From Corynebacterium coyleae (GTDB lineage Bacteria; Actinomycetota; Actinomycetes; Mycobacteriales; Mycobacteriaceae), in assembly GCF_030408635.1 (NCBI RefSeq), contig NZ_CP047198.1, positions 124,001 to 188,000 of the forward strand: a stretch of DNA of 64,000 nt. The letters run 5' to 3'. Position 1 is the stretch's first letter; every line of letters starts with the position of its first letter. Position numbers and translations under genes: made by a program. Positions 1-64,000 of the stretch are shown piece by piece. The notes under the pieces were generated by a model that was given only the letters and a program-made list of their open reading frames with translations, was not told the DNA's origin and made no database searches.

Positions 1-1
1 T

Positions 2-3000
2 GGAACTGTGAAGCCTGGCTCGATTCAAAAGGTTGAACTCGTTGATGCCAATGGAAGCTCTACGACCGTATCCGTGAATTCTGACGGTAAAATCTCTGCA
101 TCTGGCATTCCCGAGGGGGCTTACACCCTTGTAGTTACACCAGCACGCGGATACGCAAAGCCCGATGGTCGGCAGGTGAAGATTAAGGCCAATGAAGAAT
201 ACAAGCTTGGGGATATCACTCCGCAGCGCGAGAAGGGATCCATTAAAGGATCTGTAACGAATGCCCCAAAGGACTCGAATCTGAAGATCCGTGTTACCGG
301 AGTCGAAGATGCCACTCGCGATGTTGAAAAGATTGTTATTGTTGACGTAAACAACGGCGAGTACTCGGTTTCGGATTTGCCAACGGGTAAATACCGGGTC
401 GAGGTTGTGGAAGAAACTGTTCCTGGTGACCTTGCCGTGCCTGACCCGCAGAGCGCTAACGTCACGAATAATGGCATCGAAACTAAGAACTTCGAGCTGA
501 CTAAGCGAATTGGCTTCTTGACAGTTGAGCTCGATACTCCTGTACCGGTTGAAGTTAACGCGCGTCATAATGACAATGACATTTACCCTTTCGGAATGGT
601 AGACCGTGGATTTACCTGGGGAAAGGCCCCAATTGGTTCTTACACAGTAGAAGTGAAGACGCCTGAGAGGTATTCGGTCAGAGGCGAGGCCGCGACACAC
701 GTCTCGGAGAACGGCGATGGCAAGGTCAAGTTGACCGTTACCCGTGATAAGGGTTCGGTGTCTGGTTCTGTGGATCCGGAAGCTGTTGAAAAGATTGAGT
801 TGGTTGACCCGAAGACGAATGAGCGTCGTGAGGTGTCGATTGATTCCAACGGCAATGTGAAGCTGGATGAGATTCCGACGGGTGACTACACGGTTGTGGT
901 CACTCCGAAGGATAAGGATAAGTACACCGCGCCTAAGGATCAGACAGTGGAGGTGAAGAAGGACCAGGACACCAAGCTGGAGAATGTTGCGCCTTCGCGC
1001 GATAAGGGTTCGGTGTCTGGTTCTGTGGATCCGGAAGCTGTTGAAAAGATTGAGTTGGTTGACCCGAAGACGAATGAGCGTCGTGAGGTGTCGATTGATT
1101 CCAACGGCAATGTGAAGCTGGATGAGATTCCGACGGGTGACTACACGGTTGTGGTCACTCCGAAGGATAAGGATAAGTACACCGCGCCTAAGGATCAGAC
1201 AGTGGAGGTGAAGAAGGACCAGGACACCAAGCTGGAGAACATCAACCCGACCCCGAAGCCGACGACCAGCAAGCCGACGCCGACTCCGACGACTGAGAAG
1301 CCGACGCCAACTTCGACAACTGAGAAGCCGACGACCACGAAGGTGACCGTGACCACGTCGAAGCCGACGCCGACCTCGACGACTGAAAAGCCGACGACCA
1401 CGATGGTGACCACGTCCAAGCCGACGCCAACTTCGACAACTGAAAAGCCGATGACCACGAAGGTGACCACGTCGAAGCCGACGCCGACCTCGACGACTGA
1501 AAAGCCGACGCCGACCACGACCACTCCGGCCGAGACCAAGCCTTCCATTACCGGCACAGTCAAGGACAAGGACGGCAAGCCGCTGCCGCAGGACGGCGAG
1601 GGTAAGCCGAATGTCACGGTTTACGGACCTGATGGCGAGAAGGTTGCTGAGAACGTAGAGATCACGGATCCAGAGGGCAACTTCGAGATCCATGGTCCGG
1701 ACGACAAGCCGCTGCCTGACGGTAAGTACATCGTCGAGGTAGAGACCCCTGAGGGCATGAACAACCCACGTCCGAAGATCGTTGAGGTCAAGGACGGCGA
1801 GTCTGATCCGATCGAGTTCGAGGTCGACAAGTCGGAACGTGGCCGCAAGGACAAGTCTGACCGCATCGGTGAAAACACCGTCGGTGGTTGGTTGATCGAT
1901 GAGCACGGTAACCCGATCCAGGGTGCAAAGATCAAGTTCATCAAGAAGGATGTCGCTGATCCGAACACGATCTCGGTCGATCCCCGCACTGAGGAGACCA
2001 AGGGACCGGAGTACTTCGACTACGAGATTCCGCTCAGCGTTGATGGAGACGGCTTCTTCGTCACCCCGGAGATCGATTTCCAGTACTTCCCTGAAGGCGT
2101 CGTCGATTTCGACATGGAAATTGAGCTGCCGGAGGGCTGGCCGGACACCGACATCAACGGCAAGCCGCTGAACCGTAAGGTCACGGTGAAGCAGGGCGAG
2201 CGTACCGACATGGGCGAGATCCGTGTCAAGGCTCCGATCGATCAGTCCATTGAGGGCAATGTCAACGACGGCAACGGCAATGCTGTTCCGGGTACCAAGG
2301 TCGTAGTGACCGACCCGAACGGCGACTCCAAGATCATCGACGTTGATGAGAAGGGCAACTTCAAGATCGAAGATGTCACGCCTGGCGTCAACGAGATCGA
2401 GATCCTGACTCCGGGTAGCGACCGCGAGATCGACAAGATCAAGGTTCCGGTCCGCCCTGGTGATGACGTGAAGCTGCCGGAAATCCAGCTGACCAAGAAT
2501 GCTTCCCTGAAACTGGAGAAGCAGGTCTGGGGCCGCGACGCCGATAACCTGGGCCAGGTTAAGGACAAGGACGGCAATCTTGTCGACGATGTCATGACCA
2601 CCCTTCCCGGCGAAGATCTCTACTACGAGCTCTTCATCACCAACACCGGTGATACGCCGATTAAGAACATCGAGATCGATGATCCGGAACTTCAGTCGCG
2701 CAACATCGAATTGAAGATGCCGGAAGGCTGGACTGCTGAGCTCGCCCCGGGTGAAACCGAGGTGATTAAGGCCAAGATGAAGGCTCCGGAGGATGCGTTC
2801 GACTTCAACAACGTCGCTACCGCCTTCGGTGAAACCTCCACTGGTGAAAAGGTAGGTTCCGCACCGGATTCGGCGTACACCAAGTTCATCAAGGCAGAGG
2901 TGCACAAGAAGGTCAACGCCCGCTTTGCTACCAACCCGGACAAGCCTGTTCGTATGGGCGTCGGCAACGCGCTGAAGTTCACCTACGAAATCCAGAACAC

Positions 3001-4270
3001 CGGTTCTGCACCGATGGTGAACGTGGAGCTAAAGGACGCGATCTTTGAGGGCGATGCCAAGGACAAGGATGGCAACGACGTTCCAGCTGATCAGCTGAAG
3101 AAGGTCAAGGATCTTGAGATTAAGAAGCCTGAGGGCTTCAACGGCACGTTGCTGCCAGGTCAGCGTGTGATCTTCACTGCTGAGATCCCGGAAGGTCTGG
3201 CTAACAATGTCCGTCACCACAACCAAGCACAAGCAACGGGTGAACTCCCGACGCGTCCGGCTCGTGGCCGCGGCCTCGCGGGTGAACCGGACTACGGCGA
3301 TGACCCGTCATCCACGCTGATCATCTCCCCGCGCGAGAACCTCAAGGGCAACGCTCACATCATCGTTGACCAGGGTGCTCCGCTGGCTGACAACCTGCGC
3401 CTGATCGCATGGGTTGATGAGAACCAGAACCGCACGCAGGACGAGAACGAAGGCCTCGCAGGGCTGAAGGTCAAGCTGGTTCCGACCGATGGTGGTCCGT
3501 CCATCGCGGGCGAGACCAACGAAGACGGCAACGTCTACTTCGAGTCTGCACCGTGGGGTGAGTACACCTTCGAGATCGACAACCCGGGCAACCTGCGTCT
3601 GATTGATCCGCGTGATCCGGAGAAGAACTCGTCCCGTGCGGGCTCGACCCTGGAGTCGAAGCCGTTCAAGGTTCGCGGCAAGTTCTCCGAGCCGTTCGAA
3701 CTGCGTCCGGCTGCGGATGATCCGTCCCAGAAGGAAATCGTGATCGGTCTGCAGTTTGAGAAGGGCAACGGCGACATCGCTGCAGGTGGCGGTATCGGCA
3801 GGGACAACGAAATTGTTGGCGAGGACGGCAGCTCCCTGGGCAAGTGCCTGGCCACCGCATCCTCGGTATCCAACCCGGTTGCGTGGCTGGTGCCGATCGG
3901 CCTTCTCGGTGCAGTCGCCGGTGGTATCGGTGTGATGTTCGAAGACGAGCTCAACGCCGCGGCCGCACAGGCCAACGAGGCAGTGCGCAGCGTGATGCCG
4001 AACGTGAACATTGAAGTCCCGTCTGTGTTCAACCAGTTCCAGGCGCAGATCGACCAGGTCAACCGCCAGCTGTCCCAGATCAACCCGGCCGCCCCGGCTG
4101 CGGTTGCCGGTGTTGGCCTCCTGGCTGTGGCTGGTCTGATCATGGGTCTGTACTACGCCAGCTGCCAGCTCGGCTGGAACGTAGAGACCGAGGGCAGCAG
4201 CTCCAACAACAAGGCCGAGGCAACGGAGACCGCCAAGCCTGAGGAGCCAGCGGAACCGGCTGAAGCCTAA
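2..4270 (+). CDS. Large secreted repeat surface protein, 5' end outside window
   Basis: The reading frame is open from the first bases, so the true start and any signal peptide lie upstream. The visible part holds several Cna_B/carboxypeptidase-regulatory-like beta-sandwich repeats (about 2-1240), of which two are near-identical 85-residue copies. A Thr/Pro/Lys-rich stalk follows (1245-1530), then more Cna_B-like modules, two DUF11-like segments (about 2500-3240) and an SdrD_B-like domain (about 3390-3590). It ends in a module of Cys, hydrophobic helix (NPVAWLVPIGLL), Gln/Asn-rich helical linker, second hydrophobic helix, Cys (3845-4165) and a short acidic tail. There is no LPXTG-type signal, so anchoring probably uses the two hydrophobic helices. 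The same end is found in the proteins at 17988 and 52438. The first 750 bases are visibly more AT-rich than the rest, suggesting mosaic origin. Ligand unknown; a structural or adhesive surface role is inferred. Confidence 0.85.
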   Translation, partial: GTVKPGSIQKVELVDANGSSTTVSVNSDGKISASGIPEGAYTLVVTPARGYAKPDGRQVKIKANEEYKLGDITPQREKGSIKGSVTNAPKDSNLKIRVTGVEDATRDVEKIVIVDVNNGEYSVSDLPTGKYRVEVVEETVPGDLAVPDPQSANVTNNGIETKNFELTKRIGFLTVELDTPVPVEVNARHNDNDIYPFGMVDRGFTWGKAPIGSYTVEVKTPERYSVRGEAATHVSENGDGKVKLTVTRDKGSVSGSVDPEAVEKIELVDPKTNERREVSIDSNGNVKLDEIPTGDYTVVVTPKDKDKYTAPKDQTVEVKKDQDTKLENVAPSRDKGSVSGSVDPEAVEKIELVDPKTNERREVSIDSNGNVKLDEIPTGDYTVVVTPKDKDKYTAPKDQTVEVKKDQDTKLENINPTPKPTTSKPTPTPTTEKPTPTSTTEKPTTTKVTVTTSKPTPTSTTEKPTTTMVTTSKPTPTSTTEKPMTTKVTTSKPTPTSTTEKPTPTTTTPAETKPSITGTVKDKDGKPLPQDGEGKPNVTVYGPDGEKVAENVEITDPEGNFEIHGPDDKPLPDGKYIVEVETPEGMNNPRPKIVEVKDGESDPIEFEVDKSERGRKDKSDRIGENTVGGWLIDEHGNPIQGAKIKFIKKDVADPNTISVDPRTEETKGPEYFDYEIPLSVDGDGFFVTPEIDFQYFPEGVVDFDMEIELPEGWPDTDINGKPLNRKVTVKQGERTDMGEIRVKAPIDQSIEGNVNDGNGNAVPGTKVVVTDPNGDSKIIDVDEKGNFKIEDVTPGVNEIEILTPGSDREIDKIKVPVRPGDDVKLPEIQLTKNASLKLEKQVWGRDADNLGQVKDKDGNLVDDVMTTLPGEDLYYELFITNTGDTPIKNIEIDDPELQSRNIELKMPEGWTAELAPGETEVIKAKMKAPEDAFDFNNVATAFGETSTGEKVGSAPDSAYTKFIKAEVHKKVNARFATNPDKPVRMGVGNALKFTYEIQNTGSAPMVNVELKDAIFEGDAKDKDGNDVPADQLKKVKDLEIKKPEGFNGTLLPGQRVIFTAEIPEGLANNVRHHNQAQATGELPTRPARGRGLAGEPDYGDDPSSTLIISPRENLKGNAHIIVDQGAPLADNLRLIAWVDENQNRTQDENEGLAGLKVKLVPTDGGPSIAGETNEDGNVYFESAPWGEYTFEIDNPGNLRLIDPRDPEKNSSRAGSTLESKPFKVRGKFSEPFELRPAADDPSQKEIVIGLQFEKGNGDIAAGGGIGRDNEIVGEDGSSLGKCLATASSVSNPVAWLVPIGLLGAVAGGIGVMFEDELNAAAAQANEAVRSVMPNVNIEVPSVFNQFQAQIDQVNRQLSQINPAAPAAVAGVGLLAVAGLIMGLYYASCQLGWNVETEGSSSNNKAEATETAKPEEPAEPAEA
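746..1239 (+). repeat. Exact tandem duplication of an 85-residue domain
   Basis: Bases 746-984 and 1001-1239 are identical by eye with a period of 255 bp, i.e. exactly 85 codons. Only the last few codons of each unit differ. Identity at synonymous positions points to a recent duplication or ongoing homogenisation. Confidence 0.9.
1245..1530 (+). repeat. Thr/Pro/Lys-rich low-complexity stalk repeat
   Basis: The coding sequence cycles through variants of SKPTPTSTTEKP with TTKVT inserts, encoding an extended, probably rigid or O-glycosylated linker in the surface protein. Repeated tracts with in-frame length variants make copy number likely to vary between strains. Confidence 0.8.
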
Positions 4271-4276
4271 AAGCTG

Positions 4277-4330
4277 ACCCGCCTACGAAACCGATGCAAA
4301 TTGCTCGGCGAGTAGGCGGGTTTCGCTTTT
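4277..4330 (+). terminator. Rho-independent terminator
   Basis: A perfect 10-bp stem, ACCCGCCTAC with GTAGGCGGGT (4277-4286/4312-4321), is followed by TTCGCTTTT just after the stop of the large surface protein. It separates that gene from the next. Confidence 0.8.
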
Positions 4331-4427
4331 GTTCGGGATGTATTGTGAAGTCCAAGGTTGGCGTATACATTCATATGTGGTTTTTGGGGGCGCTCGCGCG
4401 CGCTTTTTCTATTCTCGAGAGGTAATA

Positions 4428-6281
4428 ATGGCAGCAACATCCAAGGCAAAACGTGCCGTCGGGCTTTCGCTCGCGGCAGCAGTCGCAGGCTCGATCGCAC
4501 TCGTGCCGGTCGCAAACGCACAGGAGAGCGCTACTGCGAAGGAGACTGCGCCTGTGACGTCGTCTGCTGCGGTGGACCCGGTGTCGTCGACAAGCAATGC
4601 GAGCAGCGTATCGACGACCCCAGCAACCACCCCGGCCACCGCCAACACCCCCGTGGCGGACTCGGCCGCGCCGGTGACGCAGACCCCAGCCAAGGACTCG
4701 AGCATCTCGGATGCTGCAAAGGCATTTGCTGCCTTGTTCCTGGATACGCCCGGTAACGGCACCGGTACCTCTGGCGCGCAGTACAACTCCAAGGGCCGTA
4801 CCTACACCGCTCTTGCGCGCCACCCTGAAAACAAGCTGCTGTACGCCATCTCCCAGGACGAGGAGGGCAAGGACGCCGGTCACCTGCTGCGCATTAACGC
4901 CAACGATGGTGGTCTGATGGATCTGGGCAAGATCGACCTCAAGGGTGACGACGCCACCAAGATCGACACCGCTGCCTTCACCGCAGGCGGCACGCTTGTG
5001 CTGTTCGGCGAGGACAAGGTGTACACCCTGGATCTTTCCGACGATAAGTCGGGCGCCAAGAACACCCCGCTCGCGTTCACCACTAAGCCGCTGAAGATCG
5101 ACGGCGTGAAGGAAGCCGGCAAGCCCGCCGCATGGGCTGCCGACGGTGAGAAGAACGAGACCTCGCTTGTCGCCCTGTCCACCAACGACAAGGGTGAGGC
5201 TTACCTGTGGCACCTCGACGTCGACGAGAAGGCCCCAGCCGCGACCCACGCCGCTGTGACAGTGCCGGAAAAGGCAACCCTGCCGAAGGTAAAGGCACTG
5301 AACTACGCCTACAAGAACGAAGACGGCGAGTTCGTCTTTGCCGACGACGACGCGACCGCTATCCACGTGAAGGACAACGCGGTTTCTAACGTCGTCACCA
5401 AGGGTGATGAAGCTGACAACTTCGCCGGTGTCGCTGGCCTCAAGCTGCCTGGCCTTGACAACCCGGAGACTGGCGCTGCAACCCCGACCGCAACCCCGGG
5501 CAGCGAGACCCCGACGAACCCGGCCACGACCACCACGCCTGCCACCGAGACCCCGACCAACTCGGCCACGACCCCAACCGCGCCTGCGGCTGAGGATGAC
5601 TGGGTCATGGAGGTCCTTGTCCGCACCGATGACAACAAGGCTGTTGAAGGCGCTGAGTTCAAGAGCGCTGATGGCCGCGTTGCCGGTAGGACTGGTGCCG
5701 ACGGACGCGCAAACGTCGTGTTCGATCTGAATAAGGACGCTAAGGATCGCAAGCTGATCAAGCTCACCTTGATCGAACCACCGCACGGCTACAAGAACAC
5801 GGAAATCCAGGTCCAGCGCAACGCGAAGACCGCAGAGATCGTCCTGCCGCGTGACCCGAACGTGACCACGTTGAACCGTCCGCAGCAGATTTTGAAGGCG
5901 ATTGATGAGTTCAAGCCGATTGCCACCAAGGTTCTCGGCCCGGCTGCCGCAATGGCCGGTGCCGCGAGTCTCGCAGGTGCCGGTGGCGGTGCGAAGACCA
6001 AGAAGTCCTCGGCGACGCCACTGCCGCTGAAGACCACCCCGAGCCGCTCCACGGGCCGCACCACGTCCGTGAAGAACGCAAGCAACAACTCCAACCGCGT
6101 TGCTGCGAAGGGTTCGACTTCCACGAAGAAGACCACCACCTCCTCCAGTAAGGAGCGCGACGGTGATCTTGCGGATACCGGTACGCCGATGCGCGCCGTG
6201 ATCTCCCTCGGCGTCCTGCTGATGCTGGTGGGTGGCGCCTACCTGGCGCTCGGCCGTCGCCGCGAGACCAACGAGAACTAA
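4428..6281 (+). CDS. LADTG sortase-anchored surface protein with propeller-like and Cna_B-like regions
   Basis: A 617-residue secreted protein. The ATG at 4428 is chosen over upstream in-frame codons because it follows a purine-rich site (GAGAGG) and opens directly into a signal peptide (basic start, Ala-rich core, cleavage likely after VANAQ). After an Ala/Thr/Pro linker comes a beta-rich region with WD/propeller-like blades (about residues 110-350). A second Thr/Pro linker and a Cna_B/prealbumin-like domain (DDWVMEVLVRTDDNKAVEGA, about 385-475) follow. The C-terminus has the classic wall-sorting layout: LADTG, a hydrophobic stretch and an RRR-containing tail. LAxTG motifs are used by corynebacterial sortases. 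No sortase gene is in the window, so a housekeeping sortase elsewhere is implied. Ligand unknown. Its neighbour upstream uses a different anchor and has its own terminator. Confidence 0.85.
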   Translation: MAATSKAKRAVGLSLAAAVAGSIALVPVANAQESATAKETAPVTSSAAVDPVSSTSNASSVSTTPATTPATANTPVADSAAPVTQTPAKDSSISDAAKAFAALFLDTPGNGTGTSGAQYNSKGRTYTALARHPENKLLYAISQDEEGKDAGHLLRINANDGGLMDLGKIDLKGDDATKIDTAAFTAGGTLVLFGEDKVYTLDLSDDKSGAKNTPLAFTTKPLKIDGVKEAGKPAAWAADGEKNETSLVALSTNDKGEAYLWHLDVDEKAPAATHAAVTVPEKATLPKVKALNYAYKNEDGEFVFADDDATAIHVKDNAVSNVVTKGDEADNFAGVAGLKLPGLDNPETGAATPTATPGSETPTNPATTTTPATETPTNSATTPTAPAAEDDWVMEVLVRTDDNKAVEGAEFKSADGRVAGRTGADGRANVVFDLNKDAKDRKLIKLTLIEPPHGYKNTEIQVQRNAKTAEIVLPRDPNVTTLNRPQQILKAIDEFKPIATKVLGPAAAMAGAASLAGAGGGAKTKKSSATPLPLKTTPSRSTGRTTSVKNASNNSNRVAAKGSTSTKKTTTSSSKERDGDLADTGTPMRAVISLGVLLMLVGGAYLALGRRRETNEN

Positions 6282-6293
6282 AAACCAGGCATA

Positions 6294-6329
6294 GAAACGC
6301 CCGCAGGATTCGACACCGGCGGGCGTTTC
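6294..6329 (+). terminator. Terminator after LADTG protein
   Basis: An 11-bp perfect stem, GAAACGCCCGC with GCGGGCGTTTC (6294-6304/6319-6329), lies just after the stop codon. The T-run is short. Confidence 0.7.
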
Positions 6330-6342
6330 CGCGTCTGTGGGC

Positions 6343-6626
6343 TGATCGTCTAGCTGGGCTTGTGATGCTGCTAGACGGTCTCGTTTTGGCCTCTGTGTTT
6401 GCCCTGGTGGTGTTGGGGTTGTTTGTCGTTATGGGGCTGATCGTCTAGCTGGTGTTTCGGGGTGCTAGACGATGAGCGTTGGGGTGGTGTTCTCCTGGTC
6501 TGCTAGTGGTGTTCGGGATTGTGCTAGCAGATCGAAAGATGCCGGTGGTGTTTGTCCAAGTGGCGTTGGGCATGGTGTTTATTAGTGGGCTCATCGGCTA
6601 GTTGGGCGCGAAACGTACTAGCAGAA
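6343..6626. repeat. Four interspersed palindromes, GATCGTCTAGC family (upstream cluster)
   Basis: Inverted repeats of about 36 bp: 6344-6354/6370-6380 (GATCGTCTAGC with GCTAGACGGTC), 6439-6449/6464-6473, a diverged pair 6497-6506/6524-6533 (GGTCTGCTAG with CTAGCAGATC), and 6593-6602/6617-6626. Three are preceded by GGGCT(G/C). Loops are 14-17 nt. Two relatives lie on the far side of the metalloprotease gene. Confidence 0.75.
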
Positions 6627-6727
6627 CAGGGCTAAAGCGCCCTGTTTTTCGTGTCTCGAAGGCTATTGTTGCGTGTGTGCTCGTAAAACGGGGGTAATTT
6701 CCGGGGGTAAGCAGGTGGTGCGGATTG

Positions 6728-7047
6728 CTGAACAATCCGCACGTCACACCCATTTCGAGCCGTTTTCACAGTCGTTGAACAATCCTCCCGACCATTTCTG
6801 GGCTGTTTTGAAGTGTTGTTCCGGCATTTCCCCAGGTCGCGATTCAAACGGGCGGGTGTTGGCTGAAAACACCCTTAAATCGCATACTATGCATGCATAA
6901 AGATTGTTCAACGAAGTGCACTCGGGGCAAATCAGATCGTTCAACAACCCTTCGCGTCGGTGATTCTTGTGGGTTGGATTGGTGAACAATCCAGACGTTA
7001 ACCAGGGTGAAAGCGTTGAACAATCCAGAAAAAACGTTGAACAATCC
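6728..7047. promoter_or_regulatory. Array of seven TTGAACAATCC-like boxes
   Basis: Sites at 6728-6738, 6774-6785, 6901-6912 (reverse), 6935-6945 (reverse, diverged), 6981-6992, 7015-7026 and 7036-7047. The last two are 21 bp apart, two helical turns. At 6720-6740 and 6976-6992 the box is completed to a palindrome (GGATTG-5 nt-CAATCC). Position upstream of the metalloprotease suggests an operator array, but the binding protein is unknown. Confidence 0.65.
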
Positions 7048-7168
7048 CGCCAAAAATCAACGTGTCCAGCAATCGTTTTACCTGCGCATACAAACTGCAT
7101 AACCTTATGGATGTCAGGAAGAACAGGTCCTGATCAGCGAAACAAGAAATCACCAAGGAGCACCACCA

Positions 7169-8509
7169 ATGCGCAACGCCATCCGCAACACCATCGCAGC
7201 AGCACTGACTGCCACCATGGCCATTGCCGGTATCACCCCCGCCAATGCGTGCGACGCTTGCGATGAGCAAGCATTGATCGCCCCGGTTGATTTCGGCGCT
7301 GGGCTCGACCTGGTTGACTCTGATGGTGACGGTCTTCCCGACGTATGGGAACAACACGGTGTCATCTTGTCTGACGGCACTGCAGTACCGCTTCCCGGTT
7401 ATGGGGCTGATGTGAATCGTCCGGATCTGTTTTTGCAACTGAACTGGATGGCGTCCGAATACCGCAGCCTTGGCTGCGAAGACACCTACGTTGACGCTTG
7501 TGATTTCGCTGACAAGCGCAACCTTGGCCCGTCCGCATCGATGTTGCAGGAGATGGTCGACCTGTTTAACGACCACGGCATTAACCTGCACATCGACGCA
7601 GGCGAGTTGTTTACCAACATCCCCAACTACACCCCACAAGGCGGGGAAACCGTCGACTACAACCGCTACTACTTCAAAGATGAAATCCAGGCCTACAAAC
7701 TGCTCGACAACATCGACGAGTTCTTAGGTGAGCGTGACAACATCTTCCGCATCGGGGTTATCGGTGATCAGATTGATCAAGGTAACTACGCCTCGGGTAT
7801 TTCCTTGGTTGGCGATAACTCGCTTTTCATCGCCAATAACCGCCTGATGGGATCAGATGCAAAACTGCGCAACACCATCCTGCACGAATTAGGCCACACT
7901 CTAGATCTTCGCCACTGGGGTGCTAACGACACCGTCGGCGAGTTGATCAAGGGTGTATCGCTTCCGATGGCGCCTGGGTATGACTCGGTGATGAACTACC
8001 TGTACCAGTTTGGCAAGTTCAACTACTCGGAAAAGCCATACCTGCTTGAAACCCCCAACGGCAACGCAGTTGTCCCCGCCGACTGGGACGTACTAAAGAT
8101 CAATACTGCGCGTATTGCTGCTGACAACCTTGAAATCGGCGACTTCAGTGCCATGGCAGGTGCCATCATCGACAACAAACCAGAAGCACCCGCCAAGGAA
8201 GAAAACAAGGTAGAAGCACCCGCCGCCGACAAGGCAGACGACAAGGTAGAAGCACCAGCACAGGTCGAAGCCGAAGCAGAAGCCCCGGCCAAGGCTAGGA
8301 ACAAGGCTAACGACAAGGCCGAGGAGCAGGTACAAGACCAGGCTGAAGCTGAGCAGGACGCACCGGCCAAGGTGGACAACGCCAAGAAGCAGGCAGACAA
8401 CAACAAGCCTGCAGGAGCAGACGTCAACATCGTCGCCATCGTCGCCCCGATCGTCGCACTGCTGGCCATCGTCGGAATCGGCATCGGCTTCGCCAACATG
8501 ATGCTCTAA
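7169..8509 (+). CDS. Secreted, membrane-tethered zinc metalloprotease (metzincin type)
   Basis: A 446-residue protein starting at the ATG at 7169 with an AAGGAG site 8 nt upstream. A signal peptide ends near ANA, followed by a CDAC pair and a calcium-binding-like loop (DSDGDGLPDVWE, about residues 51-62). The catalytic signature HELGHTLDLRH puts zinc ligands at H239, H243 and H249 with the general base E240. A Met-turn candidate (SVMNYLY, M275) follows, as expected for metzincins. An Ala/Lys/Glu-rich, probably coiled spacer (about 335-415) leads to a single hydrophobic C-terminal helix, so the enzyme is probably held at the cell surface. Substrate unknown. The gene stands alone between a repeat-rich upstream region and its own terminator, with related palindromes on both sides, which suggests a mobile or specially regulated unit. 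Confidence 0.8.
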   Translation: MRNAIRNTIAAALTATMAIAGITPANACDACDEQALIAPVDFGAGLDLVDSDGDGLPDVWEQHGVILSDGTAVPLPGYGADVNRPDLFLQLNWMASEYRSLGCEDTYVDACDFADKRNLGPSASMLQEMVDLFNDHGINLHIDAGELFTNIPNYTPQGGETVDYNRYYFKDEIQAYKLLDNIDEFLGERDNIFRIGVIGDQIDQGNYASGISLVGDNSLFIANNRLMGSDAKLRNTILHELGHTLDLRHWGANDTVGELIKGVSLPMAPGYDSVMNYLYQFGKFNYSEKPYLLETPNGNAVVPADWDVLKINTARIAADNLEIGDFSAMAGAIIDNKPEAPAKEENKVEAPAADKADDKVEAPAQVEAEAEAPAKARNKANDKAEEQVQDQAEAEQDAPAKVDNAKKQADNNKPAGADVNIVAIVAPIVALLAIVGIGIGFANMML

Positions 8510-8526
8510 CCAAACACCCAAACCAC

Positions 8527-8559
8527 AAAGAGTGTGCCCCAATGAGGGCACACTCTTTT
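8527..8559 (+). terminator. Terminator after metalloprotease
   Basis: A perfect 13-bp stem, AAAGAGTGTGCCC with GGGCACACTCTTT (8527-8539/8546-8558), followed by T residues. Confidence 0.85.
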
Positions 8560-8572
8560 CGTTGCTGCCCCT

Positions 8573-8706
8573 GATCGTCTAGCACCCCCGCACATACAGC
8601 TAGACGGTCTCGAAACCGCTTTCACAAACCCCCAGGTGATAACGAACACCATGGTCAATACGGAGCTCATCGTCTGGTTGCACAAACACAGAGCTAGACG
8701 ACCAGG
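8573..8706. repeat. Two palindromes of the GATCGTCTAGC family (downstream cluster)
   Basis: 8573-8583/8599-8609 repeats the first upstream copy almost exactly (GATCGTCTAGC, 15-nt loop, GCTAGACGGTC). 8667-8678/8693-8706 is a diverged copy beginning CTCATCGTCTGG. The rest of the 270-bp gap to tyrA shows only C-rich sequence. Confidence 0.7.
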
Positions 8707-8781
8707 GAAAACGGCCGGCTAGAACCCCGGGGAACCCCAGGGATCAACCCCCCAAGCCCCCAACCCCCCAGAAAACAAAAC

Positions 8782-9786
8782 CTAGAACACCTCGACGCGT
8801 CCGCCGAGGGACTCCACCTGCTCGAGTTGGCGGACCCAGCCCGGTGCGCCAGGGTGGACGCGCATGACCGGGCGGGAAGAAATCTTCACGGGGGAGACGG
8901 ACTCGCGGCGGGCGCCTTTGCGGGCTGCCATGCGCAGGTAGGCGCGGTTGCCAGATTCCGCTAGCTGCTTCATGGACGCCGGATCGTCCGCAAGAGAAGT
9001 GCGTGCGGCTTGGAGGAGTTCGATGAACTCGTCGAGCACCGGCACGAGCGAGTCGGCGTTGGTTTCGCACATGTTGCGCACGAGTTCGGGTTCCGTACTA
9101 GCTACCCGGGTCGCGCCTCTAAAGGACCCGGCCGACAGGGACTGTGCGAGCGTGCCGCCCCGGTCGCCGACCAACGAAAGGGCTTCGGCGATGACGTGGG
9201 GGAGGTGGGAGACGCGGGCGACGGATTCGTCGTGAAGCGATACGCGCACGGGGACCGCCTCCGCACCGACAACGGATGCGAGCCGGCACACGGTGGTGAA
9301 CAGGGCAGCCCAGTGGTCGTCGGCAAGGCCTTCGCGCGCGTAGTCATACGTTACGGCCCACGCGGCGCCCTCGAACAGGCCCTCGTGGGAGGCGCTCCAG
9401 CCGGAAAACTCGGTGCCCGCCATGGGGTGGCCGCCGACGTAGCGGCCCTGCATGTCGCGCTCGACGATGAGGTCGTACACGCGCTCTTTGACGGATACCA
9501 CGTCGGTGATGTCGCACGTCGGGGCGAACGAAGCTACCTGGTCCAGCACGGACGCCACTGCCGCCATCGGCACCGCAACCACGATGAGCGCGTTGTCGGC
9601 CTCTGCGCGGCGCAGCACTTCTTCCATGTTGTCGGAGACGTCGAAGCCGTCCCGTTGTGCCGCGCGTGCCCCGTGCATGGTGTAGCCAAAGACGCGTTCG
9701 TTAGAGATGGTCAGGTCGCGCATGAGCGACCCGCCGATCAGGCCGAGGCCGAGAATGCAGATGGGGGGCAGTTGGTAGGTAGTCAC
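8782..9786 (-). CDS. tyrA: Prephenate dehydrogenase
   Basis: A 334-residue cytosolic enzyme of tyrosine biosynthesis that oxidatively decarboxylates prephenate (or arogenate) using an NAD(P) cofactor. An N-terminal Rossmann motif (ILGLGLIGGSL, residues 10-20) is followed by the family motifs GGHPMAGTEFSG and HDESVARVSHLPHV, the latter carrying the conserved active-site histidine region. Length fits the single-domain actinobacterial form without a fused chorismate mutase. The GTG at 9786 is supported by a leaderless-type -10 box TAGACT exactly 7 nt upstream. It diverges from the tadA operon across about 50 bp. Dehydrogenase identity is strong; the choice between prephenate and arogenate cannot be read from the sequence. 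Confidence 0.93.
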   Translation of the reverse strand: MTTYQLPPICILGLGLIGGSLMRDLTISNERVFGYTMHGARAAQRDGFDVSDNMEEVLRRAEADNALIVVAVPMAAVASVLDQVASFAPTCDITDVVSVKERVYDLIVERDMQGRYVGGHPMAGTEFSGWSASHEGLFEGAAWAVTYDYAREGLADDHWAALFTTVCRLASVVGAEAVPVRVSLHDESVARVSHLPHVIAEALSLVGDRGGTLAQSLSAGSFRGATRVASTEPELVRNMCETNADSLVPVLDEFIELLQAARTSLADDPASMKQLAESGNRAYLRMAARKGARRESVSPVKISSRPVMRVHPGAPGWVRQLEQVESLGGRVEVF

Positions 9787-9793
9787 CGCGTTA

Positions 9794-9799
9794 AGTCTA
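9794..9799 (-). promoter_or_regulatory. -10 box of leaderless tyrA
   Basis: TAGACT read on the minus strand, 7 nt before the GTG start. Confidence 0.6.
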
Positions 9800-9822
9800 G
9801 TGACACTTTGGCCCGCGCGGAC

Positions 9823-9828
9823 TACGCT
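9823..9828 (+). promoter_or_regulatory. -10 box of the tadA-associated gene
   Basis: TACGCT, 8 nt before the ATG at 9837, with no ribosome site between. Confidence 0.55.
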
Positions 9829-9836
9829 TTCGTCCC

Positions 9837-10319
9837 ATGAGTCAGGACTTCACGGACGGGTTTGCCGTCACCGTCGCTCAGGTTGGGGGTTCGTGGCAGG
9901 TGCGCGAGTTCCGCGACGATTTCACGGACCTTTCCACCTCCATTGACGCTGTGCGCGGTTTGCGCAGCGAGGGCGCGGCGTTTGCGCTGCTCAACGTGGA
10001 GGATGACTATTTGGTTGTGGTGCGTCCGGGCCCGTCGAAGGTGCGTGTGTTGATTTCGGACGCGACGATGGCGGTGGATGATGATTTCGCGGCTGACATC
10101 CTCGATGAGGCCGACGTGGACATCCCCGACATCGACCCGGATGAGCTGGACAACGTCGACGGCTGGGCTGATGGTGATTTTGCCATCCTCGCGGACCTGG
10201 GGTTGTCCGAGGAGCAGTTGAGCATTTTGCTTGACGACGACGCCGACCCGGCCGATCTCGCCCACACCATCGCCGACGAGTTGGGATTTGGCGACGAGCT
10301 TGCTGATGCCGTCGATTAG
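9837..10319 (+). CDS. tRNA adenosine deaminase-associated protein
   Basis: A 160-residue, strongly acidic protein of the actinobacterial family always found next to tadA. The N-terminal half forms a beta-rich fold around AVDAVRGLRSEGAA-type sequence. The C-terminal half is Asp/Glu-rich with a helical end (ADLGLSEEQLSILL). No catalytic motif is visible; its function in tRNA editing is not established and is inferred only from context. The stop codon overlaps the tadA start by 14 nt, so translational coupling is likely. The gene appears leaderless. Confidence 0.85.
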   Translation: MSQDFTDGFAVTVAQVGGSWQVREFRDDFTDLSTSIDAVRGLRSEGAAFALLNVEDDYLVVVRPGPSKVRVLISDATMAVDDDFAADILDEADVDIPDIDPDELDNVDGWADGDFAILADLGLSEEQLSILLDDDADPADLAHTIADELGFGDELADAVD

Positions 10320-10782
10320 CAAACCTGCCCGCCGGGCTGAAGAACGGATGCGGGAGGCGATCGAGGTTGCCCGCATGACCCCGCCTTGCGATGTACCGGT
10401 GGGGGCTGTGGTGTTCTCCCCGGAGGGCGAGGTCCTTGGGGTGGGGGTGAACCGCCGGGAGGCGAACAACGATCCGACCGCGCACGCGGAGGTGGAGGCC
10501 ATCCGGCAGGCGTGCGAGGCGTTGGGGAGGTGGAGGCTGGATGGGTGTGAGCTCGTTGTCACGCTGGAGCCCTGCACGATGTGTGCGGGGGCGATCTTGG
10601 GGGCGAGGGTGTCGTCGTTAATTTTTGGCGCATGGGAGCCGAAGACGGGTGCGGTGGGTTCGGTGCTGGATGCCATCCGAGACCCGCGGCATCTGCATGT
10701 CCCTGAGGTACGCGCCGGCGTGCTGGAGGAAGAAACTGCCAGGTTACTGAGTGATTTCTTTGAAGAGCTGAGGAGTAATTGA
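10306..10782 (+). CDS. tadA: tRNA-specific adenosine deaminase
   Basis: A 158-residue zinc enzyme that converts adenosine-34 of tRNA-Arg(ACG) to inosine. The cytidine-deaminase fold is marked by HAE (in PTAHAEVEAIRQ), which gives one zinc ligand and the catalytic glutamate, and by PCTMC, which gives the two cysteine ligands. The ATG at 10306 overlaps the end of the preceding gene, consistent with coupled translation. A later ATG at 10348 would give a shorter N-terminus and is possible. The core matches the family length. Confidence 0.92.
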   Translation: MPSISKPARRAEERMREAIEVARMTPPCDVPVGAVVFSPEGEVLGVGVNRREANNDPTAHAEVEAIRQACEALGRWRLDGCELVVTLEPCTMCAGAILGARVSSLIFGAWEPKTGAVGSVLDAIRDPRHLHVPEVRAGVLEEETARLLSDFFEELRSN

Positions 10783-10858
10783 ATCGTTACCCAAAGTGTT
10801 CGGGTTTGTCCCTACACTGGGCGACTGCACCGAATTTCAACGAATAAAGGAGAACATC

Positions 10859-11086
10859 ATGGGTTTGGATGACAAGCTTGATCAGATCAAGGGCCAGGCT
10901 AAGGAAGCGGCTGGCGACCTTACCGATAACGAGAAGCTTCAGAACGAAGGCAAGGCCGATCAGCTGATCGGCAACGCTAAGGAGAAGCTCTCCGAGGCGG
11001 GCGACGCTATTAAGGACAAGGCCAACGAGGTTGCAGCCAAGGTTGAGGACAAGGCGGACGAGGTCCGCGACGAAGCTGACCGCTAA
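10859..11086 (+). CDS. CsbD family stress protein
   Basis: A 75-residue, highly charged, Lys/Glu/Asp/Ala-rich helical protein. The start MGLDDKLDQIKGQAKEAAGD and the later QLIGNAKEKL are typical of CsbD-like proteins, which are often induced by general stress. The ATG at 10859 has an ideal AAAGGAG site 6 nt upstream. It stands alone between tadA and a tRNA gene. Molecular function of the family is unknown. Confidence 0.88.
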   Translation: MGLDDKLDQIKGQAKEAAGDLTDNEKLQNEGKADQLIGNAKEKLSEAGDAIKDKANEVAAKVEDKADEVRDEADR

Positions 11087-11125
11087 ATTTGGTTTCTTGG
11101 CGGCGCTGCCGTTAATCTAGTCGGC

Positions 11126-11213
11126 GGTAGCGTGTCCGAGCGGCCGAAGGTACTCGCCTCGAAAGCGAGTGTGGGTAAAACCACCGCGGGTTCAAATCCC
11201 GCCGCTACCGCCA
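11126..11213 (+). tRNA. tRNA-Ser (anticodon CGA)
   Basis: Acceptor GGTAGCG pairs with CGCTACC. The D arm begins TGTCCGAGCGG, and the anticodon stem CTCGC/GCGAG encloses CT-CGA-AA. A long variable arm, the T arm GCGGGTTCAAATCCCGC, discriminator G and an encoded CCA follow. The long variable arm is diagnostic for class II tRNAs such as serine. Confidence 0.95.
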
Positions 11214-11221
11214 AGTGTTAA

Positions 11222-11246
11222 AGCCCCCGGCAACGGGGGCTTTTTC
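11222..11246 (+). terminator. Terminator of tRNA-Ser
   Basis: AGCCCCCG-GCAA-CGGGGGCT followed by TTTTT, nine bases after the CCA end. Confidence 0.9.
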
Positions 11247-11271
11247 CGTATCACAGAAGGAACCCTTTGAC

Positions 11272-13635
11272 GTGGCGAAACTGCTGTACAACCTCGGACG
11301 TTGGTCCTACCTGCACAAATGGCGGGTGATTGTGGCGTGGCTGCTGCTGTTCGGTGCGACTGCGGGCGGCGCGTTTTCGTTGATGAAGCCGTTTACCTCC
11401 GAGTTCGCAATCGAGGGCACACCGGCTATCGACGCGCTGCGCGACATGGAGAAAAACTTCCCCGATGCCGGCAATGTGGCCACAGCCCCTGGCGTGAACT
11501 TGGTGTTCGCCGCGCCTGAGGGTCAGCGCCTGGATACGCCCGAGCATATGGCGGCGATGGATGCCACCGTCGGCTATATCCGCGACCATCTCGGGGTGGA
11601 GGGGGAGCGCTTCGGCAATCCAGTGACGGTCAACGGCGAGTTGCAGCGCATGGTCATTGGCCAGATGACTGAGATGGGCATGCCGCGAGAGCGCGCGGAA
11701 GCGGATGCGTATCAGTTGCGCATGCTTAGCGATGACGCCCGCATCGCCTACACCACTTTCGAGTTCGACGCTGAGTCGTCGATGTCCGTCGACCAGGCGG
11801 ACCGCGACGTGGTGAACGAGGCTATGAAAATCGGCCGGGACGCGGGCCTTCAGGTGGAGGCCGGCGGCGCCGGTTTCGGCGAGCCAATTGCCATTAAGAC
11901 CACCTCAGAGATGGTCGGCCTGGCCGTGGCGTTCCTGGTGCTCGTGGTCACCTTCGGTTCGCTTGCTGCTTCGGTGATCCCGATCATCTCCGCCGTGGTC
12001 GGCGTGGGCATCGGCGCGCTGCTGGTGCTGCTGACCACCCACTGGGTGGAGCTCAACGACGTCACCCCGGTCCTTGCCGTCATGATCGGCCTGGCCGTGG
12101 GCATCGACTACGCCCTGTTCATCCTGTCGCGCTACCGCCAGGAGGCACGCCACCTCCCGCCGGATGAGGCGGCCGGAATGGCTGTCGGCACCGCGGGTTC
12201 CTCGGTGGTGTTCGCCGGTGCCACGGTCTTTACCGCGCTGGTCGCCCTGGCACTGGCGCAGATCGAGTTCCTCACCTGGATGGGCCTTGCCGCCGCCGTC
12301 ACCGTGTTCATCGCGGTGCTCGTCGCGCTGACGCTTGTACCGGCGTTGCTTGGCGCGTTCGGCTCGAAGACCTTCGCGGGCAAGATTCCCGGTCTGGCCG
12401 GTAATCCGGGTCCGGGTAAGCGTCCGGCGAAGGACCTCGATGAGAATTCGATGGGTAGGCGGTGGGTGCGCTTCGTCGAAAAGGTGCCGGGCCTTGTTAT
12501 GGCAGTGGTCGTGCTGGGGCTCGGCGCGCTGTCCACCCCGGTGCTTGGCTTGGAGATGTCGCTGCCGTCCGACAGCACCTCCAACTACGACACCACCCAA
12601 CGCAAGTCCGCGGACCTCATGGCGGAAGGCTTCGGACCCGGTGTGAACGCCCCGCTGCTGCTGGTGGTTGATGCACACAGCGTCAACCCCAACTCGGAGA
12701 TTCTCCAGCCGTACATGTCAGCGATACCGGATGAGGCTGGCGGCGACGCCCAAAAGGCAGCGCTCGCGTCCTTCATCTACACCATGGGCGAGATCGGCTC
12801 CGTCAACGGCATCGAACACGCGCAGCTCATCGCAGCTAACGACGACCTCACAGCCGCCCAGATCCTCGCCACCCCAACCGGTGGTCCGGAAGAGGAACGC
12901 ACCTTGCAAATCGCCCACGGCGTGCGCGACGCGATCAGCCAGGTGGAAGACGCCACGGGTATCGACGTTGGCCTGACCGGCCTGACCGCCGTCCAAATGG
13001 ACATCACCGAAGAACTCTCAAAGGCCATGCCGCTGTACCTGTCCATCGTGGTGGGGCTGGCGATCGTGCTGCTCGTTATCGTGTTCCGCTCCATCATGGT
13101 GCCGCTCGTGGCAGGCCTTGGCTTCCTGCTGTCCGTCGGCGCCGCCTTCGGCGTGACCGTGCTGTTCTTCCAAGAAGGCCTGTGGGGTTTGGTGAACACA
13201 CCGACCCCGATCCTGTCCTTCCTGCCGATCTTCCTCATCGGCGTCACCTTCGGCCTGGCCATGGACTACCAAGTCTTCCTGGTTACTCGCATGCGCGAGG
13301 CCTACTTGCGCAACGGCGACGGCGACCGGCTGCGCGCCGTGCACGAATCCACCGTGCAAGGCTTCACCCAGGCCGCCCGCGTGGTCACCGCCGCCGCGAT
13401 CATCATGATCGCCGTCTTCATCGCCTTCTTGGATCAGCCGTTGCCGTTCATCCAGATCTTCGGCTTCGCACTCGGCGTCGCAGTACTTTTCGACGCCTTC
13501 TTCATCCGCATGGCCCTCGTCCCCGCCACCATGTTCCTCCTCGGCCGCGCCTCGTGGTGGATGCCAAAATGGCTGGACAAACTCCTCCCCGAGGTCGACG
13601 TTGAGGGCACCGAACTAGAAAAGGAACACGCATGA
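11272..13635 (+). CDS. MMPL/RND family membrane transporter
   Basis: A 787-residue integral membrane protein with the duplicated RND layout. Each half has one membrane helix, a large extracytoplasmic loop and five further helices. The proton-relay Asp-Tyr motifs are present in both halves: GIDYALFILSRYRQ in helix 4 and AMDYQVFLVTRM in helix 10. MMPL proteins of mycolate-forming bacteria move lipids (trehalose monomycolate, for example), but this shorter YdfJ-like form could have another lipid or drug substrate. The GTG at 11272 is chosen because upstream codons lie inside the tRNA terminator; an AGAAGG site precedes it. Its stop overlaps the tgt start (ATGA), so the two are cotranscribed although no functional link is obvious. 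Confidence 0.88.
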   Translation: MAKLLYNLGRWSYLHKWRVIVAWLLLFGATAGGAFSLMKPFTSEFAIEGTPAIDALRDMEKNFPDAGNVATAPGVNLVFAAPEGQRLDTPEHMAAMDATVGYIRDHLGVEGERFGNPVTVNGELQRMVIGQMTEMGMPRERAEADAYQLRMLSDDARIAYTTFEFDAESSMSVDQADRDVVNEAMKIGRDAGLQVEAGGAGFGEPIAIKTTSEMVGLAVAFLVLVVTFGSLAASVIPIISAVVGVGIGALLVLLTTHWVELNDVTPVLAVMIGLAVGIDYALFILSRYRQEARHLPPDEAAGMAVGTAGSSVVFAGATVFTALVALALAQIEFLTWMGLAAAVTVFIAVLVALTLVPALLGAFGSKTFAGKIPGLAGNPGPGKRPAKDLDENSMGRRWVRFVEKVPGLVMAVVVLGLGALSTPVLGLEMSLPSDSTSNYDTTQRKSADLMAEGFGPGVNAPLLLVVDAHSVNPNSEILQPYMSAIPDEAGGDAQKAALASFIYTMGEIGSVNGIEHAQLIAANDDLTAAQILATPTGGPEEERTLQIAHGVRDAISQVEDATGIDVGLTGLTAVQMDITEELSKAMPLYLSIVVGLAIVLLVIVFRSIMVPLVAGLGFLLSVGAAFGVTVLFFQEGLWGLVNTPTPILSFLPIFLIGVTFGLAMDYQVFLVTRMREAYLRNGDGDRLRAVHESTVQGFTQAARVVTAAAIIMIAVFIAFLDQPLPFIQIFGFALGVAVLFDAFFIRMALVPATMFLLGRASWWMPKWLDKLLPEVDVEGTELEKEHA

Positions 13636-14888
13636 CGCAGCAGACGGACACCACCTTCGAGGTCGGCACCCAGCTGGAGCCCGCGCCGGGTAGGCATGGC
13701 CGCACCGGTGTGATCCACACCCCGCACGGTTCCATTCAGACCCCTGCGTTCATCCCCGTGGCCACCAAGGCGACGGTGAAAACGCTCACGCCCGAGCAGA
13801 TCCGCTCCACCGGTGCGCAAGCGATCCTCTCCAACGCCTACCACCTGTACCTGCAGCCAGGGCCCGACATTGTCGACGAGGCCGGCGGCGTCGCCGCCTT
13901 CGAAAACTGGCACGGCCCCACCTACACCGACTCCGGCGGCTTCCAGGTGATGAGCCTCGGCGTCGGCTTCAAAAAGGTCCTCGCCATGGACACCGCAGGC
14001 CTGACCGAGGGCGACATCCGTGCGGCGAACAAGGATCGCATGGCGCGTGTCGACGACGACGGCGTCGACTTCAAATCCGTCATCGACGGCTCCTCCCACC
14101 GCTTCACTCCTGAAGTGTCGATGCAGATCCAGCACCAGCTGGGCGCCGACATCATGTTTGCCTTCGACGAACTGACCACGCTTGTGGATACCCGCGCCTA
14201 CCAGGAGCATTCCGTCGAGCGCACCCGACGTTGGGCCCGTCGTTGCCTCATCGAGCACGACCGCCTGACCGAGGTTCGGGCGGACAAGCCGCTGCAGTCC
14301 CTGTGGGGCGTGGTGCAGGGGGCGCAGTACGAGGACCTGCGCCGCCAGGCGGTGCACGGCTTGTTGGATCTTCACCGCGAGGCGCTCGACGAGGGCCGCC
14401 GTGGCTTCGGTGGCTTCGGCATCGGTGGCGCCCTGGAGAAGGAAAATCTGGGCACGATCGTCGGCTGGGTCACCGACGAACTTCCTATCGACATGCCACG
14501 CCACCTGCTGGGCATTTCGGAGCCGGACGACATCTTCACCGCCGTCGAAGCTGGTGCCGACACCTTCGACTGCGTTGCCCCGACGCGCCTCGGCCGCCGC
14601 GGCGGCGTGTACACCCTGGACGGCCGCATGAACCTCGCCGGCGCCCGCTTCAAGCGCGACTTCTCCGGCGTGGACGAGGAGTTCGGCGGCTACGTCTCTG
14701 AGAACTTTTCCCGCGCCTACATCCACCACCTGCTCAAGGCGAAGGAGTTCCTGGCGGGCACGCTGTGCACGATCCACAACCTAGAGTTCATGATCCGCCT
14801 CGTGGACAACATCCGCCTTGCCATCGACGCCGGCGATTACGAGGCCTACCGCGACGAGTTCCTCGGCCGCTACTACGCCGGGAAGTAG
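13632..14888 (+). CDS. tgt: tRNA-guanine transglycosylase lacking the zinc-site cysteines
   Basis: A 418-residue TIM-barrel enzyme that exchanges guanine-34 of GUN-anticodon tRNAs for a queuosine precursor. Catalytic residues are in place: D100 in TDSGGFQ, the MFAFDE segment, GVVQG, GIGG and the nucleophile D313 in FDCV. Two features are odd. The structural zinc motif CxCxxC-25-H is reduced to its histidine: F351, G353 and S356 stand where the cysteines should be, while H382 is exactly 25 residues further on. In addition, pocket positions that normally read FDEC and GGxxVGE read FDEL and GGALEKE. The rest of the fold looks sound, so this is probably a functional divergent Tgt. It overlaps the MMPL gene by 4 nt, and yhhQ and gluQ lie 1.4-2 kb downstream, consistent with precursor salvage. 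Confidence 0.92.
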   Translation: MTQQTDTTFEVGTQLEPAPGRHGRTGVIHTPHGSIQTPAFIPVATKATVKTLTPEQIRSTGAQAILSNAYHLYLQPGPDIVDEAGGVAAFENWHGPTYTDSGGFQVMSLGVGFKKVLAMDTAGLTEGDIRAANKDRMARVDDDGVDFKSVIDGSSHRFTPEVSMQIQHQLGADIMFAFDELTTLVDTRAYQEHSVERTRRWARRCLIEHDRLTEVRADKPLQSLWGVVQGAQYEDLRRQAVHGLLDLHREALDEGRRGFGGFGIGGALEKENLGTIVGWVTDELPIDMPRHLLGISEPDDIFTAVEAGADTFDCVAPTRLGRRGGVYTLDGRMNLAGARFKRDFSGVDEEFGGYVSENFSRAYIHHLLKAKEFLAGTLCTIHNLEFMIRLVDNIRLAIDAGDYEAYRDEFLGRYYAGK

Positions 14889-14909
14889 GGGACATGTAGT
14901 CGCGCAGCC

Positions 14910-15016
14910 AGCTTAGGAGCAAACCCGAACTCGACCCGATGTCCTGTTAGACGCCCTCTGGGGCACTCATGTGCTCGATCTAGCAAGCAGGGTGAGTTCG
15001 GGTTTGCCCCTAAGCT
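14910..15016. repeat. Long inverted repeat between tgt and toxin gene
   Basis: Two 23-bp arms, 14910-14932 and 14994-15016 (arm core CAAACCCGAACTC with GAGTTCGGGTTTG), are complementary with a single mismatch and enclose 61 bp. The loop is too long for a normal terminator and no T-run follows. It could be the remnant of a small mobile element or a bidirectional structure. Confidence 0.75.
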
Positions 15017-15094
15017 GTGATTTGCGGGTCTAGGGTTGGAGCGATTTTGGGGAAACTTCGAGCCGCATCCGGCTAAAGTGAATCGCATTGGGGA

Positions 15095-15532
15095 ATGGGG
15101 GATAGTTTGGCTGAACCAACTTGGAGTATTGAGGTTTTTGACGGTGGGAATTTTGCCCGTTTCTATAGCCGGTTGGATGAAGCAGAGCGCACTGTCGTAG
15201 AGGTAGCGATTGAGCATGTGCTCGCACCGTTGGGCATCGATATCTGTGCCAGCGAGTGGGGAAAGAATTTAGGGCAGGGTCTTTTCGAACTACGAATACG
15301 ACGTGACATCGAGACGATCTTGCGCGAATTTGGTGCAGCGGAAAGGGTTGGCGAAGTTCCAAAGCGGTGGAGGCGGAAACGGGTGCTAATTCGTGTCTAT
15401 TGCACTTTCTATGGTCAGCGAATCGTTTTGTTGCTCGGTGGATACAACAAGTTGCGCGATCCAAGTCGAAAGCAGGAGCAGAAGGAAATTCGTGCAGCGC
15501 GCTCCGTTTTGTCTGCCTGGAAAAGAGAGTAA
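15095..15532 (+). CDS. HigB/RelE-like toxin (phage Gp49-like family)
   Basis: A 145-residue basic protein resembling the Gp49/HigB branch of the RelE toxin fold: LFELRIRRDIETILREF, then RVYCTFYGQRIVLLLGGYNK and a Lys/Arg-rich helical end. Such toxins cleave mRNA on the ribosome. The HTH protein starting 78 nt downstream is the expected antitoxin; toxin-first order is typical of higBA. Base composition is clearly more AT-rich than the surrounding tgt and gluQ genes, suggesting acquisition. The insertion between tgt and yhhQ-gluQ splits what may have been a queuosine cluster. Confidence 0.8.
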   Translation: MGDSLAEPTWSIEVFDGGNFARFYSRLDEAERTVVEVAIEHVLAPLGIDICASEWGKNLGQGLFELRIRRDIETILREFGAAERVGEVPKRWRRKRVLIRVYCTFYGQRIVLLLGGYNKLRDPSRKQEQKEIRAARSVLSAWKRE

Positions 15533-15609
15533 ATACGCCTTGCTGTTATGGGGTTAAACACATAAACTTGCTGCTGGTTACCTATTAAGCGGAGCGTGGG
15601 GGTGAACAA

Positions 15610-15933
15610 ATGGCCACTACAAAGTTTGAAGACTTCATCCAGCCATATCGAGAATCGGAATCGCCAGCAGCCGAGGTAATTCGTGATGCGGCAACGCGAG
15701 CGTTTGCTGCGGAACTTGCAGAGCGTAAAGCGGTAGGTGCTGCACTTGCGTCGGCCCGGCATGATCGCGGCGCAACTCAGCAATCTGTTGCTGATGCTGC
15801 CGGAATTCAACAGGCTGAACTGAGTCGCATAGAAAATGGAGTTGGGAATCCGACGGTAGAAACGCTGCTTAAGGTTCTAGCTGCGCTGGATTTGCGCTTG
15901 GCCTTCACACCGGCTCGTAAGGGACGGAACTGA
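15610..15933 (+). CDS. XRE-family HTH antitoxin
   Basis: A 107-residue protein with a clear helix-turn-helix near the C-terminal half (GATQQSVADAAGIQQAELSRIE, about residues 53-75) and the common ending NPTVETLLKVLAALDLRL. The N-terminal helical part probably contacts the toxin. It would neutralise the upstream HigB-like toxin and repress the operon. A purine-rich site precedes the ATG. Confidence 0.85.
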   Translation: MATTKFEDFIQPYRESESPAAEVIRDAATRAFAAELAERKAVGAALASARHDRGATQQSVADAAGIQQAELSRIENGVGNPTVETLLKVLAALDLRLAFTPARKGRN

Positions 15934-16244
15934 GAAAAACTTTCGCCGAGCACATCGTGAACTCCCAAGGACAACTCGGCATGTTATTGAGGATCCCATC
16001 TTCCTGGGCTCCAGGGCGTCCCAACTCGTTCAGATGGCAGATCACGTTGCGTGGAGTGCGAATTCGTCGTTAATGAAAGTGCCCAAACACAAGTTCGCCC
16101 ACAATTGGTACAGCGAGTACCTCGCTCCACGTGATCCTTCCAGGGGGGCCACGCGAGTTAGATTAGAAACAGCTAGACCCCCTTGGTCCACACGTGTGGA
16201 GGGGGTCTGCATCAGCAACAGTACAGGTTTCGGAGCCCTGTGGG
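15934..16244. other. Gene-free gap between antitoxin and yhhQ
   Basis: No convincing gene. It contains a broken inverted repeat (GATCAC...CGTGGAG near 16040-16056 and CTCCACGTGATC at 16125-16136), a small perfect hairpin AGCGAG-TAC-CTCGCT (16112-16126), and a hairpin at 16175-16208 near the end of yhhQ. The repeats may be remains of an inserted element. Confidence 0.6.
16175..16208 (-). terminator. Possible terminator of yhhQ
   Basis: AGACCCCC and GGGGGTCT arms enclose a further near-palindrome (TCCACACGTGTGGA). It lies 37 bp past the yhhQ stop. No strong T-run, so weak as an intrinsic terminator. Confidence 0.45.
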
Positions 16245-16913
16245 TTACACGCTCTCGTCGGCAATGCGATGTTCGGCGCGGCGCACGGCTGCGATCGTCG
16301 GATAGGTGATCGGCAGCAGCACGACCTCCATGAGGGTCTTCCACAGGAACCCAACAACGACGTAGTTGATAAACGTGCTCGCGGAATCGACGCCGATCAC
16401 GCTCGCGGCGATGGTGCAGAACAGCAGCGTGTCCGCGAATTCGCCGACAATGGTGGAGCCGATCAGGCGCGCCCAGAGGCGGTCGGTGCCGAAGCGGTCT
16501 TTCATCTTCTGCAGTACCCACGCGTTGAGTAGTTGACCCACTACGTAGCCGGCGAGCGAGGCCGCGACGATGCGCGGCAACAAGCCCAGGACTGCGGCGA
16601 AGGTGTCTTGCATGTCGTAGAAGTCCGCCGCGGGCAGCCAGATGGCGATGTAGAACGTCACCACGGCAAGCACCGCGATGAAAAAGCCGGTGAACACGGC
16701 GCGGCGTGCGGCTTTGAACCCGTAGACTTCGGCGATGACGTCCCCGATGACATAGGAGATGGGGAAGAGGAAGAAGGCCCCGTCGGTGACCAGCGGCCCG
16801 ATGACCACGCCTTTTTGTGCCGTGATGTTTGAGATGAGAAACACCGCGCAGAACACGGCGAGCAGGTACGGGTATGGGGAGCGGGATACGCGCGGTGACA
16901 TGCGCAATATCAT
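16245..16913 (-). CDS. yhhQ: Queuosine precursor transporter (YhhQ/ECF-type)
   Basis: A 222-residue inner-membrane protein with about six helices, matching the YhhQ family that imports preQ0/preQ1 or related bases. The signature region [10 protein letters not shown] and [17 protein letters not shown], with a later [16 protein letters not shown], is typical. Together with tgt and gluQ it indicates that queuine-type precursors are salvaged; no de novo preQ genes are in the window. The start is uncertain: ATG at 16913 or at 16901, neither with a ribosome site. The divergent gluQ starts only 7 bp away, so each promoter must lie in the other gene. Confidence 0.9.
16908..16913 (+). promoter_or_regulatory. 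-10 box of leaderless gluQ
   Basis: TATCAT exactly 7 nt before the ATG at 16921. It overlaps the first codon of the divergent yhhQ. Confidence 0.6.
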
Positions 16914-16920
16914 TGCACAT

Positions 16921-17844
16921 ATGGCTGTTTTCCAAGGTCCTGCTGGTCGCTATGCGCCGAGTCCGAGCGGCGATCTCCATTTTGGCAATTTGCGTACGGC
17001 GGTGTTGGCGTGGTTGTTTGCTCGCCAAAGCGGCCGGAAGTTCTTTTTGCGTGTGGAGGATATTGATTCGGAGCGTTCATCCGCGGAGTCGGCGCTGCGC
17101 CAGATTGAGGACTTGGAGGCGCTCGGCCTCGACTTCGATCCTCCGGTGCTCTACCAGCACGATCGCGGGGACGCGTATGCAGATGCGCTGGCTCGCCTGG
17201 ATACGTATGAGTGTTATTGCACGCGCCGGGATATCCGCGAGGCGGCATCCGCGCCGCATGCGCAGCCGGGGATGTATCCGGGGACGTGTCGTGATCTCAC
17301 GGAGGAGCAGCGTGCTTTACGACGACGCGACCTCGCCGACGAGGGCCGCCTCCCCGCAATCCGTCTGCGGGCCCACGTGCGTGAGTGGACGGTTGAGGAT
17401 TTCTACCACGGTGCCTACACGGGGCCGGTTGATGATGTGATTTTGAAGCGCGGCGGGCGTGTGGATCAGGCGCAGGCGGGGGATTGGGCGTACAACTTGG
17501 CGGTCGTTGTGGACGACGGTTTTCAGGGGGTGGATCAGGTTGTGCGAGGCGACGATTTGTTGTTTTCTGCCCCGGCACAAGCGTATTTGGCTGATCAACT
17601 TTCTCTCGTGACGCCTTTTTATATTCACGTTCCGCTTGTGGTGGGGCCAGGGGGTCGTCGATTAGCAAAGCGCGATGGTGCTGTCACCTTGCGGGAGATG
17701 TTGGCCGATAAACGTCAGTCCGACATTGTGCGTGATATTGCCGGGTCGCTCGGATATGGCCAGGTAGATAGCGTGAATGGTTTGTTGGATGTGTTCGAAC
17801 CGTCACAACTGTCGCGCGACCCATGGACGTGGGAATCTTTGTAA
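16921..17844 (+). CDS. gluQ: Glutamyl-Q tRNA(Asp) synthetase
   Basis: A 307-residue paralogue of the catalytic half of glutamyl-tRNA synthetase that attaches glutamate to queuosine-34 of tRNA-Asp. The class I HIGH-like motif appears as [12 protein letters not shown] (residues 10-21) and the KMSKS-like motif as [12 protein letters not shown] near residues 240-250. A cysteine/tyrosine cluster (CYCTRRD) marks the zinc-binding insertion. The anticodon-binding domain of true GluRS is absent. It depends on queuosine made by Tgt, which supports a salvage pathway in this organism. The gene appears leaderless. Confidence 0.92.
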
Positions 17845-17987
17845 TTGCTGTGTTTTAGTGAAGTATAACCTGTTTTTTATATGTTAAAACTCTTGCGGTC
17901 GGTCTGAAGCTCACTCATATTTGGAGGAAGGTCACGTGGCTGCGTTTGGGGACGCACCACTGGGCAACGAACCTCTAAGGAGACTTC

Positions 17988-20708
17988 ATGATTTCGAAGA
18001 AGATTGCTGCGAGCACCGTTGCGCTTGCCCTCGGTGCTTCGGCTGTTGTCGCCCCGCAAGCAACCGCGCTGCCAGAAGAATTCACAAGCCCTCCGGGTCG
18101 GACCGCGAACCCACAGCAGGGCGCATGTGCTGTTGTGTTGGATCAGAACATCACCACGGTGAACCCTGGCGTGGCGCTGAAGACAACCCAAAACGGGGTC
18201 AGCGTGGGTGTTGGCCTCGACGAGGTAGACAACGCTTTCGTGCCGTGGGTGAGCGTAAGCGCTGACAGTGAGCGGGTGTTTCAATCCGGCACGGCGTTCA
18301 TCGTTGTTGAAAACGTAGGTACGCAGGATGCAACCCACTCCTACAAGCTTGAAGCTCTGAAGAAGGGCTCCGTTGAGATCAAGCGCAAGGGCAATGAGCC
18401 CGTTGAGATGCTTGATGTCAACGAGGTTGCGCTGATTGATCAGGAGTCGTTTTCGCTGAAGCGTGATCAGAAGCGCACGGCCGTTGTGAGGCTGGCTGTG
18501 GACAGCAATCAGCAGGCGCAGACGTGGGCCTGGAAGGTCAATAATCCGACGATCTTGGCGGCTGAGAAGACCCGCGTCAGCCCAACTGTGCAGATTGAAG
18601 TCGCCCCGTGGGTATTTGAGACCGATGACTGCGCGCCAATTGTTGCTTCTGAGCAGCAGTCCCAGGCGATCATCGCGGACGGCAATGAGTACGACACCGG
18701 CATCACGGTGGCCAATGCGGAGAACGACTACCAACGTTTGACCGGCAACGTTTCCATCGCTGGCAAGAAGATCGAGGGTGCCAAGGTGCGTGTCGACGAC
18801 ACCGGCAAGGTCTACGTCACCCTCCCCAAGGGCGCGACCGGTTCGGTTGATGACGACAAGGCGGCGAAGGTTGATGTGGAGATCATCGCGAACCCTCGCG
18901 AGGCCACCAAGGACGAGGATTTCGACGCCTACAAGAACCCACAGGTACTGCGCGTTGCAACCGAGGACGGCGTTGTTGATCAGGACACGCCGAAGTTCAC
19001 CGGTTCCGTCCCCGTTGCCAAGTTTGCTCCCGCCTACAACACGCCGAACACGGTCAAGCCGGGTAGCTCCGTTGATGTCGCGTTGAAGGCACAGCCTGGC
19101 GACGTCCGCGGCATCGCCGTCGACGCCACCTACACCGTCGTCGACGCACCGGAAGGGTGGACCGCCGAACCAGCCAAGGACGGCACGCTGAAGGTCACCG
19201 CCCCGAAGGGTGCGAAGCACGGCGATACCGCCACGTTCACCGTGGACGTCACCTACGCCGACGGTTCCAAGGACACCATCGACACGGTGGTGACGGTGCG
19301 CGAGACCGATGCAAACCTGAACACCCCGGGCTACGGCGAGACCTACGGCAAGGTCGGGGTGGAGGTCAGCCTCGAGCAGAACAACAAGAACCTGCCGGAG
19401 GGCTCCACCTTCACCATCACCCCGGGCCAGGACTTGGGCGATTGGGTGCCGAAGGTTGATCCGACAACCGGCACCATCACCGTCACCATCCCGGGCTCCG
19501 CAAAGCCTGGCGATGTGAAGACGATCCTGGTCGACGTGACCTACCCGGACGGTTCCGTGGATAAGAACGTTCCGGCGAAGGTCATCGTCCACGGTGCCCC
19601 GGAGTACCCGGAGGTAGAGAAGACCCCGGGCCAGAACGCCACCTTGAAGCCGAAGAAGGACGACGTGCCGGGTGGTTCCACCTACGAGATCACCCCGGGC
19701 CAGGACCTTGAGGAGTGGAACCCGCAGATCGACGCCAAGACTGGCGACATCACGGTCACCGTGCCGAAGACCGCGAAGGATGGCGACGAGAAAATCATCG
19801 ACGTCACCGTCACCTACCCGAGCGGCAAGACCGACGTCGTGCCGGCAAAGGTCACGGTGAAGGTCCCGGATACCCAGCCGGGCAACGGCACCGACAACAC
19901 CACCCCAGGCGACAACAACAACACCACCACCGTGATCGTTGTCTACCCGGGCCAGAAGACGGAGGTTCCGCCGCCGAACGGTTCGGGCGAGTGGAAGATC
20001 CCGGACAACCCGAAGATCCCGGAGGGTTGGAAGGTCGAGGTCAACCCAAGCACGGGCAACCTAACCATCACCCCGCCAGCCGACGTGAAGCCGGGCACCA
20101 ACATCACCATCCCGGTGGAAGTGAAGACACCGGACGGCAAGACCACGATCGTCGAGATCCCGGTCAAGACCGACAACGGTTCCATCCCGAACGACCCAGG
20201 CCAGAAGCAGCCGCAGAACCTGGTGTCTGACCAGGGCTCCTCGGAGAACTTGAAGAAGTGCTTCGACAGCATGTCGTCCGAGAACAACCCACTGCTGTGG
20301 CTGGTTCCGCTCGGCCTGCTGATCGCCATCGGTGCACCGCTGGCCGGCCCGCTCGGCGCCGAGCTGGGCAAGGCAGCAGCGAACGTGTCGGAGAAGATGA
20401 ACATCCCGAACCCGCTCGAGCAGTTCGGCCTCGGCGGCGAGACCAACCGTCGCCCGCAGCCGGAGTGGATGCGTCAGATCCAGGTTGAGGCTGACCGTCT
20501 GCAGCAGCAGTTCGGCCCGGAGGTCACCCAGGCAGCAGCCATCGGTTTGTCCCTGGCTGGTCTGGCAGCAGGCATTGGCATCCTCGCCGCCCTGTGCAAG
20601 GACGGCGAACTGCCGGAGTGGGCCCAGAGCTCCAAGTCAGACGCGAAGGGTTCCTCCAACAAGGGCGAAGGCAAGAGCGACGGTAAGGAGACCGAGGAAA
20701 CCGCCTAA
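17988..20708 (+). CDS. Secreted Rib/alpha-like surface protein with two-helix Cys-flanked anchor
   Basis: A 906-residue protein with ATG at 17988 and an AAGGAG site. A signal peptide ends near ATA. The first 350 residues have no repeat character. From about 19040 several Rib/YPDG-like beta domains follow (each with TPG..., GW or DW...PK, VTVP/TIPG, VTYPDGS), then an Asn/Thr/Gly linker. It ends in the Cys-bounded module (20259-20596): NNPLLWLVPLGLL helix, polar linker with EWMRQIQVEADRLQQQF, second helix, Cys, then a Lys/Glu/Ser-rich tail. No sortase signal exists. Rib domains form extended stalks on Gram-positive surfaces, so a stalk-like surface protein is inferred; ligand unknown. It has its own terminator. 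Confidence 0.87.
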   Translation: MISKKIAASTVALALGASAVVAPQATALPEEFTSPPGRTANPQQGACAVVLDQNITTVNPGVALKTTQNGVSVGVGLDEVDNAFVPWVSVSADSERVFQSGTAFIVVENVGTQDATHSYKLEALKKGSVEIKRKGNEPVEMLDVNEVALIDQESFSLKRDQKRTAVVRLAVDSNQQAQTWAWKVNNPTILAAEKTRVSPTVQIEVAPWVFETDDCAPIVASEQQSQAIIADGNEYDTGITVANAENDYQRLTGNVSIAGKKIEGAKVRVDDTGKVYVTLPKGATGSVDDDKAAKVDVEIIANPREATKDEDFDAYKNPQVLRVATEDGVVDQDTPKFTGSVPVAKFAPAYNTPNTVKPGSSVDVALKAQPGDVRGIAVDATYTVVDAPEGWTAEPAKDGTLKVTAPKGAKHGDTATFTVDVTYADGSKDTIDTVVTVRETDANLNTPGYGETYGKVGVEVSLEQNNKNLPEGSTFTITPGQDLGDWVPKVDPTTGTITVTIPGSAKPGDVKTILVDVTYPDGSVDKNVPAKVIVHGAPEYPEVEKTPGQNATLKPKKDDVPGGSTYEITPGQDLEEWNPQIDAKTGDITVTVPKTAKDGDEKIIDVTVTYPSGKTDVVPAKVTVKVPDTQPGNGTDNTTPGDNNNTTTVIVVYPGQKTEVPPPNGSGEWKIPDNPKIPEGWKVEVNPSTGNLTITPPADVKPGTNITIPVEVKTPDGKTTIVEIPVKTDNGSIPNDPGQKQPQNLVSDQGSSENLKKCFDSMSSENNPLLWLVPLGLLIAIGAPLAGPLGAELGKAAANVSEKMNIPNPLEQFGLGGETNRRPQPEWMRQIQVEADRLQQQFGPEVTQAAAIGLSLAGLAAGIGILAALCKDGELPEWAQSSKSDAKGSSNKGEGKSDGKETEETA

Positions 20709-20727
20709 CCCTTCTCTTCCGAACACC

Positions 20728-20776
20728 GTAAAAGGCTGACACCAGTCCACACTCGGAACTGGCGTCAGCCTTTTAC
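20728..20776 (+). terminator. Terminator after Rib-type surface protein
   Basis: A perfect 13-bp stem, GTAAAAGGCTGAC with GTCAGCCTTTTAC (20728-20740/20764-20776), extended by ACCAGT/ACTGG inside. Confidence 0.85.
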
Positions 20777-20810
20777 GCATTTCTGCCCAGCACGCGCAGC
20801 GGGGCAGCAC

Positions 20811-20816
20811 TACGAT
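20811..20816 (+). promoter_or_regulatory. -10 box of leaderless LURP-one-like gene
   Basis: TACGAT exactly 7 nt before the ATG at 20824. Confidence 0.6.
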
Positions 20817-20823
20817 TTACATC

Positions 20824-21381
20824 ATGCTGCGGGAAAACGAAGTCATTATCCGGCAAACCAAAATCTTCGGCCGCAACGAGTTCGCGATCGAAGCACCCAC
20901 CGGACAACCCCTTGGCACGGCACGGCAAACGAAGCTCAACATGAAAGACGTGCTGAGCCGGGCCTCGCGCCAAGTCGACGTGTTCGACGCAGGCGGCACG
21001 CACCTTATCAGCATCGAAGACCCGATCGACCTCATCCGCGACAGCTACACCGTGCGTCTGGTCACTCCCGCGATGGAGCTGGCGCGGCTGACATCGCGGT
21101 TCAAGCTCATGGGCTCAAAATTCGACCTCGACATCGCAGGGTTTCCCGAGGTGCAAGTCGAAGGCAAGGTGTTCAACCGCAACTACACGCTCACATCGCA
21201 GGGCCGCCCGATCGCGCACGTGGTCGCGGAATACAAAGGCTTCGGGCGCGAACTGACCGGCAAGTCGGACTACCGGGTGCAGTTCGAGCCGGAGCTGAGC
21301 GAACGCCAGCACGCTGCGATCCTCGGTGTGGTCATCGCGATCGACATGTGGCGGGTCAAGCGCCGCCAACAATCCAGCTAG
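20824..21381 (+). CDS. LURP-one-related / scramblase-like domain protein
   Basis: A 185-residue soluble protein with the pattern of the LURP-one/Tubby-like beta-barrel family. It opens with a strand (ENEVIIRQTKIFGRNEFAIE), has an internal module with RLTSRFKLMGSKFDLDIAG and EVQVEGKVFNRNYTLTSQG, and ends in a hydrophobic helix (HAAILGVVIAIDMWRVKRR) characteristic of the fold. No enzymatic residues are apparent. Bacterial members have no defined function; membrane-lipid interaction is only a guess from the scramblase relationship. Leaderless start; convergent with ferritin across a shared terminator. Confidence 0.75.
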   Translation: MLRENEVIIRQTKIFGRNEFAIEAPTGQPLGTARQTKLNMKDVLSRASRQVDVFDAGGTHLISIEDPIDLIRDSYTVRLVTPAMELARLTSRFKLMGSKFDLDIAGFPEVQVEGKVFNRNYTLTSQGRPIAHVVAEYKGFGRELTGKSDYRVQFEPELSERQHAAILGVVIAIDMWRVKRRQQSS

Positions 21382-21391
21382 ACACAAACAA

Positions 21392-21414
21392 AGCCCCCGC
21401 ACGTGACGGGGGCT
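21392..21414. terminator. Terminator between convergent genes
   Basis: AGCCCCCG-7 nt-CGGGGGCT sits between the scramblase-like gene and ferritin. T/A runs are short on both sides. Confidence 0.65.
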
Positions 21415-21435
21415 GAACGCGAAATCCGGGGTGGG

Positions 21436-21939
21436 TTACGCGTCGGAGTCGGTGGAGCGGCCGGCCAGGCGGGCGTCGATACGCAACAGGCCCGAGCCGT
21501 CCTTGCCAACAAGCTTGAGCTGGTCGACGATCTCGCTCACGGTCGACTCTTCCTCAATCTGCTCCTCCAGGAACCAGTTCAGCAGCGGGCGGGAGCCCAG
21601 GTCGCCGACCTCATCGGCCAGGCGAGTGATCTGGCGGATCTGCTCCGAGACCTTCTTCTCGTGCGCAAGAGCAGCCTCAAATGCGTCGAGCGGGGTCTTG
21701 ATCTCAGGCGCGTCGATTTCAATGTTGTGCGGCTTGACATGCTCGCCACGGTCAATGAGGTGCTGGGCGAACTTCTGCGCGTGGTCGCACTCCTCAGATG
21801 CCTGCGCGGCGAACCACTCGCTCAGGCCCGGGAAGGACAGGGCGTCCATCTCGTTGGCCAGGTAGCGGTAGATGTAGGCGGCACCGTACTCTTCGGTGAC
21901 TTGCTGGTTGATTGCTTCGTAAAGCTTTGCGTCGATCAT
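21436..21939 (-). CDS. ftn: Ferritin (non-haem iron storage)
   Basis: A 167-residue four-helix ferritin that oxidises Fe(II) and stores it in a 24-mer shell in the cytosol. Ferroxidase-site residues appear in order: EEYGAAYIYRYLANEM, then ASEECDHAQKFAQHL, and a late EEQIEEE. There is no C-terminal haem-binding sign of bacterioferritin. The ATG at 21939 is preferred over upstream codons because a near-consensus -10 (TATACT) lies exactly 7 nt before it, implying leaderless translation. No DtxR-like operator is obvious in the short upstream region. Divergent from the methylase. Confidence 0.92.
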   Translation of the reverse strand: MIDAKLYEAINQQVTEEYGAAYIYRYLANEMDALSFPGLSEWFAAQASEECDHAQKFAQHLIDRGEHVKPHNIEIDAPEIKTPLDAFEAALAHEKKVSEQIRQITRLADEVGDLGSRPLLNWFLEEQIEEESTVSEIVDQLKLVGKDGSGLLRIDARLAGRSTDSDA

Positions 21940-21946
21940 GCACGCG

Positions 21947-21952
21947 AGTATA
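21947..21952 (-). promoter_or_regulatory. -10 box of leaderless ferritin
   Basis: TATACT on the minus strand, 7 nt before ATG; the best match to TATAAT among the leaderless genes here. Confidence 0.65.
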
Positions 21953-21989
21953 CAGCAGCCCAGATTGGAGCGGAAGAGTAAAAGAGCTA

Positions 21990-21995
21990 TAAGCT
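21990..21995 (+). promoter_or_regulatory. -10 box of methylase gene
   Basis: TAAGCT, 8 nt before the GTG at 22004. Confidence 0.5.
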
Positions 21996-22003
21996 CGGGC
22001 ACC

Positions 22004-23533
22004 GTGCCCCAGGGATCGAACTTCTCCGCAAAGCGTGTCACCGCCACGCTGAACCGCCTGCGCGCGCACCCCGAAATCGCAGGCCAACAGGCATGGCTGC
22101 GGGGGATCGCGGCGCACTCGAACGCGTTGCGGCCCGACCTTGCGCCGGTGGTGGAATCCTACCTGGGGGTCGAGCCGCTGGCAGAAGATGTGTTCGAAAA
22201 CATGACCATCGGGGAGATCGCGGTTTGTTACGAGGCGTTCCTGGCGCTCAGCGACAGTAAGGCGCGCAAGGATGCGGGCCAGTACTTCACGCCGGATGAC
22301 GCCGCGGCGTTCATGGCCCAGCACGTCAACCGTTTCCCACAGGGCACGTGGGTGGACCCGTGCTGTGGCACTGGGGTGCTCGCGTGGCACCTTGCGCGGA
22401 AGGTTGATGGGGATGTGGGGGGCTTCGTCGCAAAGCAGTTGATCCTGGTGGACATCGACCCGGTCGCGCTGCACACCGCGGTGGTGCTGCTGTCGCACTT
22501 CCTCGCGCCGGGCGACACCGCAGGCTTTGAAGCGCTCGCCGCGCGTTGTGTGGTGGCCGATTTTCTTCACGACGACATCCCCGCCCACGACTTTGTCATC
22601 ATGAACCCGCCGTACGCCTCCACTGCGCGCGACGACACGTTCGCCACCGCCGCCACCCGCGACCTGTTCGCCTATTTCATGGAGCGCGTCGCCACCACCA
22701 GCCGCGGCTTCATCGCGGTCACGCCCGCCTCCTACCTGGGCGCGCCGAAGTTCGCAGGGCTGCGATTGCTAATCGACGACCACCTCACCGGCGGCGACAT
22801 CACCGTCTTCGACAACGTCCCCGACACCCTGTTCCGCGGCTACAAGTTCGGCTCGTCGAACACGTCGAAAACCAACTTTGTGCGCGCTGCCGTCACCGTG
22901 TGCCCGCCGGGGGCAAGCGCGTGGCGGGTCACGCCGATCTTGCGATGGCGTGCGGCATCAAGGGCAGCCTTGCTGGAAAAGGCACCGCATCTGCTCGCCC
23001 CACGGCAGGTCGGTCAGGGAGGGGAGTGGCTGAAAATCCACCCCGACCACCAGGACATCTGGCGGCAGATGCAGGGGTGGGAGCGCACCATCGCCGACCT
23101 CGTCGTGCCTGGCCCGACCGAGTTTTCGCTCACCGTAGCCACCACTCCGCGCTACTACATCTCCGCCGCGTTCGGGGAGTTGAGCCGGCGCTCGAAGCAG
23201 GTGCTGCACTTCGCCACCGCACACGACCGGGACCTCGCGGCGGTGACGCTGAACTCGTCCGCGCCGTATTTGTGGTGGCGCTGGCACGACGGCGGCGTAA
23301 GCCTCACCCGTCGCGTGCTCATGTCCGTGCCAGTGCCCGACCTAGAGCCGGTGCTTATCGACGACATCCGCGCCTCCGAACGCAACAACCTAGTCACCAA
23401 ACTCAACGCCGGCATTGTCAATGAAAACGTCAAGCACCCCTTCGCCCTTGTGGAGCGGCTCAACCGCGTGGTGTTCGGGCGTGACGTGGACGTGGCGGCG
23501 GCGTACGCACAGGACCTCACAGAAGTGCCGTGA
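22004..23533 (+). CDS. N6-adenine DNA methyltransferase (type II R-M, gamma-class-like)
   Basis: A 509-residue methylase. The SAM-binding motif reads VDPCCGTGVLAWHLA, preceded by the KDAGQYFTP signature common to N6-adenine methylases, and the catalytic motif IV is NPPY. The C-terminal half is a probable target-recognition region. Architecture and length resemble self-contained type II methylases rather than type I HsdM. It converges tail to tail, overlapping 17 bp, with a gene of unrecognised family that fits a restriction enzyme, so the pair probably forms an R-M system. The GTG start is favoured by a leaderless-type -10 box; an upstream ATG at 21938 would overlap the divergent ferritin start. 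Recognition sequence cannot be read from the protein. Confidence 0.85.
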   Translation: MPQGSNFSAKRVTATLNRLRAHPEIAGQQAWLRGIAAHSNALRPDLAPVVESYLGVEPLAEDVFENMTIGEIAVCYEAFLALSDSKARKDAGQYFTPDDAAAFMAQHVNRFPQGTWVDPCCGTGVLAWHLARKVDGDVGGFVAKQLILVDIDPVALHTAVVLLSHFLAPGDTAGFEALAARCVVADFLHDDIPAHDFVIMNPPYASTARDDTFATAATRDLFAYFMERVATTSRGFIAVTPASYLGAPKFAGLRLLIDDHLTGGDITVFDNVPDTLFRGYKFGSSNTSKTNFVRAAVTVCPPGASAWRVTPILRWRAASRAALLEKAPHLLAPRQVGQGGEWLKIHPDHQDIWRQMQGWERTIADLVVPGPTEFSLTVATTPRYYISAAFGELSRRSKQVLHFATAHDRDLAAVTLNSSAPYLWWRWHDGGVSLTRRVLMSVPVPDLEPVLIDDIRASERNNLVTKLNAGIVNENVKHPFALVERLNRVVFGRDVDVAAAYAQDLTEVP

Positions 23534-24833
23534 GCAAATACTTTGTGCCGCGCGCGAGTGCCATGTCCATCTCGTACTTCGGCTTGCGCGGCGACCCGTC
23601 CTGCTGGCGGCCCTGGTTGAAGACTTTGATGATGCCGCGGGCGATGGCGTCGCTAATAGATGCAGTGTCCGGGAAGTAGTACGCCTCAATGCTGGTCACC
23701 GTGTGCGCGACCTTGAGTTTGCGCGAGTTCGGCTTGCGGTTCTTGACCACCTTGTTGCGCTTAGCCATGTGCCAGCGGTAAAACGCGTCCTCGTCGGTGT
23801 AATCCGGCACAGTGTTGACCACGATGAACCCGACCCCGTCCTGTGCTGCGGCAAGATCCACCGAGTACTGGTCGTTCAGCGGCGTGCGGTCCGCTTTGCC
23901 GTCGCTGGAATGCACCTTCAAATCCCACGTGCGGGTGCCCTGATAGTCGAACTCCGTGTGGCCGATGGTCGCCGGTCCGCCCTTGAACTTCTTGGCGTAA
24001 AACGGCAGGACCTTGAACTCGGCGTACCAGGCGAACCACTCCGTTTGGTTCCGGTTGCGGTACTGCGCCGCGAACATCTCCTCCACACACGTGCGCCCAT
24101 CGAACGGCAGGCTCGCCCAATCGGTGTCCGCCCGCAGGCCGAGCGCCTCCGCAGCACCAGCGACGAGCGCGTTGGCCTCCAGCAGCGGGGAGGCGAAATC
24201 CTCCACGCCCGTGAACCTGCGCGTGGCCAAGTGCAGCAGGTTGTTCAGGCCGTTCAGCGTGATCGTGTAGCCGGACGAGTAATCGCTTGGTCCCCACGTC
24301 CCGCCGAGCTGTCCCGCCAGCCAGCGGCCGAGTTCGATCTTGGTTGCATCCTCCGGCGCGTTGTTGTTGTCGATCGCACGCGCCAGGTTCACCAGCACCG
24401 ACTTGCGCTCTTTTGACCCCGGCCCGAGCGTCTCCGGGCCCGAACCCGTCAGCGCGCTAATGCGGTTGACCGCCTCCAACTTGTTTTTCGCCGGGGTGAA
24501 GTCGTCCGACGAGAGCTTGCTAAACGACGACACCCCCGACCCACGGGTGCGAGACGTCTGGGCGGTGAAGTGGTCGTCGACAATTGCAAGCAGCGTCGCC
24601 GCCCGACCGTCAACACCGGAGCCCAGGATGTACTGGGCGAAGTTGTCGAAGATGCTGTCGGCGATCTCCTCGGCAGTCCACGCGTCCTCGTACGGCACGT
24701 TAAGTTCCTCGGCGGCGGCAAGGGCGATCGCGCGCGGGATCATGCCCGCATCCGCAACCGTGAAACGGCCGACATCCAGCAGGTCAGCGAGTTGATCGAG
24801 CGCAGTGTGTGCAGTGTTCGCAGCGGTGGTCAC
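23517..24833 (-). CDS. Putative type II restriction endonuclease (partner of methylase)
   Basis: A 438-residue protein I do not recognise by family. Context and composition suggest a nuclease: it pairs with the adenine methylase and carries a PD-(D/E)XK-like stretch, TEFDYQGTRTWDLKVH, where an acidic residue, about nine residues of beta sequence and D-L-K are in the right order. A nearby AEFKVLPFYAKKF could be an alternative. Later basic segments (AKRNKVVKNRKPNSRKL) could bind DNA. The GTG at 24833 follows the -10-like TACCGT by exactly 7 nt. What else it could be: a regulator or nicking enzyme. Catalytic assignment is an inference. Confidence 0.6.
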   Translation of the reverse strand: MTTAANTAHTALDQLADLLDVGRFTVADAGMIPRAIALAAAEELNVPYEDAWTAEEIADSIFDNFAQYILGSGVDGRAATLLAIVDDHFTAQTSRTRGSGVSSFSKLSSDDFTPAKNKLEAVNRISALTGSGPETLGPGSKERKSVLVNLARAIDNNNAPEDATKIELGRWLAGQLGGTWGPSDYSSGYTITLNGLNNLLHLATRRFTGVEDFASPLLEANALVAGAAEALGLRADTDWASLPFDGRTCVEEMFAAQYRNRNQTEWFAWYAEFKVLPFYAKKFKGGPATIGHTEFDYQGTRTWDLKVHSSDGKADRTPLNDQYSVDLAAAQDGVGFIVVNTVPDYTDEDAFYRWHMAKRNKVVKNRKPNSRKLKVAHTVTSIEAYYFPDTASISDAIARGIIKVFNQGRQQDGSPRKPKYEMDMALARGTKYLLTALL

Positions 24834-24840
24834 GCACAAA

Positions 24841-24846
24841 ACGGTA
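24841..24846 (-). promoter_or_regulatory. -10 box of putative restriction gene
   Basis: TACCGT on the minus strand, 7 nt before the GTG start. Confidence 0.5.
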
Positions 24847-24878
24847 GCAAAAACGCCCCGCGTAGAAACGCGGGGCGT
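24846..24878 (-). terminator. Terminator of tRNA-Ser(GGA)
   Basis: ACGCCCCGCG and CGCGGGGCGT (24853-24862/24869-24878) pair perfectly; on the minus strand TTTTT follows. Confidence 0.8.
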
Positions 24879-24886
24879 GCATTTTG

Positions 24887-24972
24887 CGGAGGATGTGGGA
24901 TTTGAACCCACGAGGGTCGTGAAACCCGCACGCGTTCCAGGCGTGTGACATAGGCCGCTAGTCGAATCCTCC
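24887..24972 (-). tRNA. tRNA-Ser (anticodon GGA)
   Basis: On the minus strand, acceptor GGAGGAT pairs with ATCCTCC. The anticodon stem CACGC/GCGTG encloses CT-GGA-AC, and a long variable arm, the T arm with GGTTCAAATCC and discriminator G follow. CCA is not encoded. Confidence 0.95.
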
Positions 24973-25106
24973 AGCGAACAACTTCCCCGGCATGCACCGG
25001 CGAAGCGTCTTTGGACATGGTAATGCACACACCCCACAAGACCAAAACCGCAGCGTGGCCCGGCGCAGGTTGTGTTCTGGCGGAAGAGATGGCTACAGTG
25101 TCAGGC

Positions 25107-25196
25107 AGGATCTCACGCGGTGTTATCTTGTGAACTCCCCCAGGGCGGGAACGCAGCAAGGGTCAGCGAGCTCTAGCAGGTGCGTGAGGTCCCTTT
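25107..25196 (+). ncRNA. ffs: Small SRP RNA (4.5S)
   Basis: The outer stem GGATCTCACGC pairs with GCGTGAGGTCC. The conserved apical domain CCCCAGGGCGGGAACGCAGCAAGGGTC-like region, with its GNRA-type loop and asymmetric internal loop, is present, and a T-run closes the unit. Position just upstream of aspT-dnaX is as expected in corynebacteria. Confidence 0.9.
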
Positions 25197-25269
25197 TTCA
25201 TGTTCGGGGACGGATAGGCCGCTACGATGGTGGGCACGCAAAATTCGCCTTCGAACATCTGGAGTGATG

Positions 25270-26541
25270 ATGTCTCTCAAGGACCTGGACGCAGCCCAGT
25301 TCAACGAACTCGCCGAGCGCACCCGCGCACAGTACGAGGAACTCAAGGCCCGAAACCTCAACCTGAACCTGACGCGCGGCAAGCCGTCCGCAGAGCAGCT
25401 CGGGTTCTCTGACGCGTTGCTGTCGCTGCCGGGGGCGGACGACTACACCGACAAGACCGGCGCTGACGTGCGCAACTACGGCAACCTCGACGGCATTGCG
25501 GACATCCGCGAGCTCTGGGCCGAGGCCCTCGGCGTCGCCCCGGAGAACGTCGTCGCGGGTGATTCCTCGAGCCTGAGCATCATGTTCGACCTCGTCTCCT
25601 TTGCCTACATCTGGGGCACCAACGATTCGCCACGCCCCTGGAAGGACGAGGAGACCGTCAAGTGGATCTGCCCGGTGCCGGGCTACGACCGCCACTTCAC
25701 CATCGTCGAGCACTTCGGCTTCGAGATGATCCAGGTGCCGATGACCCCGACCGGCCCCGACATGGACCTCGTCGAGGAACTGGTGAAGGACCCGCAGGTC
25801 AAGGGCATGTGGTCGGTGCCGATCTTCGGCAACCCCACCGGCATCACCTACTCCGCCGAGACCATCGAGCGCCTCTGCGCGATGGAGACCGCCGCGCCGG
25901 ACTTCCGCCTGATCTGGGACAACGCGTACGCGATCCACACGCTGACCGACGAGTTCCCGGACAACCCGAACGTCCTCGAGATCTCCGCGAAGCACGGCAA
26001 CCCGAACCGCTTCTGGTACATGTCGTCCACCTCCAAGATCACGCACGCTGGCTCGGGCGTGGCGTTCTTTGCCTCCTCCAAGGAGAACCTGGACTGGTAC
26101 AACAGCCACGCCGGTGTGCGCGGCATCGGGCCGAACAAGGTCAACCAGTTGGCACACGCTCGCTTCTTTGGCGATGTCGACGGCCTGCGCGCCCACATGC
26201 TCAAGCACTCCGGTTCGCTCGCCCCGAAGTTCGAGGCTGTCATCGGCATCCTCAAGGAGCGCCTCGGCGAGTACAACGTCGCCGAGTGGACCGAGCCGAC
26301 CGGCGGCTACTTCATCTCCCTGGACGTCAAGGACGGCTCCGCCAAGCGCGTCTGGGAACTGGCCAAGGAGGCCGGCATCACCCTGACCAAGGCCGGCGCA
26401 TCCTTCCCGGGCGGCATCGACGAAAACGACGAGAACATCCGCCTCGCACCGTCCCTGCCGCCGCTCGACGAGGTCCGCACCGCCATGGACGGCGTTGCCA
26501 CCTGCGTGCTGCTCGCATGCATCGAGGCGCATGAAAACTGA
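25270..26541 (+). CDS. aspT: Aspartate aminotransferase, MocR-like subgroup
   Basis: A 423-residue PLP enzyme that interconverts aspartate/2-oxoglutarate and oxaloacetate/glutamate, supplying the aspartate that feeds lysC-asd further down. The PLP lysine lies in SSTSKITHAGSG. IFGNPTG and DNAYAIH give the typical cofactor contacts. The sequence type matches the distinct Asp aminotransferase found next to dnaX in C. glutamicum rather than the common AspC. The second of two adjacent ATGs (25270) has GGAG 5 nt upstream and is preferred. Confidence 0.9.
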   Translation: MSLKDLDAAQFNELAERTRAQYEELKARNLNLNLTRGKPSAEQLGFSDALLSLPGADDYTDKTGADVRNYGNLDGIADIRELWAEALGVAPENVVAGDSSSLSIMFDLVSFAYIWGTNDSPRPWKDEETVKWICPVPGYDRHFTIVEHFGFEMIQVPMTPTGPDMDLVEELVKDPQVKGMWSVPIFGNPTGITYSAETIERLCAMETAAPDFRLIWDNAYAIHTLTDEFPDNPNVLEISAKHGNPNRFWYMSSTSKITHAGSGVAFFASSKENLDWYNSHAGVRGIGPNKVNQLAHARFFGDVDGLRAHMLKHSGSLAPKFEAVIGILKERLGEYNVAEWTEPTGGYFISLDVKDGSAKRVWELAKEAGITLTKAGASFPGGIDENDENIRLAPSLPPLDEVRTAMDGVATCVLLACIEAHEN

Positions 26542-27067
26542 TCAGGTCGCCGCATGGCTCGGGTCCTTCATGGACATCGAGCTCATGCTTATCGACGACG
26601 CCGCCGTCGCCCTCACCACCATCAACTCCACCCCTGCGGCCTGCACCGTCGGCTTCTCCCAAGTCGACACCGGCCTGGTCATCGACGGGGATGGGGCGAC
26701 TGATGTGCGGTGTGAGATTGTGACGGTGGGTGGGGTCGTCGATAAGCAATTGCCCGGGCGCGCCGTCGTTGCCGCAGCCCGTGCCATTGAGCGCCTCGGC
26801 ATCCCCGCACAACCCGGCATGCTGCTCGAAGGCGCCCTCGACGAGCTCGGCACCACCGCACGCCACGGCTGGCTGCGCGAACCCGAACTCTTCGACCGCG
26901 GCACACCGCTATACCGCGAACCCGACAGGCTCACCCTGCTGCTCGAACTCGTCGCCCTCACCGACGACGAATACGCCATCGCCCGCAACCAAGGCCTCGA
27001 CGTCCTAACCCGCAGGCTACGACGCCGCGGCACCAACACCACCGAATGGAATCGCGAGGCCGAGTAA
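26531..27067 (+). CDS. Conserved hypothetical protein between aspT and dnaX
   Basis: A 178-residue soluble, acidic protein that I cannot assign. It alternates beta strands and helices, with CTVGFSQVDTGLVIDG near residue 35 and a Pro-containing region (GIPAQPGMLLEGAL) in the middle, and ends in an Arg-rich segment (LTRRLRRRGTNTT). Its ATG overlaps the aspT stop, so it is translated together with aspT. Its TAA stop forms part of the presumed -10 box of dnaX. No signal peptide or membrane segment. Confidence 0.75.
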   Translation: MKTDQVAAWLGSFMDIELMLIDDAAVALTTINSTPAACTVGFSQVDTGLVIDGDGATDVRCEIVTVGGVVDKQLPGRAVVAAARAIERLGIPAQPGMLLEGALDELGTTARHGWLREPELFDRGTPLYREPDRLTLLLELVALTDDEYAIARNQGLDVLTRRLRRRGTNTTEWNREAE

Positions 27068-27070
27068 GGT
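27065..27070 (+). promoter_or_regulatory. -10 box of leaderless dnaX, embedded in a stop codon
   Basis: TAAGGT lies exactly 7 nt before the GTG of dnaX. Its first three bases are the TAA stop of the preceding gene. Confidence 0.55.
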
Positions 27071-27077
27071 AGCCCGC

Positions 27078-29174
27078 GTGGCTCTGTACAGGAAATACCG
27101 CCCCGCAACATTCGGCGAAGTCGTCGGGCAAGAACAAGTAACCCGGCCGTTGTCCACCGCGCTGGACAACAACCGCATCTCGCACGCCTACCTGTTCTCC
27201 GGCCCACGAGGCTGCGGCAAAACATCATCCGCCCGCATCCTCGCACGCTCACTCAACTGCGCCGAAGGACCAACCTCCACCCCCTGCGGCGTATGCCCCT
27301 CCTGCATCTCCCTCGCCCCCGGCGGCAACGGAAACCTCGACGTCATGGAAATCGACGCAGCCTCCCACGGCGGCGTCGAAGACATGCGCGACCTGCGCGA
27401 ACGCGCCCTGTACGCACCCAGCGACTCACGCTACCGCGTCTTCATCATCGACGAAGCCCACATGATCTCCAAAGAGGGCAACAACGCGCTGCTCAAAATC
27501 GTCGAAGAACCACCCGCCCACCTCATCTTCATCTTCGCCACCACCGAACCCGAAAAGATGCTGGGCACCATCCGCTCGCGCACCCACAACTACCCATTCC
27601 GCCTCCTCGCACCCCAAGCCATGCGTTCCCTTCTCGAGCGCATCGTTGCCGACGAAGGCGTCACCGTCGACGAAAACGTCTACCCCCTGGTCATCCGCGC
27701 CGGCGGCGGCTCCCCGCGCGACACCCTGTCCATCCTCGACCAACTCCTCGCCGGCGCCGGACCCGACGGCCTGATCTACGACCTCGCCCTGCCACTGTTG
27801 GGCGTCACGGACCTCACACTTCTCGACGCCGCCGTCAACGCCATCGCATCTGGCGACGGCTCCGCCATGTTCCACACCATCGACGAAGTCATCGAATCCG
27901 GCCACGAACCCCGCCGCTTCGCCCTCGACCTCCTCGACCGCATGCGCGACCTCCTCCTGATCCGCACCGTCCCCGACGCATTCGGGCAAGGGCTTGTCGA
28001 CGCCCCCACCGACCGCTCCGAAATCCTCAAACACCAAGCCGAACTCTTCACCCCCGCCCATCTGTCCGCCCTGGCCACCGAAGTCAACGACCGACTCCCA
28101 GACCTCGCCGGCGCCACCTCGCCCCGCCTGCTCCTCGAAATCATGATGGCGCACCTCCTCACCGTCAGCGTTGGCGGTGGCGCGGTGGGCGCGGCCGGTG
28201 CTGGGGCTGGGGCTGTTGGCTCTGCCGGTTCTGCCGGTGGTTCTGCTGGCGCTCCTTCCGGCGCCGCTGGCGGGGGAGGCGCTGCAGCCGCCGCAGCCGC
28301 TGCAGCCGCCGCCGCAAGCTCCCGCACCGCCTCGCGCAAACCCGCGCCCGCGCCCGCACAGCCTGCGCAGCAACAGCCAACTCCCGAACCGCAAGCCGCG
28401 GCTGCTCAACCGGCACCCGAGCAGCGAGCGCAGCAGACGCCGCCGCCCGAACCACAGCAGCCTGCGTCGGAACCGCCGCACGAACCCGCGCCGCAACCGG
28501 AACCGCAGCGTGAACCCGAACCTGCCCAACCCGCGTCGCAGCAACCCGCGCCACAACCGGACACGGACGACCTATACCAGCGCATCGAACGCGACTGGAC
28601 CCGCCTGCGCCAATCCGTCGGCGCACGCAACCAGGTCGCCGAAATCATGCTGACGGAGGCGAAACCGCTCGGCTTCGACAACGACACCCTCGTCGTCGGC
28701 CATCACACCGGGGCGCTCGCCGACCGCATCAACGCCGAACGCAACAACGCAGACATCGTCGCAGTGTTCACCGAGAAGCTCGGGACGCCGATCAAGGTCC
28801 GTTGCGTGGTCGGCACCAACCCCGACGCCGCCCACGTCAAGCGGCCAGAACCGAGGGAGGTGTGGAATCCGGGGGAGGGGTCGTCGTCAAGCGAAAAGCC
28901 CGAAGACCCTGCCCCCGCCAACAGTTGGCAAGCCGCAGTCGCCGCAGCCAGCCAAAAAGCCGCCGAACGCGCCAAACGCGAACGCGACGACATCCCACCA
29001 CCACCCGAACCGGCCGAACCCTTCGAAGAAGCCGAACCCGAATACACACGCGAAGACGAAGAACGCGACATGGCCCAAGAAGCACGCGACGGAGAACGAA
29101 CAGCAGACCGCCGCGACGCCACCGAAGTCGCCATGGACCTCCTCGCCGCCGAACTCGGAGCCAAACCCCTCTAA
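27078..29174 (+). CDS. dnaX: DNA polymerase III subunit gamma/tau
   Basis: A 698-residue clamp-loader ATPase that loads the sliding clamp and tethers polymerase cores. Walker A is GPRGCGKTSSAR, Walker B is the IIDEAH motif, and the four-cysteine zinc module (CAEG...CGVCPSC) follows. The SRC-like sensor region appears as RSRTHNYPF. Between the clamp-loader domains and the tau-type end is a long Gly/Ala, then Pro/Gln/Glu low-complexity linker (28165-28575) with twelve consecutive alanines. No A-rich slippery heptamer of the E. coli type is seen. The GTG start is leaderless by promoter spacing. Confidence 0.95.
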   Translation: MALYRKYRPATFGEVVGQEQVTRPLSTALDNNRISHAYLFSGPRGCGKTSSARILARSLNCAEGPTSTPCGVCPSCISLAPGGNGNLDVMEIDAASHGGVEDMRDLRERALYAPSDSRYRVFIIDEAHMISKEGNNALLKIVEEPPAHLIFIFATTEPEKMLGTIRSRTHNYPFRLLAPQAMRSLLERIVADEGVTVDENVYPLVIRAGGGSPRDTLSILDQLLAGAGPDGLIYDLALPLLGVTDLTLLDAAVNAIASGDGSAMFHTIDEVIESGHEPRRFALDLLDRMRDLLLIRTVPDAFGQGLVDAPTDRSEILKHQAELFTPAHLSALATEVNDRLPDLAGATSPRLLLEIMMAHLLTVSVGGGAVGAAGAGAGAVGSAGSAGGSAGAPSGAAGGGGAAAAAAAAAAAASSRTASRKPAPAPAQPAQQQPTPEPQAAAAQPAPEQRAQQTPPPEPQQPASEPPHEPAPQPEPQREPEPAQPASQQPAPQPDTDDLYQRIERDWTRLRQSVGARNQVAEIMLTEAKPLGFDNDTLVVGHHTGALADRINAERNNADIVAVFTEKLGTPIKVRCVVGTNPDAAHVKRPEPREVWNPGEGSSSSEKPEDPAPANSWQAAVAAASQKAAERAKRERDDIPPPPEPAEPFEEAEPEYTREDEERDMAQEARDGERTADRRDATEVAMDLLAAELGAKPL
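28165..28575 (+). repeat. Gly/Ala and Pro/Gln low-complexity linker in dnaX
   Basis: GGTGCTGGGGCTGG-type sequence passes into GCAGCCGC repeats encoding twelve alanines, then Pro/Gln/Glu repeats. The near-repeats are prone to slippage; linker length probably varies between strains. Confidence 0.7.
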
Positions 29175-29227
29175 GCGACGCGTACAATGGCCCACGGAGC
29201 TTTACCAACAAACGAAAGGTTGCAACC

Positions 29228-29602
29228 ATGACCCAGCCACAGGACATGCAGGAACTCATCCGCCAGGCCGCCGAAGTGCAGGCCGCACTCCAGCAGGCAC
29301 AGATGGAACTGCTGCAGACCGAGGTCACCGGCACCGCAGGCGGCGGCCTCGTTGCCGTCACCATGACCGGCGGCGCCGAAATCACCGACCTGACCATCAA
29401 GCCGGAAGCCGTTGACCCGGAGGACGTCGAGACGCTGCAGGACCTCATCCTCGCCGCATACCGCGACGCCCATGACCAGGCCGGCAAGCTCGCCGAAGAG
29501 AAGATCGCCCCGCTGACCGGCGGCGCAATGGGTGGCGGCGCACCGCAGGGTGGCGCCCCGCAGGCAGGCCCGGGCGAGATCCCGTTCGGCGGCATCGTCT
29601 AA
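29228..29602 (+). CDS. YbaB/EbfC family nucleoid-associated protein
   Basis: A 124-residue protein of the YbaB family, a dimeric DNA-binding protein coded between dnaX and recR in most bacteria. The pattern is an N-terminal helix ([19 protein letters not shown]), then the beta sheet [26 protein letters not shown], then a helix and a flexible Gly/Gln/Pro tail. The ATG at 29228 has GAAAGG upstream. Cotranscribed with dnaX and recR. Confidence 0.93.
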
Positions 29603-29669
29603 CCTGTCGCTTCCCGCGTCCGGCCGGCTTGGTCGGGCGCGTTTTTCATGCCACGAAAGGAACCCCCGC

Positions 29670-30296
29670 GTGTTTGAAGGACCGCTGCAAGACCTTATCG
29701 ACGAATTCTCGCGCCTCCCCGGCATCGGCCCCAAATCCGCGCAACGTATCGCGTTTCATTTGCTGAAGACGGAGCCGGAGGACATCGATAGGCTGCGCAC
29801 CGCCCTAGCCGCCGTGCGCGACGGGGTGACGTTTTGTCGCATCTGCAACAACGTCTCGCGCGAGGAAGTGTGCCGCATCTGTGCCGATTCGAGCCGCGAC
29901 AAGACGCTGGTGTGCGTGGTGGAGGACGCGAAGGACATCCAGGTCATTGAGCGCACGGGGGAGTATTCGGGCCGCTATCACGTGTTGGGCGGGTCGTTGG
30001 ATCCGTTGGCGAATGTCGGCCCGAAGGATCTGGCCATCGCGCCGTTGTTGCAGCGCATTGGCGGTGTGCTTGACGACGTCGACGGCGCCGACAACCCCGA
30101 CGTCACCGAAGTCATCTTGGCTACCGACCCTGATACGGAGGGGGAGGCGACGGCGTCGTATTTGGCGCGTCTGTTGAAGGACTTCCCGTCGCTGACGGTG
30201 TCGCGCTTGGCGTCGGGTATGCCGCTTGGCGGGGACTTGGAGTTTGTCGACGAGCTGACACTCTCCCGCGCGTTAACCGGGCGCCTCAAGCTGTGA
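29670..30296 (+). CDS. recR: Recombination protein RecR
   Basis: A 208-residue ring-forming protein that acts with RecF/RecO to load RecA at gaps. It has an N-terminal helix-hairpin-helix ([17 protein letters not shown]), a complete four-cysteine zinc finger (CRICNN...CRIC) and a Toprim domain ([20 protein letters not shown]), with the Walker-like end [18 protein letters not shown]. The GTG at 29670 follows a GAAAGG site. Unlike Tgt and MurT in this window, its zinc ligands are intact. Confidence 0.95.
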
Positions 30297-30298
30297 TT

Positions 30299-30346
30299 TG
30301 TGGATAACTCTTTACTTTTCGACGACCCCACGCCCAGTTATCCACA
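30299..30346. promoter_or_regulatory. Pair of perfect, inverted DnaA boxes
   Basis: TGTGGATAA (30299-30307) and TTATCCACA (30338-30346) are exact matches to the consensus DnaA box in opposite orientation, extended to an 11-bp inverted repeat. They lie between the recR stop and the HNH gene promoter. No T-run follows, so a terminator role alone is unlikely. Confidence 0.65.
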
Positions 30347-30375
30347 GGCCAGGTGCATTTTCTGCGCCGGGCGTT

Positions 30376-30381
30376 TAGCGT
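30376..30381 (+). promoter_or_regulatory. -10 box of leaderless HNH gene
   Basis: TAGCGT exactly 7 nt before the ATG at 30389. Confidence 0.55.
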
Positions 30382-30388
30382 TTTGGGT

Positions 30389-31459
30389 ATGAATTCGTTC
30401 GAGGTGTTAGTGCAGGCGATGTCGGCCGCAGCGTTAGAGACGCTGGCTGACTTCGACCTTGATGTTGCACTCGCCTCGGGCTTCGCACCGGACCGGGCGC
30501 GGGCGTGGTCGCGGCTGCGGGATGTGTATTTCGGTCGCACCAAGTTCACGCGCAAACAAAAGACAGCCAGTTCTTTAGCGCGAGGTTTCTCCCTCGACGA
30601 GCTGGCGCTGATCGAGCGTCGCATCGCACCGGTCAAGGATGCCTCCCAGCGGTGGGCGCTGCGCCTTGCCTTACTTGAGGTCGAAGGTGGCTACCGGGCG
30701 ATTGAGGCTGCGGCCCGCACGTTGGTGCCGGCAGATGAGAAGCCTGCGGTGGATGCGGCGAAGTTCGGTCCGTCGCGAAACGGCAAACGCACCCTGCACC
30801 TAACCTATGACGAGCGGGAGATCTCCGACATGGAACACGCTGGGCGTCTCGGGATTGATCAGGATCGTCCGGCTGCACCCCAGATTGCCGAGAATTTGAT
30901 TGGGATCTTCTTCGGCGAGGGCAAAGTCGCTACCGCAGCACCTCGCCCGACGGTGTTGGTGCCGCTGCCGGACTACCTGCGCATCCTGGACGGCTCGGGC
31001 GACGACGTCATCCTTGCTATGACCGATGGCACGACGATGACGGGTGCGGAGTTTCTCGCCGCCCAGTTCGGTGATGCGCTTGAGGTGGCGGCGTTTCACC
31101 CGCAGGCCGGTGCGGTGAATCTGTATCGCACGCAGCGTTTGGCGAATCAGAAGCAGCGCGATCTGGCCAAGTTGGTCTCGCCGGTGTGTGCGTTTCCTGG
31201 CTGTCGTCACGGAGCAGACAACTGCGAGTTACACCATGTGGAGGCGTGGCGGCATGGTGGGGAGACCAATATTGGCAACCTGGCGCCGCTATGCAGGTAT
31301 CACAACCGGGTCAATGATGATGACCCGTGGCGTAAGAAACGCGGCCGGATCGTCATGGTGCGGGGTGCCCCAGTATGGATTTCGCCCCGCGGGTATCCGG
31401 TGAAAAACACCAACCGCGGGGCAATGAACCAACTATTTGGCGAGGCGTTCCCGACGTAG
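30389..31459 (+). CDS. HNH endonuclease, DUF222/13E12-type
   Basis: A 356-residue protein with the actinobacterial DUF222-like helical N-terminal region (about 1-230) and a C-terminal HNH motif: CAFPGCRHGADNCELHHVEAWRHGG and NLAPLCRYHN, giving the HH metal-binding pair, an Asn and the closing His. These multicopy nucleases are widespread in actinobacteria, and their biological role is not established. Its 3' end overlaps the convergent gatD by 27 bp. Confidence 0.87.
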   Translation: MNSFEVLVQAMSAAALETLADFDLDVALASGFAPDRARAWSRLRDVYFGRTKFTRKQKTASSLARGFSLDELALIERRIAPVKDASQRWALRLALLEVEGGYRAIEAAARTLVPADEKPAVDAAKFGPSRNGKRTLHLTYDEREISDMEHAGRLGIDQDRPAAPQIAENLIGIFFGEGKVATAAPRPTVLVPLPDYLRILDGSGDDVILAMTDGTTMTGAEFLAAQFGDALEVAAFHPQAGAVNLYRTQRLANQKQRDLAKLVSPVCAFPGCRHGADNCELHHVEAWRHGGETNIGNLAPLCRYHNRVNDDDPWRKKRGRIVMVRGAPVWISPRGYPVKNTNRGAMNQLFGEAFPT

Positions 31460-32173
31460 TTGGGCAACATCCTCGAGATCAAGCGGAGCCAACTCCGCAA
31501 GCGGCACGTCCAGTGCGCGTGCAATGAGCACATCCGCCAACTGCGGGTTCCGCGCGAGCGCCGGACCGTGCATGTACGTGGCGATCACGCTGCCCTGCAC
31601 CACGCCGTCAACCAACTCTTCGTCGGTGGAGCCTGCGACACCGACGCCATTACCGACGCCGCGCGTCACCACACCCAGCGCTTCCGCCTCAGGCCCGAGC
31701 ACGGTCGCGCCCATGTGGTTCTCAAAGCCGGTCAGCGACTCGGTCAGTTCGGCGGTGATGCCGGCACGTGTCGGCTCGGACAGGAGTTCGCCCGTCGCAC
31801 GGGTCTTCAACGGGGACGTGGTGATGTCCAACAGACCCACGCCCTCAACCTCCTCGCCGTGCGCACGGAACGTATGCCCCAACACCTGCAGGCCGGCGCA
31901 CACCGCGAAGACCGGTCGCCCATCCGCGGCAGCCGCCTGCAGCCCCGGCGAGGCGCTCAAACGGGTAGCAGCGATTAACTGGGCGGCGTCCTCGCCACCG
32001 CCAAGGGTGTAGATGTCGCAGGTGGCGGGGATGTCGTCGTTAAGCAAGAAGCGCTCGATGTGCGCATCGAAACCACGCAAACGCGCACGCTCACGCAACA
32101 CCAACGCATTGCCATCATCGCCGTAGGTGCCCAACACGTCGGGCAACACAAGACCAATGGTGAGTTTAGGCAC
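31433..32173 (-). CDS. gatD: Glutamine amidotransferase subunit of lipid II isoglutaminyl synthase
   Basis: A 246-residue class I-type glutaminase that supplies ammonia to MurT, amidating D-glutamate of lipid II to D-isoglutamine. The nucleophile is C92 in FAVCAGLQVLG, and the partner histidine lies in ATYMHGPALARNP. CobQ-like features are visible. The GTG start is preceded by an AGGAGG site located inside murT and overlaps the murT stop by 8 nt, as expected for subunits made in equal amounts. Confidence 0.92.
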   Translation of the reverse strand: MPKLTIGLVLPDVLGTYGDDGNALVLRERARLRGFDAHIERFLLNDDIPATCDIYTLGGGEDAAQLIAATRLSASPGLQAAAADGRPVFAVCAGLQVLGHTFRAHGEEVEGVGLLDITTSPLKTRATGELLSEPTRAGITAELTESLTGFENHMGATVLGPEAEALGVVTRGVGNGVGVAGSTDEELVDGVVQGSVIATYMHGPALARNPQLADVLIARALDVPLAELAPLDLEDVAQLRRERLAK

Positions 32174-33452
32174 GGTAATCCTCCTGCTTCGACAGCGCGC
32201 GGCGCAGATTCAGCAACGCCGTGTAGTTGGCCAACACCTCCACGCGACCCGGAGGGCAGGCGCGAATCGCCTCCACGGGGTCGGGGATGCGCTCGTGGTC
32301 AATGCCGCCATACGTCAGGCGCACCGCAAGGTCGGTGGCGCGCTCGCCCGAGGCGATGACGTGGGTGTCGCCGAAATCCTCAAACTTGACGTCCCACAGC
32401 CACGAGACGTCCTCGCCGTCGCCCTGCTTGGCGTTGACGGCGATGACCACGCCGTCGGCGTCACGGTCCACCATGGACAGCGCCTCCTGCCAGCCGGCGG
32501 GATTCTTGGCCAGCAGCAGGTGGATGTCGTGTTCGCCGAGGTGGACGGTGGTGTAGCGACCGGCGACGTTGTCCACTTCGCTGGCGGCGCGCACCGCATC
32601 GTCGAGCGGCACCCCGAAGGCTTCGACGGCACACGCGATGGCTTGGGCAGCGTTGCCCCGGTTCGCACGTCCGGGCAGTTTCAGGTCGAGTACCGCTGCG
32701 CCTTGCGGGGTTTGCAGGGCGTTGTCGGTGACGGTGTACTGCGGGGTGGGGCGGCGGAATTCGCGGCCGTCGGGGAGGGGTTCGACGGCGTACCAGTCAG
32801 TTTCTTCGTCGTGCGTGACGGAGGAACGCACGACGTGCCCGCCGGAGCGTGGGTTGGTCACGGAGTCGCCGAGCCAGCCGGCGCCCGCTGCGACCCAGAT
32901 GACGTTGGGGTGGTCGTAGGCGATCGAGGAGATGAGCACGTCGTCACAATTAGCGACGACTACCGCCTCCGGATGCGCCATCACCGCCGCACGTAGCGCG
33001 CGTTCGATGGAGTTGATCTCCCCGACGCGGTCTAACTGGTCGCGCGTGAGGTTCAGCAGGACGAACGCTTTCGGCTGCAGACGCTCGGCAACTTTGGGGA
33101 CGTGCAGTTCGTCGCACTCGAGCACGATGGCCTCCGCGTCCTTGCCGGCGAGCAAAGCGGAGATGATGCCGGCGTCCATGTTGTCGCCGCCGTCGTTGGT
33201 GGCCACGGTGTGCTTTGTGCGCACGGCGCCGGCGAGCATGCGGGTGGTGGTGGATTTGCCGTTGGTGCCGGTGACCAGCACGGTGGGGCGGCCGCGGCCG
33301 AGGGTGGCCATGATGTTTGGGTCGATCGCGCCTGCGACGAGGCCGCCGATCATGCCGCCGGCGCCGCGTCCGGTGGCGCGGGAGGCTGCGGTGGCGAGGT
33401 TGGCTGCGGTCGTCGCTAGGCGTGCCCGGGCTCGGGAGATGGGTCCTTGCAT
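32166..33452 (-). CDS. murT: Mur ligase-like subunit MurT without zinc-ribbon cysteines
   Basis: A 428-residue ATP-dependent amidation subunit of lipid II isoglutaminyl synthase. The Mur-ligase P-loop is VTGTNGKSTTT, and the central domain motifs LNLTRDQLDR and AGRYTTV follow. The C-terminal domain (DUF1727) includes ANYTALLNLR. In MurT of S. aureus a four-cysteine zinc ribbon sits in the central domain. Here the aligned segments read NPRS (about 200-203) and PDGR (about 227-230), so the ligands are gone. The ATG at 33452 is chosen over GTG 33458 because the -10-like TAGCCT is exactly 7 nt upstream. Confidence 0.9.
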   Translation of the reverse strand: MQGPISRARARLATTAANLATAASRATGRGAGGMIGGLVAGAIDPNIMATLGRGRPTVLVTGTNGKSTTTRMLAGAVRTKHTVATNDGGDNMDAGIISALLAGKDAEAIVLECDELHVPKVAERLQPKAFVLLNLTRDQLDRVGEINSIERALRAAVMAHPEAVVVANCDDVLISSIAYDHPNVIWVAAGAGWLGDSVTNPRSGGHVVRSSVTHDEETDWYAVEPLPDGREFRRPTPQYTVTDNALQTPQGAAVLDLKLPGRANRGNAAQAIACAVEAFGVPLDDAVRAASEVDNVAGRYTTVHLGEHDIHLLLAKNPAGWQEALSMVDRDADGVVIAVNAKQGDGEDVSWLWDVKFEDFGDTHVIASGERATDLAVRLTYGGIDHERIPDPVEAIRACPPGRVEVLANYTALLNLRRALSKQEDYRA

Positions 33453-33459
33453 GCGCACA

Positions 33460-33465
33460 AGGCTA
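33460..33465 (-). promoter_or_regulatory. -10 box of leaderless murT
   Basis: TAGCCT on the minus strand, 7 nt before the ATG. It overlaps the last codons of the upstream exonuclease-like gene. Confidence 0.55.
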
Positions 33466-34446
33466 CTCTGCGGGGGTCATGTCTCCTAGTAGGCGGGCGA
33501 ATTCGTCGCCGGAGACGACGGGGATGTTTTTGCGGTCGGCGTGCATGGCTTTGCCGCGGAGTTCGGCGCCGCGGAGTTTGGCGTCGGAGACGGCGACGGA
33601 GGTTTCGCGGGTGAGTTTTTCGCGGTAGGTCAGGCCTGCGCGCATGGCGGCGTCGATGAGGTCGTCGGGGTTGCGGCTGATGTCGTCGGAGATGACGAAT
33701 TCCATGCCGGGTTTGAGACCGTCTTCGTCGAGCGGGCCGGGGTTGGCGGTGAGTGCGGGGGCTTTTTCGGCGTCGACGCGTATGGCGCTGCGTTGGAGGC
33801 CGAATTTGTCGCCGGTGAGGTCGGCGGGGTTGTAGGTGGCGGGGTTGTCGGCCATGTGGAGGTACATGGCGATGAGTTTGAGGGTTTGTTCGCGGGAGAA
33901 TTCGGCTTCGGGGACCTGCGCGCGTTCGAGCGAGGCGGTTGCGGGTGGGGATGCGACGCCAATCATGTTGGCGACTGCGTTGATGCGGGTGTCTGTGGGG
34001 ATGTGGCCATTGCGTTGCGACGACGCCAGCACGTCCACAATCATCTCCGGCCGCGGCACGTGTCCGACGCGTTGGCGTCGTTTGTTGCCTCGGCCGCGGC
34101 GTGAGCGGTTGGCGCGGGCGGCGGCGTTCATGGCGCGTTTTGCTTCGGAGACGATGAAGCCCCAGGTGGTGGGGGTGTCGTGGACGATGAGGGTGCGGCC
34201 GTCGAGAAGTTTGTCCAGTGTGCGCAGGTGGCGGGAGAAGCGTGGTGCTTGGGCGAAGTCGTGTGGGGTGAGGCCGTGGGTGTGGGCGGGGCCGGGGTCG
34301 GTGCCGGGGTTGATCACGGCGTGGAAGTCTTCGCCGATGCGGCCGGAGGCGTCGAAGGTGACTGCGTCGATGGTGAGCAGGCGTGCGGTGGCCGGGTGGA
34401 TGCCGGTTGCCTGCACGAATACTGCGACGAAGGGGTAGTCACTCAT
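33463..34446 (-). CDS. dnaQ: DnaQ-like exonuclease-fold protein with BRCT domain, catalytically degenerate
   Basis: A 327-residue protein whose N-terminal half follows the DEDD exonuclease fold and whose C-terminus (about 235-325) looks like a BRCT domain (GMEFVISDDISRNPDDLIDA through IPVVSGDEFARLL). The first exonuclease motif, normally D-x-E before TTG, reads FVQATGIHP, so both metal-binding acids are lost (F10, Q12). The second motif, HNxxxD-like, reads HDTPTTWGF. Proofreading activity is therefore unlikely; a structural or regulatory role through BRCT is inferred. Position next to murT matches the gene called dnaQ in C. glutamicum. Leaderless, with TACCCT 7 nt upstream. Confidence 0.75.
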   Translation of the reverse strand: MSDYPFVAVFVQATGIHPATARLLTIDAVTFDASGRIGEDFHAVINPGTDPGPAHTHGLTPHDFAQAPRFSRHLRTLDKLLDGRTLIVHDTPTTWGFIVSEAKRAMNAAARANRSRRGRGNKRRQRVGHVPRPEMIVDVLASSQRNGHIPTDTRINAVANMIGVASPPATASLERAQVPEAEFSREQTLKLIAMYLHMADNPATYNPADLTGDKFGLQRSAIRVDAEKAPALTANPGPLDEDGLKPGMEFVISDDISRNPDDLIDAAMRAGLTYREKLTRETSVAVSDAKLRGAELRGKAMHADRKNIPVVSGDEFARLLGDMTPAE

Positions 34447-34453
34447 TGTTCAG

Positions 34454-34459
34454 AGGGTA
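34454..34459 (-). promoter_or_regulatory. -10 box of leaderless dnaQ-like gene
   Basis: TACCCT on the minus strand, 7 nt before the ATG at 34446. Confidence 0.55.
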
Positions 34460-35668
34460 CTACGGCTCGGTGACCTCATACAGTGGGCGGTCGAGCGGGG
34501 CGTTGGACCGGATTTTGAAGCCGCCGATGGAGTATTCGTATGGGCGTGGGTCGGGCGCCGGGGCAGGTGCGGGTGCGGGTGCGGGGGCCGGGGCTTGCTC
34601 TTGTGCCGGTGCCGGCGCTGGCGCTGGCGCGGGGGCAGGGGCAGGCGCTGGTGCTTGGACGGGCGCGGGTGCCGGGGCGGGGACGGGCAGTTGTTGCTGT
34701 GGGGTGGGTACGCGTACGGCGGGGGCGCTTGGCGCGGGTGCTTCGGAAGGCTCGGGCGATTCCGACGCCTCCGACGGCTCCGAAGGCTCGGGCGTCTCCG
34801 ACTCAGACGATTCCGACGATTCCGACGTGGTCGTGTTGGTGACGGTTTCGGGGAATGGGGAGATGGAGCGTTGGTCTTCGCGCCAGGATGCGCTGATCAT
34901 TGCGGTGCCGACGACGGTGATGGCGACGGCGATGACGGCGGCGCCTGCGGCGATGAGGCGGCGGGTGAGGCCACTGTTGCCTGTGGTGTCGAGTTCGGCG
35001 TGTTCTTCGGTGTCGGCTGCGAGGGCTGCGGCTTCGGCGTCGACGGTGGCGAAGAATCCGGTGTCGTCTTCGCGCGGCAGGGCGGGCAAGAATGGCAGGG
35101 GTGAGATGTTGAGGTCGCCGGTGTGGGGTGCGGCGTCGATGGTCAGCGTGTGGCCGTCGGCGGTGCCGCGGGCGACGATGGTGAGGTCGCGCGCGGTGAG
35201 GTCGGCGATCGTGTCGGCAAGCTCCGGGGCCTCTAGCTTTGCGACGACGCGCCCATCGACCGACACGTCCCCACCCGGAGCGATCACTGCCAGGACTTGG
35301 GCGGGGTGTTGGTCGGTTTCGTACGGGCCGACCGCGTAGGTCTGGCCGCTGGGGAGGAGGACCCAGGGGGCGCGGGGTGGTTCGTTGGTGGGGATGGAGA
35401 GGCTGGGGACGGCGAGGTCGAGGACGATGTCGTCGCCGTCGATGCGTGCGCGCACTTGGGGTGCGAAGCCGTGGCGGGCGATGTGGTCGAGGTCGGCGCG
35501 GCGCCCGGCGCTCAACACGCCAACCACGGCGTCACCACGCAGTACCTCGAACCCGCCTCGGTCGAGGGGGTTGAGGGTGGCGGTGAAGGGGGTGGCGGTG
35601 GGGTCGTCGATACGCGGTTGCTCGATGGGGACGTCAAATCCGCCACCGGGTACCGCGTACGTTCGCAT
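34460..35668 (-). CDS. Single-pass membrane protein with Ser/Glu and Ala/Pro-repeat outer domain
   Basis: A 402-residue protein not recognised by family. The first 235 residues are cytosolic and beta-rich, with repeating IDGDDIVLDLAV/VDGRVVAKLEAPE-type strands that suggest FHA-like or adaptor sandwich folds. One membrane helix follows (LIAAGAAVIAVAITVVGTAM, about 243-262). Outside comes a Ser/Glu-rich acidic stretch and then an Ala/Pro repeat long enough to cross the peptidoglycan, ending in a conserved-looking tail (PYEYSIGGFKIRSNAPLDRPLYEV). The GAGGAGG site before the ATG at 35668 is strong. The repeat DNA is slippage-prone. Confidence 0.75.
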   Translation of the reverse strand: MRTYAVPGGGFDVPIEQPRIDDPTATPFTATLNPLDRGGFEVLRGDAVVGVLSAGRRADLDHIARHGFAPQVRARIDGDDIVLDLAVPSLSIPTNEPPRAPWVLLPSGQTYAVGPYETDQHPAQVLAVIAPGGDVSVDGRVVAKLEAPELADTIADLTARDLTIVARGTADGHTLTIDAAPHTGDLNISPLPFLPALPREDDTGFFATVDAEAAALAADTEEHAELDTTGNSGLTRRLIAAGAAVIAVAITVVGTAMISASWREDQRSISPFPETVTNTTTSESSESSESETPEPSEPSEASESPEPSEAPAPSAPAVRVPTPQQQLPVPAPAPAPVQAPAPAPAPAPAPAPAPAQEQAPAPAPAPAPAPAPDPRPYEYSIGGFKIRSNAPLDRPLYEVTEP

Positions 35669-35727
35669 CCGTCCTCCTCACTGCCTGTAAAGGTGTGCCC
35701 AAGTATAGACCTCTTGGGCAGGGCGGC

Positions 35728-37551
<1,824 letters not shown>

Positions 37552-37568
37552 TCATTGTCGGGGGTGTC

Positions 37569-37611
37569 CACGGCCGGCAATGAGAAACTCCGCGACGGGG
37601 TGCCGGCCGTG
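37569..37611 (-). terminator. Attenuator-type hairpin in the leuA leader
   Basis: A perfect 11-bp inverted repeat, CACGGCCGGCA and TGCCGGCCGTG (37569-37579/37601-37611), immediately follows the leuL stop and precedes leuA. No T-run follows, so it may act by blocking translation or with a competing structure. Confidence 0.65.
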
Positions 37612-37665
37612 TTAGTGGGCCTGATTCCCGCCGCGGCGTAGAAGGAGAAGCGTCCGTTGCGACAT
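37612..37665 (-). CDS. leuL: leu operon leader peptide
   Basis: A 17-codon frame reading MSQRTLLLLRRGGNQAH. Four consecutive leucine codons (CTT CTC CTT CTA) avoid the CTG that dominates neighbouring genes, as expected of a peptide that stalls when leucyl-tRNA is short. The ATG is exactly 7 nt after the -10-like TAGGGT, so it is leaderless. Its stop lies directly before the hairpin at 37569-37611, and leuA starts about 70 nt later. Too short for routine gene finders. Confidence 0.75.
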   Translation of the reverse strand: MSQRTLLLLRRGGNQAH

Positions 37666-37672
37666 GCGTCAC

Positions 37673-37678
37673 ACCCTA
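37673..37678 (-). promoter_or_regulatory. -10 box of leuL-leuA
   Basis: TAGGGT on the minus strand, 7 nt before the leuL ATG. It lies just before the stop of the next gene. Confidence 0.55.
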
Positions 37679-37680
37679 CA

Positions 37681-38511
37681 TCACTTTATGGAAACGCGTG
37701 TGAGGAACGCCGCGGAGATGAGCATCACGCTTATCGACGACCCCACCAACACGTACCCAAGCACCGACTGGTGCCTGAAGCTTTCACCCAGCAACGTCAG
37801 ACTGAGCGAGAACGCCAGCAGGGGTTCGACGATCTTGGAGGCTGGCAGGGAGGTGGCCAGGTTGCCGGCGGCGAAGGCGTATTGCTGCACGATGGTGCCG
37901 GCGGTCGCCGCGACCAGCATCGCCCACAGTTGCCAGGAGGCGAGCAGCCCAGAGATGCCGCCGTGGACGAACGCGTCCACCGCCACCTTGGAGAACACGG
38001 CCTGGAAGCCGAACATGGCGCCGCAGATGATGCCGTCGATGAGTGCGCGGGTGTTGGGGCGTCGTCGAGAAGCAATGGCGAGGGCAAGTATCGAGACCAC
38101 CGCACCGACCCCCACCACGGTGGCCCACTCCCAGGTCGCGGGCTCACGCTCGCCGGGGATGGGGCGGCCGAACACGATCACACTCGCCACACTCGCGGTG
38201 AGGACGATCGCCCAAAACGCCTCCGCCTGGTGCATCCGGCGATGCTCCGCGCGCGCCGAAAACACCAGCGTGAGCATGAGGGAGAGCGCCAGGATCGGCT
38301 GCACTACCAGCAGGGTGCCAAACGCTAACGCCGCGGCCTGGAAACCGTAGGCGAGAAACGCCAGCCCCATCGACGCCCACCACGCCGGCCGACGCATGGA
38401 CTTCACCACCGAACTGCCGTCACGCATGATCCGGTGTCGCCACACGGTGCCCGCCGCCATCGTCGCCGCGGAAAGCAGCGCGAAGACAACGGCGAGAAAA
38501 ATACTATGCAC
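37681..38511 (-). CDS. DMT-superfamily membrane transporter
   Basis: A 276-residue protein with about nine to ten membrane helices, in the EamA/NIPA-like part of the drug/metabolite transporter superfamily. Recognisable segments are GFQAAALAFGTLLVVQPILALSL and the second-repeat counterpart QQYAFAAGNLATSLPASKIVEPLLAF. The internal repeat is typical of DMT exporters and Mg-transporter-like NIPA proteins; substrate is not evident. It occupies the slot between leuA and lysC, as in C. glutamicum. The GTG start is leaderless (TAATAT, 8 nt upstream). Confidence 0.82.
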   Translation of the reverse strand: MHSIFLAVVFALLSAATMAAGTVWRHRIMRDGSSVVKSMRRPAWWASMGLAFLAYGFQAAALAFGTLLVVQPILALSLMLTLVFSARAEHRRMHQAEAFWAIVLTASVASVIVFGRPIPGEREPATWEWATVVGVGAVVSILALAIASRRRPNTRALIDGIICGAMFGFQAVFSKVAVDAFVHGGISGLLASWQLWAMLVAATAGTIVQQYAFAAGNLATSLPASKIVEPLLAFSLSLTLLGESFRHQSVLGYVLVGSSISVMLISAAFLTRVSIK

Positions 38512-38519
38512 GGTGAATG

Positions 38520-38525
38520 ATATTA
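38520..38525 (-). promoter_or_regulatory. -10 box of DMT transporter gene
   Basis: TAATAT on the minus strand, 8 nt before the GTG at 38511. Confidence 0.5.
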
Positions 38526-38602
38526 GCGAGAGACGCCAACCAACGCTTTTGGGACGCTATTCTTGACCGTTGGAATGCACGAAGGATCCGTGGGAGGCTG
38601 AC

Positions 38603-39868
38603 ATGGCACTGATTGTCCAGAAATACGGAGGATCTTCGTTAGAAAGCGCCGAGCGCATCAACGCGGTCGCCCGGCGCATTGTGGAGACGCGCCGGGCAGG
38701 CAACGATGTGGTGGTGGTCTGCTCGGCAATGGGTGACACCACCGACGAACTGCTCGACCTGGCAGCACAGGTCAACCCGACCCCGCCCGCGCGCGAGATG
38801 GACATGCTGCTCACCGCAGGCGAGCGCATCTCCAACTCGCTGGTCGCCATGGCGGTCGACGCGCTGGGGGAGAAGGTGCAGTCCTTTACCGGCTCCCAGG
38901 CCGGCGTGATCACCACGGAGCGCCACGGCAACGCCCGCATCATCGAGGTCACGCCCGGGCGTGTGAAGGAAGCTATCGACGAGGGCAACATCGCCATCGT
39001 CGCCGGCTTCCAGGGCGTGAACCGTGAAACGAAGGACGTCACCACGCTTGGCCGCGGCGGCTCCGACACCACCGCCGTCGCGCTCGCCGCCGCATTGAAC
39101 GCCGACGAGTGCGAGATCTACTCGGACGTCGACGGCGTCTACACCGCAGACCCGCGCATCGTGGCCGACGCCCGCAAACTGGACAAGCTCTGCTTCGAGG
39201 AGATGCTCGAGCTGGCCGCCAGCGGTTCCAAAATTCTTGTACTGCGCAGCGTCGAGTACGCGCGTGCCTTTAACGTGCCCCTGCGGGTGCGCTCGTCTTA
39301 CAGCAACGACACCGGCACCCTGGTCGCCGGAGCATTGGAGGATATCCCCATGGAAGAAGCAGTTCTCACCGGTGTGGCCACCGACGATTCGGAAGGCAAG
39401 ATCACCATCCTGGGCATCACCGACGAGGTGGGCGAGGCCGCCAAGGTGTTCCGTGCGCTCGCGGACGCTGAGGTGAACATCGACATGGTGATCCAGAACA
39501 TCTCCAACATCGAGGACAACAAGACGGACATCACCTTCACCCTGCCGAAGGCCAACGGCGCCGCCACCATGGAACTGCTGCGCGCCATGCAGGTCAACGA
39601 GGGTTGGGACGACATTACGTACGACGACGAGATCGGCAAGGTATCGCTCGTCGGCGCCGGCATGAAGTCTCACCCGGGTGTGACCGCTGATTTCTGCGAC
39701 GCGCTGCGCGACGCGGGCATCAACATCGAGATGATCACCACCTCCGAGATCCGCATCACCGCCGTGGTGCGCAAGGCCGACGTGGCCGAGGCGGCGCGTG
39801 CGATCCACTCGAAGTTTGACCTCGGCGGCGACGAGCCGGCCGTGGTGTACGCAGGCACTGGACGTTAA
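38603..39868 (+). CDS. lysC: Aspartate kinase
   Basis: A 421-residue enzyme, the same length as the C. glutamicum protein, phosphorylating aspartate as the entry to lysine, threonine and methionine synthesis. VQKYGGSSL opens the kinase domain, and [23 protein letters not shown] gives substrate contacts. Two ACT domains form the C-terminal regulatory part. Ser301 and Thr311, positions known in C. glutamicum for concerted lysine plus threonine feedback control, are the wild-type residues. The ATG at 38603 follows GGGAGG. asd begins 12 nt after the stop. Confidence 0.96.
39350..39868 (+). CDS. Aspartate kinase beta subunit (in-frame internal start of lysC)
   Basis: Codon 250 of lysC is an ATG preceded by GGAGG 8 nt upstream, giving a 172-residue product ([17 protein letters not shown]...) identical to the regulatory end of LysC. 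In C. glutamicum the beta subunit starts at the same residue and has the same length, forming an alpha2beta2 enzyme. Here both the start codon and the ribosome site are clear in the sequence; that it is made is inferred. Confidence 0.75.
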
Positions 39869-40909
<1,041 letters not shown>

Positions 40910-40919
40910 CCGGTACATA

Positions 40920-40952
40920 AAAAAGAGGGAGTAGAACCTGCTCCCTCTTTTT
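40920..40952. terminator. Bidirectional terminator between asd and ykvI
   Basis: AAAAAGAGGGAG and CTCCCTCTTTTT (40920-40931/40941-40952) pair perfectly with A and T runs on both flanks, serving the two convergent genes. Confidence 0.9.
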
Positions 40953-40962
40953 GTATGTGTGG

Positions 40963-42393
40963 CTAGAGGCGGCGCTCCTCCTCTTCGCGCTCGGCGGCTT
41001 CGGCTGCCTCCTCGGCGGCGATCATGTCGTCGACGGTGCTGTCGTTCCACGGCTCGTCCGGGTTCGCCTTGTACTCCTCGGCCGACACGGGCTCCGTGTA
41101 GGAGATGTAGACCAGGTCGGAGGGGCTTTCGCGGTCTTCTTCGTCGTAGTCGATCTCGTCGTCGTCGAGAAGCTCTTGCGCAACTTCCTCCTCGAGTGCC
41201 TCGACGAGCTCTTCTTCATCCACGTTGGACTTGGACGTGATGTACTCGAGTTCGCGTTCCTCGTTCTTGGTAAAGCGCTCGCTCGGGTCCATCTTCTTGC
41301 GCGTCAGTTCGAGTGCGCGGCGGCGACGGTCGCCTTCCTTGCGCAGTTTCGGGATGCCGCGAAGCCACGCCAGGGTCATCACGGTGATCAGCAGGATGCC
41401 CAGGTAACCCAGGATCGGGTAAACGGTGGACACCAGCGACTGGAAGCCCACAAACGACAGCGCGAAGCCGATCAGGCAGGCGGCGACGAAGATGAGGCGG
41501 AATCGTTCTTCGCGGCCGCGGGCGAGGCGCTTGCCCAGGGCGTAGAACATGCTCAGCGAGGTGGCGAAGATCATGCCGAAGATGACTAGGGCCATGATGG
41601 TGCCCATGGTCGGGTTGAGTTCGGTGATCAGGGTGAGCAGCGGCATGTCGTCGCCTTCGACGGTCTCGATCTTCACCAGCAGCGACAGCGCCAGCAGGAT
41701 CAGCATGACCAGGTAGCCCACGCCGCCCAGCAGGCCGCCGAGGCCGGCAGCGCGGGTGTCCAGTTGGTTACCGCCGATGACGATGGCCATGGACGTCACG
41801 CAGATGATGTTCAGGCCCGTGTAGTTCAGGGCGGCGACCCACCAATTCGGCAGTGACGTCTCCACGTTGGATGCGGCGATGTTGAGGGCGTCCCAGTCGG
41901 GGTGGCCGTTGACCAGGGTCCAGCCACAGCCGACGATGACGAAGATGAGCAGGAACGGGGTCAGCGCACCGATAGCGCCGGTGACCTTGTCCACGTCCAG
42001 CATGCCGAAGCCAAGCGTCATCAGCAGCATGAGCACCGCGCCGATCCACACGGGCAGGCCGAACTGTTGGTTGAGGTTGGCACCAGCACCGGCGAACATG
42101 ACAAAGCCGATGGAGAACAGCGTCACAATGGTGGCGATGTCCAAGATCCAGCCCATGACTTTCGACGAAATCATGCCCAGCACTTCCATATGCTCCTTGG
42201 CTTGGAAGAACGAGCCGAGCTGGAGGATGGTTACGCCTGCGATCAGCATGAGGGCGGAGGAGAGGATCGCTCCCCACAGGCCCTGGGTGCCGAAGGCGGA
42301 AAAGTACAGCATGGCCTCCTGGCCGGACGCGAAGCCTGCGCCGACCACGGTGCCGATGAACGCGGCAGAGATAAGTAAGGCTTTTTTCAGCAT
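40963..42393 (-). CDS. YkvI-like multispanning membrane protein with acidic cytosolic tail
   Basis: A 476-residue protein with about ten membrane helices (residues 5-345) of the YkvI family, distantly like amino acid/sodium symporters. The opening LLISAAFIGTVVGAGFASGQE contains the unwound-helix glycine pattern of that fold. The last 130 residues are soluble and extremely acidic (runs such as EEELVEALEEEV and DDDEIDYDEED), an unusual addition. Substrate unknown. The start is 9 nt after the sigC stop, and a TAAATT box that includes that stop codon sits 6 nt before the ATG, so the gene may be expressed both with sigC and alone. Confidence 0.82.
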   Translation of the reverse strand: MLKKALLISAAFIGTVVGAGFASGQEAMLYFSAFGTQGLWGAILSSALMLIAGVTILQLGSFFQAKEHMEVLGMISSKVMGWILDIATIVTLFSIGFVMFAGAGANLNQQFGLPVWIGAVLMLLMTLGFGMLDVDKVTGAIGALTPFLLIFVIVGCGWTLVNGHPDWDALNIAASNVETSLPNWWVAALNYTGLNIICVTSMAIVIGGNQLDTRAAGLGGLLGGVGYLVMLILLALSLLVKIETVEGDDMPLLTLITELNPTMGTIMALVIFGMIFATSLSMFYALGKRLARGREERFRLIFVAACLIGFALSFVGFQSLVSTVYPILGYLGILLITVMTLAWLRGIPKLRKEGDRRRRALELTRKKMDPSERFTKNEERELEYITSKSNVDEEELVEALEEEVAQELLDDDEIDYDEEDRESPSDLVYISYTEPVSAEEYKANPDEPWNDSTVDDMIAAEEAAEAAEREEEERRL

Positions 42394-42399
42394 GTAGAT

Positions 42400-42405
42400 A
42401 ATTTA
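42400..42405 (-). promoter_or_regulatory. -10-like box before ykvI, embedded in the sigC stop
   Basis: TAAATT on the minus strand, beginning with the sigC TAA, 6 nt before the ATG. Confidence 0.45.
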
Positions 42406-42942
42406 CTCGGTGCCAGCGATGATGTCGCGACGGGCCCGCGCAACCCGGGATCGGATGGTGCCCACGCGCACCCCTGCGATCTTCGCGGCTTCCTCGTAGG
42501 TGTAGCCCAGGACCTGGGTTAATACGAGGGCTTCGCGGCGTTCGGCGGGGAGGTCGTCGAGAAGCGAGCGTGCGTCGATGACGTCGCCCCATGTGTTGGA
42601 GTTGTCGGGGCTGGGGTCGGAGGCGGCGACGGTTTCGTATTCGGCGGCGGATTTGCGGGGCCGTGCCATGTCGTGGCGGACGGAGTCGACCCAGGCCCGC
42701 CGCGCGAGCGAGAGCAACCATGTGCGGGCGGACGACCGCGCCTGGAAGCGCGGCAGGGACCCGAGGACGCGCAGGTAGGTCTCTTGGGTGAGGTCGTCGG
42801 CGTGTTGGGGGCCAGCCAGGTGGGCGAGCAGGCGCCATACGTCGTCTTGGGTGAGCCGGATGAATTCGGTGAGCGCGGCTTTGTCACCGCGGCCGGCGCG
42901 TAGCGCCAGTTCGGTGATGTAGCCTTCGTCGTTCCTGCTCAC
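42403..42942 (-). CDS. sigC: ECF sigma factor SigC
   Basis: A 179-residue sigma-70 family factor of ECF type. Region 2 is DVWRLLAHLAGPQHADDLTQETYLRVLGSL with the -10-reading part after it (SSARTWLLSLARRAWVDSVRH). Region 4 is LPAERREALVLTQVLGYTYEEAAKIAGVRVGTIRSRVARARRDI with its helix-turn-helix. No adjacent anti-sigma gene is visible. In C. glutamicum the gene near asd is sigC, linked to respiratory-chain stress. The GTG is 12 bp after mrpG. Confidence 0.9.
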   Translation of the reverse strand: MSRNDEGYITELALRAGRGDKAALTEFIRLTQDDVWRLLAHLAGPQHADDLTQETYLRVLGSLPRFQARSSARTWLLSLARRAWVDSVRHDMARPRKSAAEYETVAASDPSPDNSNTWGDVIDARSLLDDLPAERREALVLTQVLGYTYEEAAKIAGVRVGTIRSRVARARRDIIAGTE

Positions 42943-42951
42943 AACCTGTAG

Positions 42952-42957
42952 AGATTA
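42952..42957 (-). promoter_or_regulatory. -10-like box before sigC, embedded in the mrpG stop
   Basis: TAATCT on the minus strand starts with the mrpG TAA and lies 9 nt before the sigC GTG. Confidence 0.4.
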
Positions 42958-43266
42958 CAGTTTGTCGGACACCGTCACGCCGTAGAGGGAGCGGCCCATG
43001 ATGAAGGAGGCGACGGAGCCGACGATCCAGACGCCGAGGATGGCGATGATGGCGCGGATGAAGTCGTTGAGGTCGAAGCCGGTGGTGGACCAGGAGTAGA
43101 TGAGTTTCGCGATGATCAGGATCGGAAACGCAATGACTACCAGGGGGCCGAGCAGGTTGACGCGCGTGAGCGCGTCGGGGGCGCGTAGTTGCAGGATGGT
43201 GGCTGCGATGACGCAGATGGTGGCCAGGATGACCAGGGCAGCGACGATGATTTCGTAAGCGGTCAT
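42955..43266 (-). CDS. mrpG: Mrp antiporter subunit G
   Basis: A 103-residue membrane protein with three helices; ATILQLRAPDALTRVNLLGPLVVI matches the MnhG/PhaG family. It is the last structural subunit of the Mrp Na+(K+)/H+ antiporter. The start overlaps the mrpF stop (TAATG). Confidence 0.88.
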   Translation of the reverse strand: MTAYEIIVAALVILATICVIAATILQLRAPDALTRVNLLGPLVVIAFPILIIAKLIYSWSTTGFDLNDFIRAIIAILGVWIVGSVASFIMGRSLYGVTVSDKL

Positions 43267-43532
43267 TAGCGGCGTCCTCTCGAGATGATGCGGGCCATGG
43301 AGATCGTTGGGATCACGCCGCAGACGATGCCGGCGAGGATGGGGATCTCGTAGGCGATGGACGAGGTGTTCCACAGGGTCCAGACGAGGAAGATGGCGAT
43401 CATGCCGTAGAAGACCATGTCGGCCATGACGGCGCGCGACAATTCGTCTTTGGTCAGGATGACCGCTGCAAGGGAGATGAGTAGGCAGATGGCCATGATG
43501 ATGAGGCAGGCCTGCATGATGGTGACAAACAT
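43266..43532 (-). CDS. mrpF: Mrp antiporter subunit F
   Basis: An 88-residue membrane protein with three helices. The pattern IMAICLLISLAAVILTKDELSRAVMADMVFYGMIAI fits MnhF/MrpF, including the conserved Asp in the second helix region. It is translationally coupled to mrpG and follows mrpE without a gap. Confidence 0.88.
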   Translation of the reverse strand: MFVTIMQACLIIMAICLLISLAAVILTKDELSRAVMADMVFYGMIAIFLVWTLWNTSSIAYEIPILAGIVCGVIPTISMARIISRGRR

Positions 43533-43970
43533 TTAGTTCATCCTTTCTGCGGGCGGGACGGTGTCGTCGTCAGGCGTGGGGCCTTGGTCGACGTAGGGCT
43601 CCCAGGTGACGGTTTTCGGGTCGATGGGGCTATTGCGTAGCGACGGCCGCACGTGCTCCTCCATATCCGCCAGCCCCGCGATGATGTCTTCCGGGTCGGA
43701 GCCGAACGCGGCTTGCACCAGCAGGGTGATGGGGCCGCCGGGCTCGATGGGGTGGCGCAGGCCCATGGAGAGGGTGCCTGGGGTGGCGGTGATGGAGGTG
43801 GTGAACCAGAACACTTCCCAGTCGGTGCGCAGGCGCATGGGGTAGTAGATGACGATTGGTTCGATCTTGGTCGCCGGGTTGAATGCCTTGAACACGGCGT
43901 CGAAGCCTGCGGCGAAGATTTCTTTGATGATCCAGCAGGTGTAGCCCGCGGCGTGGATGATGCCTCGCAT
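43533..43970 (-). CDS. mrpE: Mrp antiporter subunit E
   Basis: A 145-residue protein of the MnhE family with an amphipathic N-terminal part (CWIIKEIFAAGFDAVFKAF) and the typical middle segment WFTTSITATPGTLSMGL. The usual N-terminal membrane helices are short here compared with Bacillus MrpE, which is common in actinobacteria. Start overlaps the mrpD stop by one base. Confidence 0.87.
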   Translation of the reverse strand: MRGIIHAAGYTCWIIKEIFAAGFDAVFKAFNPATKIEPIVIYYPMRLRTDWEVFWFTTSITATPGTLSMGLRHPIEPGGPITLLVQAAFGSDPEDIIAGLADMEEHVRPSLRNSPIDPKTVTWEPYVDQGPTPDDDTVPPAERMN

Positions 43971-45475
43971 TAGTTATCGCCTCCGATGGAGTCGTCGCCA
44001 AGTACGGCGCTGGTGTAGGCGTCGACGTTGAGTAGGTCGTCGACTGCGGTGGTGGTGATGTCCCACATTTGGCCGGCGAAGATGAACATGCCGAGCGAGA
44101 GGATCATGAGGACCGCGGACGGCAGCATGAAGCTCACTCGCACGTTGAGCGCTTCGGGGTAGTGCTGCATGGGTCGGCCCCAGAAGACGCGTTGCCAGAG
44201 GCGCATCATGGACAGCAGGGCGCCGAAGGAGGCGACGATGATGGCGGTGATGGCTACCCAGGAGCGCCAGTCGCCGGGTGTTGCGGCGGCGAGCACGATG
44301 GTGACTTTGCCGAAGATGCCGGAAAATGGCGGGAAGCCGACGATGGAGAACGCGCCGGCGACGAACACGGCGGAGGTCCATGGGTCGCGCCGGGCGATGC
44401 CGGAAAGTTTGGCCATGGTGCCGGTGCCGTAGGTTTCTTCGATCGCGCCGGAGTTGAGCACCAGTGCGGCGATGGTGACCATGTGGTGCAGGGTGTAGAG
44501 CAGGCCGGCGGCCAGGGCGTAGCGGGCGTCGTCGTTAGTGAATGCCAGCATGATGAGGATGAACGGCATGCCGTTGACCATCTGGTAGGCGAGCACGCGG
44601 CGCATGGTGGATTCGGCCAGGCCTGCGTAGCCGCCGATGATCATGGAGATGACCATGACCACGATCAGCAGGGTGTTCCAGCGCGGGTCCATGTCGAACA
44701 TGATCACCCAGATGCGGAAGAGCATGTAGACGGCGACCTTGGTGTGCAGGCCGGAGAACAGGCCCATCACGGCGGCCGAGGTGGACGGGTAGGTGCGTGG
44801 CAGCCAGGTGTAGACGGGGAACACGCCAGCCTTCGCAGCAATTGCGATGACGACGATGCCGGTGGCCACCGTTGCCGGGCCGTTGCCCGCAGCCACACCT
44901 TGCAGGGAGGCGAGGTTGACCACGCCGGTGACGGCGTAGAGGTAGCCCACGCCGAGCACCAGCATTGTCGACGCCGCCAGGTTGACCAGCACGAACATAC
45001 GCGCCGACAGCAGGCGGTGGCGGGTGCCCGACATGGCGATCAGGCCGTAGGAGGGCAGGAGGCAGACCTCGATCATGACGAAGAAGTTGAACAGGTCCGC
45101 GGTGAGCAGCGCGCCGCACACGCCGGTGATCAGTACGAGCGACAGGGGTGTGTAGAAGCGTGCTTGGGTTTCGCCGACGGCGATGGCGAACCAGTTGGAG
45201 GTCAGCGCCACGATCATGGTGGTCACGATCATCACCGCGGAGAACGTATCCGCGGCGAACGAGATGCCAACGCCGCCTTGGTACAGGCCGATGACGTGGG
45301 CGATCGTGCCGTGCTCAGCGGTGTAGAGGTAGAGCCACACACCCATTGCCAGGTTGATCGCCGGGATGGCGATGGCGAGCGTGTTGTTGAGCTTCCTCCA
45401 GGGGCTCAGCGCCGTGACCGCGGAGACGATCAGCGGTAGCGCAACGAAGATAGGCAGGATTGCGTCGACGGCCAT
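43970..45475 (-). CDS. mrpD: Mrp antiporter subunit D
   Basis: A 501-residue, about 14-helix proton-translocating subunit homologous to complex I NuoM/N. The core motif PVYTWLPRTYPSTSAAVMGLFSGLHTKVAVYML contains the conserved lysine of the proton path, and LLPSYGLIAMSG with its preceding Glu (MIEVC) gives the partner acid. With MrpA it forms the ion-moving part of the complex. Start overlaps the mrpC stop. Confidence 0.93.
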   Translation of the reverse strand: MAVDAILPIFVALPLIVSAVTALSPWRKLNNTLAIAIPAINLAMGVWLYLYTAEHGTIAHVIGLYQGGVGISFAADTFSAVMIVTTMIVALTSNWFAIAVGETQARFYTPLSLVLITGVCGALLTADLFNFFVMIEVCLLPSYGLIAMSGTRHRLLSARMFVLVNLAASTMLVLGVGYLYAVTGVVNLASLQGVAAGNGPATVATGIVVIAIAAKAGVFPVYTWLPRTYPSTSAAVMGLFSGLHTKVAVYMLFRIWVIMFDMDPRWNTLLIVVMVISMIIGGYAGLAESTMRRVLAYQMVNGMPFILIMLAFTNDDARYALAAGLLYTLHHMVTIAALVLNSGAIEETYGTGTMAKLSGIARRDPWTSAVFVAGAFSIVGFPPFSGIFGKVTIVLAAATPGDWRSWVAITAIIVASFGALLSMMRLWQRVFWGRPMQHYPEALNVRVSFMLPSAVLMILSLGMFIFAGQMWDITTTAVDDLLNVDAYTSAVLGDDSIGGDN

Positions 45476-45936
45476 TAGTCTTTCACCTTCAGATCATCGT
45501 TGGTGACGTGGCTGATCTCGCGTGCGCGGATCTCTTCCAGCTTCTTGGGGTTGAGGCGCGCGTTGCGGCCGGCGGTGGACAGTGCGGAGGGGCTGAGCCA
45601 CATCTTGGAGTAGCCGGCGTCGGTGCCGGTGGGTTGCTCGGCGGTGTCGTCGTTACGCCCGAGCGATGCGAGCATAAGCAGGATCGTGGTGGTTGCCATT
45701 GCGATGACGATGGCGGTCAGCACGAATGCCTGTGGCAACGGGTCGCCCATGTCTTCGAAGGGGACGCGGGAGGGGAATGCTTCGCCGCGCCAGGAGCCCA
45801 CGCCTGCGGCGAGCAGGGTGAGGTTGGAGGCGTGGCCGAATAGGGACATGCCGAAGACGATGCGCACCATGCCGCGTTGGAGTACGAGGTAGACGGATCC
45901 CGCGACGAGAACCGCGATGGTAAGTGCCATGACCAT
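45475..45936 (-). CDS. mrpC: Mrp antiporter subunit C
   Basis: A 153-residue NuoK-like subunit with three helices (VYLVLQRGMVRIVFGMSLFGHASNLTLL; PLPQAFVLTAIVIAMATTTILLM) and a soluble charged C-terminal tail of about 50 residues that is longer than in Bacillus MrpC. A second ATG at codon 3 is an alternative start. Lies 3 bp after mrpA. Confidence 0.9.
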   Translation of the reverse strand: MVMALTIAVLVAGSVYLVLQRGMVRIVFGMSLFGHASNLTLLAAGVGSWRGEAFPSRVPFEDMGDPLPQAFVLTAIVIAMATTTILLMLASLGRNDDTAEQPTGTDAGYSKMWLSPSALSTAGRNARLNPKKLEEIRAREISHVTNDDLKVKD

Positions 45937-45939
45937 GGG

Positions 45940-48849
45940 TTAAGGCTCCTTCGTGATAACCGGCTGCGGGTCGTGCGCCGGGTTGATCGGGTCGGGGTGT
46001 GCGTCCACCGGGTTTTCCGGCGGTAGCGGCTCGGGGATGGACGGCAGTGGGTTTTCGGCTTCGTCGCGCGAGTAGTCCAGGTCGGACAGGTCGGCGCCGG
46101 GGCGCAGGTAGCCGCCGAGTGCGTTGATGGCGGCGGTGACCATGCCGAGCACGGCGAGGTAGATGCCGAAGTCGAAGATGAGCGAGGTGGTCATGTGTTC
46201 GCCGGCGATTTCGCCGTGGATGGCGTACATGAAGCCGCCTTCGATGAACCCGAGGAAGCCGGAGGAGATCGCGATGATGATGCCCCAGCCGGTCAGGCGG
46301 ATTGGGGTGAAGTTCTTCACCACGTCGGCATCCGAGCCGCGGGAGAGGTAGTTGATGGCGAATGCGGTTGCCATGACCAGTGCTGCGACGAAGCCGCCGC
46401 CTGGTGCGGTGTGGCCGCGGAAGAAGATCAGCACCGACAGTACGACGAGTACCGGGGCGACAAGCGCGGCGGCCTTGCGCAGCGGGATGGAGTTCAACTG
46501 CGATTGGCCGAACGGGCGCGGGCGTGTGCCAGCTTCGAAGAGGTGGCGTGGCATGGAGGCGACCACGGCGGCAATGACCACGGCGGCCATGCCGAGGACG
46601 GAGAGTTCGCCGAGGGTATCGAAGCCACGGAATTCCACGATGATCACGGCGACGATGTTGTCGGCGCCGGTGACGTCGCCGCCTTCGGTGAGGTACCACT
46701 CGGCGAGTTCGGAGCGGCCGCGACGGCCGGTCAGCCCGTAGACGCCGAAGAAGGCAACGACGCCGGCGAGCAGTGCAAATACAGCAGCAAGTGCTTTACG
46801 ACGAGGCTTCGTCTCCGGGAAGACACGCGGCTGGTAGCGCAGCACAACCAGGATGACCACGACGGTGAGTGCCTCGACGAGGAACTGGGTCAGCGCCACG
46901 TCGGGGGCACCGAGCATGAACATCTGCAGGGTCATGCCCACGCCCACGGTGCCCAGCAGTACGGCGGAGGCCAGGCGGGAGCGGGTGAACACCATGCCCA
47001 GGACCGACATGGCGATGATGGCAAACGGGATGAGGTCCCACCACACGTCGAGGCCTTCGGCACGGTCGGCTGGGGTCACACCGTCGATGCCGTCGGTGAG
47101 TGCGATGACGCACAGGCCCATGGCGGTGACGGAGGCCAGCAGTGGGAAGAGGTGGCGTGACGGGTTGAAGCCGTCGGCCAGCTTGCCCAGTTGCTCGCCG
47201 AAGTCGGACAGGCCGCGGGTGATCCGGAAGAGAATGTCGGGGCCGTCGGCAGGCAGGAGTTGCTTGTTGCGCAGTGCCGCGAAGACGGGTTTGCGGAAGG
47301 CAACTGCGAAGATCACGCCGGCGATCAGAACGATCAGGGAGACGATGAACGGTGCGGTCAGGCCGTGCCAGATGGCCAGGTGGGTGGTGAAGGTGTCGTC
47401 GCCAGTAATTGCGCGTACGCCTGCGGAGACGGGGTTGTCCACCCAGAACAGCATGAACGGCAGGACGACGGACATCCAGCCCGGCAGTGCGGCCGGCAGC
47501 CAGAGGGCGACGGGTGCTTCGTGGACGTGCGACATGTCCTTCGGGCCGTCCACGAACGCGCCGAAGACAATCTTCAGCGAGTACAGGAACGTCAGGAATG
47601 CGGCGAACCCGGCGATGATCAAAAGGGCCATGCCGTAGGGCGCCTCGTGGAAGGCGTCGAGGATGGATTCCTTGGATACGAAGCCGAACAGCGGGGGAAC
47701 CGCAGCCATGGAGGCGGCCGCCACCACGGTGGAGGCGAACGTGAACGGCATCTTGTCGTAAAGCTTGCCCAGACGTCGCATGTCGCGGGTGCCGGCCTCG
47801 TGGTCGACCACACCGATGAGCATGAACAGCGAGGACTTAAACAGTGCGTGCGCCAGCGTGTGGGTCAGTGCGGCGGCCAGGCCAATCGGGGAGCCGACGC
47901 CGATGGCGGCGACGATCCAGCCGAGGTGCGACACGGTGGAGTAGGCGGTGAGGTGCTTCAGGTCCGTCTTGGTGATGGCAAAGCACGCCGACATGATTGC
48001 CGTGAACAGGCCGATGATGACCAGCAGGTAGTTCCAGGCGGCGACGTCCGAGAACACAGTGGAGAAGCGCAGCAGCAAGTACACGCCGGCCTTGACCACG
48101 GCGGCGGCGTGCAGGAACGCGGACACCGGGGTGGCGGCAGCCATGGCTTCGGGCAGCCAGAAGTGGAACGGGAACTGCGCAGCCTTGGTAAATGCGGAGA
48201 ACGCGATCAGCAGCGCGACGACAACGGTGACGCGGTTGTCGCCCCACACGTCCGCGGCCAAAATATCCGCTAGTCGCGTCGTGCCTGCCTGGATGGCGGC
48301 GACCGCAAGGCCCGCCAAAAGCGTCAGGCCGCCGAAGAACGTCAGGATCAGGGTGCGGTACGAACCGGCCTCGCCCGACGAGCCGGATCGGGCGATCAGC
48401 ATGAACGACGCGATGGAGACGAGCTCCCAGGCGATGAAGAGCAGCACGGCGTCGTCGGCAAGCACAAGCAACAGCACGGACAGCGTGAAGGCCGTCATGA
48501 TGGTGTAGAAACTCGTGTTGCCTTGCTTTTCGGGCAGGTAGGCGGCGGAGTAGACGAACACTACACCGCCGATGACCAGCGCAAGCAGCGCGAAGAAGAT
48601 GCCTAAGCCGTCCGCGCGCAGTGCGAACTCGATCGCGGAGCCGGTACCCATCACATCGCGCGCCCACACGAACGACCACAACAGGTCGCTGCCCTGGGAA
48701 ACGGCGGTGAAGTTGGTGCCCAGCACACCTGCGGCAGCGAACAGCAGTGCTGCGAGCGGGTACCCGGCTTTCCTGTCCATGACTCGCACCAGCAGCGGCG
48801 AAAGCACCACCGTTGCTGCAACGAGCCCGATGACGAGGGGGAGAGTCAT
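45940..48849 (-). CDS. mrpA: Mrp antiporter subunit A fused to B
   Basis: A 969-residue NuoL-like subunit. The proton-translocation core contains QFPFHFWLPEAMAAATPVSAFLHAAAVVKAGVYLL. A DUF4040/MbhE-like section follows (APDVALTQFLVEALTVVVILVVLRY), and the last 160 residues are an MnhB domain (FRGHTAPGGGFVAALVMATA). This explains why no separate mrpB exists. The complex exchanges Na+ or K+ for H+ and supports pH and salt tolerance. The ATG at 48849 has AAAGGG 6 nt upstream. It is first of a coupled run mrpA-C-D-E-F-G that continues into sigC and ykvI. Confidence 0.93.
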   Translation of the reverse strand: MTLPLVIGLVAATVVLSPLLVRVMDRKAGYPLAALLFAAAGVLGTNFTAVSQGSDLLWSFVWARDVMGTGSAIEFALRADGLGIFFALLALVIGGVVFVYSAAYLPEKQGNTSFYTIMTAFTLSVLLLVLADDAVLLFIAWELVSIASFMLIARSGSSGEAGSYRTLILTFFGGLTLLAGLAVAAIQAGTTRLADILAADVWGDNRVTVVVALLIAFSAFTKAAQFPFHFWLPEAMAAATPVSAFLHAAAVVKAGVYLLLRFSTVFSDVAAWNYLLVIIGLFTAIMSACFAITKTDLKHLTAYSTVSHLGWIVAAIGVGSPIGLAAALTHTLAHALFKSSLFMLIGVVDHEAGTRDMRRLGKLYDKMPFTFASTVVAAASMAAVPPLFGFVSKESILDAFHEAPYGMALLIIAGFAAFLTFLYSLKIVFGAFVDGPKDMSHVHEAPVALWLPAALPGWMSVVLPFMLFWVDNPVSAGVRAITGDDTFTTHLAIWHGLTAPFIVSLIVLIAGVIFAVAFRKPVFAALRNKQLLPADGPDILFRITRGLSDFGEQLGKLADGFNPSRHLFPLLASVTAMGLCVIALTDGIDGVTPADRAEGLDVWWDLIPFAIIAMSVLGMVFTRSRLASAVLLGTVGVGMTLQMFMLGAPDVALTQFLVEALTVVVILVVLRYQPRVFPETKPRRKALAAVFALLAGVVAFFGVYGLTGRRGRSELAEWYLTEGGDVTGADNIVAVIIVEFRGFDTLGELSVLGMAAVVIAAVVASMPRHLFEAGTRPRPFGQSQLNSIPLRKAAALVAPVLVVLSVLIFFRGHTAPGGGFVAALVMATAFAINYLSRGSDADVVKNFTPIRLTGWGIIIAISSGFLGFIEGGFMYAIHGEIAGEHMTTSLIFDFGIYLAVLGMVTAAINALGGYLRPGADLSDLDYSRDEAENPLPSIPEPLPPENPVDAHPDPINPAHDPQPVITKEP

Positions 48850-48970
48850 GGTGAACCCTTTTCAAAGGTTTGTAAGGGATTGGCAATGAACGTTAAAGAC
48901 AGTATCAAGCTGCACGAGCGGGCGGTGCGCCTCCCGCAGAACACATGTGACTGGTGATAAGAACAGTTGC

Positions 48971-50377
48971 ATGAAATCGGACAACGCGTTGCGGTTGGTG
49001 TGTGCTCTGTTAGCGCTGGTGGTTGGCGTGTTTATGCCGTTGTCCCCGGCGTCCACGTGGGCGAACGCCGCGCGCGATGCGGAGGTGTCCGGCGCCCCGC
49101 AGGTTGGTGCGGACAACCTTGGGGACGCGCGCCGTGCCGCCGGTGAGGCTGGCCAGCAGGCGAAGGTGCTCAAGGAGGGCGCTGGCAAGTTGGCCGAAGG
49201 TGTTGGTGAGGCGCAGGGGCAGACGCAGCAGCTTCTCGACGCCCTCGCTGCCGCCCAGACCGGCTCCCAGCAGTTGTCCGACGGCATGGTGCAACTCCAA
49301 GCCGGTACCGGCCAGTTGGGCGCGGGCGCGACCCAGTTAGCAGATTCTATCGGCGAGGTGGTCAACCAGGTCACGGGTTTTGAGGCGGTGCGCGGCCAAG
49401 TGGTCGGCGCGATTGACCGCTCGCTCGCCGAGTTGAAGGACGCGAAGGACCCGGATGCGGTCCAGGCCCGCGACTCGCTCAAGGGTCTGCGTGAGCAAGC
49501 CCAGACTGCCCAGTTGCCGCCGGATGTGGTGGCGAAGATGAACCAACTGCGCGACGGTTCCCGCGACCTTGCCAACCAGCTCGCCGTTCCGGGATACAGC
49601 TACCACGACGGTATATATACAGCCACCAACGGCGCTGCCGAGTTGGCCGCGGGCCTGCGCGAGTTGCAGGGACAGACCGCACAGGCCACCGGTGGTATCG
49701 ACGAGTTGGTCGCCGGCGTGCAAAAGATCGACCAGATGGCCGGCATGAACGCCGACAAGGTCTCCGCGGTGCGTGCAGCGCTTCCGGTGCCCGCGGCCGC
49801 GCCGGGTGCCCAGGGTGCGGAGCAGACCCGTTCGACGCTTGCGCCGATTGCCGCGATGTTGCTTGCAGCAATGGCGGTGCTGGGTGGTACAGCGCTCGCA
49901 GCAGCATTTTGCCTATCGACGCGCACCCGCCGGTGGATCATCATCCCCGGCGCCATCATTATCGCAGCGGCCGGCACCATCCTGGCTGGTGTCCTCGGTG
50001 AGGGGCTCGGCGCACAGGAATATGCAGTGGTCGCCGCTGGACTGTTGGCTGGCGCACTCGCCTCAACGGGGCTAGCCGCAGTGTTGATGCGTTTGTGTGG
50101 TCTGGCTGTCGGGTTGGGGGCCGCGGCAGTGATGGCGCTGGCACAGACCGGCCTCGTCGGTTGGGTGTGGCGCACTGCTACCACCGCACAGTTGGATGCG
50201 GTGTGGGCAGCACTCTCGCAGGCAGTACCCATGCACTGGACAACTGTCGCTGTGTCTGCCGCCGGCAATGGCGGGGACTACCGAGGCGTGGTCGCCGCAC
50301 TGCTGCTGTCCGCGTTGCTTGCCGCAGCGGGGCTGGCGGGGGTGTGGCGCCGAACCGCCGAGCAAACCGCCACCTAG
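48971..50377 (+). CDS. YhgE/Pip-like membrane protein
   Basis: A 468-residue protein with an N-terminal membrane or signal helix (LRLVCALLALVVGVFMPLSP). A long extracytoplasmic helical region with heptad-like repeats (GAGKLAEGVGEAQGQTQQLL, QLQAGTGQLGAGATQLADSI) follows, then about five C-terminal membrane helices (from about 305). This layout resembles the YhgE/Pip and ABC-2-type families. Such proteins take part in cell-surface or ESX-type export in actinobacteria, but no function can be assigned. The ATG at 48971 gives the best signal helix; a GTG 24 nt upstream is possible. Divergent from mrpA. Confidence 0.75.
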   Translation: MKSDNALRLVCALLALVVGVFMPLSPASTWANAARDAEVSGAPQVGADNLGDARRAAGEAGQQAKVLKEGAGKLAEGVGEAQGQTQQLLDALAAAQTGSQQLSDGMVQLQAGTGQLGAGATQLADSIGEVVNQVTGFEAVRGQVVGAIDRSLAELKDAKDPDAVQARDSLKGLREQAQTAQLPPDVVAKMNQLRDGSRDLANQLAVPGYSYHDGIYTATNGAAELAAGLRELQGQTAQATGGIDELVAGVQKIDQMAGMNADKVSAVRAALPVPAAAPGAQGAEQTRSTLAPIAAMLLAAMAVLGGTALAAAFCLSTRTRRWIIIPGAIIIAAAGTILAGVLGEGLGAQEYAVVAAGLLAGALASTGLAAVLMRLCGLAVGLGAAAVMALAQTGLVGWVWRTATTAQLDAVWAALSQAVPMHWTTVAVSAAGNGGDYRGVVAALLLSALLAAAGLAGVWRRTAEQTAT

Positions 50378-50515
50378 ACATGCGTTCAATACGCCTCTAA
50401 AATGTGATGTCATCTATTGCTTGGCTGTCTGGGCTAAGCGAAGGTTACAAAACAGCTGCCTGATCGAGAAGCCGCTTTCACGGCCCCGTCGAGTGGCTTA
50501 ACAGAGGAGTATCAC

Positions 50516-52582
50516 ATGGCCGAATCATCTCGGCGTTTTCGTAAGTCCACGTCTACTAGCATCGCGGCAACATCTGCGATTGCGCTCGCGCTTGGTGGCC
50601 TGAGTGTCGTCGGCCCGGGCCCGCTGGCGCCGTACGCCGCGGCTGCCACATTGTCCGGCGGAATCCGCGACAAGTCCGGCGCGGTAGAGCAGGACGCCCA
50701 GAAGGCCTCCGACCTGCCGGCTGGTTCGTGTGTTGTTTCAGAGACCGACACCGCTAACCACAGCCAGGCTGGTTTCAGCTGGACCACCCGGGAGCCGGGT
50801 ACAGATAGCCCCGACAAGACCCTGTGGGGCTTGAGCGTCTCTTTTGATAACTCGAAGGACCGCACGTTCGCCGATTGGTCCTTCACCAATGGCGGGAAGC
50901 TTGGCGGCGTCTTGGGTACCGGTGAGGTGCCTTCCATGGATGCCGACCAGACCTTCCTTGGCAAGAGCGTCACGCACAAGGCTGACGAAAGCATCGAAAT
51001 TACTGGTTCTCGCGACCAACGAAACCTAAATCTCTACGCAGATCTCACTGCTGAGGAGGTCAAGCAGTTCGCTTCGGCCACTGCCGAGAATCCCGTGCGC
51101 TACGCCTGGCAGAGCAACTACAAGAAGGACAATCCTTCGGGCCTGAAAGCCACGGAAGGTGACAGCTCTGCATTCAGCGCTACTGTAAACCCGTGGCCGA
51201 GCGAGAACATCGAATGTAACCCGATTACGGTGTCGTGGGAGTCTTTCGAGAAGCACGTCATCGTGCCCGGTGACGAAACCAAGGTCGGTACCGTCAACAT
51301 TCCTGCTGTGCAGAACGACGGCAAGGACGATTCCATGTCCCGCATGGTCGTGGAAGCTTACGACGGCAACGGCAAGTTCATCGGCACCACCGACCCGGAA
51401 GCCTCCGGTGGTACGCAGAACTTGCGTATCGACGAAAAGACCGGTGAGATCTTCTTCACCTGGCCGGAGTACCGTGGTACTGACCTGGCTACCGACAAGA
51501 ACGTCAACTTCTCCGTTTTGGCGAAGCCGCGTACTGTTGACCAACTCCAGGCCGCTGCTGACCACAACAACGAATGGGGCGAGAATAAGACCTTCGACAG
51601 CTCCAACTCGCTGGACCGCTACAGCAAGGCGAACGTCATCGACTCCAAGGAGTTCTCGCTGGATGACACCGAGGACCACGATCCGAAGTACGACAAGACG
51701 GACGCGTCGATCATCTCCGGCGTCGATAGTGCTACCGGCCCGCTGGCTACCGAACCGCAGAAGGTCGTCTTCAAGCAGGTCCCGGATCTGATCGCCAATC
51801 TGGCAAAGAAGAAGGGCGACGGTGGATTCGAGGCCAAGGTCGAGATTGACGAGAAGTATGTCTACGAGGGCTGGACCGTCGACATTGACGAGGATTACAA
51901 CGTCACCGTCACTGCTCCGGAAAATCCGAAGCCGGGTAGCTTTGCGCAGCCCAAAATCACTGTCGAGTACTCGAACGGCTCCACAGACGTACTCCAACTC
52001 CTCGTGGTTGTCGACCCGAACAACACCCAGGTCACAGACCTCGTGCGCCCTGGCCTATCCAAGGGCAAGCTGAACGAGGAAATTACCGCCCAGGTGGGCA
52101 CCAAGTCCATCATGAAGGGCCACAAGCCGGTCCACCCGGCCAAGTTTGAGATCGATGAGTCCACTGTCCCAGATGGCTGGACTGTCACCGTCGACGACAC
52201 CGGCAAGGTCACCGCGAAGGCCGATGACTCTGTTGCACCGGGAACCGTCATTACCCCGAAGGTCAAAGCGACCTATCCGGACCAGACCACGGATGAGATC
52301 GAGGTCCAGTTCCAGGCCATCGTGGACATCAAGATCCCGACGTACGACACCAAGACCGGTCAGCCGAACGCAAGCGTCAGCCTCACTCCCGAGATCCCGG
52401 AGCGTGGTCTGAGCGGCAACACGACCGATGAAGCCCCGACGCGCTATATACCTTCGAGGATGGCACCAACCAGACCCGCCTTACGAGTAAGGATGGTAAG
52501 ACCTGGACCGTCAACGTTGATGAGAACACTGGTGAAATCACGACCACGATTCCGAAGGGTGCGCAGGAAGGCGACATCCTGA
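50516..52582 (+). CDS. Giant G5/Rib surface protein, N-terminal fragment before frameshift
   Basis: Starts at the ATG at 50516 (GAGGAG upstream) with a long signal sequence ending near AYAAA. About 390 residues of unassigned beta-rich sequence follow, then Rib/alpha-like domains (GWTVDIDEDYNVTVTAPENPKPGS; GWTVTVDDTGKVTAKADDSVAPGT). True coding stops at the CCCC run 52434-52437. After it the frame reads 48 residues of Arg/Pro-rich nonsense to a stop at 52582, while the Rib sequence continues in another frame. One extra C would restore a single protein of about 2,125 residues. Confidence 0.85.
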   Translation: MAESSRRFRKSTSTSIAATSAIALALGGLSVVGPGPLAPYAAAATLSGGIRDKSGAVEQDAQKASDLPAGSCVVSETDTANHSQAGFSWTTREPGTDSPDKTLWGLSVSFDNSKDRTFADWSFTNGGKLGGVLGTGEVPSMDADQTFLGKSVTHKADESIEITGSRDQRNLNLYADLTAEEVKQFASATAENPVRYAWQSNYKKDNPSGLKATEGDSSAFSATVNPWPSENIECNPITVSWESFEKHVIVPGDETKVGTVNIPAVQNDGKDDSMSRMVVEAYDGNGKFIGTTDPEASGGTQNLRIDEKTGEIFFTWPEYRGTDLATDKNVNFSVLAKPRTVDQLQAAADHNNEWGENKTFDSSNSLDRYSKANVIDSKEFSLDDTEDHDPKYDKTDASIISGVDSATGPLATEPQKVVFKQVPDLIANLAKKKGDGGFEAKVEIDEKYVYEGWTVDIDEDYNVTVTAPENPKPGSFAQPKITVEYSNGSTDVLQLLVVVDPNNTQVTDLVRPGLSKGKLNEEITAQVGTKSIMKGHKPVHPAKFEIDESTVPDGWTVTVDDTGKVTAKADDSVAPGTVITPKVKATYPDQTTDEIEVQFQAIVDIKIPTYDTKTGQPNASVSLTPEIPERGLSGNTTDEAPTRYIPSRMAPTRPALRVRMVRPGPSTLMRTLVKSRPRFRRVRRKATS

Positions 52583-55500
52583 ACGTTCCGGTCCAGGCTC
52601 ACTACAGCGATGAAGGCAAGCAAAAGCCGCAGACGGTTGTAGGCACTGTCGTCGTCATCAAGGGCGATCTGAAGGCATCGTACGATGTCCAGGTCACAGG
52701 TCCAGGCCAAGCAACTGAGCACCAGGTGGAGGACACGCCAGACGGCTCCACGTTCTCCTTCGGCCAGAAGAATGGCAAGCCGGTCCTCACCCAGGAAGTA
52801 GATGGTTGGAATTACACCATCGACCCGAAAACCGGTGTGGTCACAGCTACCCCGCCGACGGATGCCAAGCCGGGAGAAAGGAAGACTGTCTCCGTTACGG
52901 TAAACGCACCGGGTGGTTTGACCACTCAGGCGCCTGTCACCACCGTGGTGAAGCTGACCAATGCGTGGGAGGCAGAGCCAACATACCCTGTTGAAACAGT
53001 CTTCCCGGGAGATACCGCAGAGTTGGCGGTTAACCTTGACAAGCCAGATGACGTTAACGTGGCGAAGGATACCCCCTACAAGCTGGGCAAGGTTCCGACT
53101 GGTTGGACCGTCAGCATTGACAGCAACGGCAAAATCATCGCAACGGCCCCTGAAGACGCGGAACAGGGGACTCAGGTTGAGATTCCCGTCACCGTGACCT
53201 ACGAGGATGGTTCCACGGATCAGGTGAAGGCTGTCATCAACGTTGTTGACGTGCCGACACGCGAAGTCCCGTACAAGGTCGTATATAAGCAAGACGACTC
53301 TATTCCGGCCGGCGAGTACGAGGTCGAAACCAAGGGCAAGCCGGGCAAGGAGAAGCAGAACAGAGACGGCACTTGGGAGCGAACCGAAGAGCCGGTTGAT
53401 GAGGTCGTCCTTGTCGGCACCAAGCCGGTCGTAGCAACAGGCACTCAAACGTGGATTGCGCCAACTCCTTACGACACTGTGCTTCGCCCAAATCCTGATC
53501 TCAAGCCGGGTGAAACCAAGATTGTTCGGGAAGGTACGCCTGGCAAGACCCAGTACACGGTGGACTTCTCGGCCAAGGATGGGCAGACCGAGACCACACC
53601 GACGAAGACTGAGCTGGAGCCGCCGGTAGACCAGATCATTGAGTACGGTCCGCAACTCAACGATGACGAGTTGGTGGTGACGACCAAGAAGCCGGTTGTC
53701 TTTGAAACCAAGATCATTTTTGATGACACCCTCGTCGCCGGTCGGACCATCACTGATGAGGAAGGCGAAACCGGCGAAATCACTGTGACCTCGACGCAGA
53801 AGCTTGTCGACGGTCGCCCTTCCGGAGATCCTGTAGTCACCGAGGAAGTGACAAAGGAAAAGAAGGACGCCGTTGTTCGCGTCGGCACGATGACCGAAGG
53901 CGAGATCACTAACAAGTACGAAGTTGATGTTCCGTACACGGTTGAGATCGTCTACGACGATTCCATTCCTGCTGGCGAGACCAAGGTCAAGCAAGAGGGT
54001 GTGCCGGGTAAGAAAACCACGACGGTCACGCAGAAGATCCGCAACTCCCAGCCTGATGGCGACCCGGAGATGACCTTCGACGAGACGAAGGCACCGGTCA
54101 CAAAGATCATCCTCGTGGGCACTAAGCAAGCGAAGTCGAAGTCCGATGTGACTTGGACTGAGCCGATTCCGTACAGCACGGAACTGCGCCCGGCTGATGA
54201 CCTTGCGCCGGGTGAAACCCGCGTGGTCCAGGAAGGTGAAGACGGCGAGGTTACCTACACCGCGAAGTTCACCGCTGCTGGCGGCGAGGCGGGGGTCAAT
54301 GAGGGAGAGGTGCGTAAGCCCGCGAAGCCGCGCATTGTGGAATACGGTTTGCAGACCGATTCTGACGACTACGTAGTTGAGACCACCCGTCACATTCCGT
54401 TTGAAACCAAGGTTATTTTCGATGACACCTTGCAAGAAGGCGAGCAGGTCATTGATCAGGGCGTCGTTGGGCAGGAAGCGGTCACCGCAACCCAAAAGAT
54501 TGTCAACGGCCGCCCCACCGGCGATCCCGTGATCACGACCCGCACCATTCAGGAACCGAAGAATGCGGTAATTCGTATCGGTGTGAAGCCGACGCCGGAT
54601 ATCGTCGACAAGGTCAAGACTCAGATTCCTTTCGAGACTGAGGTCATCTATGACCCAGAGATGCCAGCAGGCGAGTCCGAAACTGTTACTGAAGGCAAGT
54701 CTGGCGAGAAGGAAATCACCACCACTCGTAAGGTGACAGATGGTGTTCCTGGTGATCCAGTGGTTACCGAGAATGTGCTTTCCCAACCGACGAAGCAGGT
54801 GATCAAGGTTGGTACCAAGCCGTCGAGTGCTAGCGATAAGGTGACCTGGACTGCTCAGGTTCCGTTTGGTGTTGAGACCCGTCCGAACCCGGAGTTGAAG
54901 CCGGGTGAGATCAAGGTCGCCCAGAAGGGCGTCCCGGGTGAGAAGACCTACACCGCTGACTTCACCGCCAAGGGCGACCAGGCTTCCGTGAAGCCTGAAG
55001 AGAAGCAGACCAAGGATCCGGTCAACGAGATCATCGAGTACGGTCCGGCCATCAAGGACGGCGATCTGACCACCAAGGTGAAGAAGCCAGTTCCGTTCGA
55101 GACCGAGGTCATCCTCGACGACACCCTTGAGTCTGGTAAGCAGGTTGTCGATCAGCAGGGCGAGCTTGGTGAGGACGTTGAGACCTCCACCCAGAAGATC
55201 GTCGACGGCAAGCCGTCCGGGGATCCAAAGGTGACCACTGACCGCACCAAGGAGCCGGTCAAGCAGATCATCCGTGTTGGCACCAAGATCCCTGATCCGA
55301 AGAAGGCTGAGACCTACGTTGAGGTTCCATTCGAGACCGAGGTCGAGTTTGATGAGAACTTGGAACCGGGCAAGGAAGTTGAAGTTTCCCCGGGTAAGCC
55401 GGGCAAGATTCGCGTGACCTCCGAAGACGGCAAGACGGTCGTCGAAGAGATCGAGCCGGCACAGCCGCGCAAGATCCGTGTTGGTGCCAAGCCGGGTGAA

Positions 55501-56895
55501 ACGCCGGAGTGGAAGAACAACATTCCGTTCAAGGTAAAGACTGTAGAGAGGCCGGATCTGCCGGCTGGCACCCACCGTGTTGTTCAGAAGGGCGTTCCGG
55601 GTCTGGCTCGTCACGTTGGTGACGAGGTCGAGGTCATCGAGCAGCCGAAGGATGAGATCATCGAGGTCGGCACTGGTATCAGTGACGGCTACGTCAAGGA
55701 GATCGAAGTCACTGACGTCCCGTTCAAGACCCAAATCATCGAAGATGACACCCTCGAGGCTGGCCAGTACAAGGTTGAACAACAGGGCAGGACTGGCTAC
55801 GACAAGACCACAAAGGTCTGGAAGTATGTCGACGGGGCTAAGCAGGGCGAAGCGGTGCCGACGTATGAAAAGATCTCCGATTCGCAGGACATGATCATCC
55901 GCGTTGGTACCAAGAAGCCGACGACGGACCCGAACACGCCGACGCCGACCGAAGACCTCGAAATTGGCGTCCACTACACCACCAAGATCGTCTACGATCC
56001 GAGCCTCGAGCCAGGTGAGGAAGTCGAAGATGTTGCTGGTGAGGACGGCAAGTACGTCATCAAGGTCGTCGACGGCAAGGCTGCCGCCGAGGTGGTGAAG
56101 GAGCCGGTCGAACGCGTCGTGCGCGTTGGCACCAAGCCGGCCGACGGCGTCCGTTGGACCGAGGAAACCGCCTACGATTTCGAGATCCGAGAGGATCCGA
56201 ACATGGAAGCTGGCAAGCACGAGATCGTGCAGCCAGGTGTTCCGGGTGAGCGCATCCACAAGGAAGACGGCACCGTCGAGGAGAAGGCTCCGCAGAAGCT
56301 GATCGTCAAGGTTGGCACGAAGCAGCCGGCTGACCCGGACAAGCCGACCGATCCGACCACCCCGGCGGATCCGGCTCAGAGCTCGTCCGATAAGGCGAAG
56401 CGCTGCGTGGCCAACGCGTTTGCGAAGAACAGCCCGATCCTGTGGCTGCTGCCAATCGGCGTCCTCGCTGGCATTGGCTACGGCGTGAACGAGGCGTTCG
56501 GTCCGCAGATCCAGAAGGCATCTGCAGAGCTCAACGCTCGTTTCCAGGAGTCCATGCCGAAGCATGACTGGGGTCACGGCCACCAGGGCCGCCAGTGGGA
56601 GCAGCCTGAGTGGGCTCGCGAACTGCAAGTGAAGGCAGACGCCATCAACCGTCAGTTCGCAGGCTACGGCGAGCAGCTCCAGCCGCTGGGTATTGCGCTT
56701 GGTGTCATTGCTGCAGCCAGCCTCACCGGTGTGCTGATTGCACAGGCCTGCCGCGAAGAGGGCTTCGACAACGGCATGACCGTGCTCGGCTCGACGGAGC
56801 GTGTGACGTCCTCGGGCGAGACGGGCTCGTCGTCAAGCAAGGGCTCATCGGAGAACGCAGGTTCGTCGGAGAACGCAGGCTCCTCCAGTAAGTAG
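52438..56895 (+). CDS. Giant G5/Rib surface protein, C-terminal fragment after frameshift
   Basis: The frame reads DALYTFEDGTN directly after the C-run, continuing the Rib domain of the upstream fragment. The first in-frame start codon is a GTG at 52726. Two further Rib-type domains are followed by about 14 G5 domains (53260-56330), each around 55-80 residues and most ending VGT or EYG. The first nine are organised as three A-B-C triplets. G5 domains build stiff, adhesive stalks in other Gram-positives. The end is the shared Cys-helix-linker-helix-Cys module (56404-56751) and a Ser/Gly/Glu tail. No sortase signal. Whether the natural gene is intact cannot be decided here. Confidence 0.85.
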   Translation, partial: DALYTFEDGTNQTRLTSKDGKTWTVNVDENTGEITTTIPKGAQEGDILNVPVQAHYSDEGKQKPQTVVGTVVVIKGDLKASYDVQVTGPGQATEHQVEDTPDGSTFSFGQKNGKPVLTQEVDGWNYTIDPKTGVVTATPPTDAKPGERKTVSVTVNAPGGLTTQAPVTTVVKLTNAWEAEPTYPVETVFPGDTAELAVNLDKPDDVNVAKDTPYKLGKVPTGWTVSIDSNGKIIATAPEDAEQGTQVEIPVTVTYEDGSTDQVKAVINVVDVPTREVPYKVVYKQDDSIPAGEYEVETKGKPGKEKQNRDGTWERTEEPVDEVVLVGTKPVVATGTQTWIAPTPYDTVLRPNPDLKPGETKIVREGTPGKTQYTVDFSAKDGQTETTPTKTELEPPVDQIIEYGPQLNDDELVVTTKKPVVFETKIIFDDTLVAGRTITDEEGETGEITVTSTQKLVDGRPSGDPVVTEEVTKEKKDAVVRVGTMTEGEITNKYEVDVPYTVEIVYDDSIPAGETKVKQEGVPGKKTTTVTQKIRNSQPDGDPEMTFDETKAPVTKIILVGTKQAKSKSDVTWTEPIPYSTELRPADDLAPGETRVVQEGEDGEVTYTAKFTAAGGEAGVNEGEVRKPAKPRIVEYGLQTDSDDYVVETTRHIPFETKVIFDDTLQEGEQVIDQGVVGQEAVTATQKIVNGRPTGDPVITTRTIQEPKNAVIRIGVKPTPDIVDKVKTQIPFETEVIYDPEMPAGESETVTEGKSGEKEITTTRKVTDGVPGDPVVTENVLSQPTKQVIKVGTKPSSASDKVTWTAQVPFGVETRPNPELKPGEIKVAQKGVPGEKTYTADFTAKGDQASVKPEEKQTKDPVNEIIEYGPAIKDGDLTTKVKKPVPFETEVILDDTLESGKQVVDQQGELGEDVETSTQKIVDGKPSGDPKVTTDRTKEPVKQIIRVGTKIPDPKKAETYVEVPFETEVEFDENLEPGKEVEVSPGKPGKIRVTSEDGKTVVEEIEPAQPRKIRVGAKPGETPEWKNNIPFKVKTVERPDLPAGTHRVVQKGVPGLARHVGDEVEVIEQPKDEIIEVGTGISDGYVKEIEVTDVPFKTQIIEDDTLEAGQYKVEQQGRTGYDKTTKVWKYVDGAKQGEAVPTYEKISDSQDMIIRVGTKKPTTDPNTPTPTEDLEIGVHYTTKIVYDPSLEPGEEVEDVAGEDGKYVIKVVDGKAAAEVVKEPVERVVRVGTKPADGVRWTEETAYDFEIREDPNMEAGKHEIVQPGVPGERIHKEDGTVEEKAPQKLIVKVGTKQPADPDKPTDPTTPADPAQSSSDKAKRCVANAFAKNSPILWLLPIGVLAGIGYGVNEAFGPQIQKASAELNARFQESMPKHDWGHGHQGRQWEQPEWARELQVKADAINRQFAGYGEQLQPLGIALGVIAAASLTGVLIAQACREEGFDNGMTVLGSTERVTSSGETGSSSSKGSSENAGSSENAGSSSK
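53260..56330 (+). repeat. G5 domain array with three-domain super-repeat
   Basis: About 14 G5 units. Units ending VGT, EYG and VGT alternate as A, B and C types in three successive triplets of roughly 215-235 residues (53260-55285); later units are single. C units all carry FDDTL-like and GRPSGDP/GRPTGDP sequences. Confidence 0.75.
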
Positions 56896-56908
56896 TCTGA
56901 GCGCGTAA

Positions 56909-56947
56909 GCGAAGGGCGGTACCAGGTTGGGTGCCGCCCTTTTCGCA
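56909..56947 (+). terminator. Terminator after G5 protein
   Basis: GCGAAGGGCGGTAC pairs with GTGCCGCCCTTTTCGC across a short loop, with T residues within the right arm. Confidence 0.7.
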
Positions 56948-57065
56948 TCTGCCGTTACCTAAAATTCACCTGAGTGTTCCTTATTAGAAATTTGCTGTGT
57001 TTAGGGTGCGTATCGGTTCAAAAACCGTTTCATATTCTTCGGCTTCTCGTTATAAGGAACCCAAC

Positions 57066-60000
57066 ATGCGTTTCTCGCTAAAAGCAGCTACCGCGGTAGT
57101 CAGCGCTTCTGCGTTGGCTATTGCGAACCTGCCTACCTCCCTCGCACAGTCGGCGGAGCAGTCCTTCAACGGCAAGGACACCTGCATTTCCATCGATTCC
57201 AACGGCAACATCGTCGCCCCGCAGCCGGGTGACTGCACACAGTTCGGCAAGGGCGGCCAGGGCAACACCGACGCCCAGGCACGCAACGTCATCTTCATCC
57301 TGGGCGACGGCATGGGCCACCAGGAGATCACTGCTGCTCGTAACTACCTCAAGGGCGCTAACGGCCGCTTCGAGGGCCTCGACGAGCTGACTGCGGCAGG
57401 TGCTTACACGACCTTCGCTATCGGTGAGGATGGCAAGCGTCAGTACGTCACCGACTCCGCCGCGTCCGCAACGGGCTGGTCCACCGGCACGAAGACCTAC
57501 AACGGCGCGTTGTCCATCGATATCACCGGCAAGCCGCACGAGAACCTGTTGGAGATGGCGAAGAACGCCGGTATGCGCACCGGTAACGTCTCCACCGCGG
57601 AGATCCAGGATGCGACCCCGGGCGCGATGCACTCGCACATCTCCAAACGCGGCTACTACGCGCCGTCCGGCGACGCGAAGCCGGTCAAGGGTGCTGAAGC
57701 TCGCGAAAACGGCGGTCTTGGCTCCATCTCCGAGCAGATCATCGACACCCGCGCCGACGTCACCCTGGGCGGCGGCCGCAAGTACTTCGACGCCGAGGTT
57801 CAGCAGGGTGGCGAGAACCGCAACCCGTTCCTGACCGACAAGAACGACGGCGGCGCCGACTGGGAGGCCGGCAAGTCCGTCCGCGAAAACGCGATTGCCA
57901 AGGGCTACCAGGTTGTCGACGACAAGCAGGGCCTCGAGGGCATCACCGTCGCGAACCAGGACCAGCCGGTGCTCGGCCTGTTCCACGACAAGAACATGAC
58001 CCGCAAGTTCGAGCAGACCGTGCCGGTGAAGTCCGACGGCACCACCGAGCCGGAGGTCTGCAAGGAAGCTGATCGCGGCGACGAGCCGTCCGCAGCCGAG
58101 ATGACCAAGAAGGCTATCGAGCTTCTCGACGACAAGAGCGCCGACAAGGGCTTCTTCCTCCAGGTCGAGTCCGCCTCCATCGATAAGGCGGACCACGCAG
58201 CCGACGCCTGCGGCATGATCGGCGAGACCCAGCAAATCGACGAGGTTATTAAGGAAGCCCTCGACTTTGCCAAGGCGGACGGTGAGACCATGATCGTTGT
58301 CACCGCCGACCACGCGCACACCGCGGAAATCATCCCGGACGGCCGCCCGTCAGTGTCCGCCGTAACTCGCCTGAAGACGCCGAAGGACGGCACCACCATG
58401 TCCATCGGCTTCGGCACCCAGCCGTGGCTGGATGAGAACGGCAACCCGGTCTTTGACAAGAAGGCCAACGGCGACCCGTTCGACACCCCGAACTTCTCCA
58501 TGATGCATACCGGCACCCAGGTGCGCATCGCAGGCTTCGGCCCGGGCTCCGAGAACGTCAACGGCCAGCTCGACCAAACCGACGCCTTCTACGTCATGGC
58601 GAATGCGCTCGGCCTCAACGGTGGCACCGAGGGTGGCCAGGAGCCGTGGAAGATCAACAAGAGCAACAAGGTCATCTCGCTGGCCAACCGCTCCAAGGCG
58701 AAGCCGGGCGACCAGCTCTGCTACCTCGTCTCCGCAGGCGAGGCACCGAAGGTCGGCGACTGTGCCCAGTTCGGCACCGAGGGCCAGGGCATCGACAACG
58801 CCAAGGCGAAGAACGTCGTCCTGCTCATCGGCGACGGCACCGGCGACTCCGAGATCACCGCAGCGCGTAACTACCTCAAGGGCTCCGCGGGCCGCTTCGA
58901 GGGTCTCGACGACCTGGACTACACCGGCTACCTGACTACGTTCTCCCTGGACAAGGAGACCGGCCTGCCGAACTACGTCGGTGATTCCGCTGCGACCGGC
59001 ACCGCCTGGAACTCCGGTGTGAAGACCTACAACGGCGCGGTCGGCGTGGACAACGCCGGCAAGCCGGTTGCAACCCTCGGCGAGATCGCAAAGGCCAAGG
59101 GCCTGAAGATCGGCAACGTCACCACCGCCGAAATCCAGGACGCTACTCCGGCAGCCTTCGCTGCACACGCAATCAAGCGTTCCTACTACGCACCGTCTGG
59201 CGACAAGAAGGTCGCAGAGGGCGAGCAGCTGCGTGAAAACGGCGGTCTTGGCTCCATCTCCGAGCAGATCGTCGACCTGCGCGCAGACGTCACCCTCGGT
59301 GGCGGCCGCAGCTACTTCAACACTGAGGTCGTCCAGGGCGGCCAGTGGGGCGAAAACGGCAACGTTTGGACCGCCGGCAAGTCTGTTCTGGAAAACGCGA
59401 AGGACAATGGCTACCAGGTTGTCACTAACGCCTCCGAGCTCGACGCGATCGCAGAGGCAAACGCCGACAAGCCGGTCCTCGGTCTGTTCTCCGAGGGCAA
59501 CATGCCGCGCGCGCTGAACCAGTCCATTCCGACCACCGATGGCGGTGACCTCGAGCCGGCCACCTGCGTTGCTAACCCGGAGTTCACCGCTGAGACTCCG
59601 CGACTGGCAGCCATGACCTCCAAGGCGCTCGAGCTGCTGCAGAACGACAAGGGCTTCGTGCTCCAGGTCGAGTCCGCCTCGCCGGACAAGGCCGACCACC
59701 AGGCTGACGCCTGTGGCCTGATCGGCGAGGTCGGCCAGCTCGACGAGGCCGTCCAGGCTGTTCAGGATTGGGTGGAGAAGACCGGTGAGGAGACCCTGAT
59801 CGTCGCCACCGCCGACCACGCTCACACCGCACAGATCACCTACGAGAACCAGAACACCGCTGGTCGCGTCACTCAGCTGACCACGGTTGAAGGCTCCACC
59901 ATGGCCGTCAACTTCGCCACCTCCAAGACCAACGAGGACGAGGATGCGCTCGGCGGCCAGCAGCACACCGGTGCGCAGCTGCGTGTCGCAGCCTCCGGCC

Positions 60001-60290
60001 CGGGTGCCGCGAACCTCACCGGCCAGATCGACCAGACCGACCTCTTCTTTGCCAGCCTGAACGCGCTGGGCATCGATCCGGTCAACCACAATCTGACCTT
60101 TGAGAACAAGATGCAGCCGGTGGAGGAGACCACCGAGGAGAACACCGCCGCCGGCTCCTCCGTCGACGTCGACTCCCCGGCGCTCATCGCCACTCTGGCG
60201 ATTGCAGGCATCGCGGGCCTCATCTCCCTGATTGCCCTGCTGGCACCGTTTGCTGTCGACCGCGCCCTCGGCCCGATCGCTAAGTTCTAG
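57066..60290 (+). CDS. Tandem double alkaline phosphatase with membrane anchor
   Basis: A 1074-residue secreted protein made of two complete PhoA-type alkaline phosphatase domains in one chain. Domain 1 (about 35-530) has DGMGHQEIT, nucleophile S131 in TDSAASATGW, ASIDKADHAADACG, TADHAHTA and MHTGTQ. Domain 2 (about 555-1020) has DGTGDSEIT, S641 in GDSAATGTAW, ASPDKADHQADACG, TADHAHTA and QHTGAQ. Both keep all metal and nucleophile residues and the phosphate-binding arginine. E. coli PhoA works as a dimer, so this may be a covalent pseudo-dimer. A signal peptide opens the chain (start ATG 57066, AAGGA upstream) and a C-terminal hydrophobic helix (LIATLAIAGIAGLISLIALL) holds it at the surface. 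Likely role: phosphate release from organic phosphates. Confidence 0.92.
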   Translation: MRFSLKAATAVVSASALAIANLPTSLAQSAEQSFNGKDTCISIDSNGNIVAPQPGDCTQFGKGGQGNTDAQARNVIFILGDGMGHQEITAARNYLKGANGRFEGLDELTAAGAYTTFAIGEDGKRQYVTDSAASATGWSTGTKTYNGALSIDITGKPHENLLEMAKNAGMRTGNVSTAEIQDATPGAMHSHISKRGYYAPSGDAKPVKGAEARENGGLGSISEQIIDTRADVTLGGGRKYFDAEVQQGGENRNPFLTDKNDGGADWEAGKSVRENAIAKGYQVVDDKQGLEGITVANQDQPVLGLFHDKNMTRKFEQTVPVKSDGTTEPEVCKEADRGDEPSAAEMTKKAIELLDDKSADKGFFLQVESASIDKADHAADACGMIGETQQIDEVIKEALDFAKADGETMIVVTADHAHTAEIIPDGRPSVSAVTRLKTPKDGTTMSIGFGTQPWLDENGNPVFDKKANGDPFDTPNFSMMHTGTQVRIAGFGPGSENVNGQLDQTDAFYVMANALGLNGGTEGGQEPWKINKSNKVISLANRSKAKPGDQLCYLVSAGEAPKVGDCAQFGTEGQGIDNAKAKNVVLLIGDGTGDSEITAARNYLKGSAGRFEGLDDLDYTGYLTTFSLDKETGLPNYVGDSAATGTAWNSGVKTYNGAVGVDNAGKPVATLGEIAKAKGLKIGNVTTAEIQDATPAAFAAHAIKRSYYAPSGDKKVAEGEQLRENGGLGSISEQIVDLRADVTLGGGRSYFNTEVVQGGQWGENGNVWTAGKSVLENAKDNGYQVVTNASELDAIAEANADKPVLGLFSEGNMPRALNQSIPTTDGGDLEPATCVANPEFTAETPRLAAMTSKALELLQNDKGFVLQVESASPDKADHQADACGLIGEVGQLDEAVQAVQDWVEKTGEETLIVATADHAHTAQITYENQNTAGRVTQLTTVEGSTMAVNFATSKTNEDEDALGGQQHTGAQLRVAASGPGAANLTGQIDQTDLFFASLNALGIDPVNHNLTFENKMQPVEETTEENTAAGSSVDVDSPALIATLAIAGIAGLISLIALLAPFAVDRALGPIAKF

Positions 60291-60312
60291 CCAGAACTAG
60301 AAACTAAAAATA

Positions 60313-60349
60313 GCCACCGAGAACAAGATGTGTTCTCGGTGGCAATTTT
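60313..60349 (+). terminator. Terminator after alkaline phosphatase
   Basis: GCCACCGAGAACA and TGTTCTCGGTGGC (60313-60325/60331-60343) pair perfectly, followed by AATTTT. Confidence 0.9.
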
Positions 60350-60377
60350 GCTAACTGCCAATCGGCGTGGGGATTGG

Positions 60378-61568
60378 CTAGCCTTCACCTTCCGAGATGG
60401 CTTCGGCTGCAGCAATGTAGCCAGCGATCATTGTCTTACCTACGTTTGACAGCGCCTCGTCGGACGGGAGAAATGATGGATCGTGCAGAGACGCCGTTTC
60501 TTTCTCGCTGTCTGCGACACCGACAAAGCACATGAGGGATGGGCAGATCTCTCCATAAAATGAGAAGTCGTCGGCGCCCATCGAACGCATCGTCTCTGCA
60601 TTCGCGATGCCGAGGGAAGCGGCGTAGGCATCGAATTTCTCTGACAAAACTTCGGCGTTTACGAGCTCCGGTTCGCCTGGTTTGTATTCCACATTGACGG
60701 TGCAACCATATCCAGTTGCGATACCGGTTGCCATTGTGCGGATTGCCTCAACGATGCGCTCATTAATCGCAGACGTAGTGCTGCGGACAGTAGCGAAGAT
60801 CCGTCCCGACCGTGGCAAAACATTCGCTGCCCCCTGTCCTACCGCGATAGTGCCGATGCTTACCAAAGCAGGCGACATTGGGTCGGCGATCCTGCGTACA
60901 ACCTCCGAGATACCTACAGCGATTTGCGCCGTGGGAACAGCGGCGTCACACCCGTTGTGTGGGTACGCACCGTGGCCTCCCTTACCGGTTACCGAGATTG
61001 CAATCTCGCCAGCAGCAGCATTGACAAATCCAGAGCCTGCGGCAACTGCACCCGTGGGAATTGAGGGGTGAACGTGTGCGCCGATGACATGGCGGACGCC
61101 GAGTTGTTGAAGTTTTCCGGACTCTGCGATGTCGAGCGCACCGGATGGGTACGTTTCCTCACGCGGCTGCAGGATTGGTACAAGGCCATATGGCAGATCG
61201 AGGTTCTTCGCTGCTCTGATCACACCGGCCAAGGCTGCAAGGTGTACGTCGTGACCACAGGCATGCATCGCATCGTTTGTTGATGACCATTCCACCCCCG
61301 TCTCCTCTGTTACCGGCAGTGCGTCTAACTCTCCTCGGATGCCGATGGACGCACCCTCTGTCGGCCCGATTCGGCCGACCGCGCCAGTTTGAGCAACCGG
61401 CTCGAGTCGTACGCTCATCGTTTCGATCATCAAGTCAGTAGTGGGCTGTTCTTCGCCACTCACGAAGGGAGAACTGTGAATTTGTTTCCGTAGCTCCACG
61501 ACATCGCTGAGGTACTTGTTGAATTCAGAAACCCACTGTTCCGCCAGCTGTTGAAGGTTTTCGCGCAT
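60378..61568 (-). CDS. M20 family amidohydrolase (hippurate hydrolase-like)
   Basis: A 396-residue metal-dependent amidase or aminoacylase of the M20D group. Metal ligands are visible in HACGHDVH (C104-H109), PREETYPSGA (acid pair) and IGAHVHPSIPTG. The dimerisation domain contains GKGGHGAYPHNGCDA, and the last histidine lies near SLHDPSFLPSDEAL. It probably cleaves an N-acyl or gamma-amide bond. The gene starts 2 nt after the upstream amidohydrolase stop, in an operon with a glutamine synthetase-like gene, so release of an amine or amino acid from an amide conjugate is inferred. Base composition is lower in GC than the preceding 20 kb. Confidence 0.87.
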   Translation of the reverse strand: MRENLQQLAEQWVSEFNKYLSDVVELRKQIHSSPFVSGEEQPTTDLMIETMSVRLEPVAQTGAVGRIGPTEGASIGIRGELDALPVTEETGVEWSSTNDAMHACGHDVHLAALAGVIRAAKNLDLPYGLVPILQPREETYPSGALDIAESGKLQQLGVRHVIGAHVHPSIPTGAVAAGSGFVNAAAGEIAISVTGKGGHGAYPHNGCDAAVPTAQIAVGISEVVRRIADPMSPALVSIGTIAVGQGAANVLPRSGRIFATVRSTTSAINERIVEAIRTMATGIATGYGCTVNVEYKPGEPELVNAEVLSEKFDAYAASLGIANAETMRSMGADDFSFYGEICPSLMCFVGVADSEKETASLHDPSFLPSDEALSNVGKTMIAGYIAAAEAISEGEG

Positions 61569-61570
61569 CC

Positions 61571-62755
61571 TTAGCTTGGCTCCTTTTCGTTGCTGCTAGT
61601 TGTAGATACACCGTACAAGCGCTGTGCGTTTTCGAATCCGATCATTTGCGCGACGCGGATGCATTCATCGATTGGCCATCCGTTGTGTTTGTGAAACTCT
61701 TCAAGCACTGACAAAAGTCCTTCACGGAACAGCAAAGTACCGATGTAATAAAGCTCGGGTAGGCCGAACGCATCTGTACTGAACAGAATCTTGCCGAAAG
61801 GTGCCAGTTCCAGTGACTCCGCAATTACTGCGCGTGACCGGGCACCGGTGTAGTTGATAGCCAGTCCAACATCGAAGTACACGTGTGGGAAAACATCTGC
61901 AAGGTAGCCCGCCTCTCGATGGAACGGATAGCAGTGCAGCAGGGTGAAGCGGGCACCGGATTCTAGAGAGGCGCGGAACAGATTCGTGAGTAGTAGCGGA
62001 TTGCAGCGATGCAAGTCCACATCGTCGTCACCGTAGCCGATGTGGAGTTGGATCACCTGCGCACGATCGATGGCGAACCACAGCAAATGGCGAATGAGAG
62101 TGCTGTCCTCTAGTCGAAGCTTCCCGGAGGTTCTTACAAACCTTTCCGCCGCTGCAAGTACCTCCTGTTCAGAGGGGCGATCTGCATCGAAATCGAGACC
62201 AGTTCGGTATGCAGCGATGGACTTCACACCAGCTGCTGTAACAAGATGCTCGTCAAGCGTTACTCCGAGCTGGGTGAGGAATTCAGTGGCTTTGTCACCA
62301 ACGGCTTCACCATCACGAACAGCTTCTGCCACTTGCTCTGCGACACGCTCGAGTCGGACAATCTCGTAAACAGTGCCTCCAGATGTTCGTCGAAAAGCAT
62401 CCGGGTCAGTGATCGTGTCAGCGGCATGTCCGGTCTCCACGCCGAACTCCGCGATACCGGTCCTGCGGATGAAGCGTTTGTTGACTTCTTCTGATTCGAG
62501 TTCAGCACGGGCGGCGATGTAGTCGTCAGGACTTGCGAACGGATCAAGTCCCAGAACCGGTGCACACAGGTTGCGGACCTGGAAACCGATCTGCGAGTCG
62601 AACCGTGTCGTACCTGGAGTGGCCGCGCTTGAAGACTCAGAGATGAGCGCCTCGAATTCCTCGCGGGTTAGAGTGTCTGTGACCACGCCATGGCAATGGT
62701 GATCAAAGAGGGGGATCCGATCGATAGCATCTTGCAACTCGTTGTTAGTAGACAT
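61571..62755 (-). CDS. TIM-barrel amidohydrolase (amidohydrolase_2, FluG N-terminal-like)
   Basis: A 394-residue metallo-hydrolase. HxH opens the barrel (LFDHHCHG, H20/H22), later ligands are in IQLHIGYGDDD and LLHCYPFH, and the final aspartate is in FSTDAFGLPELYY. In fungal FluG an amidohydrolase of this kind is fused to a glutamine synthetase-like domain. Here the two are adjacent and overlapping genes, supporting a shared pathway. The ATG at 62755 overlaps the upstream gene by 11 nt and has GTGAGG nearby; an ATG 24 nt further upstream is less likely. Substrate unknown. Confidence 0.82.
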   Translation of the reverse strand: MSTNNELQDAIDRIPLFDHHCHGVVTDTLTREEFEALISESSSAATPGTTRFDSQIGFQVRNLCAPVLGLDPFASPDDYIAARAELESEEVNKRFIRRTGIAEFGVETGHAADTITDPDAFRRTSGGTVYEIVRLERVAEQVAEAVRDGEAVGDKATEFLTQLGVTLDEHLVTAAGVKSIAAYRTGLDFDADRPSEQEVLAAAERFVRTSGKLRLEDSTLIRHLLWFAIDRAQVIQLHIGYGDDDVDLHRCNPLLLTNLFRASLESGARFTLLHCYPFHREAGYLADVFPHVYFDVGLAINYTGARSRAVIAESLELAPFGKILFSTDAFGLPELYYIGTLLFREGLLSVLEEFHKHNGWPIDECIRVAQMIGFENAQRLYGVSTTSSNEKEPS

Positions 62756-64000
62756 TCGCGTAAACCTCACACTGCTCAACGATGCTCTTGTCCTTCAGAT
62801 GCTGGATCTCGTCGCGCTTGACCTTCAAGAATGTTTCTACCCAGGCATCTGAGAACCAAGAGCGTACGACCTCGTTTGTTTCAAAACGGTCTAGGGCTTC
62901 TTTAAGGCTCGCAGGTAGGTTTTCGTTGTCCTGCGATTCGAGCTCAGAGTAATCGTCGCCAGTCACTACCGGCACTGGGTCGAGGTTTTCCTCTATTCCG
63001 GCCATCCCCGCTCGGATAATCATGCCCATCAGGATCCAAGGGTTCGCGCCGATATCGCCGCCGCGGAATTCGAAGTGGAACTGTTTATCCGGTGTGCGTC
63101 CGTCGGCTTCGTTCGTCGGACAAATGCGTACCAAAGCCTCACGGTTCTGTTCGCCACAGAATGCTTGGGCAACCGACCAATTGTGTGGCTTGAGGCGCTC
63201 GTAGCTAACTGTCAATGGGGCAAATAAGCAGGTCATCGGCGCAGCGTACTTAACCAGTCCCGCGTTAAACTGACTCGCAATGCGCGACATCCGTCCGGGT
63301 CCGTCCGGATCAAATGCGACAACTTCGCCGTCGGTGCCGTACAACCCGTAATGGACATGAACTCCAGAACCGCCCTCGGAGGCAACCGGAACAGGGGAGA
63401 AAGTGACCTCACGGTCGTAGGCCTTAAAAACAGTGCGGACAATATCGCGAACCAAAATTGCACGATCCGCAGCAGTAACAGGGTCTGTCGGCTTGACAGT
63501 CAGCTCGTATTGATACGGCGCATACTCCGGCAGCCAGCATTCTGGGTTTACACCTGCGTTTTCCAGAACATTGAAGAGTGCACTCCCCACTGGCTCTCCG
63601 TCGACGAAGCTAGCGAACGAAAATGGGTGTGTCGCTTCTTTCGCGTGGCGTTCGGTGAACTCATGCTCAAACGCTGCGGTCATGACTAACCCATGTCGGT
63701 CGCGAAGCTCGTCGACCGCTTCCTTGAGGAAGTTACGAGCGCAAGATTCCCACGGAGTGCCATCGGTGTTGATCAGGTTTGCGAAGCTCAAAGAAAACGT
63801 TGGGATTTCCGGGATACCGGCGATTTCATAGGTTGCATCAGCATCTGCCACAAGACGAATATCACCAGTGGCATCGTAGGGAATTCCATCGACAATGTGA
63901 CCGAGTGGCCCGATGCCTAGATTCGCTGGAACCCAGCCAACGCTCGCACCTTTTTCAAAATCTTTGGTGCTTATCGCCCGTCCTTTAGTGCGTGCGGAGA
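62745..64000 (-). CDS. Glutamine synthetase-like ligase, 5' end outside window
   Basis: The frame stays open to the window edge with no convincing start, so the N-terminus is missing; upstream codons read GHIVDGIPYDATGDIRLVAD, typical of the GS N-terminal region. Catalytic-domain signatures follow: EHEFTE (metal acids), SEGGSGVHVHYGL, and RICPTNEADGRTPDKQFHFEFRGGDIGANPWILMG. The pattern fits gamma-glutamyl-amine ligases or GlnA-like paralogues more than true GlnA, because the adenylylation region is absent and partner genes are amidohydrolases. It probably makes gamma-glutamylated amines that the next two enzymes process. Function inferred from family and operon. Confidence 0.85.
   Translation of the reverse strand, partial: SARTKGRAISTKDFEKGASVGWVPANLGIGPLGHIVDGIPYDATGDIRLVADADATYEIAGIPEIPTFSLSFANLINTDGTPWESCARNFLKEAVDELRDRHGLVMTAAFEHEFTERHAKEATHPFSFASFVDGEPVGSALFNVLENAGVNPECWLPEYAPYQYELTVKPTDPVTAADRAILVRDIVRTVFKAYDREVTFSPVPVASEGGSGVHVHYGLYGTDGEVVAFDPDGPGRMSRIASQFNAGLVKYAAPMTCLFAPLTVSYERLKPHNWSVAQAFCGEQNREALVRICPTNEADGRTPDKQFHFEFRGGDIGANPWILMGMIIRAGMAGIEENLDPVPVVTGDDYSELESQDNENLPASLKEALDRFETNEVVRSWFSDAWVETFLKVKRDEIQHLKDKSIVEQCEVYANVY

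Follow-up and report, generated by a model that had tools for sequence, protein, structure and literature searches.

In the 64,000-nucleotide stretch of Corynebacterium coyleae DNA analyzed here (the window), three large surface proteins end in the same module, in which two cysteines bracket a pair of hydrophobic helices separated by a polar linker. This module is a real, unnamed domain family, and it is most likely the C-terminal membrane anchor of large secreted Corynebacterium surface proteins, fibrillar adhesins included. On balance, its sequence features favor a disulfide-clasped hairpin anchor that would reside in the mycolate outer membrane (mycomembrane) and would be reinforced by O-mycoloylation of the GSS tripeptides flanking it.

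The genes and features at the three loci are compiled in Table 1. In keeping with the original prediction that unrelated stalks are combined with one common terminus, the Pfam and NCBIfam domains of the stalks differ: CarboxypepD_reg, SpaA and SdrD_B domains in protein 1, long Rib domains in protein 2, and G5 domains, accompanied by two long Rib matches, in protein 3. The full frame of protein 1 comprises 1693 residues (locus L102) and is open from about 123.2 kb of the contig, upstream of the window. The gene for protein 3 is split in this assembly into two ORFs in different frames, the first of which breaks near its end; as the signal peptide lies on this first ORF, protein 3 does not start at position 52726. 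The combination of adhesive domain, stalk repeats and anchor by which fibrillar adhesins are recognized was found only in protein 3, over its two parts, and proteins 1 and 2 yielded stalk-type domains only.

Table 1. Positions of the three surface-protein genes and of their C-terminal features within the window
Feature	Position	Strand	Evidence
Surface protein 1; CarboxypepD_reg/SpaA/SdrD_B stalk; 5' end outside window	2..4270	+	
GSS tag before Cys1, protein 1	3827..3835	+	
Hairpin module, protein 1 (Cys1 to Cys2, 107 aa)	3845..4165	+	alignment, position mapping
Hydrophobic helices, protein 1	3872-3940 and 4097-4159	+	KD19 2.01 and 2.12
GSS tag in tail, protein 1	4193..4201	+	
Surface protein 2 (906 aa); signal-peptide-like start, long Rib (YPDG) stalk	17988..20708	+	
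GSS tag before Cys1, protein 2	20235..20243	+	
Hairpin module, protein 2 (Cys1 to Cys2, 113 aa)	20259..20597	+	alignment, position mapping
Hydrophobic helices, protein 2	20286-20348 and 20541-20594	+	hydrophobicity
GSS tag in tail, protein 2	20649..20657	+	
Surface protein 3, first part: signal-peptide-like start, putative adhesin domain pAdhesive_10, RibLong	50516..52582	+	
Surface protein 3, second part: RibLong, 14 G5 matches, anchor	52432..56895	+	
Hairpin module, protein 3 (Cys1 to Cys2, 116 aa)	56404..56751	+	alignment, position mapping
Hydrophobic helices, protein 3	56431-56487 and 56686-56742	+	hydrophobicity
Four GSS tags in tail, protein 3	56824..56886	+	

That the three C-termini are one module, as had been proposed from the letters of the DNA, is borne out by an alignment with 20 invariant columns, and the cysteine-to-cysteine boundaries agree with those first assigned to within one base. 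No Pfam model covers the module in the three window proteins, only two sub-threshold matches touching one, and NCBIfam gave no match over the region; neither collection thus holds an already named anchor domain that matches it exactly. The predicted lack of a sortase signal extends to the family at large: across the 66 copies counted below, L[PA]xT[GA] is absent from the last 150 residues, bar a single LAVTA that lies inside a hydrophobic helix. In relatives, sortase signals of the LPxTG/LAxTG kind serve as C-terminal anchors for Rib and G5 stalks too; they differ from the module in linking the protein covalently to the wall and in having a single helix followed by a basic tail. As no LPxTG-like motif precedes one hydrophobic helix and a basic tail in the module, we rejected its identification as a sortase substrate. 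The window's own genome encodes two sortases.

A profile built from the three window modules recovered ten copies in their own 2.5-Mb genome (E 1.7e-81 to 2.6e-4), and the resemblance is therefore not due to chance; five of the ten form a run of genes at 2.17-2.19 Mb. An eleventh match (E 0.18) was discarded, the module being absent when its sequence was read. A wider profile (A2), built from 33 of the 34 extracted modules with the near-copy L006 omitted, added copies at 82 and 119 kb (L190 and L191), in which reading confirmed the layout of cysteine, hairpin and cysteine, which brings the module to at least 12 copies in this genome; nine of the 34 extracted modules make up a smaller alignment (A3). 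With the wider profile, and with scoring confined to the top 10 or 16 first-look candidates of each genome in the searches of genus, order and phylum, the module was detected in 82 of 242 Corynebacterium genomes at E <= 0.001, single genomes giving up to 15 matches.

Beyond the genus, the three-module profile matched one of 22 genera, Corynebacterium, among 61 genomes. The wider profile matched four of 397 genomes of the order at E <= 0.01 (three Corynebacterium and one false) and three of 246 genomes across the phylum (the own genome and two false). The weak matches outside the genus (L070, L099 and L100) lack the module on reading; two of them we take to be an MmpL-like transporter and an ABC-transporter-like protein, and the third is a short frame without the module. 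Among the genera sampled, and on the top 10 or 16 candidates scored for each genome, no credible match occurred other than in Corynebacterium. One pattern, taken from the window-type subfamily, was scanned against named genomes and returned 17 loci, all in Corynebacterium, including C. bouchesdurhonense and C. gottingense. A phage or plasmid origin was likewise set aside, as one module query each gave no match in plasmid and phage collections. The original prediction had anticipated that a profile search of actinobacterial genomes would give hits confined to mycolate-forming species and always C-terminal on secreted proteins. The matches are indeed restricted to a mycolate-forming genus, all 66 copies counted are C-terminal, and wide occurrence in non-mycolate bacteria was not seen in the genomes sampled. 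Because this is one genus of the mycolata only, the distribution cannot tell a module that needs mycolates from one that arose in Corynebacterium.

The copies gathered amount to 68 distinct module ORFs, of which the following counts use 66, omitting two degenerate fragments (L076 and the second frame of L069); L190 and L191 stand outside both figures. Both cysteines are present in 66 of the 68, the two exceptions being the degenerate fragments, and the distance from Cys1 to Cys2 is 85-134 residues (median 106.5). Many members other than proteins 1 and 3 carry additional cysteines. The tail after Cys2 ranges from 10 to 150 residues (median 35.5) and ends in Lys in 33 of 66 copies and in Phe in none. 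A hydrophobic, signal-peptide-like N-terminus opens 26 of the 32 frames that are not cut by a locus edge, as expected of secreted proteins; among the six frames without one, that of protein 3 represents the downstream portion of a split gene; four others have an overlapping upstream frame and are apparently split too. A disulfide between Cys1 and Cys2 is likely, because the two residues are near-invariant and proteins 1 and 3 have no other cysteine in their long open frames.

The helices are hydrophobic rather than soluble, in agreement with the original prediction, the first exceeding a Kyte-Doolittle 19-mer value of 1.6 or equaling it in 59 of 66 copies and the second in 64. Such hydrophobicity is typical of plasma-membrane spans and would also suffice for stopping in the inner membrane, and the chief rival reading accordingly places both helices in the plasma membrane with the linker in the cytoplasm, the stalk crossing wall and outer membrane, and the GSS tripeptides serving as wall spacers. 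Frames carrying the module reach 3252 residues and could span the envelope in this way. The linker, however, speaks against a cytoplasmic loop: it holds on average 4.8 K/R against 6.7 D/E, and without a K/R excess there is no positive-inside signal, while Gln and Asn make up 24.6% of it, against 7.4% in the stalks. Since an inner-membrane hairpin would also leave unexplained the order of the GSS tripeptide and the SS-bearing ends common to mycomembrane proteins, both described below, we consider it unlikely.

The tail, first described as short and charged, is not simply so, being rich in Gly and Ser with repeated GSS tripeptides. These cluster on both flanks of the hairpin (in protein 3, SSS stands in place of GSS before Cys1), at a density of 30.3 per 1000 residues over the 25 positions that precede Cys1 and of 52.0 over the tail; the corresponding values are 0.44 for the stalks and 0.42 for the hairpin itself. 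The tails contain 135 GSS, compared with 17.1 in flank shuffles (maximum 28, 1000 shuffles), and the stretches before Cys1 contain 50, compared with 4.1 (maximum 10); GSS is thus 8-12 times commoner than in shuffled flanks. When one copy per cluster is retained (16 clusters, <50% identity), 32 are observed against 5.5 in the tails and 19 against 1.9 before Cys1 (maxima of 14 and 9, respectively, among 2000 shuffles), and since the enrichment persists across clusters this divergent, kinship does not explain it. At least one flank bears an SS pair in 65 of the 66 copies. Not every copy is tagged, however: L114 has no SS in either flank, and the minimal protein in L190 is nearly tailless.

Paired serines also occur at published O-mycoloylation sites of the mycomembrane proteins PorH, ProtX and PorB. 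PorH is modified at S56, within its terminal NFSS, and ProtX at S37, directly before its last residue, Ser38 (PMC5310785); the sites of PorB are Ser-7 and Ser-98 (PMC11066868, section 9). In PDB chain 2vqg (PorB), LSS occupies positions 6-8 and, by the published C-terminal NFSS, FSS occupies 97-99, so that each of the four sites would be the leading Ser of an SS pair if PMC11066868 numbers PorB as 2vqg does. This comparison covers PorH, ProtX and PorB among the proteins with mapped sites, which also include PorA (S15), PS1 and Cmt1; the survey of O-mycoloylation sites itself describes clustered sites in Ser/Gly/Ala surroundings, with no strict consensus (PMC11066868). In our data, SS follows the second cysteine in all 20 of the PorB-family proteins read by eye, out of 39 matches (11 of the 20 are aligned in A4). 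The window's own genome encodes a mycoloyltransferase-like protein whose best PDB match is Cmt1 (4h18, 4.4e-41) and in which GSS clusters adjoin a hydrophobic segment and recur at the C-terminus; among the six mycoloyltransferase-like proteins read in this genome, SS or GSS lies near the front in four and is absent in two. Placement of the anchor in the mycolate outer membrane, first raised as a possibility, is thus better argued than before, through the GSS and SS features common to known mycomembrane proteins, and it remains a location that we infer.

The same tripeptides could belong to a mycomembrane hairpin without being lipidated, as a flexible spacer, as an O-glycosylation site, or as part of a linkage to the wall of the kind reported for PorH and ProtX. 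Ser/Gly-rich spacers are common, and a sortase-type protein (L187) from a genome lacking the mycolate-related gene Pks13 has a GST/GSS-rich linker, from which it follows that Gly-Ser-rich stretches occur without mycolates too. A mere spacer, however, gives no reason for the order and composition seen here, where GSS occurs 185 times against 25 for SSG, 12 for SGS and 3 for GSG, and where this count far exceeds its expectation of 16.0, compared with 7 GST for an expected 6.6. The preference for Ser over Thr matches the mapped O-mycoloylation sites, in which Thr is modified at about one ninth of the rate of Ser (PMC11066868). We therefore hold unlipidated tags to be rather unlikely.

In the mechanism that we favor, the protein would be exported and its two cysteines would form a disulfide clasping the open end of the helical hairpin. 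The hairpin would then insert into the mycolate outer membrane such that both stalk and tail face outward, and a mycoloyltransferase of the Cmt1/MytC type would O-mycoloylate Ser of the GSS tags next to the clasp, these acting as added lipid anchors that fix the protein in the outer membrane. Such an anchor would work much like PorB, through disulfide-tied helices and lipidated Ser-rich ends, with a long stalk in place of the porin. Fully helical arms of about 50 residues would measure 7-8 nm (by geometry, not from a model), which is similar to the values of 5 and 7 nm given for the mycomembrane (PMC12337289, PMC12021427). The fuller version of this reading, a dual protein-and-lipid anchor in which GSS is a genuine sequence signal for O-mycoloylation, in a family with up to 15 module matches per genome, we put forward as a tentative possibility.

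The amphipathic, Gln/Asn-rich linker would also suit a hairpin that oligomerizes into an alpha-helical mycomembrane channel, passes its own passenger in the manner of an autotransporter and then anchors it. In the mycomembrane, a helical coiled coil holds the PS2 hexamer in place (PMC12337289), and PorB is thought to form a channel by oligomerizing (PMC5310785). We nevertheless rate this reading as very improbable.

The proposed disulfide-clasped membrane anchor resembles several known systems in part. PorB of C. glutamicum is a mycomembrane protein with helices tied by one disulfide and O-mycoloylated, Ser-rich SS ends (PMC5310785), and the module has in common with it a cysteine pair around helices and SS-bearing ends. 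This is a shared layout, not shared descent: homology was rejected at an hhalign probability of 0.1 between the module and PorB profiles, no PorB chain appears among the 47 PDB matches of the module profile at E <= 10, and a PF11565 match is absent from the three window proteins. The PDB matches, for the most part low-scoring coiled coils or other helical stretches, were likewise rejected. Unlike the module, PorB/PorC proteins (PF11565) are about 100 residues long and have neither hydrophobic hairpin nor stalk, and the window's own genome encodes a separate PorB-like protein.

A further parallel is the anchor of the PS2 S-layer protein, which is likewise reported from Corynebacterium only: it too is hydrophobic and lies at the C-terminus of a secreted surface protein, and its membrane is the mycomembrane, the probable location of the module as well (PMC12337289, PMC12021427). 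PS2 contributes a single helix to a hexameric coiled coil and ends in Phe (PMC12337289, PMC12021427), and PS2-like single-helix anchors end in F, P or K (PMC12021427), whereas the module has two helices joined by a polar linker, two cysteines and, beyond the second helix, a Ser/Gly tail. PMC12021427 does not decide whether PS2 is targeted with help from O-mycoloylation. The overall architecture is that of fibrillar adhesins, with adhesive domain, stalk repeats and C-terminal anchor (PMC8286594), and the module is not among the anchors named for them in the portion of that study available.

A search for Pks13 (NF040607) in the 242 genomes singled out 12 complete genomes with weak (E 1.8e-9 to 1.9e-14) or no match (Pks13-lacking), besides two incomplete ones (G218 and G260). 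The module occurs in none of the 12, even at E <= 10, and among the 228 Pks13-bearing genomes it is present in 81 and absent from 147. The module is also present in G260, which is 77% complete and gave no Pks13 match, a lack that we put down to incompleteness. In a gyrB tree of 30 chosen genomes (the 12 Pks13-lacking, 12 with the module and six with neither feature), the Pks13-lacking genomes form three lineages only; we therefore dropped their lack of the module as strong proof, since with three lineages and a base rate near 35% absence by chance is expected about one time in four. Mycoloyltransferase-like esterases are retained in the Pks13-lacking genomes. A long esterase of this kind, which we take to be PS1-like from its length and repeats, carries SS shortly downstream of its signal peptide in 9 of 9 Pks13-bearing and 2 of 6 Pks13-lacking genomes, and GSS in 4 of 9 and 0 of 6, respectively. 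This comparison took in 15 of 24 genomes, the two samples being small and made up of relatives, and all nine Pks13-bearing genomes are also module-bearing.

Two of the 12 Pks13-lacking genomes have Rib-type frames, and the four frames with readable ends (one having a Rib match below cut-off) terminate in LAVTG, LANTG or LASTG followed by a hydrophobic stretch; one of the four has the GST/GSS-rich linker mentioned above. LAxTG is a listed sortase variant (PMC8286594). These ends indicate that similar stalks are wall-tied in those two genomes. C. aurimucosum makes mycolates. A clean split of anchors by mycolate is ruled out by the G5 protein of this species, which ends in LANTG (PMC2830990).

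No description of the module or of a GSS tag was found in the literature searched, which lies mostly outside subscription papers, and the occurrence of the GSS tripeptide on both flanks of the hairpin is new here. The module would add a variant of mycomembrane anchoring rather than a new principle, unless GSS is a true lipidation signal. For protein retention on the outer face of the mycolate membrane, the worked examples that we found are PS2 and the small porins. If the proposed anchor holds, mycomembrane surface proteins would become predictable from sequence in about one third of Corynebacterium genomes (82 of 242), and the module would offer a display anchor. It would also account for some of the adhesins that lack a recognized anchor, a group that makes up nearly half of the fibrillar-adhesin-like proteins (PMC8286594). 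The GSS result, finally, makes testable whether protein O-mycoloylation follows a sequence signal.

Lysine is the terminal residue in 33 of the 66 proteins in which the two-helix C-terminal anchor module carries both cysteines, compared with a lysine share of 9.6% in the tails beyond the second cysteine (Cys2). For PS2-like anchors, PMC12021427 gives F, P or K as the terminal residue. The alkaline phosphatase encoded beside surface protein 3 has a single hydrophobic helix at its C-terminus, immediately preceded by GSS and with AKF as its last residues, an arrangement that looks like the PS2-like single-helix anchors in the same paper (PMC12021427).

Features of the window and of locus L190
Feature	Position	Basis or context
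Tandem alkaline phosphatase	56997-60290	Adjoins surface protein 3 gene on its downstream side
Surface protein 3 gene, two overlapping frames	50516-52582 and 52432-56895	Frame break
Small protein, scramblase-family match	20824-21378	PF03803, 1.9e-9
Minimal module protein, 214 residues	L190 657-1298	Same genome, near 82 kb

Both overlapping frames of the surface protein 3 gene match a single protein in each of two relatives (loci L107 and L111), and an upstream overlapping frame is likewise present for four further module genes (L109, L105, L112 and L114). The break in surface protein 3 may reflect phase variation or a sequencing error within the repeats. Separately, the scramblase-family protein is a close downstream neighbor of surface protein 2.

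Elsewhere in the same genome, five adjoining giant module proteins at 2.168-2.200 Mb (loci L103 and L104) have in common the signal peptide core RRRGTS[IV]AAAALS[FL]ALVAP, possibly a specialized export signal. The minimal protein comprises a signal-peptide-like start, a single long Rib domain and the module, ending two residues past Cys2.

Across the genus, esterase-family matches of the mycoloyltransferase type are retained, at 3-7 per genome, in the 12 complete genomes with only weak Pks13 (NF040607) matches or none (G064, G065, G132, G136, G138, G001, G166, G013, G175, G223, G230 and G034).
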